Assembly (NCBI RefSeq): GCF_033546935.1
Contig: NZ_CP137854.1
Coordinates: 3,844,001 to 3,908,000, forward strand
DNA length: 64,000 bases
Direction of reading: 5' to 3'
DNA from: Xylophilus sp. GOD-11R
GTDB taxonomy: Bacteria > Pseudomonadota > Gammaproteobacteria > Burkholderiales > Burkholderiaceae_C
Positions 1 through 64,000 of the stretch are shown here, in pieces (position 1 is the stretch's first letter; every line of letters begins with the position of its first letter). The position numbers and the translations under genes are program-made. The notes beneath the pieces are model-generated. The model did not search any database. It saw only the letters and a list, made by a program, of their open reading frames with translations, and was not told the DNA's origin.

Positions 1-309
1 TTCCACCGCCTCGAAATGCGGCAGAAGCCCATCGGCCGAGACGATATCGCCGCCGATGCGGCAACGTTCCTCGAAATGCACCAGGTGCGGCGACGTGTAA
101 ACCCCGGTGCGCCATCCGGCCTGCAGGGCGATGGATTCCAGCATCGCGCAGGTGGAACCCTTGCCGTTGGTGCCGGCGACGGTGACGACGGTGCAGTCGA
201 ACCGCAGATCCAGGCGCTGGACGAGCTCACGAACCCGGTCGAGGCCGAGGGCGATGGTTTTCGGATGCAGGCGCTCGCAGTGCGCCAGCCAGTCGGCAAG
301 TGTTTTCAT
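1..309 (-). CDS. folC: Bifunctional folylpolyglutamate synthase/dihydrofolate synthase, N-terminal part (cut by window edge)
   Basis: Reading the minus strand from an ATG at 309 gives 103 codons that run off the left edge. FolC adds glutamate to dihydropteroate and to folates in the cytoplasm, using ATP. The visible part contains the Mur-ligase-type P-loop GTNGKGS at residues 46-52, followed by the family's SPHL segment (YTSPHLVHFEERCRI), which fits the folate-binding loop. The C-terminal ligase domain lies outside the window. It is divergent from the Spx/ArsC-like gene, with a 58-base gap that must hold both promoters; I see no clear consensus boxes there. Confidence 0.93.
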   Translation of the reverse strand, partial: MKTLADWLAHCERLHPKTIALGLDRVRELVQRLDLRFDCTVVTVAGTNGKGSTCAMLESIALQAGWRTGVYTSPHLVHFEERCRIGGDIVSADGLLPHFEAVE

Positions 310-367
310 GAAGCCCTCGATTGTCGCGTAGCGGGCCGGCCTGCGGCGGCTGAGGGAAAATCGGGCC

Positions 368-715
368 ATGACGACGATTTTTGGCATTCCCAACTGCGAT
401 ACGGTCAAGAAGGCGCGCCAGTGGCTCGCCAATCAGGGTCACGAGGCCCGATTCCACGATTTTCGCAAAGACGGACTGGAAGCCGCGCAATTCGGCCGCT
501 GGTACGCCACGCTGGGCGACAACCTGATCAACCGGCGTGGCACCACCTGGCGCGGGCTCGGAGCAGACGTACAGGCTTCCGCCGCACAGGCCGCGGGCGC
601 TACGGCGCTGGCGCAGGCCCATCCGGCGGTCATCAAGCGCCCGGTCGTCGAATGGCCGGACGGATCGGTCACCGTCGGTTTCGACGCGACCGAATGGTTA
701 CAACGGCTAGGTTGA
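368..715 (+). CDS. ArsC/Spx family reductase-like protein (YffB type)
   Basis: This 115-residue protein begins with a thioredoxin-like strand and the family segment GIPNCDTVKKA. That gives one Cys (residue 10) in the position of the ArsC catalytic Cys, with no CXXC pair. The length matches the YffB branch of the arsenate reductase/Spx superfamily, whose members are poorly characterised glutathione-related proteins rather than proven arsenate reductases. The start is the first ATG after the folC divergent gap. It has no operon partner on its strand within about 100 bases. The assignment to the fold is firm; the substrate is unknown. Confidence 0.85.
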   Translation: MTTIFGIPNCDTVKKARQWLANQGHEARFHDFRKDGLEAAQFGRWYATLGDNLINRRGTTWRGLGADVQASAAQAAGATALAQAHPAVIKRPVVEWPDGSVTVGFDATEWLQRLG

Positions 716-824
716 CGACAAGCGCTTACAGCGTTTTACGGCGGTGGATGCACGCGGAACTTGGAGCCACTTCTAAACTCCCAACCTTGAGCGGCGCCGT
801 CGGTGTGCCGTCGAGGAGATTCTC

Positions 825-1574
825 ATGAAACAAGTCCTGGCGTTTTCAGCATTCGCATTGGTCGGTGTTTCCGCGTTCGCGCAAAGCACCGCGGCACACG
901 ACTCTCGCGAAATGGGCCGCGTGCTCTCGACCGTCCCGGTCGTGCAGCAGGTTCCCGTGACGCAGCAGGTCTGCGGCAGCCAGCAGGTGGTAAGCCAGGC
1001 GCCGAGTTCCGGCGTCGGCACCGTGCTCGGCGGCCTCGCAGGCGGCGTGGTGGGCAATGCGATCGGCCACGGCGGTGGTCGGGCGGCAGCCACCGCGCTC
1101 GGCATCGTCGGTGGCGCGATGCTCGGCAATTCCGCCGAGGGCCCGGGTCGCACTTATGTGCAAGACGTCCCCACCTGCTCGACGCAGACCACGTACGAAA
1201 ACCGCACTGTTGGCTACGACGTCACCTACGAGTACGCCGGGCGTCGATACACCACGCGCATGGCGAGCGATCCGGGCGAATACATTCCCGTGCAGGTCGG
1301 GGCGGCAGGCAACACCGCGCCACAACAGGTCTACAGCGCCAGCACCGCACCGGCCACCGTCGAGCAGGGCGTAGTCGTCAGCCCCGGCTATGCCACCACC
1401 ACGACGGTGGCGCCGGTGGTCTACACGCAGAGCTATGCGCCGGCGTATGCGCCGGTCTATGCGCCGGCGCCCTATTACGGTGGCGGATACGGTTACGGCT
1501 ATGGCGGCCCGCCGATCGGAATGTCGCTGAACCTCGGCTACACGCACTTCGGCGGCCACGGTCGCTGGCGCTGA
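825..1574 (+). CDS. Glycine-zipper (17 kDa surface antigen-like) envelope protein
   Basis: A 249-residue exported protein. It has an N-terminal signal peptide ending around AFAQ (residues 17-20). A GAG-type glycine zipper at about residues 64-104 (GTVLGGLAGGVVGNAIG and ALGIVGGAMLGN) is the hallmark of the Rickettsia 17 kDa antigen/SlyB-like 2TM domain. Low-complexity Tyr/Ala/Pro and Tyr/Gly repeats follow (QSYAPAYAPVYAPAP, GGYGYGYGG). There is no lipobox Cys at the cleavage site. A good ribosome site GAGGAG lies at 814-819. It faces the anti-sigma gene tail to tail across a strong terminator. It probably lodges in the outer membrane or periplasm; a stress-sensing role is only inferred. Confidence 0.8.
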   Translation: MKQVLAFSAFALVGVSAFAQSTAAHDSREMGRVLSTVPVVQQVPVTQQVCGSQQVVSQAPSSGVGTVLGGLAGGVVGNAIGHGGGRAAATALGIVGGAMLGNSAEGPGRTYVQDVPTCSTQTTYENRTVGYDVTYEYAGRRYTTRMASDPGEYIPVQVGAAGNTAPQQVYSASTAPATVEQGVVVSPGYATTTTVAPVVYTQSYAPAYAPVYAPAPYYGGGYGYGYGGPPIGMSLNLGYTHFGGHGRWR

Positions 1575-1583
1575 GCCCGCTGG

Positions 1584-1601
1584 CGGGATCCGCGGATCCC
1601 G
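1584..1601. repeat. 18-bp perfect palindrome
   Basis: CGGGATCCGCGGATCCCG is a perfect palindrome without a spacer. It lies 10 bases after the glycine-zipper stop codon and just before the bidirectional terminator. It could be a protein-binding site or an accessory hairpin; nothing in the sequence decides. Confidence 0.7.
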
Positions 1602-1606
1602 TCGCC

Positions 1607-1651
1607 GGAAAAGAAAAATGGAGCCTTGAATGGGCTCCATTTTTCTTTTCC
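1607..1651. terminator. Bidirectional intrinsic terminator between convergent genes
   Basis: A perfect 19-bp stem (1607-1625 against 1633-1651) encloses a 7-base loop. The outer arms are A-rich on the left and T-rich on the right, so each strand ends its hairpin with a U-rich tract. It serves the glycine-zipper gene on the plus strand and the anti-sigma gene on the minus strand. Confidence 0.85.
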
Positions 1652-1663
1652 GATCCCAACGGC

Positions 1664-2464
1664 TCAGGTATCGGTCTTGAGCAAGGCGCCCTTGAACACG
1701 ATGGGCCCGGTTGGCCCGCCGCCACGGGGCGCGCCGCCTCGCGGCTCCAGGCTGATCGCGAGCGCCGGCGATGGCGCCACTTCGGCCTCGGCCGCAGTCA
1801 GACGCGCGGTCGCTCCCTGCCCCATCACACCCAGCGAACGCGGCGCCTGCCCAGGTGGCAGCGCCCAGAGTTCGAGCGACTTGTCATCGCCGACCTGGTA
1901 GTCGCCGACCCGCTTGAGCGTCAGCACCCGTTTGGCCGGATCGAACGTGACCAGCACCGATCCGGCCTGCTTGTCGTCCTGCAGCACGGCCACGTATTCG
2001 ATGCGCGGTTGGGCCGCCAGTTGCGCCGTGAGCTGCGCGCCCTGCTGCTTCGCTTCGGACAGAGCCATGTACTGCTGACCAAGCTGCTGGTCGAGCCGGA
2101 TGCCCGCCACCACCGCGACCGCCGCCGCCAGGCCGCCGGCGAGCGCCGCGCCACGCCACCAGCCCAATGCACGGCGCAGTCCCGACAGCAGATCGCCCTG
2201 GACCGGCATCGGTGCGGCAGCCGGACGCCGCAGCGTCGGCAACAGATTCTCGATGCGCTGCCACACCAGCGGGCTTGGCAGGTGCTCGGGCTGCAATTCG
2301 GTGAAGGCTGCGAACGTCTCCTGCCACAGCAAGGCCCGTGACCGCACCGCCGGGTTCTCGCGCGCCATGCCTTCGAAGCGCCGCCGGGCGCCGCCACGCA
2401 GCGTGCCCAGCGCATGAGCAGCGGCGATCTGATCGAGCAATTCCGGATGTCGAAGCAGATTCAT
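1664..2464 (-). CDS. RskA-type anti-sigma factor
   Basis: A 266-residue single-pass membrane protein. It starts MNLLRHPELLDQIAAAHALG with an anti-sigma N-terminal helix set. A hydrophobic segment follows at about residues 104-122 (GAALAGGLAAAVAVVAGI). The C-terminal RskA domain contains the typical stretches VLVTFDPAKRVLTL and LELWALPPG. Its ATG overlaps the stop of the upstream ECF sigma gene (ATGA at 2461-2464), so the pair is translationally coupled. It is expected to sequester that sigma factor at the inner membrane. An in-frame upstream extension exists, but it lies inside the sigma gene and is not needed. Confidence 0.88.
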   Translation of the reverse strand: MNLLRHPELLDQIAAAHALGTLRGGARRRFEGMARENPAVRSRALLWQETFAAFTELQPEHLPSPLVWQRIENLLPTLRRPAAAPMPVQGDLLSGLRRALGWWRGAALAGGLAAAVAVVAGIRLDQQLGQQYMALSEAKQQGAQLTAQLAAQPRIEYVAVLQDDKQAGSVLVTFDPAKRVLTLKRVGDYQVGDDKSLELWALPPGQAPRSLGVMGQGATARLTAAEAEVAPSPALAISLEPRGGAPRGGGPTGPIVFKGALLKTDT

Positions 2465-3075
2465 GACGCCAACCTCCCCAGGCAGTCGCGCAATTGGGTG
2501 AGCCCGCGCCGGATCCAGGTCTTGACCGTGCCCAGCGGCAGCTTCAACTGCTCGGCGAGCTCGCTGTGACTGAGCTCGCGCAGATAGGCCAGGCTGACCA
2601 CTTCGCGCTGCCGGGCTTCCAGCCGCGACAGGCACTGCCTCAGCGCCACCGCCTGTTGGCTGGCCTCGGCCATGTCGAGCGGGTCGTTGCCCTCGCCGGC
2701 GATGGTGTCCTGCAGGTAATCGTCGAGCTCGACGGCCGAATCGGCGCGTTCGCTGTTGCGGCGGCGCAGAAAGTCCAGCGAGCGGCTGCGCACGATCACG
2801 CCCATCCAGGCCATCGGCGGGCTGATGCTGGCGCGGTAGTCGCCGGCGATCCGCCAGATGTTCAGGTAGGCCTCCTGCAACGCGTCCTCGGCCCACTCGC
2901 GGTTGCCGGTCACGCGCAAGGCCAGGCCGAACATGCGTGACGACGTGAGGTCGTAGAGCTGCTTGAGCGCTCCTGCCGACGAGGCGTCTTGTGCTGCGAT
3001 GTTGGCCATCAGGTCCATGAGGCGTTGGTCGTTCTGGTCGATCGGCATGCAGCGGATTGTGCTGCCTTCCCTCAT
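2461..3075 (-). CDS. ECF RNA polymerase sigma factor (SigK/RpoE-like)
   Basis: Up to 204 residues. Region 2 carries the helix-rich segment DALQEAYLNIWRIAGDYR. Region 4 is a clear helix-turn-helix (LRELSHSELAEQLKLPLGTVKTWIRRGL). Overlapping stop/start with the RskA-like gene identifies it as the partner sigma factor. The start is uncertain: the first ATG is at 3075, but MPIDQNDQR at 3048 begins where homologues usually start. I see no strong ribosome site for either. Its regulon is not visible here; the neighbouring glycine-zipper gene is a possible target by position only. Confidence 0.9.
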   Translation of the reverse strand: MREGSTIRCMPIDQNDQRLMDLMANIAAQDASSAGALKQLYDLTSSRMFGLALRVTGNREWAEDALQEAYLNIWRIAGDYRASISPPMAWMGVIVRSRSLDFLRRRNSERADSAVELDDYLQDTIAGEGNDPLDMAEASQQAVALRQCLSRLEARQREVVSLAYLRELSHSELAEQLKLPLGTVKTWIRRGLTQLRDCLGRLAS

Positions 3076-3162
3076 CTACGCAACCCGCGCGGTCCCGGAT
3101 GCGCCACGCCCCATAAAATCCAGGGTTTTTGTCTTAGCGCCGACCACCGGACACCTCTTTTC

Positions 3163-3480
3163 ATGACCACCGAAAAAATCGACGGCGTTTCCGTCAGCAC
3201 CAAGGCCAGCGTCTATTTCGACGGCAAATGCGTCAGCCACGCCGTGGTGCTGGCCGACGGCACGAAGAAGTCGGTCGGCGTGATCCTGCCCGCCACGCTC
3301 ACCTTCCATACCGGCGCACCGGAAAAGATGGAATGCGTCGCCGGCGCCTGCGAATACAAGCTCGACGGCACCAGCGAGTGGGTCCGCTCCGGCCCTGGCG
3401 ACACCTTTTCCATTCCTGGCGACTCGAAGTTCGACATTCGCGTCGTCGAGGCCTATCACTACATCTGCCACTTCGGCTGA
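3163..3480 (+). CDS. ppnP: Pyrimidine/purine nucleoside phosphorylase (DUF1255 cupin)
   Basis: A 105-residue small cupin, the usual family length. It contains segments typical of PpnP (YaiE): SVYFDGKCVSHAVVLADG, SVGVILPATLTFHT, GDTFSIPGDSKFDI and the final YHYICHFG. The family phosphorolyses several nucleosides to free base and ribose-1-phosphate. An in-frame upstream stretch (from 2989) belongs to the antisense of the sigma gene and was left out. It sits 9 bases upstream of argG on the same strand, so the two are probably cotranscribed, although no functional link is obvious. Confidence 0.93.
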   Translation: MTTEKIDGVSVSTKASVYFDGKCVSHAVVLADGTKKSVGVILPATLTFHTGAPEKMECVAGACEYKLDGTSEWVRSGPGDTFSIPGDSKFDIRVVEAYHYICHFG

Positions 3481-4824
<1,344 letters not shown>

Positions 4825-4871
4825 ATCGGCCCGCCGACAGGCGTATCGACCGGGTAAAGAAGCTTCAGTGG

Positions 4872-4916
4872 CCGGCGTGAACTGCCGATCCCATCAGGAA
4901 AACCAGTTCACGCCGG
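4872..4916 (+). promoter_or_regulatory. Leader hairpin covering the ribosome site of the FlxA-like gene
   Basis: A 13-bp perfect stem (4872-4884 against 4904-4916) with a 19-base loop ends at the GGGAG ribosome site (4915-4919) of the next gene. Folding would hide part of the ribosome site. It has no U-tract, so it is less likely to be a plain terminator of argG, though mRNA 3'-end protection is possible. Confidence 0.45.
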
Positions 4917-4925
4917 GAGCGCCGC

Positions 4926-5291
4926 ATGCAAATCTCTTCATCCTCGTCGACCTCGTCCGCTGTCTCCGCCAGTTCTTCCACCACGTCGAACAGCGCCAGC
5001 AACGCATCGGACATCGCCAAGCTGCAGGCGCAGCTCAAGGAACTGACCGCCCAGCTCAAGGAAGCGGCCAGCGACAGCACCTTGAGCGCCGAAGCCAAGC
5101 AACAGAAGCAGCAGTTGCTGCAGGCGCAGATCGAGGCGATCCAGGCGCAGATCGCCGCCCTGCAGGCCAAGTCCGCGCAGGAAGCCCAGCAGAAGGCCGA
5201 AGCGAAGAAGCAGGCCGAAGGCCCGGCCCCGTCCACGGTACGCAAGCCCGAGGACAGCAGCCTGGGCAACAACCTAGACGTCTACGCCTGA
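4926..5291 (+). CDS. FlxA-like small coiled-coil protein
   Basis: 121 residues. The Ser/Thr-rich N-terminus (residues 1-28, mostly Ser, Ala and Thr) is followed by a long Gln/Lys/Glu/Ala heptad-like coiled coil at about 29-100 (KLQAQLKELTAQLKEAA, QIEAIQAQIAALQAK). The tail ends NNLDVYA. This matches the FlxA family, named for an E. coli gene under flagellar sigma control whose function is unclear. There is no signal peptide. A GGGAG ribosome site sits inside the preceding hairpin. It stands alone between argG and a convergent DUF167 gene. The family call rests on composition and length, so it is moderate. Confidence 0.65.
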   Translation: MQISSSSSTSSAVSASSSTTSNSASNASDIAKLQAQLKELTAQLKEAASDSTLSAEAKQQKQQLLQAQIEAIQAQIAALQAKSAQEAQQKAEAKKQAEGPAPSTVRKPEDSSLGNNLDVYA

Positions 5292-5304
5292 AGCACCTTC
5301 GTCG

Positions 5305-5553
5305 TCAGTCTTCGGCGTCGATATCCACCAGTTTCATTCGGCCCGTCGCGCCGCTGCGAATGCGCACCGCGGCTTTGCGGCAGCCGAAGGCGTCGGCGAT
5401 CAGCGCGATCAGCTCGGCGTTCGCCTTGCCGTCGACCGGCGCGGCCTTGATCTGGGCCGACCAGCTGCCGTCCTCTCCGCACGACAACAGACTGGCCCGG
5501 GCATTCGGCTTGACCTTGACCTGCAAGGTTCGACGCCCGCCCGATACCGACAT
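5305..5553 (-). CDS. DUF167/YggU family protein
   Basis: 82 residues from an ATG at 5553, just after the nagZ stop. A longer version from 5622 would overlap nagZ by about 60 bases. The family core is clear: LQVKVKPNARASLL, then AQIKAAPVDGKANAELIALIADAFG and VRIRSGATGRMKLVDI. YggU-type proteins are small, soluble and widespread, with no settled function. It lies downstream of nagZ on the same strand with 5 bases between stop and start, so it is the last gene of the lepA-to-nagZ run. Confidence 0.8.
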   Translation of the reverse strand: MSVSGGRRTLQVKVKPNARASLLSCGEDGSWSAQIKAAPVDGKANAELIALIADAFGCRKAAVRIRSGATGRMKLVDIDAED

Positions 5554-5558
5554 GCGCT

Positions 5559-6638
5559 TCAGGCCGTAGGCAACAACGACCGCGCGTGGCGATACGCCGG
5601 ATCGGCCTGCAACGCTTCCCAACGCGAGGCTTCGCCACGCGGCAGCAGCGCCAGGCGGCGGCGCTCGGCGTCCGGCGTCGACACCGCACCCGCCGCATAC
5701 GCCTCGCCGACACCGTCGATCAGCGCGTCGACCGCCCGCCCGTCACCCAGGCTCTGGTTGCAGAGCAAGGCCAGGTCGCAGCCGGCCTGCAAGGCCAGCA
5801 AGGCGGCGGCCACATGACTGACCGCCTTGCCGTGAACGCGGCGCGCGCCCTCCATGCTGAGATCGTCGCTGACGATGGCGCCGTCGAAACCCAGCCGCTG
5901 CCGTAGCACGTCCTGCAGCCAGCGGCGCGAGAAGCCGGCGGGCAGATCGTCGACCTGGGTGTAGACCACGTGCGCGGGCATGACGGCCGTCAGGGTGGCG
6001 CTGAGTCCCGCATACGGCGACGCGTCGTCGGCCAGGATGGCTTCGAGCGGGCGATCGTCCGAAGGATGGCCGATATGCGAGTCGGCCTGCGCATAGCCGT
6101 GCCCGGGAAAGTGCTTGCCGCAGTGCTGCATGCCGGCGCGCAGCAGGCCGTGCGCCACGCAGCGGGCCAGCGCCGCCACGATGCGCGGGTCACGGCTGAA
6201 GCTGCGGTCACCGATGACGCTGCTGGCGCCGTGGTGCAGGTCGAGCACCGGGGTGAAGCTGAAGTCGATGCCGCAGGCGCGCAGCTCGCTCGCCAGCACG
6301 TGACCGGCAGCGCAGGCGGCGTCCATGGCGCGAGTGGCGCCGGTCGGCTGGGCATCGCTCGCGTCAGAGGACCACAAATCGCCGAAATACCGCATCGCCG
6401 GCAGATGCGTGAAGCCGTCGGCACGAAAGCGCTGCACGCGCCCGCCTTCGTGGTCGATGCAGATCAGCAGATCGGGCCGGATCGATTTGATCTCGGCCGA
6501 AAGCGCGGTGATCTGCGCCCGGTCGTGCCAGTTGCGTGCGAAATAGATCAGCCCGCCGACGAGTGGGTGCGCAATGCGGCGGCGGTCGTCGGGTGTGAGC
6601 TCGGTGCCCGCGATGTCGATGATCAGGGGCGATGTCAT
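5559..6638 (-). CDS. nagZ: Beta-N-acetylhexosaminidase
   Basis: 359 residues, a family 3 glycoside hydrolase acting in the cytoplasm on cell-wall recycling products (GlcNAc-anhydroMurNAc peptides). Visible hallmarks are the substrate segment [13 protein letters not shown], the [14 protein letters not shown] motif carrying the catalytic His/Asp pair, and [13 protein letters not shown] containing the nucleophile Asp. No signal peptide is present, as expected. Its ATG overlaps the acpS stop (ATGA at 6635-6638), so it is coupled to acpS. Confidence 0.95.
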
Positions 6639-7033
6639 GGGCGGTTCTGCTCCACGACCACGAAGGTCGCGGCGTAATCGGTTTCATCGGTCACGGTGAC
6701 GTGGGCCGACAGGTGACGGGCCTCGAACCACTCCTTCAGCGCCGCATGCAGCACGATCGCCGGCTTGCCGCTGGGCTCGTTGAGGATCTCGCACAGGCTC
6801 CACGCCATCGGCGAGCGAATGCCCAGCCCGATCGCCTTGCTGAAGGCCTCTTTGGCCGAGAAGCGGGTGGCCAGGTAGCGTATGCCGCGGTCGGGCCAGC
6901 GCGCGCCGCGCGCGCGCCAGGTCTTCAATTCCGTCGGGCCGAGTACGCGTTCGGCGAAGCGGTCGCCGTGGCGCTCCAGGCTGGCCCGGATGCGGCGGAT
7001 GTCACAGATGTCGGTGCCGATGCCGTAGATCAT
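6635..7033 (-). CDS. acpS: Holo-[acyl-carrier-protein] synthase
   Basis: 132 residues from the ATG at 7033. It transfers 4'-phosphopantetheine from CoA to the ACP serine. The start [15 protein letters not shown] holds the metal-binding Asp of the GTD motif, and [15 protein letters not shown] contains the KEA motif with the second metal ligand. The longer open frame upstream is antisense-like sequence overlapping pdxJ and is not used. It lies 16 bases after pdxJ and overlaps nagZ by 4 bases. The pdxJ-acpS pairing is common in proteobacteria. Confidence 0.93.
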
Positions 7034-7049
7034 GCGTCGGATCGGCTGC

Positions 7050-7820
7050 TCACGCGCGGGCGTCGGTGATGCACTGCAGATAGGCGGCGACGGCGGCCGC
7101 ATAGCCCATCTCGAGCGCGTCGGCGATGAGCGCATGGCCGATCGACACCTCCTGCACCTGGGGCGCGGCCTTCAGGAACGCGGTGAGGTTGTCGCGATTG
7201 AGGTCGTGGCCGGCGTTCACGCCCAGGCCGTTGTCGTGCGCGGCCTGCGCCGCGGCGGCGAAGCGCTCGAGCTGCGCCCCGGCCTCCGGCGTGCCGTGGG
7301 CGGCGGCGTAGGGCTCGGTATAGAGCTCCACCCGATCGGCGCCGACCGCTCGGGCGTCGGCCATGGAGGCGGCGTCTGCGTCCATGAACAGGCTGACGCG
7401 TACGCCGAGCTGTCGGCACTCCTCGATCAGCGGCCGCAGGCGTTCAGCGTCTTCCGGAAAGCGCCAGCCGTGGTCGCTGGTGAACTGGCCTTCGCTGTCG
7501 GGCACGAAGGTGGCCTGGTTGGGCCGAAGCTCGCGCACGAAGTCCATCAGGTTGTGGAAGGGATTGCCTTCGATGTTGAACTCGACGCGCGGCCACTTCA
7601 GCAGCAGTTCGGCGAGCTCGTGCACATCTTCGGCACGGATGTGGCGGGCGTCGGGCCGGGGATGGACGGTGATGCCCTGGGCACCGGCCTCCAGGCACAG
7701 GGTCGCCGCGCGGGTCACGCTGGGAATGCCGAGGTGCCGGGTGTTGCGTACCAGCGCAACCTTGTTGAGGTTGACCGATAGCGCGGTGCGGGGCGTGGTG
7801 GCGGAGGCGTCGTCGCTCAT
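7050..7820 (-). CDS. pdxJ: Pyridoxine 5'-phosphate synthase
   Basis: 256 residues. It closes the pyridoxine ring from 1-deoxyxylulose-5-phosphate and aminoacetone-3-phosphate. The TIM-barrel signature segments are present: [14 protein letters not shown], the [13 protein letters not shown] phosphate/His region, the catalytic Glu region VEFNIEGNP, and HDLNRDNL near the end. The ATG at 7820 overlaps the recO stop (ATGA at 7817-7820). A long in-frame extension lies inside recO and was rejected. Confidence 0.97.
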
Positions 7821-8590
7821 AGCTTTTGCAGGTCGATCATCATCTGGCGGGTGCGCAGGGTTGCGCCGCCGGTATGGTAGTGCAGCAGGTTGCGCAGCTG
7901 CAGCTTGAGGTCGCCCACCGCGGTAGCGGCGGCGACCGCGTGCAGGGTGGGCAGGAAGGGGGCGTCGTGGTCGTCCATCGCCGACTGCAGGGCCAGCCAG
8001 TGCGTGCCGGTGAGCGCTCCACGCTCGTCGGCACCGGCCGCTCGCAGACCGGCTTCGGGCACCAGCAGGTAGCGGGCATCGGTCGACAGGGCTTGCTGGG
8101 TCGCGGTCTGGCGATCGAGGCCGGGCAGCAGGCCGACCTCGCGCAGCAACAACAGCTCGAAGGCGCGCAACACCGGCTGCAGCGCTTCGCCATGCTCGGA
8201 CGCCAGCACGCGCACCACGCCGGCGTAGGCGTCGAACAGCCGGGGATGCGCGTCGTCGCGTGCCAGCAGACGCAGCAGCAGCTCGTTGAGATACAGGCCC
8301 GACAGCAGCGCGTCGCCGGTCGGCATGACATGGCCGCCGACCCATTCGGCGCCCTTGAGGTTGTGGATCTCGGCGTCTTCGCCAGCGGCGAAAGTCCAGC
8401 TCAGCCGCAGCGGCTGAAGCGGCAGCAGCACCGGACGGAAGTTGGAGCTCGGGCGCTTGGCGCCCTTGGCGACCAGCGCCACGCGGCCGCGCGACCGCGT
8501 GAAGGTTTCGAGGATCAGGCTGGATTCGCTCCAGTCGTAGCGATGCAGCACGAAGCCCGGCTCGTCCGAGACACGCTTGACGGCAGGCAC
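7817..8590 (-). CDS. recO: DNA repair protein RecO
   Basis: 257 residues. RecO loads RecA on SSB-coated DNA with RecR and anneals single strands. The N-terminal OB-fold is recognisable ([34 protein letters not shown], in two halves). The helical C-terminal part contains [24 protein letters not shown]. The zinc-finger cysteines of some homologues are absent, as in many proteobacterial RecO. The first codon is GTG at 8590. It lies in the era-recO-pdxJ arrangement typical of proteobacteria. Confidence 0.95.
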
Positions 8591-8610
8591 TTCAGGCGCC
8601 GCCCGCCGCT

Positions 8611-9660
8611 TTATTCATAGCCGAAGGAGCGGACCCGCGCCTCGTCGTCCGCCCAGCCCGATCGCACCTTGACCCACAGCTCCAGGAACACCTTGGCGTC
8701 CATCGCCTTCTCCAGCTCCTGGCGGGCTTCGGTGCCGATGCGCTTAAGGCGCTCGCCCTTGTCGCCGATCACCATCGCCTTGTGACTGTCGCGCTCGACC
8801 ACCAGTGTGGCGGCGATGCGCACCATGCGCTTGTGGGTCTTGCTGGCCTCCTCCTCGAACTTGTCGATGATGACGGTCGAGGTGTAGGGCAGCTCGTCGC
8901 CGGTGAAGCGGAACAGTTTTTCACGCACGGTTTCGCTGGCGAGGAACTTCTCGCTGCGGTCGGTGAGTTCGTCCTCGGCATACCACCAGGCCTGCTCCGG
9001 CAGGTACTTCTCGCAGATGCCGAACAGGCGCTGGATGTCGCCTGCGTTCTTGGCCGACATCGGCACGAACTCGGTGAACGGATGGCGCTCCTGCATCGAC
9101 TTGAGCCAGGGCGCCAGTTCCGCACGCCGGTTGACCGCATCGAGCTTGTTGGCGATCAGCAGCGCCGGCACGCCAGGCTTGAGCAGGGACAGCACCTTGG
9201 CGTCGCCCAGGGTGAAACTGCCGGCCTCGACCACGAAAAGCACCAGGTCGACGTCGCCGACCGCGCCCAGCACCGTCTTGTTGAGCGACTTGTTCAGCGC
9301 GGTGTTATGCCGCGTCTGGAAGCCGGGCGTATCGACGAAGATGAATTGCGTCGCGCCCTGGGTGCGGATGCCGGTGATGCGGTGGCGCGTGGTCTGGGCC
9401 TTGCGCGAGGTGATGCTGATCTTCTGGCCGACCAGCGCATTGAGCAGCGTCGACTTGCCCACGTTGGGCTTGCCCACGATGGCGATCACGCCGCAGTGCT
9501 GCGCGCTGCCGTCGGGCATGGTGCCGGTGGCCGTCAGGGCACCGCCACCCACCGGCGGGATCGGCGGCATGGCCGGCATGTCGGGCAGGCCGGTGGGGTC
9601 CTGGCTTTCGGTGCTCTCGTCACCGGGCGCGGGAGCCGCGTCTTGCGGAGCGTCGTTCAT
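8611..9660 (-). CDS. era: GTPase Era
   Basis: 349 residues from the ATG that overlaps the rnc stop (ATGA at 9657-9660). Era binds the 3' end of 16S rRNA and helps mature the 30S subunit. The GTPase motifs are [12 protein letters not shown] (G1), DTPGF (G3) and NKLDAV (G4), followed by a C-terminal KH domain ([22 protein letters not shown], in two pieces). About 50 Pro/Ala-rich residues precede the usual N-terminus (E. coli Era has about 301 residues), so this is an extended form. It follows rnc, the classical rnc-era-recO order. Confidence 0.96.
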
Positions 9661-10352
9661 GGATTCCTTGATTTCAAATGGGCCAGCATGGCCGAGGCTG
9701 CGGCTTGCTCGCCCGCACGACGCGATCCGCCTATGCCGCGTTCGGTCTTGCCGGTTTCGGTGATCTCGCACTCGACGTCGAACGTCTGCCGGTGCGCGGC
9801 GCCGAGTACCGCTACCACGCGGTAAACCGGCAATTTCATTTTGCGACCCTGCAGCCACTCCTGCAACTCGGTCTTCGGGTCCTTCTCGGCAGCCGGCATG
9901 CGGGGTGTGATGTCGAGCTTGGCGAAGAGTCGATCGACCAGCGCCGCCGCCTTGTCGTAGCCCGCATCGCAATACACCGCGCCGATCAGCGCTTCTAGCA
10001 CGTCGGCCAGGATGGACGGGCGCTTGTGGCCGCCCGAACGTGCTTCACCCTCGCCGAGGCGCAAGGCTTCGGGAAGATCGAGTTCCAGCGCCAGACCGTG
10101 CAGGGTTTCCTGCCGGACGAGGTTGGCCCGCACCCGAGAAAGATCGCCTTCGGCCAAGGCGCCGAGGCGGCGATACAGCAGATCGGATACGGCAAGGTTG
10201 AGGACGGAATCACCGAGGAATTCGAGCCGCTCGTAGTGGTCGGACGAAAAGCTTCGGTGGGTGAGCGCGCGCTGCAGGAGCCGCGTATCGGCGAACGTGT
10301 GTTGCAGCCGCGTCTGCACGGCTGCCTGTGCCGCATTCAGGAACGGCGTCAT
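9657..10352 (-). CDS. rnc: Ribonuclease III
   Basis: 231 residues from the ATG at 10352 (MTPFLNAAQ). It cleaves double-stranded RNA in rRNA processing and mRNA decay. The catalytic signature [20 protein letters not shown] is complete, and further acidic residues occur in [15 protein letters not shown]. The C-terminal double-stranded-RNA-binding domain spans about residues 155-225 ([19 protein letters not shown]). The ORF could open further upstream, but those residues are composition noise. It sits between the DUF4845 gene and era in the lepB operon. Confidence 0.97.
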
Positions 10353-10383
10353 CGAGGAAACAGATTCAGGGTGAGTGCAGCGC

Positions 10384-10764
10384 TCAGTGCGCGCTGCCGG
10401 TGTAGTTGATGACGAGGGACGCGGGGCCGAACAGGTGCAGTTCCTTGCGATAGGCAAAGGACACCTTGAAGCCCGGTGCGTTGTTGGCGTTCGGCTCGAT
10501 CTCGAGATCCTTGCCGGTGATCGACGCGATGTCGTCGATCTGCGCGGAGCGGTCGAAGGCCGAGCGCACCGTGGCCGGCGTGGGCTGCGACTTGGCGCGC
10601 TCCACCGCCTTCAGCACGGCCTGGTACTCGATGGCTGACGGCACGATGCGCATCGTCAGCAAGGCGGCCGCGCCGATGATGAAGATGACGAAGAGCAGGC
10701 CCAGCAAGCCCAGCCCGCGCTGACGACGGGCGCGTGTGGCGCCGTATTGGCTCGAAATGGACAT
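10384..10764 (-). CDS. DUF4845 single-pass membrane protein
   Basis: 126 residues from MSISSQYGATRARRQRGLG. One transmembrane helix is evident at about residues 19-38 (GLLGLLFVIFIIGAAALL), giving a short cytoplasmic tail and a periplasmic C-terminus. This small protein sits between lepB and rnc in many beta- and gamma-proteobacteria and is annotated DUF4845; its function is unknown. An ATG five codons upstream (10779) is possible. The chosen start has GGAG about ten bases before it. Its prepilin-like N-terminus (basic, then GLG) may explain its closeness to lepB, which is speculation. Confidence 0.85.
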   Translation of the reverse strand: MSISSQYGATRARRQRGLGLLGLLFVIFIIGAAALLTMRIVPSAIEYQAVLKAVERAKSQPTPATVRSAFDRSAQIDDIASITGKDLEIEPNANNAPGFKVSFAYRKELHLFGPASLVINYTGSAH

Positions 10765-10793
10765 CCGGTTCGTCTCCATGCGTGGCGCGCGGC

Positions 10794-11771
10794 TCAATCG
10801 AAAGTGCCGATGCGCTTGAGGTTGGTGAAGTTCATCCAGATCAGGAAAGCCTTGCCGATGATGTTCTGGTCGGGCACGAAGCCCCAGAAACGCGAATCCA
10901 GCGAGTTGTCGCGGTTGTCGCCCATCATGAAGTAGTAGCCGTCGGGCACCTTGCAGGTGACACCTTCGACCGTGTAGCGGCAATTGCTGCGGTAGGCGAA
11001 GTCGGAAGCGCCGGGAACATAGGCCGGGCGTTCGTCGTCGTTGAGGACGCGGTGCTTGTGCTCGCCGAGCTGCTCTTCGAGCTGCTTGAAGTAGCGCATG
11101 GAGTCTTCTTCGAAGAAGTCGCTCGTCGCCTGCGTGGGTACCGGCTTGCCGTTGATGGTGAGCCGCTTGTTCAGGTAGGCCACTTCGTCGCCCGGAATGC
11201 CGACCACCCGCTTGATGTAGTCGACGCTGGGCTGCGGCGGATAACGGAACACCATCACGTCGCCCCGGGCCGGCGGCGTGCCGTTGGTGAGCTTGGTGTT
11301 GATGACCGGCAACCGGATGCCGTAGGCGAACTTGTTCACCAGGATCAGGTCTCCGACGAGCAGCGTGGGGATCATGGATCCGGAAGGAATCTTGAACGGC
11401 TCGAACAGGAAGGACCGCAGCACGAACACGATGACGATGACCGGGAACAGGCCTGCCGTCCAGTCCAGCCACCACGGCTGCGCGAGGATGCGGCTGCGTG
11501 CCTGGCTCAGGTCGGCGTCGTCGCTGCCATCGACCTTGTCGATGCCCATGCGCTGCAACTCTTCGCGACGCGCGGCGGTGGACGCCACCAGGGTGTCGGC
11601 CGCCCGTCGGCGGCGCGGCAGGAAGATGAAGCGCTCGGCCAGCCAGTAGCAGCCGGTGACCACGGTCGCCAGCAACAACAACAGAGCGAAATTACCTTCG
11701 AGCATGCCGAAGTACCAGGCGCCGGCATAGGCGACAAACGCCGCGAGGATCGCGGTGGTGAGAATCTGCAT
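10794..11771 (-). CDS. lepB: Signal peptidase I
   Basis: 325 residues, an inner-membrane serine protease that removes signal peptides from exported proteins. Two N-terminal membrane segments lie at about residues 5-42, and another at about 107-123. The catalytic Ser is in IPSGSMIPTLLVGD (Ser132). The general-base Lys is in YIKRVVGIPGDEV (Lys187). The conserved GDNRDNSLDSRFWG box is near the end. It follows lepA by 24 bases, the classic lepA-lepB operon. Confidence 0.97.
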   Translation of the reverse strand: MQILTTAILAAFVAYAGAWYFGMLEGNFALLLLLATVVTGCYWLAERFIFLPRRRRAADTLVASTAARREELQRMGIDKVDGSDDADLSQARSRILAQPWWLDWTAGLFPVIVIVFVLRSFLFEPFKIPSGSMIPTLLVGDLILVNKFAYGIRLPVINTKLTNGTPPARGDVMVFRYPPQPSVDYIKRVVGIPGDEVAYLNKRLTINGKPVPTQATSDFFEEDSMRYFKQLEEQLGEHKHRVLNDDERPAYVPGASDFAYRSNCRYTVEGVTCKVPDGYYFMMGDNRDNSLDSRFWGFVPDQNIIGKAFLIWMNFTNLKRIGTFD

Positions 11772-11795
11772 CGATCCGTCCGATAAGGCTTTTTA

Positions 11796-13604
<1,809 letters not shown>

Positions 13605-13648
13605 CAACGGGAACGCTTAAGTAATTGAATTGTTTGGCACGCACAAAG

Positions 13649-13679
13649 AAAAAAGGGCGCGTCGAGTGGCGACGCGCCC
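13649..13679 (-). terminator. Intrinsic terminator upstream of lepA
   Basis: On the minus strand a 9-bp GC stem (13679-13671 against 13663-13655) with a 7-base loop is followed by six U residues (13654-13649). It closes transcription coming from the mucD side, or from a short transcript starting in the region before lepA. Confidence 0.8.
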
Positions 13680-13713
13680 TGAACCAACAATCTATGGCAA
13701 CTGCGATAGCTGG
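13649..13713 (-). ncRNA. Candidate small RNA or lepA leader with attenuator
   Basis: A TACAAT box on the minus strand (13725-13720) would place a start near 13713, giving a transcript of about 65 bases that ends at the strong terminator. No good -35 hexamer is found at 16-19 bases. Either a small RNA or a leader whose read-through feeds lepA would fit. Very tentative. Confidence 0.22.
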
Positions 13714-14069
13714 AGTTTCATTGTAGGCAAAAAGGCTGATACGTACAGTTCGCCTACCGCGAGCCGGGGTCGTTGCAGTGTGGCAACGAAAAAGTTATCA
13801 ACAGGATGTCAACAGGATGCCGTCTTAATCTTTTGAACAACATGTGGGCGGCCTGTGGATCCCCTGTGCACGACTTCACTCCATATCGCATCGTGGATTG
13901 GCAGGTACGCCATATATCGTAATGCGAAGTACGCGAGCCCTATTCTATCGAAACTCTGCATGACAAAATTTAGCGTCGGTAGCAAGCGAACACTTCAAAA
14001 TGCACATCGGGCGCACTCTGAATCGGTAAAGACCCGCAAGACCACTCGATTTCGAAGGGCTTAGGGCCG
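13680..14069. other. AT-rich gene-free stretch between mucD and lepA
   Basis: About 390 bases with clearly more A/T than the surroundings. Only two frames of just under 70 codons are open, both without ribosome sites and with unnatural composition, so I see no gene. It holds a tandem 11-bp repeat, a small inverted repeat (CGTTGC at 13771-13776 with GCAACG at 13783-13788) and two 9-mers resembling DnaA boxes (TTATCAACA at 13795-13803; TGTGGATCC at 13854-13862). No tRNA-like fold was recognised. Confidence 0.65.
13798..13819. repeat. Tandem direct repeat, 2 x 11 bp
   Basis: TCAACAGGATG occurs twice with no spacer. It lies in the AT-rich region before lepA and overlaps a DnaA-box-like 9-mer. 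It could be a protein-binding site or a duplication slip. Confidence 0.8.
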
Positions 14070-15584
14070 TCATTTGGTGGGACGGATCAGCAGATATTGA
14101 GCCCACTCACCGCGTCGCACCAAAACGTTCGCCACCTTGCTCCGGTCGAGCTTGGCAAGCGCTGCTTCGAATTCCTTCACGGTCGAAACTTCCGCATTGC
14201 CGACAGCAAGGATGACGTCACCTTCTTTCACGCCGGCTCGGGCGGCGCCATCGGTAGCGCTTTCCACCCGGACGCCACCCTTGAGCTTGAGTTCCTTCTT
14301 CTGGGCGGCGGTGAGTTCGCTCACGGCCAATCCCAATACTTTCCCGGCACTCGAAGCCGGCGCCTTCTCCGCTTTTGCGGGCGCGGGCGCCGCGGCGACC
14401 TCGTCCGGCTCGATCTCGGCGATGGTCACCGCGATATCACGTGTAGCACCGCGGCGGAACACGCCAAGCGTGCTCTTGGTGCCCGGCTTGGTTCCACCAA
14501 CCAGGCGCGGCAGATCGCTCGGCCGCTCGATCGTTTTTCCGTCGAACCTCACGATGATGTCGCCGGGTTCGACGCCCGCCTTCTCGGCAGGAGATCCGGA
14601 CTGCACGCCGCGCACCAGCGCGCCGCGTGCAGCACCCAGGCCGAGAGACTCCGCGACCTCGCGACTGACCTGGTCGATCTCGACGCCGATGCGGCCACGG
14701 GACACCCGGCCGGATTGCCGGAGCTGGTCGCTGACGCGAATCGCCTCGTCGATCGGGATGGAGAACGAGATGCCCATGAAGCCGCCGGAGCGCGAATAGA
14801 TCTGGCTGTTGATGCCGACCACCTCGCCACGCAGGTTGATCAAGGGACCGCCCGAGTTGCCCGGGTTGATCGCGACATCGGTCTGGATGAAGGGCAGGTA
14901 TTCGCCCGTGTCGCGCTGCTTGGCGCTGACGATGCCGGCCGTTACCGTGTTTTCCAGGCCGAAAGGCGAGCCGATCGCCATCACCCACTCACCGACGCGG
15001 AGCTTGGCGAGATCGGGCGCAATGCGCACGGCCGGCAGGCCGGTCGCCTCGATCTTCACCACCGCCACATCGGTCCGCTTGTCGGCGCCGATGATCTTGG
15101 CCTTGAATTCGCGTTTGTCGGTCAGCGTGACAATGACTTCGTCGGCACCGTCCACCACGTGGGCGTTGGTCATGACGAAGCCGTCCGGGGTGAGCACGAA
15201 GCCCGAGCCGACGCCGCGCGGCTGCTCTTCGTCGGGCTGCGGCGCGGGCTGGTTGCGCGGCTGCTGCTTGGGACGCGGCACCGCCTTGGGGACCGGAATG
15301 CCGAAGCGCTTGAAGAACTCGAGCATGTCTTCATCCATGTCCCCCATCTGCGCATTGGGCGACACCCGTTCGAGCGTGCGGATGTTGACCACCGAAGGCC
15401 CCACCTGCTCCACCAGATCGGCGAAGTCCGGCAAGCTCCTGGCTACCACCGGCGGGCTCGCGGTCACGGCCTGAGCCTGCGCCGGCAGACCGGAAAACAG
15501 CAGGGTCGAGCCCAGCACGGCCGTCAGCAAGCGGCTGGAGGCGTTCATGCGCCGGTGATGGCGTTCGATCGACAGCATCTTCAT
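14070..15584 (-). CDS. mucD: Periplasmic serine protease/chaperone of the DegP-MucD family
   Basis: 504 residues from the ATG at 15584, which has GGA close upstream and lies 10 bases after the mucB stop. A signal peptide ends near residue 38 (GLPAQAQA). The trypsin-like triad is His142 (TNAHVVDG), Asp172 (RTDVAVVKI) and Ser244 (GNSGGPLI). Two PDZ domains follow at about 290-380 and 415-500. An inserted Pro/Gln-rich stretch (residues about 100-118) corresponds to the LA-loop region. It degrades misfolded envelope proteins and is the usual last gene of the rpoE-rseA-mucB operon in beta-proteobacteria. The in-frame extension upstream overlaps mucB and was rejected. Confidence 0.95.
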   Translation of the reverse strand: MKMLSIERHHRRMNASSRLLTAVLGSTLLFSGLPAQAQAVTASPPVVARSLPDFADLVEQVGPSVVNIRTLERVSPNAQMGDMDEDMLEFFKRFGIPVPKAVPRPKQQPRNQPAPQPDEEQPRGVGSGFVLTPDGFVMTNAHVVDGADEVIVTLTDKREFKAKIIGADKRTDVAVVKIEATGLPAVRIAPDLAKLRVGEWVMAIGSPFGLENTVTAGIVSAKQRDTGEYLPFIQTDVAINPGNSGGPLINLRGEVVGINSQIYSRSGGFMGISFSIPIDEAIRVSDQLRQSGRVSRGRIGVEIDQVSREVAESLGLGAARGALVRGVQSGSPAEKAGVEPGDIIVRFDGKTIERPSDLPRLVGGTKPGTKSTLGVFRRGATRDIAVTIAEIEPDEVAAAPAPAKAEKAPASSAGKVLGLAVSELTAAQKKELKLKGGVRVESATDGAARAGVKEGDVILAVGNAEVSTVKEFEAALAKLDRSKVANVLVRRGEWAQYLLIRPTK

Positions 15585-15594
15585 ATTTCCAATC

Positions 15595-16644
15595 TCAAGG
15601 GCGCCGCTCGAGAATCGCGGCGAATGCATCCAGGGTTTGCGGCGGAACCTCGCCCATGGCCGTGAGCCACCAGTCACCGGCGACACGGCGACCGAGCATC
15701 TGCGTCAGGCCGGCCATGCTGCGCCATTCCTGCCGGGGCTTTTCGCCGTACGGTTCGATGAAAAGGGACACGGTGGCGAGGCCGTCCGAAAAAATCCATT
15801 GGACGGCACCTGGCACATTGCCTGGTGCACGTTTGTAGCAATCGAGGGACTCGAAGCCCGGTACCGCCGCCCGGGCGAGCCAACCTTCGGCTTCGGCCGA
15901 GGTACGGACACGTTCGAGCTTCTCGAGCTTGTAGGCGCCGATGTTGCCCATCGCCTGCTGCATCTTGTCCGCGCGCAAGGGCACATCGAACTGGAGATCG
16001 GAGAAGGCGGCCTGCTCCAGCACGTGGCCGTGCTTGTCGAGCGTCTGGAGCTGGACCGCGAAACCGGAGCGCCGCTCGACCCAGAGGCGGTAGCCGTACC
16101 GGGCGGCGTCGCGAGGCATCAGTTGGAACACGTCGGTATCGAATCCAGCGACGCGCTCGGTTCCGCCCGGCTTGACGAGGTAGAACTCACCCACCACTCC
16201 GGCGTGGACGCGCGCCAGATGCGGAAACAGCCCGACGGTGTCGCGCTGCTCCAGCCGGGCGGTATGGGTATCGGGAAGATAGGTCGTGACCTGGTTGTTG
16301 CGCCGGAAGACCAGGCGGGGCGTGCCGGTGAGCGACTCCATCCGCTCGATCTGCTGACCGGCCTCCGACAGATGCCAGACGCGCGAGCTGGCCATCGCTC
16401 CGTTGGCCGACAAGACCACGAAGGTGCCGGTGTAGGTCTTCTTGCGCGCCGCCTCGCGCGCGCGTTGTAGAACCTGGGTGATGGAGGCCTGGTTGCCGTG
16501 ATTGCCGGGTTCGGTTCGCGACCGGCCATCGACGTCGGCCGCTGCGGGCTCCGACGAGGTCTGTGCGGCGGCGGCGGTACACAGGCCGAGCAGGCACAAG
16601 GTGGGCAGGCGCCGGAGGAGTCTTCTCAGCAGTGTCGCGCTCAT
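15595..16644 (-). CDS. mucB: Sigma-E regulatory protein MucB/RseB
   Basis: 349 residues from MSATLLRRLLRRLPTLCLLG. That start gives a proper basic-then-hydrophobic signal peptide cleaved after about AAAAAQ. RseB/MucB binds the periplasmic side of RseA, shields it from DegS and senses mislocalised lipoprotein or LPS. Typical segments are YTGTFVVLSANGAMASSRVWH (in two pieces), GFDTDVFQLMPRDAARYGYRLWVE and the late FSDGLATVSLFIEP. An ATG at 16686 overlapping the rseA stop (TGATG) would add 14 acidic residues before the signal peptide, so I prefer 16644. Confidence 0.92.
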   Translation of the reverse strand: MSATLLRRLLRRLPTLCLLGLCTAAAAQTSSEPAAADVDGRSRTEPGNHGNQASITQVLQRAREAARKKTYTGTFVVLSANGAMASSRVWHLSEAGQQIERMESLTGTPRLVFRRNNQVTTYLPDTHTARLEQRDTVGLFPHLARVHAGVVGEFYLVKPGGTERVAGFDTDVFQLMPRDAARYGYRLWVERRSGFAVQLQTLDKHGHVLEQAAFSDLQFDVPLRADKMQQAMGNIGAYKLEKLERVRTSAEAEGWLARAAVPGFESLDCYKRAPGNVPGAVQWIFSDGLATVSLFIEPYGEKPRQEWRSMAGLTQMLGRRVAGDWWLTAMGEVPPQTLDAFAAILERRP

Positions 16645-16685
16645 GGGTTCGAGGTTCTCACCGGCCTTTTCGGCCCATCGCGGCA

Positions 16686-17330
16686 TCAGCGCGGAGCGTC
16701 ATCGGTGACGCTCACGTTGCGGACCAGGCGCGCGGGACTCTGCAGCGCCGAACCGCCCACGGCGCGGTTGTGCGCCGCGAGCAGTTCGTCGAGTTGCGCG
16801 TTGCGCAGCATGACGGGCGGCGCCTCGTTGGACGTTTCATTGGCCACCGGGAGCTCGACCCGTACCGTCTGAATGTCGCCACCCGCCGGCACGGCCCGGG
16901 CCAGCGCGGCTCCTGTCTGTTCGGGAGCGCCGGCCTGGAGAACTTGCCAGCCGATGACCGCGACCGCCGCGAGCGACGCGAACCCGGCAGCGACCTTCCA
17001 ACGAAACACATCCGCGTTCGCCGCGTTCCGACCGGGCTGCGGCACCACGACGGGCGCGGCGACAGGTGCGCCGACCGTGCGGGCCGGCTCCTGCGCCAGT
17101 CGTGATTCGAGGCGCGCGAGAAAATCGAGGTCCGAGCTGCCATCGGCCAGGCTGGGCGAGCGCAGGGTGTCGCCGATGAGGTGATACGCATGCCAGCGGG
17201 CACGGGCCTGGCCGTCGGCGCCGAGCGCGTCCAGGGCCACGGCGAACGCCTCGCCCCGCAACGCGCCGTCGGCGAGGGCCGACATCGCATCGTCTTCGGG
17301 AAGTATCTGGGTTTGTTGATTGCTGATCAT
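16686..17330 (-). CDS. rseA: Anti-sigma-E factor RseA
   Basis: 214 residues from MISNQQTQILPEDDAMSALADGAL, with AGGTG about five bases before the ATG. The N-terminal cytoplasmic domain (residues about 12-90, including DALGADGQARARWHAYHLIGD in two pieces) binds RpoE. One membrane helix follows at about 115-135 (VAAGFASLAAVAVIGWQVL), then a periplasmic part that MucB contacts. Regulated cleavage releases sigma-E during envelope stress. It lies between rpoE and mucB as expected. Confidence 0.9.
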   Translation of the reverse strand: MISNQQTQILPEDDAMSALADGALRGEAFAVALDALGADGQARARWHAYHLIGDTLRSPSLADGSSDLDFLARLESRLAQEPARTVGAPVAAPVVVPQPGRNAANADVFRWKVAAGFASLAAVAVIGWQVLQAGAPEQTGAALARAVPAGGDIQTVRVELPVANETSNEAPPVMLRNAQLDELLAAHNRAVGGSALQSPARLVRNVSVTDDAPR

Positions 17331-17401
17331 TGCTGCACCTGCCGTCGTTTTGGGCCAAGCCTTCGCTGTCTCCATGCGGGCACCACGGTTCATTCCGGTC
17401 G

Positions 17402-18067
17402 TCACCACCGTTTGCCGGATCGGCTTTCGAGTAGGGGACGCACCTTCGCAGATATCGCCTCCCGCGCCCGGAAGATCCGCGAACGAACCGTACCGATCGG
17501 ACAATCCATCGCTTCCGCGATCTCTTCGTAGCTCAATCCCTCGATTTCCCGCAGCGTAACCGCCTGACGCAGATCCTCGGGCAGGGCGTCCATCGCCGCA
17601 TTCACCGTCGCGGCGATTTCCTTCGCCGCGAACACCGTTTCCGGTGTCTCGTCGCTGCTTAGTTCATGGTCGAACGCGGAAGTTTCATCGTCGTCGGCTC
17701 CGGAACGTAACGCGTTCTCCGAAATCACGGGATTGCGCCGCATGTCGACCAGGGATTTCTTGGCCGTGTTGACCGCGATGCGGTAGAGCCAGGTATAGAA
17801 CTGCGCATCGCCGCGAAACTGATGCAGCGCGCGGTAGGCCCGGATGAAGGTTTCCTGCGCGATGTCCTCGACCAGCTCCGCATCGCGGACCATGCGACCG
17901 ATCAGGCGTTCGATTCGACGCCGATATTTGAGCACCAGCAAGCCGTAGGCGCGCTGGTCGCCGGCGACGGTCCGTTGAACGAGCAACAGGTCGCTGTCGG
18001 CTGCGGTCGCGGGATCGTCGGGTATGACGATGACGGGCGCGGGCGGATTCTCGGGCTGCTCGCTCAT
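17402..18067 (-). CDS. rpoE: RNA polymerase sigma-E factor
   Basis: 221 residues from MSEQPENPPAPVIVIPDD. Region 2 includes YGLLVLKYRRRIERLIGRMV, DIAQETFIRAYRALHQFRGD and FYTWLYRIAVNTAKK; region 4 includes LREIEGLSYEEIAEAMDCPIG and VRSRIFRAREAI, a close match to proteobacterial RpoE/AlgU. The ATG overlaps the stop of the preceding YgfX-like gene (ATGA at 18064-18067). It heads the envelope-stress operon. A convincing sigma-E-type promoter (GAACTT with TCTGA) could not be located upstream. Confidence 0.96.
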   Translation of the reverse strand: MSEQPENPPAPVIVIPDDPATAADSDLLLVQRTVAGDQRAYGLLVLKYRRRIERLIGRMVRDAELVEDIAQETFIRAYRALHQFRGDAQFYTWLYRIAVNTAKKSLVDMRRNPVISENALRSGADDDETSAFDHELSSDETPETVFAAKEIAATVNAAMDALPEDLRQAVTLREIEGLSYEEIAEAMDCPIGTVRSRIFRAREAISAKVRPLLESRSGKRW

Positions 18068-18549
18068 GCCGCTCCCTGCGCGCTGGTCCGGGCGGGCGAC
18101 AGCGCGTCCGCCTGCGCGGCCGTCACGGCGCAACGCAGTGCATGCCAGCGCTGGGGTGCCGCCGACCGATCGACGAAAACCCAGGCCGGGAGCCTGCCCG
18201 ACTGCTTGAGCCGCAACAGCATGGACGACTGGAGATCGAGGGAAACGCTGATCGAAGCGCTCTCGATCAAGGGCTTGTCCGTGATCGTGGACGGGACCGA
18301 TTCGTCGATCGACCAGGCCTCACCGTTCCACCGCAACATGCGGGGCCGGCCACAAAGCCATTGGATCATCGCCGCCAGGCCGACGCCGATCGTCCAGCCG
18401 CCCACCAGCAGACCGGCCCACACCGAAGTCCGTGTGCCGGCCAGCCAACCGACGACCGGCGCCGCGCCAAGCAGCCACATCATCGCCAAGCAGACGGCCT
18501 CCCGCCGCGAACGCAAGACCGGGTAGGCGACCGAGGCGGCGCTATGCAT
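18064..18549 (-). CDS. YgfX-like small membrane protein upstream of rpoE
   Basis: 161 residues. Two hydrophobic segments lie at about residues 18-38 (AVCLAMMWLLGAAPVVGWLAG, in part) and 43-66. A soluble C-terminal half follows with W-G-x-x-W (RWNGEAWSID), LDLQSSMLLRL and a final RWHALRCAV. This order of motifs resembles the YgfX/CptA family, inner-membrane proteins linked to flavinylation (with SdhE) or cytoskeleton inhibition in E. coli. No sdhE-like partner is next to it; instead it overlaps rpoE by 4 bases. It may be an unrecognised member of the envelope-stress operon. Family call moderate. Confidence 0.55.
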   Translation of the reverse strand: MHSAASVAYPVLRSRREAVCLAMMWLLGAAPVVGWLAGTRTSVWAGLLVGGWTIGVGLAAMIQWLCGRPRMLRWNGEAWSIDESVPSTITDKPLIESASISVSLDLQSSMLLRLKQSGRLPAWVFVDRSAAPQRWHALRCAVTAAQADALSPARTSAQGAA

Positions 18550-18641
18550 GGGTCTGCAGCGTGCGGCGATGCAGTATCAGACCCTGGGCCGCAGAAAATC
18601 GATCGGTGACGACGTCATAAGCGGGTGTGCCGGCACGAAGG

Positions 18642-19889
18642 TCAGGCAAAGCGCTTGAACACCAGCGAACCGTTGGTACCGCCGAAGCCGAAATTGTTCT
18701 TCAGCGCCACGTCGATCTTCAGGTCCCGCGCGGTGTTGGCGCAGTAGTCCAGGTCGCACTCGGGATCCTGATCGAAGATGTTGATCGTCGGCGGACTTTT
18801 CTGGTGGTGGATCGCCAGCACCGTGAAGACGCTCTCGATGCCACCCGCCCCGCCCAGCAGGTGACCAGTCATCGACTTGGTGGAGTTCACCACCGTTTTG
18901 TAGGCGTGGTCACCCAATGCCGCCTTGATGGCGTTGGATTCGTTGACGTCGCCGATCTGGGTCGAGGTACCGTGCGCATTGACGTAATCGACCTGGTCCG
19001 GATTGACGCCTGCATTGCGCAATGCCATTTGCATCGACCGCTGCGGACCACCGACGCTGGGCGAGGTTACGTGATAGGCGTCGGCACTCATGCCGAAGCC
19101 GGAGACTTCGGCGTAGATCTTGGCGCCACGGGCCTTGGCGTGTTCGTATTCCTCGAGCACCAGCACGCCGGCGCCCTCGCCCAACACGAAGCCGTCACGA
19201 TCCTTGTCCCAGGGACGGGACGCGGTCTGCGGGCTGTCGTTGCGGGTGGAAAGGGCACGCGGCGCGGTGAAGCCGCCGACACCCAGCGGCGAAACCGTGG
19301 CTTCCGCGCCGCCAGCGATCATGACGTCGGCATCGCCGTACTCGATCATGCGGGCCGACAGACCGATCGCATGCAAGCCGGTCGTGCAGGCGGTCACCAC
19401 CGATACGTTGGGGCCCTTGAAGCCGAAGCGAATGGAGACGTGGCCGGAGATCATGTTGATGATCGAAGCCGGCACGAAGAAGGGGGAAATCCTGCGTGGA
19501 CCGCGGCCTTCCAATTCGGCATGGGTCCGCTCGATCATCGGCAGACCACCGATGCCCGAACCGATGTTGCAACCGATACGGGTGGCGGCCTCTTCGTCCA
19601 GCGCATCGCCGGTCGGCAAGCCGCTGTCCAGCACCGCCTGCGCGGCAGCCGCGACACCGAGATGGATGAAACGATCCATGTGCCGGGCTTCCTTCTCCGG
19701 CATGTACTGGGTCACATCGAAGCCCTTCACTTCACCCGCGAACTTGCAGGCGAAATTGCTCGCATCGAATTGGGTGATGAAGTCGATGCCAGGAGTTCCG
19801 GCGAGGATGTTGGTCCAGGCGTCGGCCACCGTGTTGCCCACGGGGGTGACGCAGCCCAGACCGGTCACGACGACGCGTCGACGGCTCAT
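18642..19889 (-). CDS. fabF: Beta-ketoacyl-ACP synthase II
   Basis: 415 residues from MSRRRVVVTGLGCVTPVGN. It elongates acyl-ACP with malonyl-ACP in type II fatty-acid synthesis. The nucleophile Cys is in VVTACTTGLHAI. The two active-site His lie in VNAHGTSTQIGD and KSMTGHLLGGAG. The open frame extends ten codons further upstream without support. It follows acpP after 125 bases that include a small 7-bp hairpin (19970-19988), in the usual fabD-fabG-acpP-fabF order. Confidence 0.97.
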   Translation of the reverse strand: MSRRRVVVTGLGCVTPVGNTVADAWTNILAGTPGIDFITQFDASNFACKFAGEVKGFDVTQYMPEKEARHMDRFIHLGVAAAAQAVLDSGLPTGDALDEEAATRIGCNIGSGIGGLPMIERTHAELEGRGPRRISPFFVPASIINMISGHVSIRFGFKGPNVSVVTACTTGLHAIGLSARMIEYGDADVMIAGGAEATVSPLGVGGFTAPRALSTRNDSPQTASRPWDKDRDGFVLGEGAGVLVLEEYEHAKARGAKIYAEVSGFGMSADAYHVTSPSVGGPQRSMQMALRNAGVNPDQVDYVNAHGTSTQIGDVNESNAIKAALGDHAYKTVVNSTKSMTGHLLGGAGGIESVFTVLAIHHQKSPPTINIFDQDPECDLDYCANTARDLKIDVALKNNFGFGGTNGSLVFKRFA

Positions 19890-20014
19890 GCGGTGAAAAC
19901 CTTCTTCAAGGAAGCGCAAAAATGAATAAGACCCGAAGGTCGAGAAACAGCGCGCGATCCGCGACGAACATCAGGCACGTGGCCTGATCGACACCGACGG
20001 AAACTGCGCCGAAC

Positions 20015-21119
<1,105 letters not shown>

Positions 21120-21158
21120 GCTGATGGATTCCTTAATCTCGAAAATGCCCTGAGGCGA

Positions 21159-22103
21159 TCAGCCCAGCAGGGCCTTGGTTTCAGCCAGGGTGGCGGGATC
21201 ATAGACAGCGCTGGCACCCAGCGCCGCGTCGATGCGTTTGGTCATGCCGGTGAGCACCTTGCCGGGGCCGCATTCGACCACGTGCGCGATGCCACGGCCG
21301 CGCAGGGCGGCGACGGACTCGACCCAGCGAACCGGGCCAAAAGCCTGTCGATAGAGCGCATCCCGGATCGCGTCCGGCGAATCCTGCACGGCGACGTCGA
21401 TATTGTTGACGACCGGGATCGACGGCGAGGCGATGTCGATGGCGGCGAGTCGCTCACGCAGGCGTTCGGCGGCCGGCTTCATCAGGCTGGAATGGAACGG
21501 GGCTGAAACCGGCAAGGGCAATGCACGCTTGGCTCCGGCCGCCTTGAGCGCCACGCAGGCTTCGTCTACCGCGGCCTTGGTGCCGGCGATGACCGTCTGA
21601 CCGGGATCGTTGAAATTGACCGCCTCGGCCGTCTCGGCGCCGCCCAGACGGGCCGTCACCTCGGCGCAGATCTCCGCCACGCGCGCGGCCTCCATCCCCA
21701 AGATGGCGGCCATCGCACCGACGCCCACCGGAACCGCTTCCTGCATGCACTGGGCCCGGAAACGCACCAGCGGGGCCGCCTGGGTGAGCGTCAGCGCGCC
21801 GGCGGCGACCAATGCGCCGTACTCACCGAGCGAATGGCCGGCGACCGCCGCCGGATCGGCTCCGCCTTCGGCCTTCCATGCGCGCCAGGCCGCGACACCG
21901 GCCACCAGCATGACCGGCTGGGTATTGGTGGTGAGGGCCAGCGCTTCCTTGGGGCCTTCGTGGATCAACTTGCCGATGTCTTCACCCAGCGCATCGGAGG
22001 CTTCCTTGAGCGTCTCGACCACGGCCGGATGATCGCCCCAGGCGTCCAGCATCCCGACGGATTGCGAACCCTGACCCGGGAAAACGAAAGCGAACGATGT
22101 CAT
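21159..22103 (-). CDS. fabD: Malonyl-CoA:ACP transacylase
   Basis: 314 residues. It moves malonyl from CoA to ACP. The N-terminal FVFPGQGSQSVGM and the nucleophile motif AGHSLGEYGAL are intact, the partner His lies in PVSAPFHSSLM, and a late VECGPGKVLTG is present. It lies directly downstream of fabH and upstream of fabG. The start is the first ATG, 73 bases after fabH. Confidence 0.97.
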   Translation of the reverse strand: MTSFAFVFPGQGSQSVGMLDAWGDHPAVVETLKEASDALGEDIGKLIHEGPKEALALTTNTQPVMLVAGVAAWRAWKAEGGADPAAVAGHSLGEYGALVAAGALTLTQAAPLVRFRAQCMQEAVPVGVGAMAAILGMEAARVAEICAEVTARLGGAETAEAVNFNDPGQTVIAGTKAAVDEACVALKAAGAKRALPLPVSAPFHSSLMKPAAERLRERLAAIDIASPSIPVVNNIDVAVQDSPDAIRDALYRQAFGPVRWVESVAALRGRGIAHVVECGPGKVLTGMTKRIDAALGASAVYDPATLAETKALLG

Positions 22104-22176
22104 GCGGCGAAATCCTGCACAGAAACGGAATGAAGAGAAGAAGGAAAAAGCCGCCTGGCGCGGTCGGCGGCGGATG

Positions 22177-23178
22177 CTACAGCGTCAGCAACACCGCACC
22201 CCAGGTGAATCCACCGCCGACGCCCTCGAGCATGACGGTATGGCCAGGCTGCGCACGTCCGGTACGAATCGCGAAATCGAGTGCGAGCGGAATCGAGGCG
22301 GCCGACGTGTTGCCGTGCTCGTCGACGGTGACCACGAGCTTATCCAGTGGCAACTTCATGCGTTTGGCGGTGCCCTGCATGATGCGGATGTTGGCCTGGT
22401 GCGGGATCAGCCAGTCGATGTCGGCATCGGACTTGCCGGCCTTGGCCAGGGTCGCCCGTGCCGCGCTTTCGAGCACGCCGACCGCCAGCTTGAAGACGGC
22501 CTGACCATCCATCTTGAGCAGCGGATCGCCGAGCACCGCGCCGCCCGACACATGGCCGGGCACGCAAAGGATGCCGACATGGCGCCCGTCGGCGTGCAGA
22601 TCGCTCGCCAGAATACCGGGCTTGTCGCTGGCTTCCAGCACCACCGCACCGGCGCCGTCGCCGAACAGCACGCAGGTCGTACGGTCGTTGAAGTCGAGGA
22701 TGCGCGAGAACACTTCCGCACCGACGACCAGCGCACGGCGCGCCGTGCCGCTCTTGATCATGGCGTCGGCGACCGTCAGCGCATAGACGAAGCCGCTGCA
22801 TACCGCCTGCACGTCGAACGCCGGGCAGCCGAGGATGGCTTTGGCCGATTCGGACGACTGCGCCAGCTTGTTCTGCAGGATGCAGGCCGTCGACGGAAAG
22901 ACCATGTCCGGCGTGGAAGTCGCCACGATGATCAAGTCGATGTCGGCCGGGCCGATGCCGGCCGCCTCCAGCGCAAGCAGCGAGGCCTGCAGGGCCAGGT
23001 CGCTGCTGGAGACGCCTTCGTCGGCGAAGTGCCGGGCACGGATGCCGGTGCGCTCGACGATCCATTCGTCGGAAGTCTCGATGCCGCGGGTGGCCAGTTC
23101 GGCGGCCAGGTCGGCGTTGGTCAATCGACGCGGGGGCAGGAAACTGCCGGTGCCGGCAATACGGGAAAAAATGGTCAT
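22177..23178 (-). CDS. fabH: Beta-ketoacyl-ACP synthase III
   Basis: 333 residues. It starts fatty-acid synthesis by condensing acetyl-CoA with malonyl-ACP. The Cys127-His-Asn triad is visible in [25 protein letters not shown] and [14 protein letters not shown]. The C-terminus [13 protein letters not shown] is typical. Its ATG overlaps the plsX stop (ATGA at 23175-23178), so initiation of fatty-acid synthesis and of phospholipid synthesis are coupled. Confidence 0.97.
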
Positions 23179-24221
23179 GTCGTGGTGCTGACGTCGACGA
23201 TAGTCGCATCGCGCGGGCGCAGCAGCGGCGCGGCGTGTGCGATGCGCGCCTGGACGCGCTCGAGCAGGTTGTTCTTCGCCGCATCATAGGCCCGCGCCAG
23301 CGCCTGTTCGAACGCCATCTCGTCGGCCGAGCCGTGGCTCTTGAACACCAGGCCACGCAGTCCGAGCAGCGCCGCACCGTTGTAGCGCCGGTAGTCCATG
23401 CGCCGCTTCAGCGCGTTCAGCACCGGGTAGGCCACGAGCGCGGCCAGCTTGGTCAGGGCGTTGCGCGAGAACTCTTCCTTGAGGAAGCCGACGATGACGC
23501 TCGCCAGCCCTTCGCTCGCCTTCAGCGCGACATTGCCCACGAAACCGTCGCAGACCACGATGTCGACCGTGCCCTTGAAGATGTCGTTGCCTTCCACGTT
23601 GCCGAAGAAGTTGAGGTCGCCGGAATTGCCGGCAGAACGCAACAATTCGCCCGCTTCCTTGATGACTTCGCTGCCCTTGATGGCTTCTTCGCCGATGTTG
23701 AGCAGGCCTACGGTCGGTTGCTCGTCACCGTTGATCACCGACGCCAGCGCCGAGCCCATCACCGCGAACTGCAACAGATGCTCTGCGGTGCAGTCGACGT
23801 TCGCGCCAAGGTCGAGCACCGTCGTGGCCAAGCCCTTGGCATTGGGCATGCGCGTGGCGATGGCCGGACGCTCGATGCCGTCGAGCGTCTTGAGCAGGTA
23901 GCGGGCGATGGCCATCAGGGCACCGGTATTGCCGGCCGACACGGCGACCTGGGCCGTGCCGTTCTTCACCTGCTGGATCGCGACGCGCATGGACGAATCT
24001 TTTTTGCGGCGAAGCGCGACCTCGACCGCGTCGTCCATGGTGACGACCTCGCTGGCCGCGACGATGGTCGCGCGCGGATGGGAGAAGCCGGCGAGCTTGT
24101 CGGGCTGCCCCACCAGCAACAGGCTGACGTCTGGATAGTGTTCCAGGAACTGCCGGCAGGCGGCCAGGGTGACGCGCGGCCCGTGGTCGCCCCCCATGCA
24201 ATCGACGGCGAGCGTGATCAT
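23175..24221 (-). CDS. plsX: Phosphate acyltransferase PlsX
   Basis: 348 residues from [19 protein letters not shown]. PlsX makes acyl-phosphate from acyl-ACP for the PlsY step of phospholipid synthesis and associates with the inner membrane. Family segments include [29 protein letters not shown] and [18 protein letters not shown]. The ten-residue extension to 24251 starts without support. It follows rpmF after about 127 bases that contain a hairpin. Confidence 0.97.
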
Positions 24222-24300
24222 GAAAGGCTTTCCGAAAGACCGCAGCGGCACGGCAGCAGTGCCAGGCGCGGAAACGAAGAAATGGCAGCCATCAAAACGA

Positions 24301-24333
24301 AGGCCCGAGCTACGGAAAAAGTAGCGCGGGCCT
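24301..24333 (-). terminator. Intercistronic hairpin between rpmF and plsX
   Basis: AGGCCCG (24301-24307) pairs with CGGGCCT (24327-24333), and GCTAC (24309-24313) with GTAGC (24321-24325), with one mismatch between the two arms and a 7-base loop. On the minus strand the sequence after the stem is T-rich but broken (TTCGTTTTG). It could act as a partial terminator or RNA-processing site that keeps plsX-fab expression below that of rpmF. Confidence 0.4.
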
Positions 24334-24348
24334 GGGCGGCAGCGTCGA

Positions 24349-24531
24349 TCAGGCTTCGGATTTGTTCTTCAGAACCTGGCGACCACGGTAGAAACCGTTG
24401 GGGCTGATGTGGTGACGGAGGTGGGTTTCGCCGGTATTGGCTTCCACTGCGATGCCCGGCACCGTCAGGGCGTTGTGCGAACGGTGCATGCCGCGCTTGG
24501 ACGGGGACTTCTTGTTTTGCTGAACTGCCAT
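24349..24531 (-). CDS. rpmF: 50S ribosomal protein L32
   Basis: 60 residues from [20 protein letters not shown], the usual L32 start. Basic throughout, it ends [16 protein letters not shown]. It lacks the Cys pairs seen in some bacterial L32, as is common in proteobacteria. It is flanked by yceD and plsX in the conserved yceD-rpmF-plsX-fabH order. Confidence 0.98.
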
Positions 24532-24646
24532 GATGGCTCCTGCATTCGGTAGGTGGGTTGGATGCGCTCCAAGACCGTCAAGGGGGACCCGGCTCAAGTG
24601 CCGGGACCGCATTCGTTCAGCCTCGTGAATTTGCGCGTAGCCAGCG

Positions 24647-24676
24647 ATTATAGCCCGCCGCGTGCAAGCTAGCCAA
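24647..24676 (-). promoter_or_regulatory. rpmF: Probable rpmF promoter
   Basis: On the minus strand TTGGCT (24676-24671) stands 18 bases before a perfect TATAAT (24652-24647). The -35 box overlaps the yceD stop codon. Transcription would start near 24640, giving a leader of about 109 bases before rpmF. That leader contains a 6-bp hairpin (24588-24593 with 24600-24605). Confidence 0.5.
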
Positions 24677-25244
24677 GCTTGCCTTTGTTGAGGCCCGCGA
24701 GCACAGCGAATGGATGGGCCCGCGCCTCTTCGGCAGCCGCGAAATCCGGGTCTTCCACCGAGGTCGGCAGCGCGACCGGACAGGCCTCGTGCAACGGCAC
24801 CGGCGGCATCGCGAGCAGGAGCTCGTCCTCGACAAGCTCGCGCAATGGCAGGTCGCGGCGAATGACCAGCAGGTCTTCCTCGGATTCGTCGTCTTCGGCG
24901 TCGGCAGTGGCTTCGTCGGCCACGAAGCGGAAGCGCGTTTCGAACGCCACCGGCATTTCCACCGGCTGCAGGCAACGCTGGCAGGTCATCGGCAAGACGG
25001 CGTCGCCGGACAGCGCGAGCCACGGCACGCCCACGGTTCCCGTGGCATCGCGCCATTCACCCGTTGCGAGCCATTGCACCGAATGCCCTTCGGGCGCGCC
25101 GGTGATGTCCTCGACCAGCCGCGGGTATCGGGCCAGGGGGTCGACGGCCTCCAGGCGTGCGCCGGATCGGGCGAACGCGGGAACGTCCAGGCTGTCGGGC
25201 GTGAAGTCTTTTTCCATCGAATCAGTGTAAGAGAATCGGGCCAT
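24669..25244 (-). CDS. yceD: YceD/DUF177 family protein (23S rRNA accumulation protein)
   Basis: 191 residues from [14 protein letters not shown] at 25244, chosen because GGAGG stands five bases before this ATG. MEKDF at 25217 is an alternative without a ribosome site. The DUF177 core with its paired cysteines [13 protein letters not shown] and the acidic stretch rich in Asp/Glu are present. Family members are linked to 23S rRNA levels in bacteria and plants. The start codon overlaps the divergent maf start (25243) by two bases, so the two genes share one start region. Confidence 0.87.
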
Positions 25245-25872
25245 GCATTCCTCCGATCCCCTGCCCTCCGCCAGCCTGTTGTCGCGGCCCTCCGGCGGCC
25301 GCCGCGTGGTGCTCGGCTCCACGTCCGTCTACCGGCGTGAGTTGATGCAGCGTCTGCGATTGCCGTTCGAGGTCGCCGCTCCGGATGTCGACGAAACGCC
25401 ACATCCGGGCGAAGCTCCCGAGGCGCTCGCACGGCGGCTCGGGCTGGCCAAGGCACGTGCCGTGGCGCGGATGCATCCCGAGGCGCTGGTGATCGGCTCC
25501 GACCAGGTCGCCGACCTCGACGGCGAAGCGCTCGGCAAACCCGGCGACCACGCCCGCGCCGTCACACAACTGCGGCGCATGCGAGGGCGCACCGTCGTCT
25601 TCCAGACCGCCGTGAGCGTGGTCTGCGCGGCGTCGGCCTTCGAGGCGTCCGAACTCGCCGCCGTTCGCGTGCGGTTTCGCGATCTGTCCGACAGCGAGAT
25701 CGAGCATTACCTGCGCACCGAACAGCCCTACGACTGTGCCGGCAGCGCCAAGAGCGAAGGCCTGGGCATCAGCCTGCTCGAATCGATCGAAAACGACGAC
25801 CCGACTGCCCTGATCGGTCTTCCCCTGATCCGCACCTGCCGGCTGCTGCGCGCCGGTGGACTGGTTTTCTGA
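25243..25872 (+). CDS. Maf-like nucleoside triphosphate pyrophosphatase (YceF type)
   Basis: 209 residues. Maf proteins hydrolyse non-canonical or modified nucleotides; the YceF branch prefers m7GTP. Motifs: LGSTSVYRRELMQRL at the start of the domain (about residue 24), the acidic PDVDETP, and the catalytic Asp region IGSDQVADLDG, followed by LGKPGDHARAVTQLRRMRG. The N-terminal 20 residues are a short extension. The ATG sits back to back with the yceD ATG. Its stop overlaps the next gene's start (TGATG), forming a two-gene operon. Confidence 0.92.
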   Translation: MHSSDPLPSASLLSRPSGGRRVVLGSTSVYRRELMQRLRLPFEVAAPDVDETPHPGEAPEALARRLGLAKARAVARMHPEALVIGSDQVADLDGEALGKPGDHARAVTQLRRMRGRTVVFQTAVSVVCAASAFEASELAAVRVRFRDLSDSEIEHYLRTEQPYDCAGSAKSEGLGISLLESIENDDPTALIGLPLIRTCRLLRAGGLVF

Positions 25873-26633
25873 TGACGACGCCCGGCCATCTCTATCTCGT
25901 TCCCGCCCCGCTGGACTTCGGCTGCGCCGTGCAGTCGCCGCTGACCGACGCACTGCCCGACGCCACCTTGCGCGCTGCCGCCGGCATCACCCACTGGATC
26001 TGCGAAAACGCCAAAAGCGCCCGCGCCTATCTCAAGCGGATCGACGCGATCCATCCGCTGGCAACCACCATCCAGGCACAGAACATCGTCGAACTGCCGC
26101 GCGAGGTGCACAAAAAGGGCGATCACCACGGCGGTTTCGACGCCCGGCCGCTGCTGGCGGCCGCCCTGCAGGGCCACGATGTCGGATTGCTCAGCGAGGC
26201 CGGCATGCCGGCAGTCGCCGATCCGGGCTCGTCGGTGGTTCGGGCGGCACACGATCTGGGTCTGGCGGTCAAACCGCTGGTCGGCCCGGTTTCCCTCCTG
26301 CTCGCCCTGGCGGCGAGCGGCCTGAACGGCCAGAACTTCGCTTTCGTCGGCTATCTGCCCCAAGACGCGACAGAACGCACCGATCGCATCCGCGCACTGG
26401 AGTCGATTGCCTTGCGCACCGGTCAGACGCAGCTCTTCATCGAAACCCCCTACCGCAACGCCGCCCTGTTGCAGGCGCTGGTGGCCTCGCTGCAGCCCAA
26501 CGCGCGGCTGTCCGTCAGTTGGGGCTTGACGCTGCCCGACGGCCGCACCCGCAGCGCAGACGTCAAAACCTGGAAACGCACGCCGGCCGGCCCGGACAAC
26601 CAGACACCGGCGGTGTTCGCGATCGGACGTTAG
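25872..26633 (+). CDS. SAM-dependent tetrapyrrole-methylase-family protein (RsmI-related)
   Basis: 253 residues. The start HLYLVPAPLDFG and the segment GLLSEAGMPAVADPGSSVVRAAHDLGL, then KPLVGPVSLLLALAASGLNGQNFAFVGYLP, give the typical RsmI/CbiF-like SAM methylase fold. RsmI itself methylates C1402 of 16S rRNA, but this branch replaces the usual VATPIGN start with VPAPLDF, so it may be a paralogue with another target. Translation is coupled to maf (TGATG). It runs tail to tail into the S49 peptidase gene with a 4-base overlap of stop codons. Confidence 0.85.
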   Translation: MTTPGHLYLVPAPLDFGCAVQSPLTDALPDATLRAAAGITHWICENAKSARAYLKRIDAIHPLATTIQAQNIVELPREVHKKGDHHGGFDARPLLAAALQGHDVGLLSEAGMPAVADPGSSVVRAAHDLGLAVKPLVGPVSLLLALAASGLNGQNFAFVGYLPQDATERTDRIRALESIALRTGQTQLFIETPYRNAALLQALVASLQPNARLSVSWGLTLPDGRTRSADVKTWKRTPAGPDNQTPAVFAIGR

Positions 26634-27664
26634 CGAATGGCGGGCAGGTAGCCGAGCGACCGCACGGCCGACTCGCCCATCGCCGCGCCGAACTTCTTGG
26701 CCAGGCGCTCGGCGACGTTGTCGTGGCGGGTGTAGTCGACCACCTCCTCGGCCTTGACCACTTCGCGGGCGACGTAGTCCAGGTTTCCGAGCTTGTCGGC
26801 CAGGCCCATGGCCACGGCTTCCTGGCCGGTCCAGAACAGGCCGCTGAAGGTTTCCGGCGTTTCCTTCAGACGCTCGCCGCGCCCCTTGCGAACGACGGCA
26901 ATGAATTGCCCGTGAATCTGGTCGAGCACCGCCTGCGCGTAGCCGCGCTGTTTATCGCTCATCGGGCTGAAGGGATCGAGAAACCCCTTGTTCTCGCCGG
27001 CGGTGAGCAAGCGCCGTTCCACGCCCACCTTGTCCATCAGGCCGGTGAAGCCGAAGCCGTCCATCAGCACGCCGATGCTGCCGACGACGCTGGCCTTGTC
27101 GACGAAGATCTCGTCGGTACCGGCGGCGATGTAATAGGCCGCCGACGCGCAGCTTTCTTCCACGACCGCGTAGATCGGCTTCTTGTACTTGGCCTTGAGT
27201 CGCAGGATCTCGTCGTTGATCATGCCGGCCTGCACCGGGCTGCCGCCGGGCGAATTGATGAGCAACACCACGGCCTGGGCGCCCTCGTCCTCGAAGGCGC
27301 TGCGCATCGAAGCATTGACGAATTCGGCGCTGGCTTCGGCGCCATCGGCGATTTCGCCCTTGATGTCGATCACCGCGGTATGCGCGGTGGTCTTGGCCGT
27401 GGTCGGCTGCGCACGGCTGAAAAGCAGCCAGCCGGCGACGATCAGCACCAGCAGCCAGGAAAGCCGCGTGAAAGTCTTCCAGCGGCGCGCGGAACGTTGC
27501 TCGGCGATCGCGGCGAACGCCAGCTTTTCGAGCGTGGTGCGCTCCCAGTTCTGGTTGTCCGACGCGCGGCGACCCGTGGGCACGGGCGGCGGGGGCGGAG
27601 GCGGCGGCGGGGGTGGCGGTGCCGGCTCCAGGGGATCGCGGAAATCAGGATCGGACGACGACAT
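26630..27664 (-). CDS. S49 family signal peptide peptidase (SppA-like)
   Basis: 344 residues. A cytoplasmic tail with twelve consecutive prolines (residues about 16-27) leads to one membrane helix at about 65-83 (LSWLLVLIVAGWLLF). The periplasmic S49 domain follows: VVLLINSPGGSPVQAG, the nucleophile Ser in ESCASAAYYIAAGTDEI, and the Lys base further on (RLLTAGENKGFLDPF). This is the short, single-domain SppA type that clears cleaved signal peptides. It lies downstream of the Rieske gene (4 bases). Confidence 0.9.
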   Translation of the reverse strand: MSSSDPDFRDPLEPAPPPPPPPPPPPPVPTGRRASDNQNWERTTLEKLAFAAIAEQRSARRWKTFTRLSWLLVLIVAGWLLFSRAQPTTAKTTAHTAVIDIKGEIADGAEASAEFVNASMRSAFEDEGAQAVVLLINSPGGSPVQAGMINDEILRLKAKYKKPIYAVVEESCASAAYYIAAGTDEIFVDKASVVGSIGVLMDGFGFTGLMDKVGVERRLLTAGENKGFLDPFSPMSDKQRGYAQAVLDQIHGQFIAVVRKGRGERLKETPETFSGLFWTGQEAVAMGLADKLGNLDYVAREVVKAEEVVDYTRHDNVAERLAKKFGAAMGESAVRSLGYLPAIR

Positions 27665-27668
27665 CGCT

Positions 27669-28061
27669 TTAAAACTCGACAGGTTTCAGGTTGAAGGCAG
27701 TATGCCAGCGCACCACTCCGCCGGACTCGCTTAGTTGTATCTTGACCAGGCCGCCCCGGCACGGCCCGTGCTCGCACCGGCCGGAGCCCGGGTCGTAGGC
27801 CGCACCGTGGAACTGGCACAACAGCCAGTGGCCTGAATCGTCGAAGACACGGCCGGCTTCGATGTCGAGTTCCACCGCGACGTGCGCGCAACGGTTGAGG
27901 TAGGCGACGGGCGTTCCCCGGTAGCGGACCGCAAACGCCGTGCAGGTCTGGCCGCCGTAGCGGACATCGAAACCGACGGCACGACCGCCGTCCTGCAGTT
28001 CGTCACTGCCGCAGAGCGCGATGCCGGACGGAGGGGGTTCGTCGTCGAACAATCCGTGCAT
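27669..28061 (-). CDS. Rieske [2Fe-2S] protein
   Basis: 130 residues, a stand-alone Rieske domain. The ligands are the Cys and His of CAHVAVELD and those of LLCQFHGAAYDPGSGRCEHGPC (C-x-H, then C-x2-H). There is no signal peptide and no oxygenase domain, so it is probably a soluble ferredoxin-like electron carrier or an accessory protein. It lies 11 bases after a HAD phosphatase gene and 4 bases before the S49 gene, an arrangement seen in related Burkholderiales. Partner unknown. Confidence 0.88.
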   Translation of the reverse strand: MHGLFDDEPPPSGIALCGSDELQDGGRAVGFDVRYGGQTCTAFAVRYRGTPVAYLNRCAHVAVELDIEAGRVFDDSGHWLLCQFHGAAYDPGSGRCEHGPCRGGLVKIQLSESGGVVRWHTAFNLKPVEF

Positions 28062-28072
28062 CGCGGCCTCCT

Positions 28073-28756
28073 TCAGCCGTTGACCGTCATCCAGGCCGAG
28101 AGGTCGGCCACCGAATGGGCGACATGCAGCGGCCCGAGCGCGCCGAACGCCTCCGGCGTATGGGCGCCGTAACTCACGCCGAGGCTGGCGCAGCCGGCGT
28201 TTCTAGCCATGAGCAGGTCGTGCGTCGTGTCGCCGATCATCAGCATGCCGGCCGGCGGCACGCCGAGATCGGCCGAGAGCTCGTGCAGCATCAGGGGATC
28301 GGGCTTGCCGGCGGTTTCGTCGGCGGTGCGCGAAGCGTCGAACATGCCACGCAACTCGACCGAGTCGAGCGCCTCGTCGAGGCCGCGCCGGCTCTTGCCG
28401 GTCGCCACGGCCAGTTGGTGGCCGCGCTCCTTGAGCGCGTTGAGCAGCGGCAGCACGCCGTCGAACAGGCTCAGATCATCGTGGTGCTTGCGGTAGTGGT
28501 GGCGATAGCGCTCGTTGAGCTGCGGATAGCGCTCGGGCGGCACGTCCGGCGCCGCGTGGGCGAGCGCCTGGCCAAGGCTCATGCCGATCACGTAAGCGGC
28601 CGAGCGGTCGTCGGGCACGGTGCCGCCCACGTCGCGCACCGCCGCCTGGATGCAGCGCACGATGATGCCGGTCGAGTCGTAGAGCGTGCCGTCCCAGTCG
28701 AATACGACGAGGCCGAAACGCGGGGCGGAAAGAGAGGAGGTCGGAGATTCGGGCAT
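28073..28756 (-). CDS. HAD-family phosphatase (phosphoglycolate phosphatase-like)
   Basis: 227 residues from MPESPTSSLSAPRFGLVVFDWDGTLYD, with a GTG four codons upstream as an alternative. HAD motif I is FDWDGTLYDST (nucleophile Asp), motif II VATGKS, and motifs III/IV are K-PDPLMLHE and MIGDTTHDLLMARNAG. The helical cap after motif I matches the Gph branch; substrate not certain. It shares the operon with rluC (upstream, 36 bases) and the Rieske gene. rluC-Gph-Rieske-SppA is a conserved neighbourhood in this bacterial group. Confidence 0.88.
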   Translation of the reverse strand: MPESPTSSLSAPRFGLVVFDWDGTLYDSTGIIVRCIQAAVRDVGGTVPDDRSAAYVIGMSLGQALAHAAPDVPPERYPQLNERYRHHYRKHHDDLSLFDGVLPLLNALKERGHQLAVATGKSRRGLDEALDSVELRGMFDASRTADETAGKPDPLMLHELSADLGVPPAGMLMIGDTTHDLLMARNAGCASLGVSYGAHTPEAFGALGPLHVAHSVADLSAWMTVNG

Positions 28757-28792
28757 GTAGTCCGCCACTATAGAACCCGTCGATGACAGGCG

Positions 28793-29788
28793 TCAGGGCG
28801 CCGTCGGTTCCCACGCAGCCAACTCGGGCGGCAGGTCGGCCTGCAGCGCGACCCGCTCGCCGGTCGACGGATGATCGAACTGCAGCCGCCAGGCGTGCAG
28901 GAACATGCGGCCGAGCCCGGCCTTCTGCAGCCGATGGTTCAGATCGAAGTCCCCGTATTTGTCGTCGCCCGCGATACCGTGGCCCGCCGACGACAGGTGC
29001 ACCCGGATCTGGTGCGTGCGCCCGGTCTTGATCGTCACTTCCAGCAGACTCAGCGTCGGCAGGCCGACCTCCGGTCGCGCGGGCGCGGTGGAGCGCAGCT
29101 TCACCAGCGTGATGGCGCGCATGGCGTCGGGGTCGTCCGGCGTCGTCACGCGCACGCGGCGCTCGCCGTCGGCCAGCAGGAACTTGCGCAGCGGCTGGTC
29201 GAGCACCTTCAGCCGCGCCGGCCAGGCGCCGCTGACCAGGGCCAGGTAGGTCTTGTCGGTGGCGCGCTCTCGGAACTGGTCCTGCAGCCGCGTCAGCGCG
29301 GAGCGGCGTTTGGCGATCAGCAGGATGCCCGAGGTGTCGCGATCCAGCCGATGCACCAGTTCTAGAAAACGGGCTTGCGGCCGGGCACGCCGCAACTGCT
29401 CGATCACACCGAAGCTGACGCCACTGCCGCCGTGCACCGCTGTGCCGGCCGGCTTGTCGATCGCCAGCACGAAGTCGTCTTCGTGCAGCACGGTGAATTC
29501 GCGCGGCGGCACCGCGCGCACGGTTTCCGGGTCCGGCTCGGCCGACACGCGCACCGGCGGCAAGCGCACCGCGTCGCCGGCCTGCACCCGCGTGTCGGCG
29601 GACGCGCGTCCCTTGTTCACCCGCACCTCGCCGCTGCGGATGATGCGGTAGACATGGGTCTTGGGCACTCCCTTCAGATGGCGCAGCAGGAAGTTGTCCA
29701 GGCGCTGGCCGGCGGACTCCTCGTCGACCACGACGATTTTCACCGCCGCCGCCGATGCCCCGGTTTTGCCCCCTATAATGTCTTTCAC
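28793..29788 (-). CDS. rluC: 23S rRNA pseudouridine synthase RluC
   Basis: Up to 331 residues. An N-terminal S4 domain (ESAGQRLDNFLLRHLKGVP) precedes the RsuA/RluA catalytic domain with the Asp motif HRLDRDTSGILLIAK and the late RTHQIRVHLSSAGHGIAGD. RluC forms pseudouridines 955, 2504 and 2580 in E. coli 23S rRNA. The start is unsure: GTG at 29788, or GTG at 29743 (VKIVVVDEES), which matches where homologues begin. It is divergent from rne; a TATAAT pointing towards rne lies within the first codons of the longer version. Confidence 0.92.
   Translation of the reverse strand: MKDIIGGKTGASAAAVKIVVVDEESAGQRLDNFLLRHLKGVPKTHVYRIIRSGEVRVNKGRASADTRVQAGDAVRLPPVRVSAEPDPETVRAVPPREFTVLHEDDFVLAIDKPAGTAVHGGSGVSFGVIEQLRRARPQARFLELVHRLDRDTSGILLIAKRRSALTRLQDQFRERATDKTYLALVSGAWPARLKVLDQPLRKFLLADGERRVRVTTPDDPDAMRAITLVKLRSTAPARPEVGLPTLSLLEVTIKTGRTHQIRVHLSSAGHGIAGDDKYGDFDLNHRLQKAGLGRMFLHAWRLQFDHPSTGERVALQADLPPELAAWEPTAP
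29774..29779 (+). promoter_or_regulatory. rne: Probable rne promoter -10 box
   Basis: A perfect TATAAT on the plus strand in a GC-rich setting, 595 bases before the rne start and overlapping the 5' end of rluC. No matching -35 hexamer was found, which leaves some doubt. Confidence 0.42.
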
Positions 29789-30373
29789 CGTTGTGCTGCC
29801 GTAAGTGGTTGATTTGCCTGGAGTTTAGTCCAGCCTCCCTTTAGCGGCCCCGCGGCAGGTCGATGCCACCTGCGGCTTTGCCGGAACGATCGCACTCTTC
29901 ATTCAGTGCATCGCCCCCCAAACTCGCCGGGCGAGCCGACTCCTTGAAACACCCGAACCGGAATACCAAACCGGCCCGCGTCGAGCCCCATTTGGCCGCC
30001 GCCGGTCGGCGGATCTAGCGAGACTTCCCCGTGTTGATGGCACTGCTTTCCACCCTCTTGCGTTGGCTGATGCCACCGCCGTCGGGTGCGTGGGTGGTTG
30101 CCCCGACCATCGTGTGGGCCGAAGGCGCCCACCCTGCCGCACCCGCGCGGCAGCGTCCGTTCCTCGCACCCATCCACGAGCCCCCACCCCGTCGCCCGAG
30201 CTGACCAGCTCGCAGCTTTCGCGGTTTTTCACGGCTATTCCCCGTTCGTTTCAGGCGTCGATTCAGCATCGTTGGCCCATCCAGGGCATGTTCCGGTCCA
30301 CCGGCACGGCAAGCTCGCCACCATTTCCAGGCGCGCCGCGACGGTGACCACTGATACGAAAAAGGTACGCCTC
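29786..30373 (+). promoter_or_regulatory. rne: Long rne 5' leader
   Basis: Nearly 590 bases without a credible gene precede rne. They contain several small hairpins (CTGGA/TCCAG near 29820, GCAGGT/ACCTGC near 29855, CCGCCG/CGGCGG near 30000). In E. coli the 361-base rne leader lets RNase E degrade its own mRNA; a similar autoregulatory role is inferred here. The frame that stays open upstream of the rne ATG (from 30086) has no ribosome site and no protein-like character. Confidence 0.5.
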
Positions 30374-33300
30374 ATGAAGCGGATGCTCATCAATGCCACG
30401 CAGTCGGAAGAACGACGCCTGGCCATCGTCGACGGACAAAAGCTCCTCGACTACGAGATCGAGATCGAAGGGCGCGAACAGCGCAAGGGCAACATCTACA
30501 AGGCCGTCGTCACCCGGGTCGAGCCATCGCTCGAAGCCTGTTTCGTCGACTACGGCGAAGACCGCCACGGTTTCCTGCCGTTCAAGGAAATCTCCCGCCA
30601 GTATTTCGCCCCCGGCGTCTCCGCCGGCCAGGCCCGCATCAACGAAGTGATCCGCGAAGGCCAGGAGCTGCTGGTCCAGGTCGAGAAGGAAGAGCGCGGC
30701 AACAAGGGCGCGGCCCTCACCACCTTCATCAGCCTGGCCGGCCGCTACGTGGTGCTCATGCCCAACAACCCGCGCGGCGGCGGCGTGTCGCGCCGCATCG
30801 AGGGCGAGGATCGGGCCGAGCTCAAGGAAAACATGGACCAGTTGGAATACCCCAACGGCATGTCCATCATCGCCCGCACCGCCGGCATCGGCCGCTCGGC
30901 GCCCGAACTGCAGTGGGACCTGAACTACCTGCTCAAGCTCTGGACCGCCGTCGAAGGCGCGTCCAAGGGTGCCAAGGGCGCCTTCCTGATCTACCAGGAA
31001 TCCAGCCTCGTCATCCGCGCCATCCGTGACTACTTCAATCACGACATCGGCGACATCCTGATAGACACCGACGACATCTACGAGCAGGCGCACCAGTTCA
31101 TGGCGCACGTCATGCCCGAGCATGCCAACCGGGTCAAGCGCTACCGCGACGACGCCGCGCTGTTCAGCCGCTTCCAGATCGAGCACCAGATCGAATCGGC
31201 CTACGCCCGCACCGTGCAGCTGCCCTCGGGCGGTGCCATCGTCATCGACCACACCGAAGCGCTGGTCTCGATCGACGTCAACTCCGCACGCGCCATCAAG
31301 GGCAGCGACATCGAGGAAACCGCCACCCGCACCAACCTGGAAGCTGCCGACGAAGTGGCCCGCCAGATGCGCCTGCGCGACCTCGGCGGCCTGATCGTCA
31401 TCGACTTCATCGACATGGACGAGAGCAAGAACCGTCGCGAGGTGGAAAGCCGCCTGCGCGACGCGCTCCGCCAGGACCGTGCCCGCGTGCAGTTCGGCAC
31501 CATCAGCAAGTTCGGCCTCATGGAAATGAGTCGCCAGCGCCTCAAGCCCGCGCTGTCTGAAGGCTCCTCCATTCCCTGCCCGCGTTGCGGCGGCGCCGGC
31601 CATATCCGCGACACCGAAAGCTCCGCGCTGCAGACGCTGCGGATCATTCAGGAAGAGTCCATGAAGGACAACACCGCCGCGGTCCATGTGCAGGTCCCGG
31701 TCGAAGTGGCGTCCTTCCTGCTCAACGAGAAGCGCAACGAAATCACCAAGATCGAGCTCAAGCAGCGCGTCAATGTGATGCTGGTGCCCAACAAGTCGCT
31801 CGACACACCGCACTACAAGCTCGAACGCCTCAAGCACGACGATCCGCGTCTCGACAGCATCCAGGCCAGCTACGCGCTCGCCGAGGAAGTCGAAGACCCG
31901 ACCACCATCACTCGCCGCTCGCAGGAGCCGACCAACCGGCAGACGCCGGTCATCAAGGGTGTGCTGCCCGATGCACCCGCGCCGCAGCCGGTCGCACGTC
32001 CTGCCGCGCCGGTGGCGCAGGCACCGGCGCCCGTGGCCGCGCCCGCGCCGGTCGCAGCGCCGGTCGAAGTCGGTTTCTGGGCCTGGCTCAAGGGACTGTT
32101 CAACGCCGAGCCGGCACCGGCGCCCGCACCGGTCGCAGCGCCTGCGCCGGCAGCGGCTGCGGCTGCGGCCGACGACCGTCGCGGCGGACGCGGCGGCCGA
32201 CGTGACGCACGCGGCGAAGGCCGTGGCGAGAACCGGGGCGAAGGCCGCAGCGGCCGCCGTGACGGCCGCCCAGGCGAAGGCCGCGGTGGCGAGCCGCGCG
32301 GCGAACGTGCCGGCGCCAATGGAGAACGCACCGAGCGCTCGGAACGGACCGAACGCGGCGAGCGTCCGGACCGTGGCGAACGCGCCGAGCGTGGTGAACG
32401 CGGCGAAACCCGTGCACCCCGTGGCGGCGATCGCGCAGAGCGCGGTGATCGTCCGCCGCGCGAAGGCGGCCGCCCTGCCGGCCGTGGCCCGCGCGATGCG
32501 GAGCGCCTGGCGCCCGCACCGGAAGCTGTGGCCGACGCCGCAGCCCTCGGCGCGGTCGGACCCGACGCCGCCCTGGTGACCGAGGAACCGCGCCGCGACG
32601 AAGCACCGCGTCGTGAGCGTGGCGAACGAGGCGAAGGCGGCCGTGGACGCGGCCGTGGCTCGCGAGGCCCCCGCACCGAAGGCCAGGCCCTGCCGGAAGA
32701 CGCATCGGCCGATGGCGCTCTCGCCCCGACGACCGAAGCCGGTGTCGACGCCCCAGCAGACGGCAACACTGCCCCGGCCGCCACGCCGGACGGCGAACGC
32801 CCGCGTCGTTCGCGTGACCGTTATGGCCGCGAACGCCGTGACCGCAACGACCGCGCCGAACGCGCACCGCTCGACAACGGCGATACCGCGCAGGCATCCG
32901 ATGCCGCCGAGCACGCGGCACCGGCCCAGGGCGGCATCTTCGATGCGTTCCGTGCCCCGGCACCGGTCGCCGAGCCGGCCGAGCCCGCCAACCTGACGGC
33001 ACCCGTCGACAGCGATCCGGTTGCACCGGCGCCCGCCGCCCGCGCACCGCGTCCGCGTCGCGAACGCTCCGAGCATGGCGAGCGAGGTGAACGTGGCGAA
33101 CGCGCACTGCGCCAGCAGGAACCGTCCGTCAGCGCCGATGCCCTGCCGGCCGAAAGCGCGGTCGCGCCGGTCACCGAAGTCGCAGCGCCTGTCGTGTCTC
33201 CGGTCGAAGCATCGGTAGCCGCAACGACTGCGCCGACGATGTCGCTGACCGAAGCCCCGGCTCTGGCCGTCGCACCGGTTCCCACTCCGGCTCCGGTCGA

Positions 33301-33586
33301 GCAGGCCGCACCCGCGCCGATCGCCGCCCCCGCACCGGCCCGCTTCGTCCTGCCGGTCGAAGAGCTGGTCAAGGTCGCCGAAGGCAGCGGCCTGCAGTGG
33401 GTCAACTCCGACAGCGAGAAGATCGCCGCCGCGCAGGCCGCCATGGCCGCCGAGCCGCAGCCGATCCGTGTGCCGCGCGAGCGCCCGCCGGCGGTCGTGC
33501 TCGACGACGGCCCGCTGGTGCTGGTGGAAACCCGTCGTGACCTCGCCGCCATGAAGCTGCCGTTCGAGCAACAGCAGCAGAACTAA
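30374..33586 (+). CDS. rne: Ribonuclease E
   Basis: 1070 residues from [21 protein letters not shown]. It starts mRNA decay and processes rRNA/tRNA. An S1 domain spans about residues 36-120. The catalytic Asp residues are in SIDVNSARA (Asp301) and IVIDFIDMD (Asp344). The Zn-link cysteines are Cys402 and Cys405 (CPRCGG). A Trp-rich amphipathic segment [11 protein letters not shown] at 566-576 lies where E. coli RNase E has its membrane anchor. The rest to about 1000 is disordered, rich in Arg/Gly/Glu runs and Ala/Pro/Val stretches, probably the degradosome scaffold and RNA-binding region. It ends with a conserved-looking [13 protein letters not shown]. Confidence 0.97.
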
Positions 33587-33614
33587 GCCGGTCGCGGCGA
33601 CAATTCGCCGTCCG

Positions 33615-33641
33615 ACGCCCGCCTTCGTGGCGGGCGTTTTT
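33615..33641 (+). terminator. Intrinsic terminator after rne
   Basis: A 9-bp stem (33615-33623 with 33629-33637), a TTCGT loop and a run of T to 33641 lie 29 bases after the rne stop. Confidence 0.85.
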
Positions 33642-33692
33642 CGTTCCAGGGTGCGTTCCTCGATGCACCCGTCCAGCCTCTCTTCGCACGCG

Positions 33693-34469
33693 ATGCTTTT
33701 CCTGCTCTCCCCCGCCAAGTCGCTCGACTACGAAACCCCTGCCCCGGCGGACCTGCCGGCGACCACGCCGCAGTTCATCCCGCAGTCGCAGCAGCTGATC
33801 GAGGTGCTGAAAAAGCAGTCGCCGCAGCAGATCGCATCGCTGATGTCGCTGTCTGACGCGTTGTCGGCCTTGAACGTGGCGCGCTACCAGGCCTGGTCGC
33901 CGCGCTTCACCACCAAGAATTCCAAGCAGGCGGTGCTGGCCTTCAACGGCGATGTGTACGAAGGTCTGGCCGCCACCAGCCTGTCGGGCGACGAGCTCGA
34001 ATGGGCGCAGCAGCACATCGCGATTCTTTCGGGGCTCTACGGCGTGCTGCGCCCGCTCGACCGCCTGCAGCCCTACCGGCTCGAAATGGGCACTCGCCTG
34101 GCTACCGAAGGCGCGACCGATCTCTACCGTTTCTGGGGCCGGCAGATCGCCGACCACCTCAACCGGCAGCTGCGCGCCGACAAGACGCCGGTCGTCATCA
34201 ACCTCGCCTCCCAGGAATATTTCCGCGCCGTCGACACCGCCGTGCTCAAGGCGCGTGTCATCGAATGCGTGTTTCAGGAATGGAAAGGCGGCGCCTACAA
34301 GATCATCAGTTTCCACGCCAAGCGGGCGCGCGGCCTGATGGCGCGCTACGCGGTGCAGAACCGGCTGCAGACACCCGAACAGTTGCAGGGCTTCGACCTG
34401 GAGGGGTATGGTTTCGACCCCGCCGCGTCCGGCGCCGATCGCCTGGTGTTCCGACGCAAGACGGTCTGA
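33693..34469 (+). CDS. yaaA: Peroxide stress protein YaaA
   Basis: 258 residues from [16 protein letters not shown], the standard YaaA start (DUF328/UPF0246). Segments [20 protein letters not shown] and [13 protein letters not shown] match the family closely. In E. coli YaaA is OxyR-induced and limits Fenton damage by lowering free iron; the protein binds DNA. The frame opens 22 codons earlier but without family similarity. It starts a plus-strand run with the oxygenase and queF, 38 bases apart. Confidence 0.93.
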
Positions 34470-34507
34470 TACGACTTCGGCGGCAGCCACCACTATTCTC
34501 GCCAGCC

Positions 34508-35389
34508 ATGACGACGACAGACACCCCTTCCACCACCCAGGCCGTCACGCCCGAACTGCGGCGGTGGATCATCGACCAGGCCGAGGCCGGCTTCGCTGCG
34601 CCGGTGATCCTGCAGGCCATGATCGACGCCGGCTGGCGCGAGGACACCGCGGCCCACGCCATGGAAGCCACCCTGCGCAGCCACCTCGCGCAGGCCACGG
34701 GCAACGGCACCGGCAGCGACATGCCGGACGGCGTCGAAGTACCGATGCCCGCCCTCGACGACTCGCCGCTCTACATCGACGTCGGCGACCGGCAGGTGCA
34801 CGTGCTGCAGGTCATGACCTCGCCTCGCGTGGTGGTGTTCGGAAACCTGCTGTCGGACGCCGAATGCGACGCCCTCATCGCCGAAGCCTCGCCGCGCATG
34901 AAGCGCTCGCTTACCGTCGCCATCAAGACCGGCGGAGAAGAGATCAACGCCGACCGCACCAGCGACGGCATGTTCTTCTCGCGCGGTGAAACACCGGTGG
35001 TGCAGGCGCTGGAGCGCCGCATCGCCGAACTGGTGCGCTGGCCGGTCATCAACGGCGAAGGCCTGCAGGTGCTGCACTACCCGCCCGGGGCCGAGTACAA
35101 GCCGCATTACGACTACTTCGATCCGACCGAACCCGGCACGCCGACCATCCTCAAGCGCGGCGGCCAGCGGGTCGCCACGCTGGTGATCTACCTGAACGAG
35201 CCGGCGCGCGGCGGTGGCACCGTCTTTCCCGACATCAACCTCACCGTCGCGCCCAAGCGCGGCAATGCCGTCTTCTTCAGCTACGACCGGCCGCATCCGG
35301 CCACACGCACCCTGCACGGCGGCTGCCCCGTCATCGAGGGCGAGAAGTGGATCGCCACCAAATGGCTGCGCGAGCGCGAATTCACATGA
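34508..35389 (+). CDS. 2-oxoglutarate/Fe(II) oxygenase, prolyl-4-hydroxylase-like
   Basis: 293 residues. An N-terminal helical domain (residues 10-60, [19 protein letters not shown]) is followed by the P4H-type double-stranded beta helix. Iron ligands are His200 and Asp202 (KPHYDYFDP) and His270 (RTLHGGCPV); Lys280 ([10 protein letters not shown]) binds 2-oxoglutarate. The segment [25 protein letters not shown] is typical of P4H-alpha-like enzymes. The substrate is unknown; bacterial members can act on proteins. The stop overlaps the queF start (ATGA at 35386-35389). Confidence 0.9.
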
Positions 35390-36246
35390 CCATCCTCGAG
35401 AGCAACACGCCCGAACATTCCCTGCTGGGCAAGCCCGCGCCTTACGCCACGCAATACGACCCGAGCCTGCTCTACCCGCTGCCGCGCGCCGGCAAGCGCG
35501 CCGAAATCGGCATCGCCGGCGAGCCGCCCTTCTTCGGCGCCGACCTCTGGACCGCGTTCGAGCTGAGCTGGCTCAACACCCGGGGCAAGCCGCAGGTGGC
35601 GCTGGCGCACATCACCGTGCCGTGCGAAACACCCAACATCGTCGAGAGCAAGTCGTTCAAGCTCTATCTCAACAGCTTCAATGACAGCCGCTTCGACAGC
35701 GCCGACGAGGTCCGCGCGCGCATCCGCGCGGACATCTCCGAGGCCGTGTGGCGCGGTGCCGCACAGGCGTCGACGGTCGGCGTCCGCCTCGTGCTGCCCG
35801 AGGAGTTCGAGCGTGAGCGGGTCGCCGGCCTGGAAGGCCTCAGCCTCGACCGCCTCGACATCGACTGCGACCGCTACACCCCGGCGCCCGAATACCTGTC
35901 GGCAGCAGTCGACGAGGCACCGGTCACCGAAACCCTGGTCAGCCACCTGCTCAAGAGCAATTGCCTGGTCACCGGCCAGCCCGATTGGGGCAGCGTGCAG
36001 GTGCGCTACAGCGGTGCGCAGATCGACCAGGCCGGCCTGCTGCGCTACCTGATCAGCTTTCGCAACCACAACGAATTTCACGAGCAGTGCGTCGAGCGGA
36101 TCTTCATGGACATCTGGAGCCGCTGCCGCCCGGTGAAGCTGGCGGTGTTCGCCCGCTACACCCGTCGCGGCGGGCTCGACATCAACCCTTTTCGCACCAG
36201 CCATCCGCAAGCCTTGCCCGGCAACGCACGCACCGCCCGCCAGTAG
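35386..36246 (+). CDS. queF: NADPH-dependent 7-cyano-7-deazaguanine reductase
   Basis: 286 residues, the long bacterial form with tandem T-fold halves. It reduces preQ0 to preQ1 in queuosine synthesis for tRNA. The QueF signature [19 protein letters not shown] is complete. The catalytic Cys/Asp pair is in [18 protein letters not shown]. The C-terminal [15 protein letters not shown] is typical. Translationally coupled to the oxygenase gene in front. No preQ1 riboswitch is apparent upstream. Confidence 0.96.
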
Positions 36247-36310
36247 CGATGCATGCGGGAAAAGCACGCCAGCACTGTGTCTTTAGACATGCTCACCCCA
36301 TGAGCCGCGC

Positions 36311-36319
36311 TGATACACT
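36311..36319 (+). promoter_or_regulatory. Extended -10 promoter of the phytochrome operon
   Basis: TGATACACT contains TG, one base, then TACACT, an extended -10 element. It lies 10 bases before the first ATG of bphO. No clear -35 box is present, as allowed for this promoter class. Transcription would start near 36326. Confidence 0.42.
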
Positions 36320-36328
36320 GATTTGTTG

Positions 36329-36958
36329 ATGTTCCACCAGCCTCCGTCAATGTCCTCCCCAACGCTGCCAATCCCGAGTCTTCCGGATTCCGCAGCGCCG
36401 GACGTACTGGCGACATTGCGCGCAGCCACCGCAGACCGGCACGCCCGGCTCGACAGCCAGCTGCCCATTGCCGGCGAAAGCGCCGGCCTTCCCGACTACG
36501 CCCTGCACCTGACCGTAGTCCGTGCGTGGCTGGCCGAAATCGACCGCGCAGCGTGGTCCGCATCCGAACTGCCGGCCGACTGGATCGCCAGCCAGCAGGC
36601 ACGTTTGCAGCGCATCGACGCCGACCTCGCGGAACTCGCGGCGCCATCGGTGCCGAATGTTCCCGGCGAACCACTTCCCGCCTCGGTGCCTTCCGGCTTC
36701 GGCTGGGGCGTGGCCTACGTCGTCGAAGGCTCCCAGCTCGGCGGCCAGATGCTGTACCGGCGCTTGCGTGAACCTCTGGCGCCACTTGCCTTGCGATACC
36801 TGCAGGGCGGCGGCATCCCGGGCGCCTGGCCTCGCTTCACCGCAGCACTGCGCGCCGCCGTCGTCACGACTGCCGGCTGCGAAGCCGCCTGCGCCGGCGC
36901 CTGCTGGGCCTTCGACGACCTCGCCTCGCGCTTCGAGGGGGCGGGAGCTTTCGCATGA
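36329..36958 (+). CDS. bphO: Biliverdin-producing heme oxygenase
   Basis: 209 residues from the ATG at 36329; MSSPTLP at 36350 is a possible shorter start. It opens heme to biliverdin, the chromophore of bacteriophytochromes. The heme-ligand region TADRHARLDSQLP and the distal-helix segment GWGVAYVVEGSQLGGQML fit the BphO/HemO family, and the length is normal. With the predicted start of transcription near 36326, the longer form would be almost leaderless; neither start has a good ribosome site. Its stop overlaps the bphP start (ATGA at 36955-36958), so chromophore and photoreceptor are made together. Confidence 0.88.
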   Translation: MFHQPPSMSSPTLPIPSLPDSAAPDVLATLRAATADRHARLDSQLPIAGESAGLPDYALHLTVVRAWLAEIDRAAWSASELPADWIASQQARLQRIDADLAELAAPSVPNVPGEPLPASVPSGFGWGVAYVVEGSQLGGQMLYRRLREPLAPLALRYLQGGGIPGAWPRFTAALRAAVVTTAGCEAACAGACWAFDDLASRFEGAGAFA

Positions 36959-39195
36959 ACGCTGCATCAGGCCACGACCAGGCCGCCCGGGTCACGCTGG
37001 AGAGCTGCGACCGTGAACCCATCCACATCCCAGGCGCCATCCAGTCGCACGGGCTGATGCTGGCCTTCGACGCCGAGCGGCGCCTGTGTTTTCGCAGCGT
37101 CAACGCCGTGGCCATGCTGAACGATGTGCCCGCACTCGGTGAAACCCTGTCGCCGCACCATCTGGGCGGCCATGTGGAAATTCATTCACTGCTGGCCGAT
37201 GCCTTCGCCACGGACGCTCGCGAAGCGCTCCTGCCGATGTCCAGCGAGATCGCGCTGCCCGGTGCCACCTACGACCTCATCCTGCACCAGTCGGGCGGGC
37301 ACCTCGTGCTCGAGCTCGAGCGGCGCGACGCCGATGCCGACGCGCTGAACAGCTTCGCGCTCAAGGCCCATCGCGCCATGGACCGGCTCAAGCGCCAGCG
37401 TTCGCTGGAGCACCTGCTGTCCATGGCTACCGAGGACATTCGCCAACTCACCGGCTTCGACCGCGTGATGGCCTACCGCTTCCGGCCGGACGAAAGCGGC
37501 GAGGTCGTGGCAGAAGCCCGTGACATGCGCCTGGAGCCCTTCCTCGGCCGGCGCTATCCGGCCAGCGACATCCCCGCCCAGGCGCGGCGGCTGTACGTAG
37601 TCAACACCCTGCGCATGATCGCCGACGTGAATTCAGCCGCCGTCGCGGTCGAGTCGGGCGATGCCGAAGGCGCGCCGCTCGACATGAGCCATGCGGTGCT
37701 GCGCGCGGTCTCGCCGATCCACATCGAGTACCTGAGCAACATGGGTGTCGGTGCATCCATGAGCGTGTCCATCGTGGTCCAGGGACAGCTGTGGGGCATG
37801 ATCGCCTGTCACCACATGACGCCGCGCCAGGTGCCGTTTTCAGTGCGCATGGCCTGCGACGTCATCGCCCAGATCCTCGCGGCCAACGTGCACACCCTGC
37901 TCGCCCGCACCCAGGCCGATCGCATCGCCGAAGCCGCCACCCTTCGCGCGCGCATGGTCGAAGACCTGCTGCACACCGACGACCCGATCAATGCACTGCT
38001 GCCGCATGTCTCGATGCTCGTGCGGCTGTTCGACGCGCATTCGGCCTTCATCGCCGAAGGTAGCAAGATCGCCGTCGAAGGCGAGGTGCCGGCCGAAATT
38101 ACGCGGGCCCTCACCCGCTGGCTGAGCCACCATCCCGACACCAATGCCTCGCTGGTCACGGTTCACACGCTCGCCGATTTTCCGGCCTACCTGCACCCCA
38201 TGCTCGACATCTGGTGCGGCATGCTGGCCCTGCGCTTCGCCCCCACGGCCGACAGCTGGCTGGTGCTGTTGCGCAAGGAGCAGGTCGAGACCATCAACTG
38301 GGGCGGCAAACCCGACAAGCACTACGGCCACGGCCCCAACGGCCCGCGCCTCACCCCGCGTGGCTCGTTCGACCTGTGGCGCGAGACGGTTCACGGCACC
38401 TCCGAACCCTGGGATGCGACGCACCTGGCCATCGCCCGCCAACTCATCGACGAAATGGGCCGCGCCACCGCCGCGCGGGTGAGCGAACTCAATCGCGCCC
38501 GCAACCAGCTGCTGGCCGTGCTGGGCCACGACCTGCGCGACCCACTGCATTCCATCAGCATGGCCGCGCGCGTGCTGGAAAAGGCCCCCGAACAGCAAAG
38601 CGGCCGCATCGGCCAGCGCATCCAGTCCTCCAGCAGTCGCATGCAACGCCTGGTGAGCCAGGTGCTCGACATGTCGCGGCTGCAGGGCGGCCTGGGCCTG
38701 GGCCTGAGATTCGAACGCACGCCGATGGCCGCACTGGTCAACGACCTGCTCGACGAAGCCGCCGTGGCGCATCCCGGCATCAACTTCGAGCGCGACCTCG
38801 ACGAGACGCTCCAGGCCGAGATCGACCCCGACCGCATGGCGCAGGTCGTGACCAACCTGGTGGGCAACGCCCGCCACCACGGTACGCCCGGCGCGCCGGT
38901 GGTGGTGCGCATGCGGGCGCAGGGCGATGCGGTCGAGCTGCAGGTTCGCAATCTCGGCGACCGCATTCCGGCCGAGTTTGCCGGCACACTCTTCAACCCG
39001 TTCAAGCGGCAGTCGCTCGGCAACGAACGCAACCGCACCGGCCTGGGCCTGGGTCTCTACATCGCGCATCAGATCGTGCAGGGCCACGGCGGCAGCATCG
39101 ATTATTCTTTCGACGAGCCGCAGGTCGTTTTCACCGTTCGCCTGCCGCTGACGCAGGCACAACACCGCGCTGACGCGCTTAAGGTCTCTCCGTGA
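36955..39195 (+). CDS. bphP: Bacteriophytochrome sensor histidine kinase
   Basis: 746 residues: PAS (about 20-125), GAF (about 140-310), PHY (about 320-500), HisKA (about 510-580) and HATPase (about 620-740). Biliverdin would attach to Cys18 (LESCDREPIHIPGAIQSHG). The PASDIP motif is at 202-207, with Asp205 contacting the bilin. The phospho-acceptor is His525 (LGHDLRDPLHS). The kinase has an N-box NLVGNARHH and a G2 box NRTGLGLGLYIA; the G1 box reads NLGDRIP, with Asn in place of the usual Asp. A soluble red/far-red light sensor, coupled upstream to bphO and downstream to a receiver gene (GTGA at 39192-39195). Confidence 0.97.
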   Translation: MNAASGHDQAARVTLESCDREPIHIPGAIQSHGLMLAFDAERRLCFRSVNAVAMLNDVPALGETLSPHHLGGHVEIHSLLADAFATDAREALLPMSSEIALPGATYDLILHQSGGHLVLELERRDADADALNSFALKAHRAMDRLKRQRSLEHLLSMATEDIRQLTGFDRVMAYRFRPDESGEVVAEARDMRLEPFLGRRYPASDIPAQARRLYVVNTLRMIADVNSAAVAVESGDAEGAPLDMSHAVLRAVSPIHIEYLSNMGVGASMSVSIVVQGQLWGMIACHHMTPRQVPFSVRMACDVIAQILAANVHTLLARTQADRIAEAATLRARMVEDLLHTDDPINALLPHVSMLVRLFDAHSAFIAEGSKIAVEGEVPAEITRALTRWLSHHPDTNASLVTVHTLADFPAYLHPMLDIWCGMLALRFAPTADSWLVLLRKEQVETINWGGKPDKHYGHGPNGPRLTPRGSFDLWRETVHGTSEPWDATHLAIARQLIDEMGRATAARVSELNRARNQLLAVLGHDLRDPLHSISMAARVLEKAPEQQSGRIGQRIQSSSSRMQRLVSQVLDMSRLQGGLGLGLRFERTPMAALVNDLLDEAAVAHPGINFERDLDETLQAEIDPDRMAQVVTNLVGNARHHGTPGAPVVVRMRAQGDAVELQVRNLGDRIPAEFAGTLFNPFKRQSLGNERNRTGLGLGLYIAHQIVQGHGGSIDYSFDEPQVVFTVRLPLTQAQHRADALKVSP

Positions 39196-39557
39196 CCCTC
39201 AATATCCTCATCGTCGACGACAACCGCGAAGCCGCCGAGCTGTTTCAGGAGCTGCTCGAAATGCAGGACTACGCCGTGCGCTGCGCCTTCACCGGCCAGC
39301 AGGCGCTGGACATGGCCCGCGCCGACCGCGCTGGCGTCTACCTGGTCGACCTGACCCTGCCCGACGTGCACGGCACCGACCTCGCGCGCCAACTGCGCGA
39401 TCTGGCGGCCGACGGCCCGGCACCCATGGTCATCGCCGTCACCGGCCTGGCCTCCGACGGCAGCGACGAAATGGCGGTGTTCGACCACTTCCTGCAGAAA
39501 CCCGTCGACTTCGAGAAGCTCGAACGCATCCTCGCCGGCGTGGCCGCCAAATCATGA
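39192..39557 (+). CDS. Single-domain response regulator
   Basis: 121 residues, a receiver domain only. It begins at GTG (39192), overlapping the bphP stop. The acidic pocket is Asp9/Asp10, the phosphorylation site Asp53 (YLVDLTLPD), the switch Thr84 (VTGLA) and the Lys is Lys103 (LQKPVD). With no output domain it probably passes phosphate on or acts by protein contact, like the Rcp1/BphR partners of other phytochromes. Its stop overlaps the next gene's ATG (ATGA at 39554-39557). Confidence 0.95.
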   Translation: MTLNILIVDDNREAAELFQELLEMQDYAVRCAFTGQQALDMARADRAGVYLVDLTLPDVHGTDLARQLRDLAADGPAPMVIAVTGLASDGSDEMAVFDHFLQKPVDFEKLERILAGVAAKS

Positions 39558-40210
39558 GCGGTACCGACGGCGCCGCGTGGTTGGCCGCTGGCGTGCGGCA
39601 CGAGCTCTTCATGCGCGTTCTGCCCGCGCTGCGCCACGACATGGCCGGCCCCCTGTCGGTCGCCCGCATGGGCAACGCAGTGCTCAAGCGCTACATCGCC
39701 GCCACGCCTTTCGACCCGGCCCAGTGCCTCAAGCGCATGGAGCAGACCGACGAGCAGCTCAACCAGCTGTTGATTTCGATCCGCACCCTTGCCCGCTGGG
39801 ACATCGAAAGCGCCGACCGCGCCACGCCCACGCCGGCCATACAGGCCGCGCTGCACCTGGCGCGCCCCATGCTCGACCTGGCCGGCGTCGTGCTGGAAAC
39901 CACCGAGATCGACGCTCCCGCCTCTTGGCCGCAGCTGCAGCCGGCGCGCACGCTCTTCATGGTGCTCGGTGTGCTGGGCTACCTGCAGGACAACGCGGAC
40001 GGCCCGAGCGCCATCACCGTCACCACCGACGGCAGTGGCCTCAAGCTGCAGTCCCGCTCCATCGTGCCAAGCCTGCCCGGCGACCACCAACCCGCGCGAC
40101 GCCAGATGGCCATCGACGCTCAGGCATTGCAATGGCTCTCCGACGACCTGCACTGGCCGGTGCAGATCGGCAGCGATCACGTCACGCTCGGCGAGCCTGC
40201 CGAGCAGTAG
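39554..40210 (+). CDS. Degenerate histidine-kinase-like protein, possible phosphotransferase of the phytochrome relay
   Basis: 218 residues with no certain family match. Residues 14-80 look like a DHp four-helix dimer: an H-box-like RVLPALRHDMAGPLSVARM with His28 followed by Asp, then a second amphipathic helix LKRMEQTDEQLNQLLISIRTLAR (in pieces). Residues 90-205 resemble a collapsed ATPase domain: VLGYLQDNADGPSAITV recalls an N-box, but no G1, G2 or F box follows. This is the plan of ChpT-like histidine phosphotransferases, which are broken kinases. It closes the bphO-bphP-receiver operon, coupled by 4 bases. Function inferred: phosphate exchange with the receiver, or a scaffold. Confidence 0.6.
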   Translation: MSGTDGAAWLAAGVRHELFMRVLPALRHDMAGPLSVARMGNAVLKRYIAATPFDPAQCLKRMEQTDEQLNQLLISIRTLARWDIESADRATPTPAIQAALHLARPMLDLAGVVLETTEIDAPASWPQLQPARTLFMVLGVLGYLQDNADGPSAITVTTDGSGLKLQSRSIVPSLPGDHQPARRQMAIDAQALQWLSDDLHWPVQIGSDHVTLGEPAEQ

Positions 40211-40270
40211 GCGCGCCGCTCGGCCGGCCTGCCGTGACGCCATTGCCGGATCCAGCGGCACCGGCGATGT

Positions 40271-41413
40271 TCAAGCCGTTTTCTTGACCTGCCGACGCAG
40301 TTCGCGCCGCAAGTTCTTGCGGTGTTCGCGCAGAAAACCCAGCAGCCGGTGCTCGGCGACGTGCAGGCGGCGCGGCGTCTTCTGCTTGCCGGTCACGCGC
40401 TGCCAGAAGCCGAGCAGGTCGGACTCCGCGCCCCGCGCCAGCGTGGACCCCACCTCCAGCACCGCCGGGTGCACATACGACTTCTTGCAGACCGCCGGCG
40501 TGTTGCCCAACTGGCGCGCCACCTCGGCCAGCACCGCCTTGGCGCTGTAAGCCGCCTCCCCATGGCCGCCGCAGGCCAGTCGGGTCAACTCCAGGGCCTG
40601 CACGGTGCCGTGCCAGGTACGGAAATCCTTGGCGGTGAAATCCTGGCCGGCCGCCTCGCGCAGATAGTCGTTCACCTCGGACGAGCCGAGACGATGCGGC
40701 TCGCCCTCTTCGTCCTCGTACTGGAACAGCTCCTGGCCCGGCAATTGCTGGCAGCCGCGCACCACACGCGCCACCTTGGGATCGTCGAGCCGCACCTCCT
40801 GCATCACGCCGCTTTTGCCGCGAAACTTCAACGTCAGCACGCTGCCGCGTACGCCGGCGTGCGGCGAACGCAGCGTCGTCAGGCCATAGGAGCCGTTGCT
40901 TTCGGCGTACTCCTCGTTGCCCACGCGCAGGTAGGTGGTGTCGAGCAGCCGCACCAGCGTGGCCAGCACCACGGTGCGCGACGGCGCCTTTCCGCGCACC
41001 ACGCGCAGGTCGCGCGCCACCCGGGCGCGGATCTTCGGCAGCGCCCGGCCGAAGGCCTCGATGCGCTCGAACTTTCCTTCGTCGCGCAGCAGCCGCCACT
41101 GTGGGTGGTAGCGATATTGGCGGCGACCCCGCGCATCCAGCCCGGTGGCCTGCAGATGGCCATTGGCCAGCGGGCAGATCCACACCTGCGAATAGGCCGG
41201 CGGTATCGCCAGGCTGTCGATGCGGCGTATTTCCTCGGGGTCGGAGACACGCGCGCCATCGACCCGCCGATAAGCGAAACGCTTGCCCGACCGTACCCGC
41301 GTCATGCCCGGCATGAGCGGGCTGACATACAGCAGGCCGCCGGGCAGAGGCGCGGGAGCCGGCACGGTCGAAGCATCGGAAGTGGAAGCGTTGGCGCTGG
41401 CGTGCAGGGTCAT
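40271..41413 (-). CDS. DNA topoisomerase IB
   Basis: 380 residues from MTLHASANASTSDAS. Type IB enzymes nick one strand by a 3'-phosphotyrosine link and relax supercoils without ATP. The poxvirus-like catalytic residues are recognisable: Tyr313 in KKSYVHPAV, Arg/Lys segments LRVGNEEYAESNGSYGLTTL and KFRGKSGV, and the TAKDFRTWHGT His/Arg motif. The C-terminal 50 residues are Arg/Lys-rich (REHRKNLRRELRRQVKK). Bacterial IB enzymes are accessory, often acquired. The long upstream frame belongs to dinB's shadow. It lies about 100 bases after dinB on the same strand. Confidence 0.95.
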   Translation of the reverse strand: MTLHASANASTSDASTVPAPAPLPGGLLYVSPLMPGMTRVRSGKRFAYRRVDGARVSDPEEIRRIDSLAIPPAYSQVWICPLANGHLQATGLDARGRRQYRYHPQWRLLRDEGKFERIEAFGRALPKIRARVARDLRVVRGKAPSRTVVLATLVRLLDTTYLRVGNEEYAESNGSYGLTTLRSPHAGVRGSVLTLKFRGKSGVMQEVRLDDPKVARVVRGCQQLPGQELFQYEDEEGEPHRLGSSEVNDYLREAAGQDFTAKDFRTWHGTVQALELTRLACGGHGEAAYSAKAVLAEVARQLGNTPAVCKKSYVHPAVLEVGSTLARGAESDLLGFWQRVTGKQKTPRRLHVAEHRLLGFLREHRKNLRRELRRQVKKTA

Positions 41414-41514
41414 GGACGGATCACCGGCAAATGCCCAGGGTGTAGCCCCACGCCCGGCGCCGGCATGTAGGACGCCGGCATCTGCGGCAGCGGGAAGCGG
41501 CCGGTCGACGGCGA

Positions 41515-42750
41515 CTAGAACAGCGCCGGCGTATAGCCCTTCTCGAAGCCGGGAGCGGCCGCATCGGGCGTCGTCGCATCCACCTCGTCGGCCTTCACCA
41601 GCGAGCCGGCACGAACGCCCAGCAGCCGCAGCTTGCGCTCCAGCGGCACCCGCTTGAGACACTGCCCGGCCAGCCGGCGGATGCGCACCGCGTCGTCCAC
41701 CGCCACCTCCACCGTCTGGTCGCGGGTGGCGATGCGGAAATCGTCGTACCGCAGCTTGATGCCGATGGTCTTGCTGCGGTAGCCCTTCTTTTGCAGGTCG
41801 GCCGCGACCTTCTCGCACAGCGCCGTGAAGATGCGGCCCAGCTCGGCCTTGTCGCGCACCGCGTGCAGATCGCGCTCGAAGGTGGTCTCCCGGCTCATCG
41901 AGACCGGCTCGCTCTCGGTCACCACCGGACGGTCGTCGCGCCCCCAGGCGACCGCATGCATCCACGCCCCGGTCGATCGGCCGAACTGCTCCACCAGCCA
42001 GTCCGGGCTCTGCGCCGCCAGCTCGCCGATGGTGCGGATGCCGAAGGTCTCCAGCCGCGCATCCGCCTTTGGCCCGATGCCGTTGATCTTGCGGGCCGGC
42101 AGCGGCCAGATGCGCGACTGCAGGTCGGCTTCATGGACGATGGAAATGCCGTTGGGCTTTTCGAATTCGCTCGCCATCTTGGCCAGCAGCTTGTTGGGCG
42201 CCACGCCGATCGAGCAGGTGAGGCCGGTGGCGTCGAAGATCTCGCGTTGGATCAGCCGTGCCAGCACCCGGCCGCCTTCGCGCTGGCCGCCGGGAACGTC
42301 GGTGAAGTCGATGTAGACCTCGTCCACGCCCCGGTCCTCCATGCGCGGCGCGATGCCGGTGATGATGCTTTTGAAGGTGCGTGAAAAATGCCGTACCCGG
42401 TCGAAATCCACCGGCAACAGAATCGCTTGCGGACACAGCCGGGCCGCCTTCATCAGCCCCAGCGCCGAGCCCACGCCGAATTGCCGCGCGGCGTAGGTAG
42501 CCGTGGTGGCCACGCCCCGGCCGACGTAGTCGCGCAGGATCGGAAATTCGGACACCGGAATCTCGTCCAGCGGCCGCCCGTCCGCCGGAGTGACGAGCGC
42601 ACCGTCCACCGGCCGGCGCCCACCGCCGATCACCACCGGCAAGCCCTTGAGCTGAGGGTAGCGCAGCAGCTCGACCGACGCGAAGAACGCGTCCATGTCG
42701 AGGTGGGCGATGCGGCGCAGGAAAACGGGCGAAGACACGCCGGCAAGCAT
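41515..42750 (-). CDS. dinB: DNA polymerase IV
   Basis: 411 residues from MLAGVSSPVFLRRIAHLDMDAFFASVEL. A Y-family translesion polymerase. The metal ligands are in HLDMDAFF and the motif III region EDRGVDEVYIDFTDV; the conserved CSIGVAPNKLLAKMASEFEKPNG is complete (in two pieces), with helix-hairpin-helix INGIGPKADARLE. The little-finger domain covers about 290-385. The length exceeds the E. coli protein (351) because of an insertion near residue 45 (RRPVDGALVTPADG) and a tail. No LexA box was recognised upstream. Confidence 0.96.
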   Translation of the reverse strand: MLAGVSSPVFLRRIAHLDMDAFFASVELLRYPQLKGLPVVIGGGRRPVDGALVTPADGRPLDEIPVSEFPILRDYVGRGVATTATYAARQFGVGSALGLMKAARLCPQAILLPVDFDRVRHFSRTFKSIITGIAPRMEDRGVDEVYIDFTDVPGGQREGGRVLARLIQREIFDATGLTCSIGVAPNKLLAKMASEFEKPNGISIVHEADLQSRIWPLPARKINGIGPKADARLETFGIRTIGELAAQSPDWLVEQFGRSTGAWMHAVAWGRDDRPVVTESEPVSMSRETTFERDLHAVRDKAELGRIFTALCEKVAADLQKKGYRSKTIGIKLRYDDFRIATRDQTVEVAVDDAVRIRRLAGQCLKRVPLERKLRLLGVRAGSLVKADEVDATTPDAAAPGFEKGYTPALF

Positions 42751-42790
42751 AGCCGTCCGTCGGTAGCCGAGCCGACGAAAGGTGGGGCCG

Positions 42791-44008
42791 CTAGCGGCCG
42801 GCGCCCCAGAGCCAGGGCTGGTCGAGCAACCGGCCGCCGGCCAGCCGCAGTGCTGCATCGCGCCCCCAGCGCAGCGGCCCGGCCGCATGGAAGATGGTCG
42901 CCTGCCGACGCGCGCGCGATTGCACCCGGCCCACGCGTTCCCAGCGGTTGAGGGCGTAGCGGGCTAGGCACACACCCGCGTTGTCGATCTGCATGGCCAG
43001 CACGCGCTGGAGTTCGGCCGCGTCTTCCAGCGACATGGCCGCGCCTTGCGCAAGGTAGGGCAGCATCGGATGCGCGGCATCGCCGGCCAGCGCCACACGG
43101 CCCGCCGCCAGCATCGGCGGGCCGGCGACCGGATCGCGGTCGTGCAGCATCCAGCGCCGCCAGCCCGGCGCGGCCTCGACGAGCGCCCGCAGGCCACCAT
43201 GCGCACCGTGGAGCAGTTGCGCCACCTCGCCCGGACCGGCATCGGCGTTCCAGTCGGCGGGCGCTGCGACCTGCAGGCCCGGCACACCTTCGGCCAGGAC
43301 CACCAGATTCAGCAGTTCGCCCCGCCGCACCGGGTATGCCACCACATGCAACCGATGCCCCAGCCAGACCGTCACCCCGGCGTATTCGGCCCGCGAGCCC
43401 GGCGGCAAAGTCGAGCGGTCGATCAGCGTGCGCCAGGCGAAATGCCCGGTCGGTCGGGGCGCGGTGTCGGTGCCGACCACCGCACGGCGCAGCACGCTCC
43501 ACACGCCGTCGGCCACGACCAGACCGTCGCCCTCGACTTCGCAAGATTTTTCGGTCTTTCGCCACGCGAGCCGAACCACGTCGCCGCCCTGCTCCACCCA
43601 TTCGACCTCGGCGCCCAGGTGCAGCACCGCCTCCCCGCTCGCCTCGACAGCGCCGGCCAGCACGCGGTGCAAATCGGCCCGATGCAAAGTGGCATAAGGC
43701 GCGCCATAGCGCGACGCGACCTCGTCACCCAGCGGCATCGAGGCCAGCACGCCGCCATCGGATGCACTGCGCACGGCGAGCGTCTCCGGATAGAAAGCGA
43801 CCTCCTGCAAGGCATCAGCCAGCTCCCAGCCGTGCAGGATGCGGGTGGCGTTGGGCCCCAATTGCAGCCCGGCGCCCACCTCCGAGAAGAGCGGCGCCCG
43901 CTCGAACACCCGCGCCCTCCAGCCCGCGCGATTACAGGCCAGCGTAGTGGCCAGGCCGGCGATGCCGCCGCCCGCGACCAGCATCTCGCGCGCGAAAGGC
44001 ACCCTCAC
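42791..44008 (-). CDS. FAD-dependent monooxygenase (salicylate hydroxylase-like)
   Basis: 405 residues. The start is GTG at 44008, overlapping the stop of the upstream GGDEF-EAL gene (GTGA at 44005-44008). The FAD Rossmann motif is VAGGGIAGLATTLACNRAGW with the acidic FER at the second strand; the DG motif is VVADGVWSVLR, and the GD motif is VALAGDAAHPMLPYLAQGAAM. This plan matches class A aromatic hydroxylases related to salicylate hydroxylase and UbiH-like enzymes. The substrate cannot be told. Coupling to a c-di-GMP enzyme gene is unexpected. Confidence 0.88.
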   Translation of the reverse strand: MRVPFAREMLVAGGGIAGLATTLACNRAGWRARVFERAPLFSEVGAGLQLGPNATRILHGWELADALQEVAFYPETLAVRSASDGGVLASMPLGDEVASRYGAPYATLHRADLHRVLAGAVEASGEAVLHLGAEVEWVEQGGDVVRLAWRKTEKSCEVEGDGLVVADGVWSVLRRAVVGTDTAPRPTGHFAWRTLIDRSTLPPGSRAEYAGVTVWLGHRLHVVAYPVRRGELLNLVVLAEGVPGLQVAAPADWNADAGPGEVAQLLHGAHGGLRALVEAAPGWRRWMLHDRDPVAGPPMLAAGRVALAGDAAHPMLPYLAQGAAMSLEDAAELQRVLAMQIDNAGVCLARYALNRWERVGRVQSRARRQATIFHAAGPLRWGRDAALRLAGGRLLDQPWLWGAGR

Positions 44009-46482
44009 CCGAGCAGTCCGTGCTGCCGCTCCATCTCGGCGATGGGCAGCGGTCGGCCGAAGAGATAACCCTGGAACGCCCGGCAGCCGTGTTGCCGCAG
44101 AAAGTCCAGCTGGCCGTGCGTCTCCACGCCCTCGGCCACGATATCGAGCCCCAGGCTCAAGGCGAGCGTGAGCGTTGTGCGCACGATGGCCGCGTCATTG
44201 GGGTCGGTCAGCACGTCGCGCACGAAGGACTGGTCGATCTTGAGCTGGTCCAGCGGCAGCCGTTTCACATAGCTCAGCGACGAATAGCCGGTGCCGAAAT
44301 CGTCCAGCGAAAAACCCACGCCGCGCGCTCGCAGCCGGCCCATCTTGCCCAGGATGTCCTCGACATCGTGGAACAGCAGGGTTTCGGTCAGCTCGAATTT
44401 CAAGCGCCCGGCGTTGGCGCCGGTGGTCTCCAGCACGGCCTCGACCTGGTCGACGAAATCCGGATGGCGGAACTGTCGCGCGCTCAGGTTGATGGCGATC
44501 GTGAGCTGGCGCGTCGCCGGGCGGCGGCCCCACAGCACCAGTTGTTCGCAGGCCTGGCGCAGCACCCACTGGCCGAGCGGCAGGATCAGCCCGCTCTCCT
44601 CGGCCATCGGGATGAAGGCCAGCGGCGGCACCAACCCGCGTGTGGGATGCTGCCAGCGGACCAGCGCTTCGGCGCCCAGCACGCGCCCGTCGCCGTCGAC
44701 CACCGGCTGGTAATGCAGCCGCAGCTCCTCGCGACCCAGGCCGGCACGCAAGTCGGCCTCCAGCACCGAGCGTTCGCGCAGCCGCTCCTCCATCTCCGGA
44801 TCGAAGAATCGCACCGTGTTGCGGCCGGCCGCCTTGGCCTGGTGCACCGCGAGGTCGGCCCGCTTGAGCAGTTCTTCGGCCGACAGGAGCCCGCCGCCAA
44901 ACGGCGCCACGCCGATGCTGGCGCTGGCATGGTGCTGCCGCTCGCCGACGGCAAACGGCAGGTGCAGCTGCGTCATCAGCTCCGCCGCGATACGCCGCGC
45001 CTCGGCCAGCGCCTGGTCGACATCGCCGCCGAGGTTCTCGCACACCAGCACGAACTCGTCGCCGCCGAATCGCGCGGCACTGCGGCCGGGCGCGGCGCGC
45101 TCCACCAGGCGGCCAGCGACCTGTTGCAGCAATTGGTCGCCCACCGCGTGGCCCAGGGTGTCGTTGAGATTCTTGAAATGATCGATGTCCAGGAACAGCA
45201 CCGCGCCGTGGTGGCCGAGCTGGCCGGCCTCGGCCAGCGCCGTCTTCAGCCGCGTCAGCAACAGGCGCCGGTTGGGCAGGCCGGTGAGGCTGTCGTAGAA
45301 AGCCAGACGCTCCACCTCGTATTCGGCACGCTTGCGGTCGGTGACGTCGCGCGCGATGCCGATCAGGCCGGCGACCTTGCCCAGGCCATCGCGAAACGGC
45401 GACTTGACGATGTCGAACACACCGCTGCGTCCGGCGCCGCGCAAGGTTTCCTCACCACGATAAGCTTGCTCGGTACGCATGGCCGCGATGTCTTCGGCAC
45501 GCGATCGCTCGGCAGTGTCGGGGTCGTAGAGCTGGTCGAGGCCGCGGCCCACCATTTCGCCCGGTCGCAGGCCGTAGAACGATTCGAAGGCGCGGTTGCA
45601 GGCACGATAGATGCCTTCGGCGTCACGGTAGAAGACCAGGTCGGGAATGGCTTCGAACAGGCCGCGCAGCTCGGCCTGCTTCTGCGCCAGGGCGATCTCG
45701 GCACGGCGACGTTCGCTGTCGTCGATGGCGATGGACATCACGCCGCGCACGCTGCCGTCGGCGCCGCGCTCCGGCACCATCGAGTTGTAGCGCCAGTGGA
45801 CGATGCCGTCGCGCGAGACCTGGTTCTCGAACACGCAGGCATCGCCGGCCAGTGCCGCCTGCATGCGCGGCAGCAGGCGCGCATAACGCTCTGGCCCGAC
45901 GACATCGAGCAGCGAACGGCCGATGAGTTCGCGCACCGGCAGGCCGTACCAGCGGGCATGGGCGTCGTTGATGAAACGGATGCGCAGCGAGGCATCGAAC
46001 AGGGTCACGCTGAACGGCAGGCGGCCCAGTACGTCCTGCCAGGCCGCCTCTTCGGCCAACGACCGCGCTTCGCCGGCACCGGGGCCGAGGTCGACCACCA
46101 CGCCTTCCCAATCGCCGGACGACGCGACCGGGCCAGCCTGCAGCCGCATGTCGTGCAGGGCGCCGTCGGCATGGCGCATGCGCAAGGAGATCGCGATGGG
46201 TTCGCCGCTGACGGCCGACTGGCGGATGGCCTGGCTCAGGGCTGTACGGTCGGCAGGGTGGACCCGGCGCCCCCAGCGGCGTGGTGAGGCCAGGGCATCG
46301 GCGGGAGATAAGGCGAAAACGGTGAAAAGGCTCTCGCCGATCTCGACGAAGCGGCCTCGCCCGCCATCGGCAGGGCACCATCGAAACAGGACCGCGCCCG
46401 GCAGCCGGTGCCCGAGCCGGGAGGGCGACGGCGACGACGCGGCCGACGGAGGTGTGGCGCCACGGGCGGGGGCGTGATTCAT
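44005..46482 (-). CDS. PAS-PAS-GGDEF-EAL cyclic-di-GMP signalling protein
   Basis: 825 residues from MNHAPARGATPP. Two or more PAS domains occupy about residues 30-385 (WQDVLGRLPFSVTLFDASLRI; LFEAIPDLVFYRDAEGIYRAC, in two pieces). GGDEF lies at about 395-555 with the intact active motif ARFGGDEFV near 473. EAL lies at about 570-815 with GAEALVRWQHP near 604 and NLSARQFR, ELTETLL and DDFGTGYSSLSY. Both catalytic domains keep their motifs, so it may make and degrade c-di-GMP. There are no membrane helices; PAS domains would sense a soluble signal. Coupled to the FAD monooxygenase gene. Confidence 0.93.
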   Translation of the reverse strand: MNHAPARGATPPSAASSPSPSRLGHRLPGAVLFRWCPADGGRGRFVEIGESLFTVFALSPADALASPRRWGRRVHPADRTALSQAIRQSAVSGEPIAISLRMRHADGALHDMRLQAGPVASSGDWEGVVVDLGPGAGEARSLAEEAAWQDVLGRLPFSVTLFDASLRIRFINDAHARWYGLPVRELIGRSLLDVVGPERYARLLPRMQAALAGDACVFENQVSRDGIVHWRYNSMVPERGADGSVRGVMSIAIDDSERRRAEIALAQKQAELRGLFEAIPDLVFYRDAEGIYRACNRAFESFYGLRPGEMVGRGLDQLYDPDTAERSRAEDIAAMRTEQAYRGEETLRGAGRSGVFDIVKSPFRDGLGKVAGLIGIARDVTDRKRAEYEVERLAFYDSLTGLPNRRLLLTRLKTALAEAGQLGHHGAVLFLDIDHFKNLNDTLGHAVGDQLLQQVAGRLVERAAPGRSAARFGGDEFVLVCENLGGDVDQALAEARRIAAELMTQLHLPFAVGERQHHASASIGVAPFGGGLLSAEELLKRADLAVHQAKAAGRNTVRFFDPEMEERLRERSVLEADLRAGLGREELRLHYQPVVDGDGRVLGAEALVRWQHPTRGLVPPLAFIPMAEESGLILPLGQWVLRQACEQLVLWGRRPATRQLTIAINLSARQFRHPDFVDQVEAVLETTGANAGRLKFELTETLLFHDVEDILGKMGRLRARGVGFSLDDFGTGYSSLSYVKRLPLDQLKIDQSFVRDVLTDPNDAAIVRTTLTLALSLGLDIVAEGVETHGQLDFLRQHGCRAFQGYLFGRPLPIAEMERQHGLLG

Positions 46483-46603
46483 CCGGATGTTTTCTCGCTG
46501 ACAGGTCCGGCTGAATGGCCCGGGCTGCATGAGTCTATAACGCGGCAACGGCGATGCGCATCGCCCAGGCGGCCAGTTCGGCGCGATCGCGTCGCCGCCG
46601 CGC

Positions 46604-46900
46604 TCAGTGTCGGGGGTGGACCGTCACCGGGCGTACGCCGTCGTCGGGCAGGCCTTGCGCTGGCTTCGCCGGTTTGCCCGGCGTGGCGCAACTGCCGCAG
46701 CTCTCGCACGATCCGCAGCCCGGGGCGTCGGCCACCGCCCGCACGATGCGTTCGGCGCCGGCGGGTGCCAGGCCGGCGCGCCGCCCTCCACGGCCGATCG
46801 CCTGCGCGAGCGAGCGTCGCCAGGCGGCTGGCATCCAGTACCACGCCGCCCAGACAAAGGCGACCGCCACGATCACGAATACCAGCGCCTGCTGCCACAT
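46604..46900 (-). CDS. FeoB-associated Cys-rich membrane protein
   Basis: 98 residues. One membrane helix lies at the N-terminus (residues 5-22, ALVFVIVAVAFVWAAWYW). A basic linker and a Cys cluster GCGSCESCGSCATPG near residue 62 follow. Small proteins of this shape follow feoB in many bacteria and may serve as the FeoC-like accessory of ferrous iron uptake; the four closely spaced cysteines could bind iron or an Fe-S cluster. It begins 7 bases after the feoB stop. Confidence 0.82.
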   Translation of the reverse strand: MWQQALVFVIVAVAFVWAAWYWMPAAWRRSLAQAIGRGGRRAGLAPAGAERIVRAVADAPGCGSCESCGSCATPGKPAKPAQGLPDDGVRPVTVHPRH

Positions 46901-46906
46901 GGTGAA

Positions 46907-48787
46907 TCAGCCTCCGCTCAGCGCCAGCGTGATGCGGTAGGCGACAAAGCTCGCGCCGTAGGCCAGCGCGAACAGGTAGGCGGCCATGATGGCCGCGTAG
47001 CGCCAGGAGTTGGTTTCCCGCTTGACCGTGGCCAGGGTCGACAGGCACATCGGCGCGAACACATACCAGACCAGCAGCGAAATGGCGGTGGCCATCGACC
47101 AGGTCGACGCGATCAAGGGCTGCAGCTCGGCCGCGGCCTCGTCACCGGTCGCCGACATGGCGTAGACCGTGCCGAGCGCGCCGACCGCGACTTCCCGCGC
47201 CGCCAGGCCCGGCACCAGCGCGATCGAGATCTGCCAGTTGAAGCCGATGGGCGCGAAGATGACCTCGAGCGCCCTGCCGATCATGCCGGCCAGGCTGTAC
47301 TGGATCGCCGGGCCGCTCGCGCCCTCAGGCGGGCCGGGAAAGGTGGAGAAGAACCAGAGCAGCACGGTCAGCGCCAGGATCATGGTGCCAACGCGCTTCA
47401 GGAAGATGCGCGCCCGCTCCCACAGGCCGATGGCCAGCTGTCGGGCGTTGGGCCAGCGGTACGACGGCAGCTCCATCATCAGCGGCGACTCGGCATGCGT
47501 GCCGCGCAGCCACTTGAAGACCCAGGCCACGCCCATGGCCGAGACGATGCCGCCGAGGTACAGGCCGAACAGCACCAGGCCCTGCAGGTTAAGGATGCCC
47601 GCCACCTGGCGCTGCGGAATGAAGGCGGCGATCAGCAGGGCATACACCGGCAGCCGCGCCGAACAGGTCATGAGCGGCGCGATCATGATGGTCACCAGCC
47701 GGTCGCGCCAGTTGGTGATGGTGCGGGCCGCCATCACGCCGGGAATCGCGCAGGCGAAGCTCGACAGCAGCGGAATGAACGAGCGGCCCGACAGCCCCAC
47801 CGTCGACATCAGCCGGTCGAGCAGGAAGGCCGCGCGCGGCAGGTAGCCGGAATCCTCGAGCGCGAGGATGAAGAAGAACAGGATCAGGATCTGCGGCAGA
47901 AACACCAGCACGCCGCCGACACCGGCGACGATGCCGTCGACCAGCAGGCTGCGCAGGATGCCGTCGGGCAGGTGCGCCTGGATGAATTCGCCGACGGCGC
48001 CGGTGGCCGTCTCGATCATGCCCATGGGCACCTCGGCCCAGCTGAACACCGCCTGGAACATGAAGAACAGCAGCACCGTCAGGATGACCATGCCCCATAC
48101 CGGGTGCAGCACCAGGCGGTCGATCTTGTCGTCACGCGCCAGACGCAGCACCGGCTCGACCACCGAGGCGGCCAGGATGCGGCGCACCTCCTGCTGGGTG
48201 TCGAGCACGTCGGAGAGCTTGGGCGCGACCCAGTCGGCAGGGCGCGCGGCGTCTGCATCGGGCGCGGGGAGGTAGTCGGTGAGCAGTTCGACCAGGCCGG
48301 TCGCGCCGTCGCCGCGCACGCCCACCGTCTCGATGACCGGCATGCCGAGCTCGCGCGACAGGGCCGGGATGTCGACAGTGACACCCTGCTCGCGCGCCAT
48401 GTCGGTCATGTTGAGCGCCATCACCATCGGCAGGCCGAGGCGTCGCGCTTCCAGCACCAGGCGCAGGTTCAGGCGCAGGTTGGTGGCGTCGGTGACGCAC
48501 ACCAGCAGATCGGGTAGCGGCTCGCCGGGGCGGCGGCCGGTGACGATGTCGCGGGTGACGGCCTCGTCGGCCGACAGCGCGTTGAGGCTGTAGGCGCCGG
48601 GCAGGTCGAGCACCTCGATGCGCCGCCCCGACGGCGTGCGCAGCAGGCCGACCTTGCGCTCCACCGTGACGCCAGCGTAGTTGGCGACCTTCTGGCGGCT
48701 GCCGGTGAGCAGGTTGAACAGCGCGGTCTTGCCGCAGTTGGGGTTGCCCAGCAGGGCCACGCGCAGGGAGGAAGCATGTGCGCTCAT
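46907..48787 (-). CDS. feoB: Ferrous iron transport protein B
   Basis: 626 residues, shorter than E. coli FeoB (773). The N-terminal G protein has G1 GNPNCGKTALFN, G3 DLPGAYSL, G4 NMTDMA and the hydrophobic GDI domain up to about residue 250. The Gate-containing membrane domain follows with the conserved Cys regions LLSSFACAIPGVMAART and PLMTCSARLPVYALLI. It moves Fe(II) across the inner membrane. The ATG overlaps feoA (ATGA at 48784-48787). Confidence 0.97.
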   Translation of the reverse strand: MSAHASSLRVALLGNPNCGKTALFNLLTGSRQKVANYAGVTVERKVGLLRTPSGRRIEVLDLPGAYSLNALSADEAVTRDIVTGRRPGEPLPDLLVCVTDATNLRLNLRLVLEARRLGLPMVMALNMTDMAREQGVTVDIPALSRELGMPVIETVGVRGDGATGLVELLTDYLPAPDADAARPADWVAPKLSDVLDTQQEVRRILAASVVEPVLRLARDDKIDRLVLHPVWGMVILTVLLFFMFQAVFSWAEVPMGMIETATGAVGEFIQAHLPDGILRSLLVDGIVAGVGGVLVFLPQILILFFFILALEDSGYLPRAAFLLDRLMSTVGLSGRSFIPLLSSFACAIPGVMAARTITNWRDRLVTIMIAPLMTCSARLPVYALLIAAFIPQRQVAGILNLQGLVLFGLYLGGIVSAMGVAWVFKWLRGTHAESPLMMELPSYRWPNARQLAIGLWERARIFLKRVGTMILALTVLLWFFSTFPGPPEGASGPAIQYSLAGMIGRALEVIFAPIGFNWQISIALVPGLAAREVAVGALGTVYAMSATGDEAAAELQPLIASTWSMATAISLLVWYVFAPMCLSTLATVKRETNSWRYAAIMAAYLFALAYGASFVAYRITLALSGG

Positions 48788-49107
48788 GCCAGTGCCACCT
48801 TCACCAGCGCCGCCTCGTGGGCGCGCAGCGCGAAGGTGCTGCGGCCGATGCGCACGGCGATCGGTTCGCGGCCCGGAAACCCATGGGCGATGACCCGCAC
48901 CGGCTCGCCCGGCACGAAGCCGATCTCGGTCAGCCGCAGGATGCGTTCGTTGTCGTCGGGCTGCCCCAGGCTGCGCAATTCCAAGACGGTGGCAGGGGCA
49001 TGCAGCGCCAGCCGGTCGAGGGACAAGGGTGCCGCCGAAGCTGGCGAGACGGCGGCGTCGGACGCTGCGGAAAGAGGTACGGCGGACACGGTTTGACGGG
49101 CTGGCAC
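48784..49107 (-). CDS. feoA: Ferrous iron transport protein A
   Basis: The SH3-like FeoA core runs from LSLDRLALHAPATVLEL to RSTFALRAHEAALVKV (about 75 residues), matching the family. No ATG precedes it in frame. The farthest start is TTG at 49131, which would lie inside an operator-like palindrome, so a GTG at 49107 or 49089 is more likely; 49107 is given. The Ala/Ser/Val-rich N-terminal extension of about 30 residues has no family counterpart. FeoA binds FeoB and stimulates uptake. Coupled to feoB by 4 bases. Confidence 0.82.
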   Translation of the reverse strand: MPARQTVSAVPLSAASDAAVSPASAAPLSLDRLALHAPATVLELRSLGQPDDNERILRLTEIGFVPGEPVRVIAHGFPGREPIAVRIGRSTFALRAHEAALVKVALA

Positions 49108-49129
49108 AGCGGCGGCGAATGTGATGAAC

Positions 49130-49142
49130 AAGAATTATTCTT
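49130..49142. promoter_or_regulatory. Fur-box-like palindrome before feoA
   Basis: AAGAATTATTCTT is a perfect inverted repeat around one T. It is AT-rich in a GC-rich setting and sits where a Fur operator of feoAB would be. Against the 19-bp Fur consensus it matches only about half the positions, so the assignment is mainly by place and symmetry. Confidence 0.4.
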
Positions 49143-49217
49143 ACAGGCGCCGCAGTTTACCGGTAGCGTCATAAACCCCCGGGGACCACAGGGCTCCCCA
49201 GGGAATTGCGCCCGCCG

Positions 49218-52109
<2,892 letters not shown>

Positions 52110-52238
52110 GGAAGCTCCTTCAGGGGGGAAGACGGCGAACTCATTCTGTCAGCACCCCGAAGAGTTGTCGCAACCTGGGGTTACCACCCGGATTTTTCTG
52201 ACGCCGGACCCTGCGCCAGCGCGTGGCGCGTCCAAGAA

Positions 52239-52272
52239 AAAACCCCGCAGCACCAAGGCACTGCGGGGTTTT
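52239..52272 (-). terminator. Intrinsic terminator after the H-NS-like gene
   Basis: A 12-bp perfect stem (52239-52250 with 52261-52272) with a 10-base loop; on the minus strand it ends in TTTTTTC. It lies about 90 bases after the H-NS-like stop and before acnA. The rest of the 253-base gap holds no gene. Confidence 0.85.
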
Positions 52273-52362
52273 GGCCGACCGACCCGAACCGGCACGGGCC
52301 GGTGGGTTCAGGTGGATCGGAAAATCGAGCCGGATTGAAATCGTGGCCCGGCGCCAATCAGA

Positions 52363-52656
52363 TCAGATGGCGAATTGAGTGCGGTCCTGATCGGCGATCC
52401 ACTTCGGCGCCTTGCCGCGGCCGGTCCAGGTGGCGCCGGTGGCCGGATCGCGATATTTGGCCGCGACCTTGCCACCCTTGGCAGAAGAAACACCGCGGCC
52501 GCGGGCCGGCGGAAATACATCGGCAGCAGTAAGACCGAATTCTTCGATCAGGCCGCGAACGCGAGTAACCGCATCCGACAGCTCACGTTGGCGTGCATCG
52601 CTGATTTGGGCTTCGAGCGCTTCACGCTGCTTCAGGAGTTCTTTATAGGTGGTCAT
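52363..52656 (-). CDS. H-NS family nucleoid protein
   Basis: 97 residues from MTTYKELLKQREALEAQI. A coiled-coil oligomerisation part (residues 1-50) leads to a linker (PPARGRGVSSAKGGKVAA) and the C-terminal DNA-binding motif YRDPATGATWTGRGKAPKWI, the BpH3/H-NS signature of Burkholderiales. Such proteins coat AT-rich DNA and silence acquired genes. The 13 residues upstream of this ATG are not family-like. A monocistronic gene with its own terminator, lying in the middle of the AT-richer patch. Confidence 0.93.
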   Translation of the reverse strand: MTTYKELLKQREALEAQISDARQRELSDAVTRVRGLIEEFGLTAADVFPPARGRGVSSAKGGKVAAKYRDPATGATWTGRGKAPKWIADQDRTQFAI

Positions 52657-52730
52657 AGCGATTCCGCAGATGGTTGGTGGCGCGATTATATGCACGCCGC
52701 CATCGTCTTCCGGACTACGTACGATTATTT

Positions 52731-54050
52731 TTACAAACCGCTCGAAACCTCGGGATTATCCGGAGTCAGCGTCTCGGCCGGCATGGCCAAAACCTTGTCG
52801 ATGCGCCGGCCGTCGAGGTCCACCACCTCAAATATCCACGAGGCGCAGGGAATCAGTTCGCCCACTTCCGGCAGATGGCCCGACTCCGATAAGAGCAGGC
52901 CGGCCAGAGTGTTGTATAGGCCGCGGTCTTCCTGGGGCAGCTCTCGAATATCGAGGCGCGATTTGAGTTCGCCGACCGGCATCAATCCGTCGAGCAACCA
53001 GGATCCATCGGCGCGCTGAACCGCCCATGCCTCGGTATCGGCACCCGGTTGCAGTTCTCCGGTGATGGCTTCGAGCAAGTCGCGTGGCGTCATCAGGCCT
53101 TGAACCACGCCATATTCGTCGACGACGAAAATCATCCGGCCAGATTGCGCGCGAAACTGTTCCAGCAATTCCATGCCTGAAAGCGTTTCCGGAAGAAATG
53201 TCGCCGGCAATACATAAGCGTCGAGGGTTCCCGCTGCGTCCGGTCCCAATTCGAGCAGGCGCGCCAGGCTCACGACACCCACCACGTCGTCGAGCGAACC
53301 CCGGCATACCGGATACCACGAATGCGCCCGCCCGGTGGCTGCGCGCTGCAGGCCGTCGGCGGCGGTGCTGGCCGCGTCGAGCCAGTCGATGTCGCCACGC
53401 GGCACCATGAGCGAGGTCAGCGGGCGGTCGTCGAGGTGGAACACGTTCTGCACCATGCGGTGCTCCTGGTGCTCGATGACGCCGGCGTCCAGCCCTTCCT
53501 CGAGGCTGGCGACGATCTCTTCTTCGGTCACCGCACGCCCGGCGTCGTTGTCGATGCGCAGCAGCTTCAGCACGGCCTGGGTGCTCATCGACAGCAGCCG
53601 CACGAACGGACTGGCGATGCGCGCCACCCACTGCATCGGCCGCGACACCCAGCGCGCCACCGGCTCCGGGTGCAGCTGGCCGATGCGCTTGGGCACCAGT
53701 TCGCCGAAGACGATGGTGACGAAGGTGATGATGGTCACGACCAGCGCGGTCGCCACGAATTCCGAGGCCTGCTGGGGCATGCCGACACCGCGCAGCAGCA
53801 CGGCCACGTCGTCGCTGAACGCGGCCTCCCCCAGAATGCCATTGAGCATGCCGATCGAGGTGATGCCGACCTGCACCGCCGACAGGAAGCGGGTCGGCTG
53901 CGCCAGCAGTGCCAGCGCTGCCTGCGCGCCCTTGTCGCCCGCCTCCGCCATCGCGTTCAGACGCGCCTTGCGGCTGGATGCCAGAGCCAGCTCGGACATG
54001 GCGAAGACGCCATTGAGCAGGGTCAGCAGGGCGATGAGCAGGAAATCCAT
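52731..54050 (-). CDS. CNNM/CorC-type transporter (hemolysin family protein)
   Basis: 439 residues from MDFLLIALLTLLNGVFAMSELALASSRK. The CNNM/DUF21 membrane domain has four helices to about residue 150, with the typical NGVFAMSELAL and GELVPKRIG. A CBS pair follows (about 200-330, including MVPRGDIDWLD and VDEYGVVQGLMTPRDLLEAI) and a C-terminal CorC/HlyC domain (DRGLYNTLAGLLL). Such proteins are linked to Mg/Co transport or membrane repair. The start is 23 bases from the divergent apaH ATG. The 3' third has lower GC than the 5' part. Confidence 0.92.
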   Translation of the reverse strand: MDFLLIALLTLLNGVFAMSELALASSRKARLNAMAEAGDKGAQAALALLAQPTRFLSAVQVGITSIGMLNGILGEAAFSDDVAVLLRGVGMPQQASEFVATALVVTIITFVTIVFGELVPKRIGQLHPEPVARWVSRPMQWVARIASPFVRLLSMSTQAVLKLLRIDNDAGRAVTEEEIVASLEEGLDAGVIEHQEHRMVQNVFHLDDRPLTSLMVPRGDIDWLDAASTAADGLQRAATGRAHSWYPVCRGSLDDVVGVVSLARLLELGPDAAGTLDAYVLPATFLPETLSGMELLEQFRAQSGRMIFVVDEYGVVQGLMTPRDLLEAITGELQPGADTEAWAVQRADGSWLLDGLMPVGELKSRLDIRELPQEDRGLYNTLAGLLLSESGHLPEVGELIPCASWIFEVVDLDGRRIDKVLAMPAETLTPDNPEVSSGL

Positions 54051-54073
54051 GAAGGGCCGTAGACAATGAGGGA

Positions 54074-54922
54074 ATGGCAATTTACCTGATGGGCGATCTG
54101 CAGGGCTGCGACGCTCCCCTGGCGCGGCTGCTGGAGCAGGCCGATTTCTCGCCGAGTCGCGACACGCTGCATGTGCTGGGCGACCTGGTGAACCGGGGGC
54201 CCGACTCCACCGCCACGCTGCGCCGCCTGGCCGCGCTGGGCGATTCGGCCCGTTGCCTGCTCGGCAATCACGACCTGCACCTGCTCGCCGTCATCCACGG
54301 CGTGCGCAAGCCCGGTCGGCGCGACACGCTCGGCGATTTGCTGGCGGCGCCAGACCTGCCGGCACTGACCGACTGGCTCCGCCACCTGCGCCTGGCCGAT
54401 CGGGTGCGTTATGGCGAGCAGGACATCCTCATGGTCCATGCCGGCGTGCTGCCCCAGTGGGACGCGGACGCCGTCGAGTCGCTCGCAGGCGAAGTGGAGG
54501 CCGTGCTGCGCGGACCCGACCTGCCGACGTTCATGTCGACGATGTACGGCAACGAGCCGGCGGCATGGAACGATGCGCTGCGCGGCGCCGATCGACTGCG
54601 GGTGGTGGTCAACGCACTGACCCGGCTGCGTTTCTGCTCGGCGCAGGGCGTGATGGATTTCGGCAGCAGCGACGCGCCGGAAAACGCGCCGGACGGCCTG
54701 GTGCCGTGGTTCGAGGTGCCCGGGCGACGCACCGCAGGCGTGACCGTGGCCTTCGGCCACTGGTCGCAACTGGGACTGCTGGAACGCCCTGGCCTGCTGG
54801 GGCTGGACACGGGCTGCGTGTGGGGTGGCTGCCTGAGCGCGGTGCGCCTGGGCTCGACCGCGGCCGCCAACGAAATCCTGCAGGTGCACTGCGAACAATC
54901 GCAAGCACCCGGCGAGGGCTAG
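54074..54922 (+). CDS. apaH: Bis(5'-nucleosyl)-tetraphosphatase, symmetrical
   Basis: 282 residues. It splits Ap4A into two ADP and removes Np4 caps from mRNA. The metallophosphatase motifs are MGDLQGC at the start, HVLGDLVNRGPDS, LLGNHDLHLL, the His in MVHAGVLPQWD, and VAFGHWSQLG. A GAGGGA ribosome site adjoins the ATG. It is divergent from the CNNM gene and convergent with rhlE, from which it is separated by 12 bases. Confidence 0.96.
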   Translation: MAIYLMGDLQGCDAPLARLLEQADFSPSRDTLHVLGDLVNRGPDSTATLRRLAALGDSARCLLGNHDLHLLAVIHGVRKPGRRDTLGDLLAAPDLPALTDWLRHLRLADRVRYGEQDILMVHAGVLPQWDADAVESLAGEVEAVLRGPDLPTFMSTMYGNEPAAWNDALRGADRLRVVVNALTRLRFCSAQGVMDFGSSDAPENAPDGLVPWFEVPGRRTAGVTVAFGHWSQLGLLERPGLLGLDTGCVWGGCLSAVRLGSTAAANEILQVHCEQSQAPGEG

Positions 54923-54934
54923 CAGCCTCGATTC

Positions 54935-56413
54935 CTAGAAACGCTCGGGCTCGGTGTCCGCTGTTTCCGGGGCAGGTGCCGCGACCGGTGCCGGGATCGG
55001 ACGGAACAGCATCGCGACCTTGCGCTTGGGCTTGATGTTGGCCGAATGGCCGCGCACCGGAGCGGCGGCCTTGGCTTCCCAGGCCGGCTCCGGGGTGTCG
55101 CCGGCGGACTCGTAAGGACGGTCGAAGAACGGGTCGCGCGCGGGGCCCGAACTGCGCGGGCGCGGGCGTTCCGGCTGGGCGCGCTGACCGTCGGATTCGT
55201 CGACCGCACCGTCCTGCTGGTACAGGCGACGGCCGTCGTTGAAGCGGCCGCGCGGACGCTCTTCCTCGAACTCGAAAGGCTCGAGCTCCATCTTCTTGGC
55301 GATGAGCTTTTCGATGTCCGACGCCAGGCGAGCGTCGTTGCGGCTGTCGAGGCCCACGAAGCTCACCGCCAGACCCGACGCCCCGGCGCGACCGGTACGG
55401 CCGATACGGTGGACGTAGTCTTCGGCGTTGAACGGCACGTCGAAGTTGAAGACCGCCGGCACGTCCTTGATGTCGAGGCCACGGGCCGCGACGTCGGTAC
55501 ACACGAGCAGGTCGACCTCACCCTTCTTGAAGGCGTCGAGCGCCTTCAGTCGCTCGTCCTGGCTCTTGTCGCCGTGCAGGGCTGCGGTGCGCAAACCTTC
55601 GCGTTCGAGCGAGCGCGCCAGCCGCGCGCAACCGAGCTTGCTGTTGACGAAGACGAAGGCCTGGCGAATGCCACGCTGGCGCAGCACCTGGTGCAGGGCG
55701 CGGCGCTTGTCGTCTTCGTTGACGCTGTAGAAATGCTGTTCTACGGTGGATGCCGTCGCATTGGAGCGCGCCACCTCAATCGTGACCGGATCCTGCAGAT
55801 AGCTCGACGCCAGGCGCTTGATCTCAGGCGAGAAGGTGGCCGAGAACAGCAGCGTGGTGCGCTGCTTGGGCAGGTAGGAGAGGATGCGCTGCAGGTCGGG
55901 CAGAAAGCCGATGTCCAGCATGCGGTCGGCCTCGTCGAGCACCACGTACTCGACCTGGTTGAGCACCGCGTTCTTGGCTTCGATATGGTCGAGCAGCCGG
56001 CCGGGCGTAGCCACCAGCACTTCGACGCCCTTCTTGAGCTCGGCCGTCTGCGGCTTCATGTCCATGCCGCCGAAGACCACCGCGCAGCGCATCTGGGTGT
56101 GCTTGCTGTAGAGCTTGATCTGCTGCGCGACCTGGTCGGCGAGTTCACGAGTGGGCAACAACACCAGCGCGCGCACCGGGTGCCGCGCCGGCGAGGTCGA
56201 CGCGTTCTCGTGCTTCATCAGCCGCTGCAGCAGCGGCAGCGAGAAAGCCGCCGTCTTGCCGGTGCCGGTCTGCGCCGCGCCCATCACGTCGCGCCCCTCA
56301 AGCACCACGGGGATCGCCTGTGCCTGGATGGGTGTCATGTGCTCGTAGCCCATATCGGCCACGGCTCGTGCCAGCGGCTGGGCCAGCTTCAGTTCTGAAA
56401 AAGATGTCGTCAT
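54935..56413 (-). CDS. rhlE: DEAD-box RNA helicase (RhlE-like)
   Basis: 492 residues. The Q motif lies at the start (FSELKLAQPLARAVADMGY), then AQTGTGKTAAFSLPLLQR, PTRELADQ, VLDEADRMLDIGF, SATF, and in domain 2 TDVAARGLDIKDV and HRIGRTGRAGASG. The C-terminal 110 residues are disordered and basic with PAPV-rich endings, resembling the tails of RhlE/SrmB that bind RNA. Likely works in ribosome assembly or mRNA decay alongside RNase E. No cold-shock signature is visible upstream. Confidence 0.93.
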   Translation of the reverse strand: MTTSFSELKLAQPLARAVADMGYEHMTPIQAQAIPVVLEGRDVMGAAQTGTGKTAAFSLPLLQRLMKHENASTSPARHPVRALVLLPTRELADQVAQQIKLYSKHTQMRCAVVFGGMDMKPQTAELKKGVEVLVATPGRLLDHIEAKNAVLNQVEYVVLDEADRMLDIGFLPDLQRILSYLPKQRTTLLFSATFSPEIKRLASSYLQDPVTIEVARSNATASTVEQHFYSVNEDDKRRALHQVLRQRGIRQAFVFVNSKLGCARLARSLEREGLRTAALHGDKSQDERLKALDAFKKGEVDLLVCTDVAARGLDIKDVPAVFNFDVPFNAEDYVHRIGRTGRAGASGLAVSFVGLDSRNDARLASDIEKLIAKKMELEPFEFEEERPRGRFNDGRRLYQQDGAVDESDGQRAQPERPRPRSSGPARDPFFDRPYESAGDTPEPAWEAKAAAPVRGHSANIKPKRKVAMLFRPIPAPVAAPAPETADTEPERF

Positions 56414-56450
56414 GCAGCCCGCGATTGTCGCACCCTGCGCGTAAATCGCG

Positions 56451-56476
56451 CAAAACCCGCGAGAACGGCGGTTTTG
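56451..56476 (-). terminator. Weak hairpin after the zinc metallopeptidase gene
   Basis: CAAAACC (56451-56457) can pair with GGTTTTG (56470-56476). On the minus strand the right arm ends in TTTTG, giving a short U run inside the stem. It could end the metallopeptidase transcript before rhlE. Weak case. Confidence 0.32.
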
Positions 56477-56518
56477 TGCAACATCTCCCGCGTCCCGGAC
56501 GGACGCCGGCGACCGGGT

Positions 56519-57400
56519 CTACAGATTGCGCGCGGAGAAGGTGTCGCAGCCCTTGACGTCGCCGTTCTGGTAACCCTGGCCGAACCAGCGCTGGCGTTGT
56601 TCGCTCGTGCCGTGGGTGAAGCTGTCGGGCACCACCTGCCGGCCGGCCGAACGCTGCAGGGCGTCGTCGCCGATCTTTTGCGCGGCGTTCATGGCCGAGG
56701 CGATATCGCCCGGGTCGAGCCACTTCTTGGATTCCTGCGAGTGGTGCGCCCAGACGCCGGCGAAGCAGTCGGCCTGCAGTTCCACCCGCACGCTCATCGC
56801 GTTCTGCTGGCGCTCGCTCAGGCGTCCGCGCATGCCGTCGACCTTGGCGGTGATGCCGAGTTCGTCCTGTACGTGGTGGCCGACCTCGTGGGCGATGACG
56901 TAGGCCTGGGCGAATTCTCCGGGTGCGCCGAGCCGGTCGCGCAAGGTGTCGTAGAAGCTCAGGTCGATGTAGACCTTCTTGTCGCCCGGACAATAGAAAG
57001 GCCCCATCGCCGCCTGACCGGTGCCGCAGGCGGTGGCGTAGGAGCCCCGGAACAGCACCAACCGCGTCGGCTGGTAGGTGCCGCCGGCGGCCTTGAAGAT
57101 GCCGCTCCACACCACTTCTGTATTGCGCAGCACGGTCGAGACAAAAGCCGCCTCGCGGTCGTCGGCCGGCGGCTTTTGCGCCGGCCCCTGCTGCACCTGC
57201 GAAACCGCGCCGCCGCCACCGCTGAGCAGACTCAGCATGGTCAGTGGGTTGATGCCGAAGATCCAGCCCGCCACCAGCGCGACCGCCACCGTACCGATGC
57301 CGACACTGCGCCCGCCGAATCCGAAACCGCCCCCACCGCCGCCGCCCGAGTTGCGTCGGTCTTCGACGTTGTCCGATTGTTCGTTGCCTTCCCAGCGCAT
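56519..57400 (-). CDS. Putative neutral zinc metallopeptidase (YpfJ family)
   Basis: 293 residues from MRWEGNEQSDNVEDRRNSG. A run of glycines (residues 20-34) precedes one membrane helix at about 36-62 (GTVAVALVAGWIFGINPLTML). The periplasmic domain has AYVIAHEVGHHVQDELG (zinc ligands and catalytic Glu) and the YpfJ-specific LQADCFAGVWAHHS, YQNGDVKGCDTF. The function of YpfJ is unknown. The frame extends 30 codons upstream with no support. Divergent from the diguanylate cyclase gene, with a 134-base gap. Confidence 0.92.
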   Translation of the reverse strand: MRWEGNEQSDNVEDRRNSGGGGGGGFGFGGRSVGIGTVAVALVAGWIFGINPLTMLSLLSGGGGAVSQVQQGPAQKPPADDREAAFVSTVLRNTEVVWSGIFKAAGGTYQPTRLVLFRGSYATACGTGQAAMGPFYCPGDKKVYIDLSFYDTLRDRLGAPGEFAQAYVIAHEVGHHVQDELGITAKVDGMRGRLSERQQNAMSVRVELQADCFAGVWAHHSQESKKWLDPGDIASAMNAAQKIGDDALQRSAGRQVVPDSFTHGTSEQRQRWFGQGYQNGDVKGCDTFSARNL

Positions 57401-57534
57401 ATTTCCTCTTTTCTGATGGCGATGCCCGTTGCGATGGCGCATCGTGCGCCAGAACGCATAAGGAATTCCACCAGTGGACACGTGCTGCACGACGTACGAT
57501 CGGCGCTGTTGCCTTTGCTTGCAAATATTTATCC

Positions 57535-59241
57535 GTGAATCTCCGATTCTCCGAACGTAGCCTCGCGACCCAGATGGCGCTGGTGTTCGGGGTGCTCACC
57601 ACTCTGCTGGTCCTGTTGCTCAGCTTCTCCTTCGGGGAGATGCTGCGCGGCCGCATCCGCAACGAGGCCGGTGCGGCGCTGCGGGTGGTGGCGCATGCGG
57701 TGGCGAACCAGCTCGGGGCGCAACTGCGATTGCGCAGCGAGGAAGCCGCATTGCTGGCGCGCGCCCCCGGCCTGTGGGAGCGCGGCCTCGACTCGGCGCC
57801 GGTCAGCCAGCTGCTGTCCCGCATGCAGACGCTGTCGCCGGAAAGCCGATGGATCGGCGTGGCCGATCTCTCGGGCGTGGTTCGTAACGCCACCGGCGGC
57901 TTGCTCGACGGCGTATCGGTCGCGGATCGCCCCTGGTTCGAAGGCGGCAGCAAAGGCCTCTATATCGGTGAGGTTCGGCCGTCCGACCCCGCCATGCCGG
58001 CGGCCGAGCCGACCGCCAGGCCGCCCTACTTCGTCGATTTCGCGGCACCGATCACTTCCGGCGGCAAAATCACCGGCGTGCTCGGTGTCCACGCAAGCTG
58101 GGAATGGGCCGACCGCACCGTCGGCCTCGTGGTGCCGCCGGACGCATCCAACTCCGGCCTGCAGGTTTTCGTTTTCGACCGCGCCGGCCAGCTCATCTAC
58201 GCCCAGGACGGCCAGGCGGCGCAACTGCGCGACAACGGATTTCGGGCGCCGGCGGCGTCCGCCAGTGAGGCTGCCGTGAAATCGGCGGTGCTGCCCTGGG
58301 CGGATGGGTCCGATTACCTGACCTCGATCGCCGCCGTGACGGGCAACGCACCGGTGACAGCCCTTGGCTGGCAGGTCGTCGTGCGCCAGCCGGTCTCGCT
58401 GGCCTATTCACTGGTGCGCGACGCGACCACCGCCGTGCTGCTGATCGGCCTGGTGGCCAGCGTGGTGGCCTCGCTGCTCGCCTATCGGGCGGCGCGCCGG
58501 TTGAGCAGGCACCTGCACGGCATCGCCCTGGCCGCCCGACGCGTGGAAGCGGGCGCGCCCGGCGCCGGCATGCCGGTCTTTGCCGGCAGCCGCGAAGTCA
58601 CGGCGCTGTCCTCGGCCTTGCGCAACATGACAGTGCAGCTGCTGGCTTCCAACAGCCGCATGGAACAGCAGGTGCGCGTGCGGACCCGCGAGCTCATGGC
58701 CGCCAACTCCGCGCTCGACCGCCAGGCCCGCAGCGACCCGCTGACCGGCGTACTCAATCGTCGCGGTCTCGAGGAACGCTTGCGCCTGGCCGTCGCCAGC
58801 GCCCGCCGGGGCGCCCGCCCGCTATCGGTGGCGATGCTGGACGCCGACTATTTCAAGCGCATCAACGACCGCTTCGGACACGAGGTCGGCGACGCGGTGC
58901 TGCGCTCGCTGGCCGAAACCCTGCGCAGCCGCCTGCGGCAATCCGACGCTGTGGCGCGCCTGGGCGGCGAGGAATTCATCGCCGTGCTGCCGGACACCGA
59001 CATGGAAGGCGCGATGGCGCTGGCCGAAGCATTGCGCGCGGCCATCGAAAAGCATGAAGATCCGGTCTACGGCAGCATCACCGTGAGCATTGGGGTGGCC
59101 GTGGGAGTGGGGGCCGATATCGACGGCGCCACGTTGCTGCGCGCGGCGGACGAAGCGCTGTACCGGGCCAAGGCCGATGGTCGCAATCGTGTTTGCGGCG
59201 CCAACACGACCGAACGGGAAACGCCGGCGAAGTCTTCCTGA
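57535..59241 (+). CDS. Membrane diguanylate cyclase with periplasmic sensor domain
   Basis: 568 residues, starting at GTG (57535). A first membrane helix (13-33, ATQMALVFGVLTTLLVLLLS), a periplasmic dCache-like sensor to about 300 (WIGVADLSGVVRNATGGLL, PWFEGGSKGLYIGEV), a second helix at about 303-322, a HAMP-like linker, and a GGDEF domain at about 405-560 with the motif RLGGEEFIAV near 478. There is no RxxD-type inhibitory site five residues before the motif. Makes c-di-GMP in response to an unknown periplasmic ligand. ATG at residue 14 is a shorter alternative start. Confidence 0.92.
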   Translation: MNLRFSERSLATQMALVFGVLTTLLVLLLSFSFGEMLRGRIRNEAGAALRVVAHAVANQLGAQLRLRSEEAALLARAPGLWERGLDSAPVSQLLSRMQTLSPESRWIGVADLSGVVRNATGGLLDGVSVADRPWFEGGSKGLYIGEVRPSDPAMPAAEPTARPPYFVDFAAPITSGGKITGVLGVHASWEWADRTVGLVVPPDASNSGLQVFVFDRAGQLIYAQDGQAAQLRDNGFRAPAASASEAAVKSAVLPWADGSDYLTSIAAVTGNAPVTALGWQVVVRQPVSLAYSLVRDATTAVLLIGLVASVVASLLAYRAARRLSRHLHGIALAARRVEAGAPGAGMPVFAGSREVTALSSALRNMTVQLLASNSRMEQQVRVRTRELMAANSALDRQARSDPLTGVLNRRGLEERLRLAVASARRGARPLSVAMLDADYFKRINDRFGHEVGDAVLRSLAETLRSRLRQSDAVARLGGEEFIAVLPDTDMEGAMALAEALRAAIEKHEDPVYGSITVSIGVAVGVGADIDGATLLRAADEALYRAKADGRNRVCGANTTERETPAKSS

Positions 59242-59508
59242 TCAGCGGGCGGTGACCTTGTCGAACGAGACGTCGATGCCGCGCGAAGCAATGACCCATT
59301 GACGGCAGGCGTCGAAACCTTCGGTGCCCTTGGCGCCCAGGCATTCGGCACGGGCCATGCGCACTTCGCGCGTTTCCACCGGCGCATGGCCGACGACCGG
59401 CGCCAGCAGGCTCGGCGCGAGCTGCAATGCGACCAGCACCGCCGCCACGCCACCCACCACGATGGCGAGCGGTGCATCGACGAACTTCAAACAGTTCTTG
59501 ATGGACAT
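59242..59508 (-). CDS. Hypothetical small membrane protein
   Basis: 88 residues from MSIKNCLKFVDAPLAI, chosen because AAAGG lies about seven bases before this ATG; MQAPKVV at 59529 is possible. One membrane helix at about 13-38 (PLAIVVGGVAAVLVALQLAPSLL), then a soluble tail with two cysteines about 16 residues apart (ARAECLG and DACRQW). I do not recognise a family. Its stop codon abuts that of the diguanylate cyclase (TGATCA). It is the nearest gene to dcd on the same strand (123 bases). Confidence 0.5.
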   Translation of the reverse strand: MSIKNCLKFVDAPLAIVVGGVAAVLVALQLAPSLLAPVVGHAPVETREVRMARAECLGAKGTEGFDACRQWVIASRGIDVSFDKVTAR

Positions 59509-59631
59509 GACGACCTTTGGCGCTTGCATGGCTACATCGTAAGTTGTAACAAGCGATGCAAATATGCCAAGGTGCTCAGACCCATGTAGGACAAGCGCCC
59601 GTCGATGTCCGCCCAATGCTGGTGCGGGTTT

Positions 59632-60198
59632 TCAGGCTCTCGGCAGGGTAACGCCGTGCTGTCCCTGGTACTTGCCGCCCCGATCTTTGTAACTGACGTC
59701 GCAAATTTCGTCGCTTTCGAAGAACAGCACCTGCGCACAGCCCTCGCCGGCGTAGATCTTGGCGGGCAGCGGTGTGGTGTTGCTGAACTCCAGTGTGACG
59801 TAGCCTTCCCACTCGGGCTCGAAGGGCGTGACGTTCACGATGATGCCGCAGCGCGCGTAGGTGCTCTTGCCCAGGCAGATGGTGAGCACGTTGCGGGGAA
59901 TGCGGAAGTATTCGACCGTGCGCGCCAAGGCGAAGCTGTTGGGCGGGATGATGCAGAAGTCGCCGTGCATGTCGACGAAGCTTTTCTCGTCGAAGTTTTT
60001 CGGGTCCACCACGGTGCTGTGGATGTTGGTGAACACCTTGAATTCGGGTGCGCAGCGGATGTCGTAGCCGTAGCTGCTGGTGCCGTAGCTGATGATCTTG
60101 CGACCGTCGCTCTCGCGGATCTGCCCCGGCTCGAACGGCTCGATCATGCCGTGCTGCTCCGCCATGCGGCGGATCCATTTGTCGCTCTTGATGCTCAT
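59632..60198 (-). CDS. dcd: dCTP deaminase
   Basis: 188 residues, the family's usual length. It deaminates dCTP to dUTP, supplying dTMP synthesis. Signature regions [50 protein letters not shown] and [23 protein letters not shown] stretches are clear (given here in parts). The catalytic Glu lies in [15 protein letters not shown]. It follows guaD by 63 bases on the same strand. Confidence 0.97.
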
Positions 60199-60261
60199 CG
60201 CTTCTTCCTCAGTCGACGCGCATTCTAGGAGGTGCGGCCACCGCGCCTGACTCGACGTCCG

Positions 60262-61548
60262 CTACAGGGCCTGCGAGATGACGCTGCGCTCCACCAGCCG
60301 GTCGTCGCCCAGCACGATCATCGCGAACAGCAATTCGTCCAGGTTCTCCGCCGCCTGTGTCTTGCGCGCGAGCATGGGCGTGGCCTGCGGGTCGAGCACC
60401 ACGAAGTCGGCTTCGCAGCCCGGCTGCAGATTGCCGATGGTGCCGGCCAGGCCCAGCGCGGCAGCGCCGCCGGCGGTGTGTTGCCACCACAGCTCCTGCG
60501 GCGACAGCGAAATGCCTTGCTTGGTCTGCCCTTCGCGACCCACGTAATAGGCGGCGAGCATGGTGTGGAACGGGCTGAAGCTGGTGCCGCCGCCCACGTC
60601 GCTGGCCAGTCCGTAGCCGAAGCCGACGCGGTCGGCCGAGGCGTAGTCGAAGAAGCCGCTGCCGAGAAACAGGTTGCTGGTGGGGCTGACTGCCGCGGCG
60701 GTGCGGCGATCGCGCATCAGCGCACGGTCTTCGTCGTCGAAATGAATGCAGTGCGCGTAGATGGCGCGCTCGCGCATCAGGCCGTACTCGTCGTACACCG
60801 CGAGGTAACTGCGCGCCTCGGGGAACAGCTGGCGCACCCACTCGACCTCGCCGAGGTTCTCGGCCACGTGCGACTGGATCCACACCTCGGGGTACCTGGC
60901 CGCCAGTTCACCCGCGCCCCGCAGCTGCTCGGGCGTGCTGGTCGGAGCGAAGCGCGGCGTGATCGCGTAGCCGAGCCGGTCGACGCCGTGCCATTTGCGG
61001 ATCAGCGTCTCGGTGTCGATCAGGCTCTGCTCGGTCTCGTCGCGCACGCCGTCGGGCGAGAAGCGGTCCTGCAGCACCTTGCCGGTGATCAGTCGCAGGC
61101 TGCGCTTCTGCGCTTCGGCAAAAAGCGCTTCGACCGACGACGGATGCGAGGTGGCGAAGGCCAGCGCCGTGGTCACGCCGTTGCGCAGCAACTCGTCGAC
61201 GAAGACCGGTGCGAGCTCGCTGGCATGCGCTTCTTCGACGTAGCGGCTTTCGTGCGGAAAGGTGTAGTTCTCGAGCCAGGGCAGCAGGCCCTCGGCGGGC
61301 GAGCCGATAACGTCGGTCTGCGGAAAGTGGATGTGCAGGTCGACGAAGCCCGGCGCGATGATGCGGCCCGGCAGGTGCTCGACGGGCACATCGGGGAAGC
61401 GGGCGGCCAGAGCGGCATGGTCGCCGGCCGCCACCACGCGCTGACGGCCCTCGGCGTCCGGGCCCACCACCAGCAGCCCGTCCTGGTCGAAGATCGCCTG
61501 GCGGCTGTCGGTATCGAAACGCAGGAGGCTGGAGCGGTAGGCTTTCAT
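60262..61548 (-). CDS. guaD: Guanine deaminase
   Basis: 428 residues of the amidohydrolase superfamily. It turns guanine into xanthine. Zinc ligands are in APGFVDLHIHFPQTDVIG and QSHVAENLGEVEW; the His of AIYAHCIHFDDED and the Asp of GLASDVGGGTSFSPFHTM complete the site. The N-terminal and C-terminal composite domain is present (FVVLDPQATPMLARKT). It lies near an adenine deaminase gene, which suits purine salvage or use as a nitrogen source. Confidence 0.95.
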   Translation of the reverse strand: MKAYRSSLLRFDTDSRQAIFDQDGLLVVGPDAEGRQRVVAAGDHAALAARFPDVPVEHLPGRIIAPGFVDLHIHFPQTDVIGSPAEGLLPWLENYTFPHESRYVEEAHASELAPVFVDELLRNGVTTALAFATSHPSSVEALFAEAQKRSLRLITGKVLQDRFSPDGVRDETEQSLIDTETLIRKWHGVDRLGYAITPRFAPTSTPEQLRGAGELAARYPEVWIQSHVAENLGEVEWVRQLFPEARSYLAVYDEYGLMRERAIYAHCIHFDDEDRALMRDRRTAAAVSPTSNLFLGSGFFDYASADRVGFGYGLASDVGGGTSFSPFHTMLAAYYVGREGQTKQGISLSPQELWWQHTAGGAAALGLAGTIGNLQPGCEADFVVLDPQATPMLARKTQAAENLDELLFAMIVLGDDRLVERSVISQAL

Positions 61549-61575
61549 GGGGCGAGAGCTTAAGCCGCCCCGGGG

Positions 61576-61598
61576 TCCGCGCCATATGGCGGCGCGGA
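61576..61598. repeat. 8-bp inverted repeat between azoR and guaD
   Basis: TCCGCGCC (61576-61583) and GGCGCGGA (61591-61598) with a 7-base loop. It has no U-tract, so it may be only a mild pause or an mRNA-end structure after azoR. Confidence 0.3.
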
Positions 61599-61612
61599 TA
61601 AGGCCTATCGCA

Positions 61613-62230
61613 TCAAGCAGCGGCCGTCAGCGATTCGACTTGGCCGAGCGCTTCGGCGATCGCCTTTTCACGCGCATCCGGACCCATCGCGACGCCTTCG
61701 GCACGAATGACGGTGACATCGGTCATGCCCATGAAGCCGAGCACGCCGCGTAGGTAGGCTTCCTGGTGGTCGAGGGCCGCCTCGAAGGGCGCGCCGGCGT
61801 ATTTGCCGCCGCGTGACGAGACGATCACCACGCGCCGGCCGCCGGCCAGGCCTTCGGGGCCGTTGGCGCTGTAGCGGAAGGTGCGACCGGCCTGGGCGAT
61901 GCGGTCGATCCAGGCCTTGAGCTGGCTGGGCACGCTGAAGTTGTACATGGGCGCGCCGATCACGATGGCTTCGGCGTCGAACAGTTCGGCCAGCAGCTTC
62001 TCGTTGAGGGCCAGCTCGGCCTTGACGGCCGCATCTTCAGCAGGCGCGCCGGGGGCGGGCCGCATGGCGGATATGAGCTTGCCGTCGAGGTGGGCGATCG
62101 GCTCGGCCGTCAGGTCGCGGTACACGACCGGTCCCGAGCTGCCCGCCAGTTCGGCGGCCACGGCGGCGCTGACCTGGCGCGAGACGGAAAGGGAGCCCAG
62201 GGAGCTGGAGTCGAGGTGCAGAACTTTCAT
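61613..62230 (-). CDS. azoR: FMN-dependent NADH-azoreductase
   Basis: 205 residues from MKVLHLDSSSLGSLSVSRQVS. A flavodoxin-fold quinone/azo reductase. FMN-binding parts are DSSSLGSLSVS, APMYNFSVPSQLKAWIDRI and SSRGGKYAG. The frame continues 47 codons upstream without family features. Divergent from a LysR regulator gene across 128 bases, the usual arrangement in which the regulator controls the reductase in response to quinones or electrophiles. Confidence 0.94.
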   Translation of the reverse strand: MKVLHLDSSSLGSLSVSRQVSAAVAAELAGSSGPVVYRDLTAEPIAHLDGKLISAMRPAPGAPAEDAAVKAELALNEKLLAELFDAEAIVIGAPMYNFSVPSQLKAWIDRIAQAGRTFRYSANGPEGLAGGRRVVIVSSRGGKYAGAPFEAALDHQEAYLRGVLGFMGMTDVTVIRAEGVAMGPDAREKAIAEALGQVESLTAAA

Positions 62231-62358
62231 TTCGGTATCCCCTTGCAGTGAGTTCAGCGGCACGAACGGCCACCATGGAGTGCATGCTATTGACGCTGCC
62301 CATAGTGATAAAGCGGGTTCAGCACAAATCATCTTTCTACCAACGCAATAATCCGCTG

Positions 62359-63297
62359 ATGAATTCCCCATCCGGACTGCCCGAAGAGCTGCAAGACCTG
62401 AACGACATGGCCTATTTCGCCAAAGTCGTGGAGCACGGCGGTTTCAGCGCGGCGAGCCGGGCGCTCGGGCTGCAGACCTCCTTGCTCAGTCGCCGGCTCG
62501 CGGCCCTCGAGGCACGCCTGGGCGTACGACTGCTCCAGCGCAGCACCCGGCGCATCGCCCTCACCGACGTCGGCCATGGCTACCTGCAGCATTGCAAGGC
62601 ACTGCTGGCCGAAGCACAGGCGGCGCAGTCGACGGTGGACGCGATACGCGACACGCCGCGCGGGCTGATCCGCATGTCCTGCCCGCCCGGGCTGCTGGAA
62701 AACGGCGTGGGCCAGGTGGTGGCGCGCTACCTCGCCGACTGGCCCGAGGTGCGGCTGCAGGTGGAAGCCACCAACCGCCGGGTCGATGTGATCGAGGAAG
62801 GTTTCGACATCGCGCTGCGTGTGCGCCGCCCGCCGCTGGAAGATTCGGGCCTGGTGGTGCGCACGCTCACCACCGGCAGCGCCCTGCTGGTCGGCAGTCC
62901 GGCCTTGCTGCAGCGCTGCGGGCGCCCCGGCGGGCCCGAAGACCTGGCGCGCATGCCGAGCATGGGTTTCGGCTGGGTGGCCGGGCGCCACACCTGGACG
63001 CTGGTCGCACCCGACGGCAGCGTCTACGTGCATGCCCACACGCCGCGCCTCACGGTCGACGACTTCAGCACCCTGCGCCTGGCTGCGCTCGACGGGGTCG
63101 GCATCGTGAGCCTGCCGGACTACATCGTGCTGGATGCGATCGAGGCTGGCACGCTGGAGAAGGTGCTGCCGCAATGCACGCTCGGCGAAGGCGTGGCGCA
63201 CGCGGTGTTTCCGACGCGGCGCGGGCTCACGCCGGCGGTGCGGCTGCTGATCGACGCCTTGGCCGAGACCTTCTCCAACCGGGGAATCTTCGTTTAG
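62359..63297 (+). CDS. LysR-family transcriptional regulator
   Basis: 312 residues from MNSPSGLPEELQDLNDMAYF. The N-terminal winged helix-turn-helix (residues 14-72: YFAKVVEHGGFSAASRALGL, then SLLSRRLAALEARLGVRLLQR) is followed by the periplasmic-binding-like effector domain from about 98. The frame could open at 62248, but that stretch lies in the shared promoter. Divergent from azoR, its likely target. A TTGACG hexamer at 62290-62295 has no good -10 box. Confidence 0.93.
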   Translation: MNSPSGLPEELQDLNDMAYFAKVVEHGGFSAASRALGLQTSLLSRRLAALEARLGVRLLQRSTRRIALTDVGHGYLQHCKALLAEAQAAQSTVDAIRDTPRGLIRMSCPPGLLENGVGQVVARYLADWPEVRLQVEATNRRVDVIEEGFDIALRVRRPPLEDSGLVVRTLTTGSALLVGSPALLQRCGRPGGPEDLARMPSMGFGWVAGRHTWTLVAPDGSVYVHAHTPRLTVDDFSTLRLAALDGVGIVSLPDYIVLDAIEAGTLEKVLPQCTLGEGVAHAVFPTRRGLTPAVRLLIDALAETFSNRGIFV

Positions 63298-63316
63298 GCA
63301 GCCGGGCGAGCGATGT

Positions 63317-64000
63317 TCAACGGAACGAGTCGAACACGGCGTCGAGCCGGGCGATATGGCCCTGGCGCGCCGCGTCGCTGGTGAAGCTGGCTTCGAACGC
63401 ATTGCGCCCGAGCTGGTAGGCATGGCGCGCATCCAGTCCGGTCGCGGCGAATACCTGCAGGAAGTTGTCGTTCATGTAGCCGCCGAAGTAGGCCGGGTCG
63501 TCGGAGTTGACCGTCGCCATCAGGCCCGCGTCGAGCAACGCCCCCAGGTTGTGCTCGGCCAGGTCGGGGAACACGCACAGCTTCTGGTTGGACAGCGGGC
63601 ACACCGTCAGCGGAATGCGCGCGCTGGCCAGGCGCCGCATCAGCGCCGGGTCGTGCACCGCCTGCACCCCGTGGTCGATGCGCTCGGCCTGCAGCACGTC
63701 GAGCGCGCTCCAGATATAGGCAGGCGGCCCCTCCTCGCCCGCATGCGCTACGCGGTGCAGGCCGAGTTCACCGCAGCGGGCGAAGACGCGGGCGAACTTC
63801 TCCGGCGGATGGCCGACCTCGCTCGAATCCAGGCCGACACCCACGATGCGGTCGAGGTAAGGCAGCGCCTCCTGCAAGGTCTCGAAGGCATCCGCCTCGC
63901 TCAGATGGCGCAGGAAGCACAGGATCAGCGACGCGTCGATGCCGCATTCCACCTTGGCGTTCTGGCAGGCGCGGTGCAGCCCGCCGACGACGGTCGCCAT
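63317..64000 (-). CDS. Adenine deaminase of the adenosine deaminase family, C-terminal part (cut by window edge)
   Basis: The 227 visible codons run off the right edge; the N-terminal metal-binding His-x-His lies outside. Present are DSSEVGHPPEKFARVF, the catalytic VAHAGEEGPPAYIW, ERIDHGVQA, TVCPLSNQKLCVF and NSDDPAYFGGYMNDN. The SDDPAYFGGY form and AGEEGPP mark the adenine-deaminase subgroup rather than true adenosine deaminases, a family-knowledge call. It converts adenine to hypoxanthine. It is convergent with the LysR gene and close to guaD, a purine salvage theme. Confidence 0.9.
   Translation of the reverse strand: MATVVGGLHRACQNAKVECGIDASLILCFLRHLSEADAFETLQEALPYLDRIVGVGLDSSEVGHPPEKFARVFARCGELGLHRVAHAGEEGPPAYIWSALDVLQAERIDHGVQAVHDPALMRRLASARIPLTVCPLSNQKLCVFPDLAEHNLGALLDAGLMATVNSDDPAYFGGYMNDNFLQVFAATGLDARHAYQLGRNAFEASFTSDAARQGHIARLDAVFDSFR

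Follow-up and report, generated by a model that had tools for sequence, protein, structure and literature searches.

The fourth gene of a bacteriophytochrome operon in Xylophilus sp. GOD-11R (hereafter G4) probably encodes a histidine-kinase-derived phosphotransferase of the Spo0B/ChpT/PhyT kind, fed by the single-domain receiver (RR) encoded just before it, and the RR-G4 pair seems to be shared with other kinases. This reading draws on gene order, a kept overlap between the two genes, co-occurrence, a predicted fold, an invariant histidine, lost ATP motifs, and alternative kinase neighbours. The operon itself is real and conserved, and probably takes part in a phosphorelay; an earlier note on this DNA had proposed a closed red-light unit, an idea that fails, while its idea of a relay role for the fourth protein survives. 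Bacteriophytochromes often have as partner a single receiver devoid of an output domain, and G4, whose family is now mapped, is a candidate for the next carrier of the light signal.

Organization of the operon

The window (the whole stretch of 64,000 nucleotides analysed) carries on its + strand, in this order, bphO, bphP, RR and G4, and a check of the sequence and its open reading frames confirmed both the coordinates and the coupling already noticed, i.e., three 4-base junctions (ATGA, GTGA and ATGA). The identities first given to the leading three genes agree with their domain matches, that of BphO being weak by profile (PF01126, 13.4 bits for a cut-off of 23). The start of bphO, coding for a biliverdin-producing heme oxygenase (36350..36958, +), is uncertain, with in-frame alternatives upstream (TTG 36323, ATG 36329); the best solved relative of its product is pa-HO (1sk7, E 0.012), and a bphO-like gene adjoins bphP in many relatives as well. 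The bacteriophytochrome histidine kinase gene bphP (36955..39195, +) encodes the domains PAS_2-GAF-PHY-HisKA-HATPase_c, the RR product (39192..39557, +) matches Response_reg and has D9/D10/D53/K103, and G4 (39554..40210, +) encodes a predicted phosphotransferase of 218 aa. The single extended -10 promoter proposed for the operon stood in part: the element TG-A-TACACT (36311..36319, +) exists and was read from the sequence as a weak candidate, but only 4/6 of its bases fit a -10, no -35 accompanies it, and a promoter and terminator scan of 36180-36480 found neither a two-hexamer promoter nor a terminator.

The operon lies between queF (35386..36246, +) and topoisomerase IB-like and dinB-like genes (40271..42888, -), all three names being presumed; they flank a conserved chromosomal site, outside the relay considered here. 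Across the loci in which the junction could be measured (receivers being recognised in 39/49), 30 of 38 RR-G4 pairs share the identical 4-base overlap, which is therefore not due to chance. The pattern used to recognise these receivers requires an acidic pocket and a phospho-Asp, so that the conservation of both is partly by construction.

The G4 family and its predicted fold

The earlier note had left room for a gene restricted to this strain or lacking a DHp fold, and neither is the case. A protein search gathered 75 proteins including the window's own (74 other relatives), mainly from Burkholderiales, and the AlphaFold2 model of G4 (pLDDT 91) has helices at residues 4-49 and 55-80 followed by an alpha/beta domain, a fold predicted to correspond to a kinase-type DHp hairpin with a shrunken ATPase-like domain. 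Compared by Foldseek, the model retrieved 71 PDB chains at E<=0.001, and all 50 among the matches listed are kinases or kinase-derived proteins; the rows of ChpT (4fmt/4fpp/4qpj) have E-values from 9.6e-5 to 1.7e-4, ordinary kinases rank above them, and TM-scores over the query are 0.32-0.46. VIA-align likewise returned mostly kinases, with other helical proteins in 3 of the 50 rows listed (9vzx, 3r84, 5lcy). Neither search has Spo0B in its 50 listed rows.

The H-box-like helix and collapsed ATPase domain seen at first in G4 alone were followed through the family. The putative phospho-acceptor H28 is kept in 104/104 rows made distinct by sequence (103 and the window's), taken from 118 loci that hold some genomes twice, 3/121 hits having been dropped for short profile coverage; in a 39-row alignment, 18 of the 26 invariant columns fall within residues 9-46, around this histidine. 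The N-box pattern occurs in none of the 104 rows and the G2 box in one, both being present in the window's BphP. The G1 box says little about ATPase loss: its strict form (D.G.G) is found in 2/104 rows, but the window's BphP is also without it, and a loose form ([DN].G.[GA]) occurs in 42/104. Profile searches agree with the motifs, since in Pfam the window's G4 matches HisKA alone, under the curated cut-off (E 5e-4), with neither a receiver nor an HATPase match, and HATPase_c has no match among 39 G4 members. An active sensor histidine kinase, considered for G4, was thus rejected. So was a monomeric Hpt protein, as the Hpt profile (PF01627) matches neither the window's G4 nor the 39 members. 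ChpT and Spo0B families are absent from the 12 Pfam families listed for these members, and profile A1 found no two-component protein among PDB sequences up to E 10, the sole row being a chance match to Cas4 (E 0.67).

What could such a protein do, if not phosphorylate itself with ATP? DivL binds DivK~P and RetS binds GacS, and by analogy G4 might be a pseudokinase regulator that binds the receiver or a kinase and alters activity by contact, carrying no phosphate. This appears unlikely, as a pure binding role would not require His28 to be invariant, and DivL has a tyrosine at the position of the acceptor histidine. The residue at H+4 bears on another role. HisKA phosphatases need T or N there, and all 104 G4 rows have A, G, S or V, which argues against a phosphatase, though not against a sink. 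That G4 strips phosphate from the receiver and so ends the signal, in either way, would fit its tight coupling to the receiver (the overlap kept in 30/38 pairs) and the fact that DHp domains can be phosphatases; DrBphP, described as a light-dependent phosphatase in the available part of its report (PMC12189002), was also counted in favour of this role, which nonetheless seems very improbable. A phosphotransferase is the preferred reading.

Median dN/dS values (Nei-Gojobori) of the locus classes were 0.45 for solo G4, 0.47 with RR, 0.29 with a REC-kinase and 0.85 for phytochrome-linked loci, and were set aside, as such G+C-rich DNA has probably come close to saturation at its third positions. 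Among distant homologues, those of L162-L164, L166, L167, L169-L172, L174 and L175 have no adjoining receiver match, and were often seen near one recurring gene set of unrelated function. A remoter kin group found with profile A1 (L176-L183) has H-boxes such as LKHDMVVNLQ or IRHNMAGTLQP, and some of its members adjoin PAS or sensor kinases. One G4 match (G190:C1:212713-213369, in L128) contains an inner TAA, which may mean a broken copy or a match that overruns the end of the gene.

Distribution of receiver, G4 and phytochrome genes

The proposal of a complete red-light relay called for G4 to be looked for beside bphP-receiver pairs elsewhere. In the best 80 of 90 loci, RR lies directly upstream of G4 in 43, while bphO-bphP is found there in 4 (three titled Xylophilus and one Burkholderiaceae), context having been called by tblastn or blastp with the window's proteins, so that diverged genes score as absent. 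The tie between G4 and the receiver is thereby upheld, the regular presence of phytochrome genes is not.

Presence was also scored in 399 sampled genomes of the bacterial family. G4 is matched in 46 of them with a limit of E<=0.001, of which the stricter E<1e-25 leaves 34, and bphP, RR and G4 are consecutive in 9 of these 34. A BphP match at E<1e-160 is found in 37/399, the window's own genome counted, and at these cut-offs, which were chosen by the analyst, close BphP and G4 co-occur (16/34 G4 genomes vs 21/365 others, kinship uncorrected). The receiver, matched at E<=1e-20 in 24 genomes, is accompanied by G4 in 21 of them; these 24 exclude three of 27 matches that lie inside ORFs >800 aa, and are presumed to be single-domain. 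Conversely, 13 of the 34 G4 genomes are without a receiver match at E<=1e-20, two of which (G315, G373) have a weaker one beside G4. Three genomes (G265, G328 and G386, at L126, L122 and L129) have bphO-bphP-receiver operons with a receiver match and no detectable G4 in the genome, and one of the 34 G4 genomes (G178, L173) has the same parts in another order, its G4 gene preceding bphO and its receiver following bphP. Among the loci listed, L151, L159 and L184 have no G4 gene call.

The site occupied in the window, P4H-queF-RR-G4-topIB-dinB (P4H for prolyl hydroxylase), is found without bphO-bphP in many loci, and since its flanks are constant there, the red-light genes are a variable element of an otherwise fixed site. 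At L003 and L152, from two Xylophilus relatives, bphO-bphP is missing and RR-G4 is kept, and the genomes of both relatives have no match to the window's BphP at E<=1e-40. Are RR and G4 then unrelated to light, bphO-bphP having been inserted, or being lost, upstream of an independent pair, with overlaps serving only co-expression? The phytochrome-free sites, these two relatives and the receivers that adjoin a REC-kinase elsewhere all speak for this, but the order bphO-bphP-RR-G4 recurs in two further genera (g85, g88), where queF, topIB and dinB were not found in the fetched 8.7 kb and the operon therefore seems to be sited elsewhere. The co-occurrence given above argues in the same direction, as does a quick G4 tree of 97 rows (rows under 60 bits left out) on which the phytochrome label must change 4 times, starred branches forcing a minimum of two separate changes; its long branches and midpoint root do not allow gain to be separated from loss of the phytochrome genes. 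Independence from light is thus quite unlikely, and a phytochrome input into the RR-G4 pair remains the preferred reading.

Other kinases beside the receiver

Eleven Variovorax genomes with a solo G4, selected from the 37 loci in which no receiver adjoins G4 (four further loci examined had one), were searched for the missing partner, and 10 hold one orthologous receiver elsewhere. It lies directly after a REC-kinase in 8 of the 10, and in the other 2 its neighbour, on the opposite strand, is a large hybrid kinase; at L185 and L190 the gene caller missed the receiver, which was located by match coordinates instead. The RR-G4 pair itself follows that REC-kinase in 9 of 118 loci. This REC-kinase is unrelated to phytochrome.

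The window's genome has an orthologue of the REC-kinase (G000:C1:2844603-2845778, 65% identical to the Variovorax one), and its only close window-type receiver is RR itself, the next being at 38%; one receiver may therefore serve two kinases, i.e., RR may serve both BphP and the REC-kinase. Hpt matches in this genome fall in two large ORFs only (frames of 737 and 1915 aa, presumably CheA and ChpA), and no free-standing Hpt was found at E<=0.001, which leaves room for one phosphotransferase. Given the few phytochrome loci (4/80) and the receivers beside a different kinase, the four genes are not supported as one dedicated red-light unit; what stands of the first proposal is the occurrence of G4 beyond this strain, its predicted DHp-type fold with an invariant histidine and a reduced ATPase-like domain, and its tie to the receiver.

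The REC-kinase and the window-type receiver belong to a Variovorax-type cluster (L055, L069, L185-L192) with a CHASE3-kinase-REC3 gene and CheB/CheR-like genes, the latter recognised by eye, not every part being seen everywhere; at L069, the cluster includes a CHASE3-GAF-kinase with three receivers.

Proposed relay and known counterparts

In the preferred reading, BphP with its bilin would autophosphorylate in a light-dependent manner, as known for its family, and would phosphorylate Asp53 of RR; RR~P would then pass its phosphoryl group to His28 of G4, and G4~P would hand the phosphate to at least one response regulator whose gene lies elsewhere. Each phosphotransfer step, its direction, the dimerisation of G4 and the target are what we infer from the evidence above. 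Against this reading count the 13 of 34 G4 genomes without a receiver match at E<=1e-20, the three genomes with bphP-RR and no detectable G4, the lack of a sequence match to ChpT or Spo0B, and the Foldseek ranks and TM-scores given above. Other kinases would supply the RR and G4 pair as well, the likeliest being the REC-kinase of the CHASE3-kinase/CheB/CheR cluster, so that the phytochrome would be one input into a shared relay. If so, an unnamed phosphotransferase family whose sequences show no detectable kinship with Spo0B or ChpT would come to light, and with it a relay pair re-wired to new sensors.

A bolder extension, tentative and somewhat short of an even chance, is that RR-G4 is a portable two-protein relay of Burkholderiales, representing an origin of the Spo0F-Spo0B design without detectable Spo0B/ChpT sequence relation, that was plugged into unrelated sensors (phytochrome and the CHASE3/REC-kinase cluster), light and another signal converging on one hidden response regulator. 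Bacteriophytochrome output would in that event pass via a phosphorelay hub rather than through a response regulator of its own.

The KinA-Spo0F-Spo0B-Spo0A relay of Bacillus subtilis links a kinase, a lone receiver and a dimeric DHp phosphotransferase, a topology equal to that proposed for BphP-RR-G4, although in another lineage. Spo0B is named in the available parts of both PMC3433190 and PMC5898713. The latter, as far as its accessible text goes, shows the Pak-SdrG-PhyT-PhyR relay of Sphingomonas melonis, in which several kinases likewise lead to a single-domain receiver and then to a conserved-His protein, suspected by its authors to be a degenerated kinase (PMC5898713). This system is likened to G4 by layout, not by sequence, and differs according to the same excerpts in being alphaproteobacterial, with a membrane-bound PhyT, a known target (PhyR) and stress rather than light as input. 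ChpT of Caulobacter (4fmt, 4fpp, 4qpj) has a similar fold, with a DHp hairpin bearing the acceptor His and an ATPase-like domain in which the accessible part of its description reports that no ATP was found (PMC3433190); unlike G4, to which it has no sequence match, its partner in that text is the hybrid kinase CckA and not an adjacent lone receiver.

Outside the window, the genome carries another phytochrome locus, its second (L150, G000:C1:3956657-3965283), with a phytochrome gene (C1:3961657-3963783) followed by a receiver gene and a REC-kinase-REC gene whose product has two receivers, HisKA and HATPase_c, these genes overlapping. The L150 receiver matches PDB entry 5ic5 over 151/151 residues (265 bits); the best PDB row of the window's RR is 3i42 (61.6 bits), and 5ic5 is not among its 60 matches listed of 99. 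We take 5ic5, named "Candidate response regulator, CheY" in the PDB, to be RtBRR, the receiver of Ramlibacter, in which case the operon published for that genus corresponds to the L150 locus.

The RtBphP1 operon of Ramlibacter tataouinensis (hmuO-bphP1-cheY-RtBHK) resembles that of the window in its four genes, for a heme oxygenase, a phytochrome, a receiver and an unusual kinase, the last one called an 'atypical hybrid histidine kinase' in the available part of the paper, where the phenotype of the fourth-gene mutant resembles that of phytochrome mutants (PMC6848086). Its hybrid kinase and its RtBRR receiver fit L150, and neither G4 nor the window's RR, so that this operon appears to be the counterpart of L150 and not of the window operon, Rta_25490 being compared by description only. 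An identity of G4 with RtBHK was rejected, given the hybrid kinase of the excerpts (PMC6848086) and the receiver type. PMC3164672 and PMC4053972 deal with phytochrome genes in Ramlibacter and 'Ca. Symbiobacter', with no G4 in the parts available, and among the titles and abstract openings listed from the open-licence PMC literature, none mentions the G4 family or the window operon. As for the chromophore, the window's bphO has no match in the L150 stretch, and may therefore serve both phytochrome operons.
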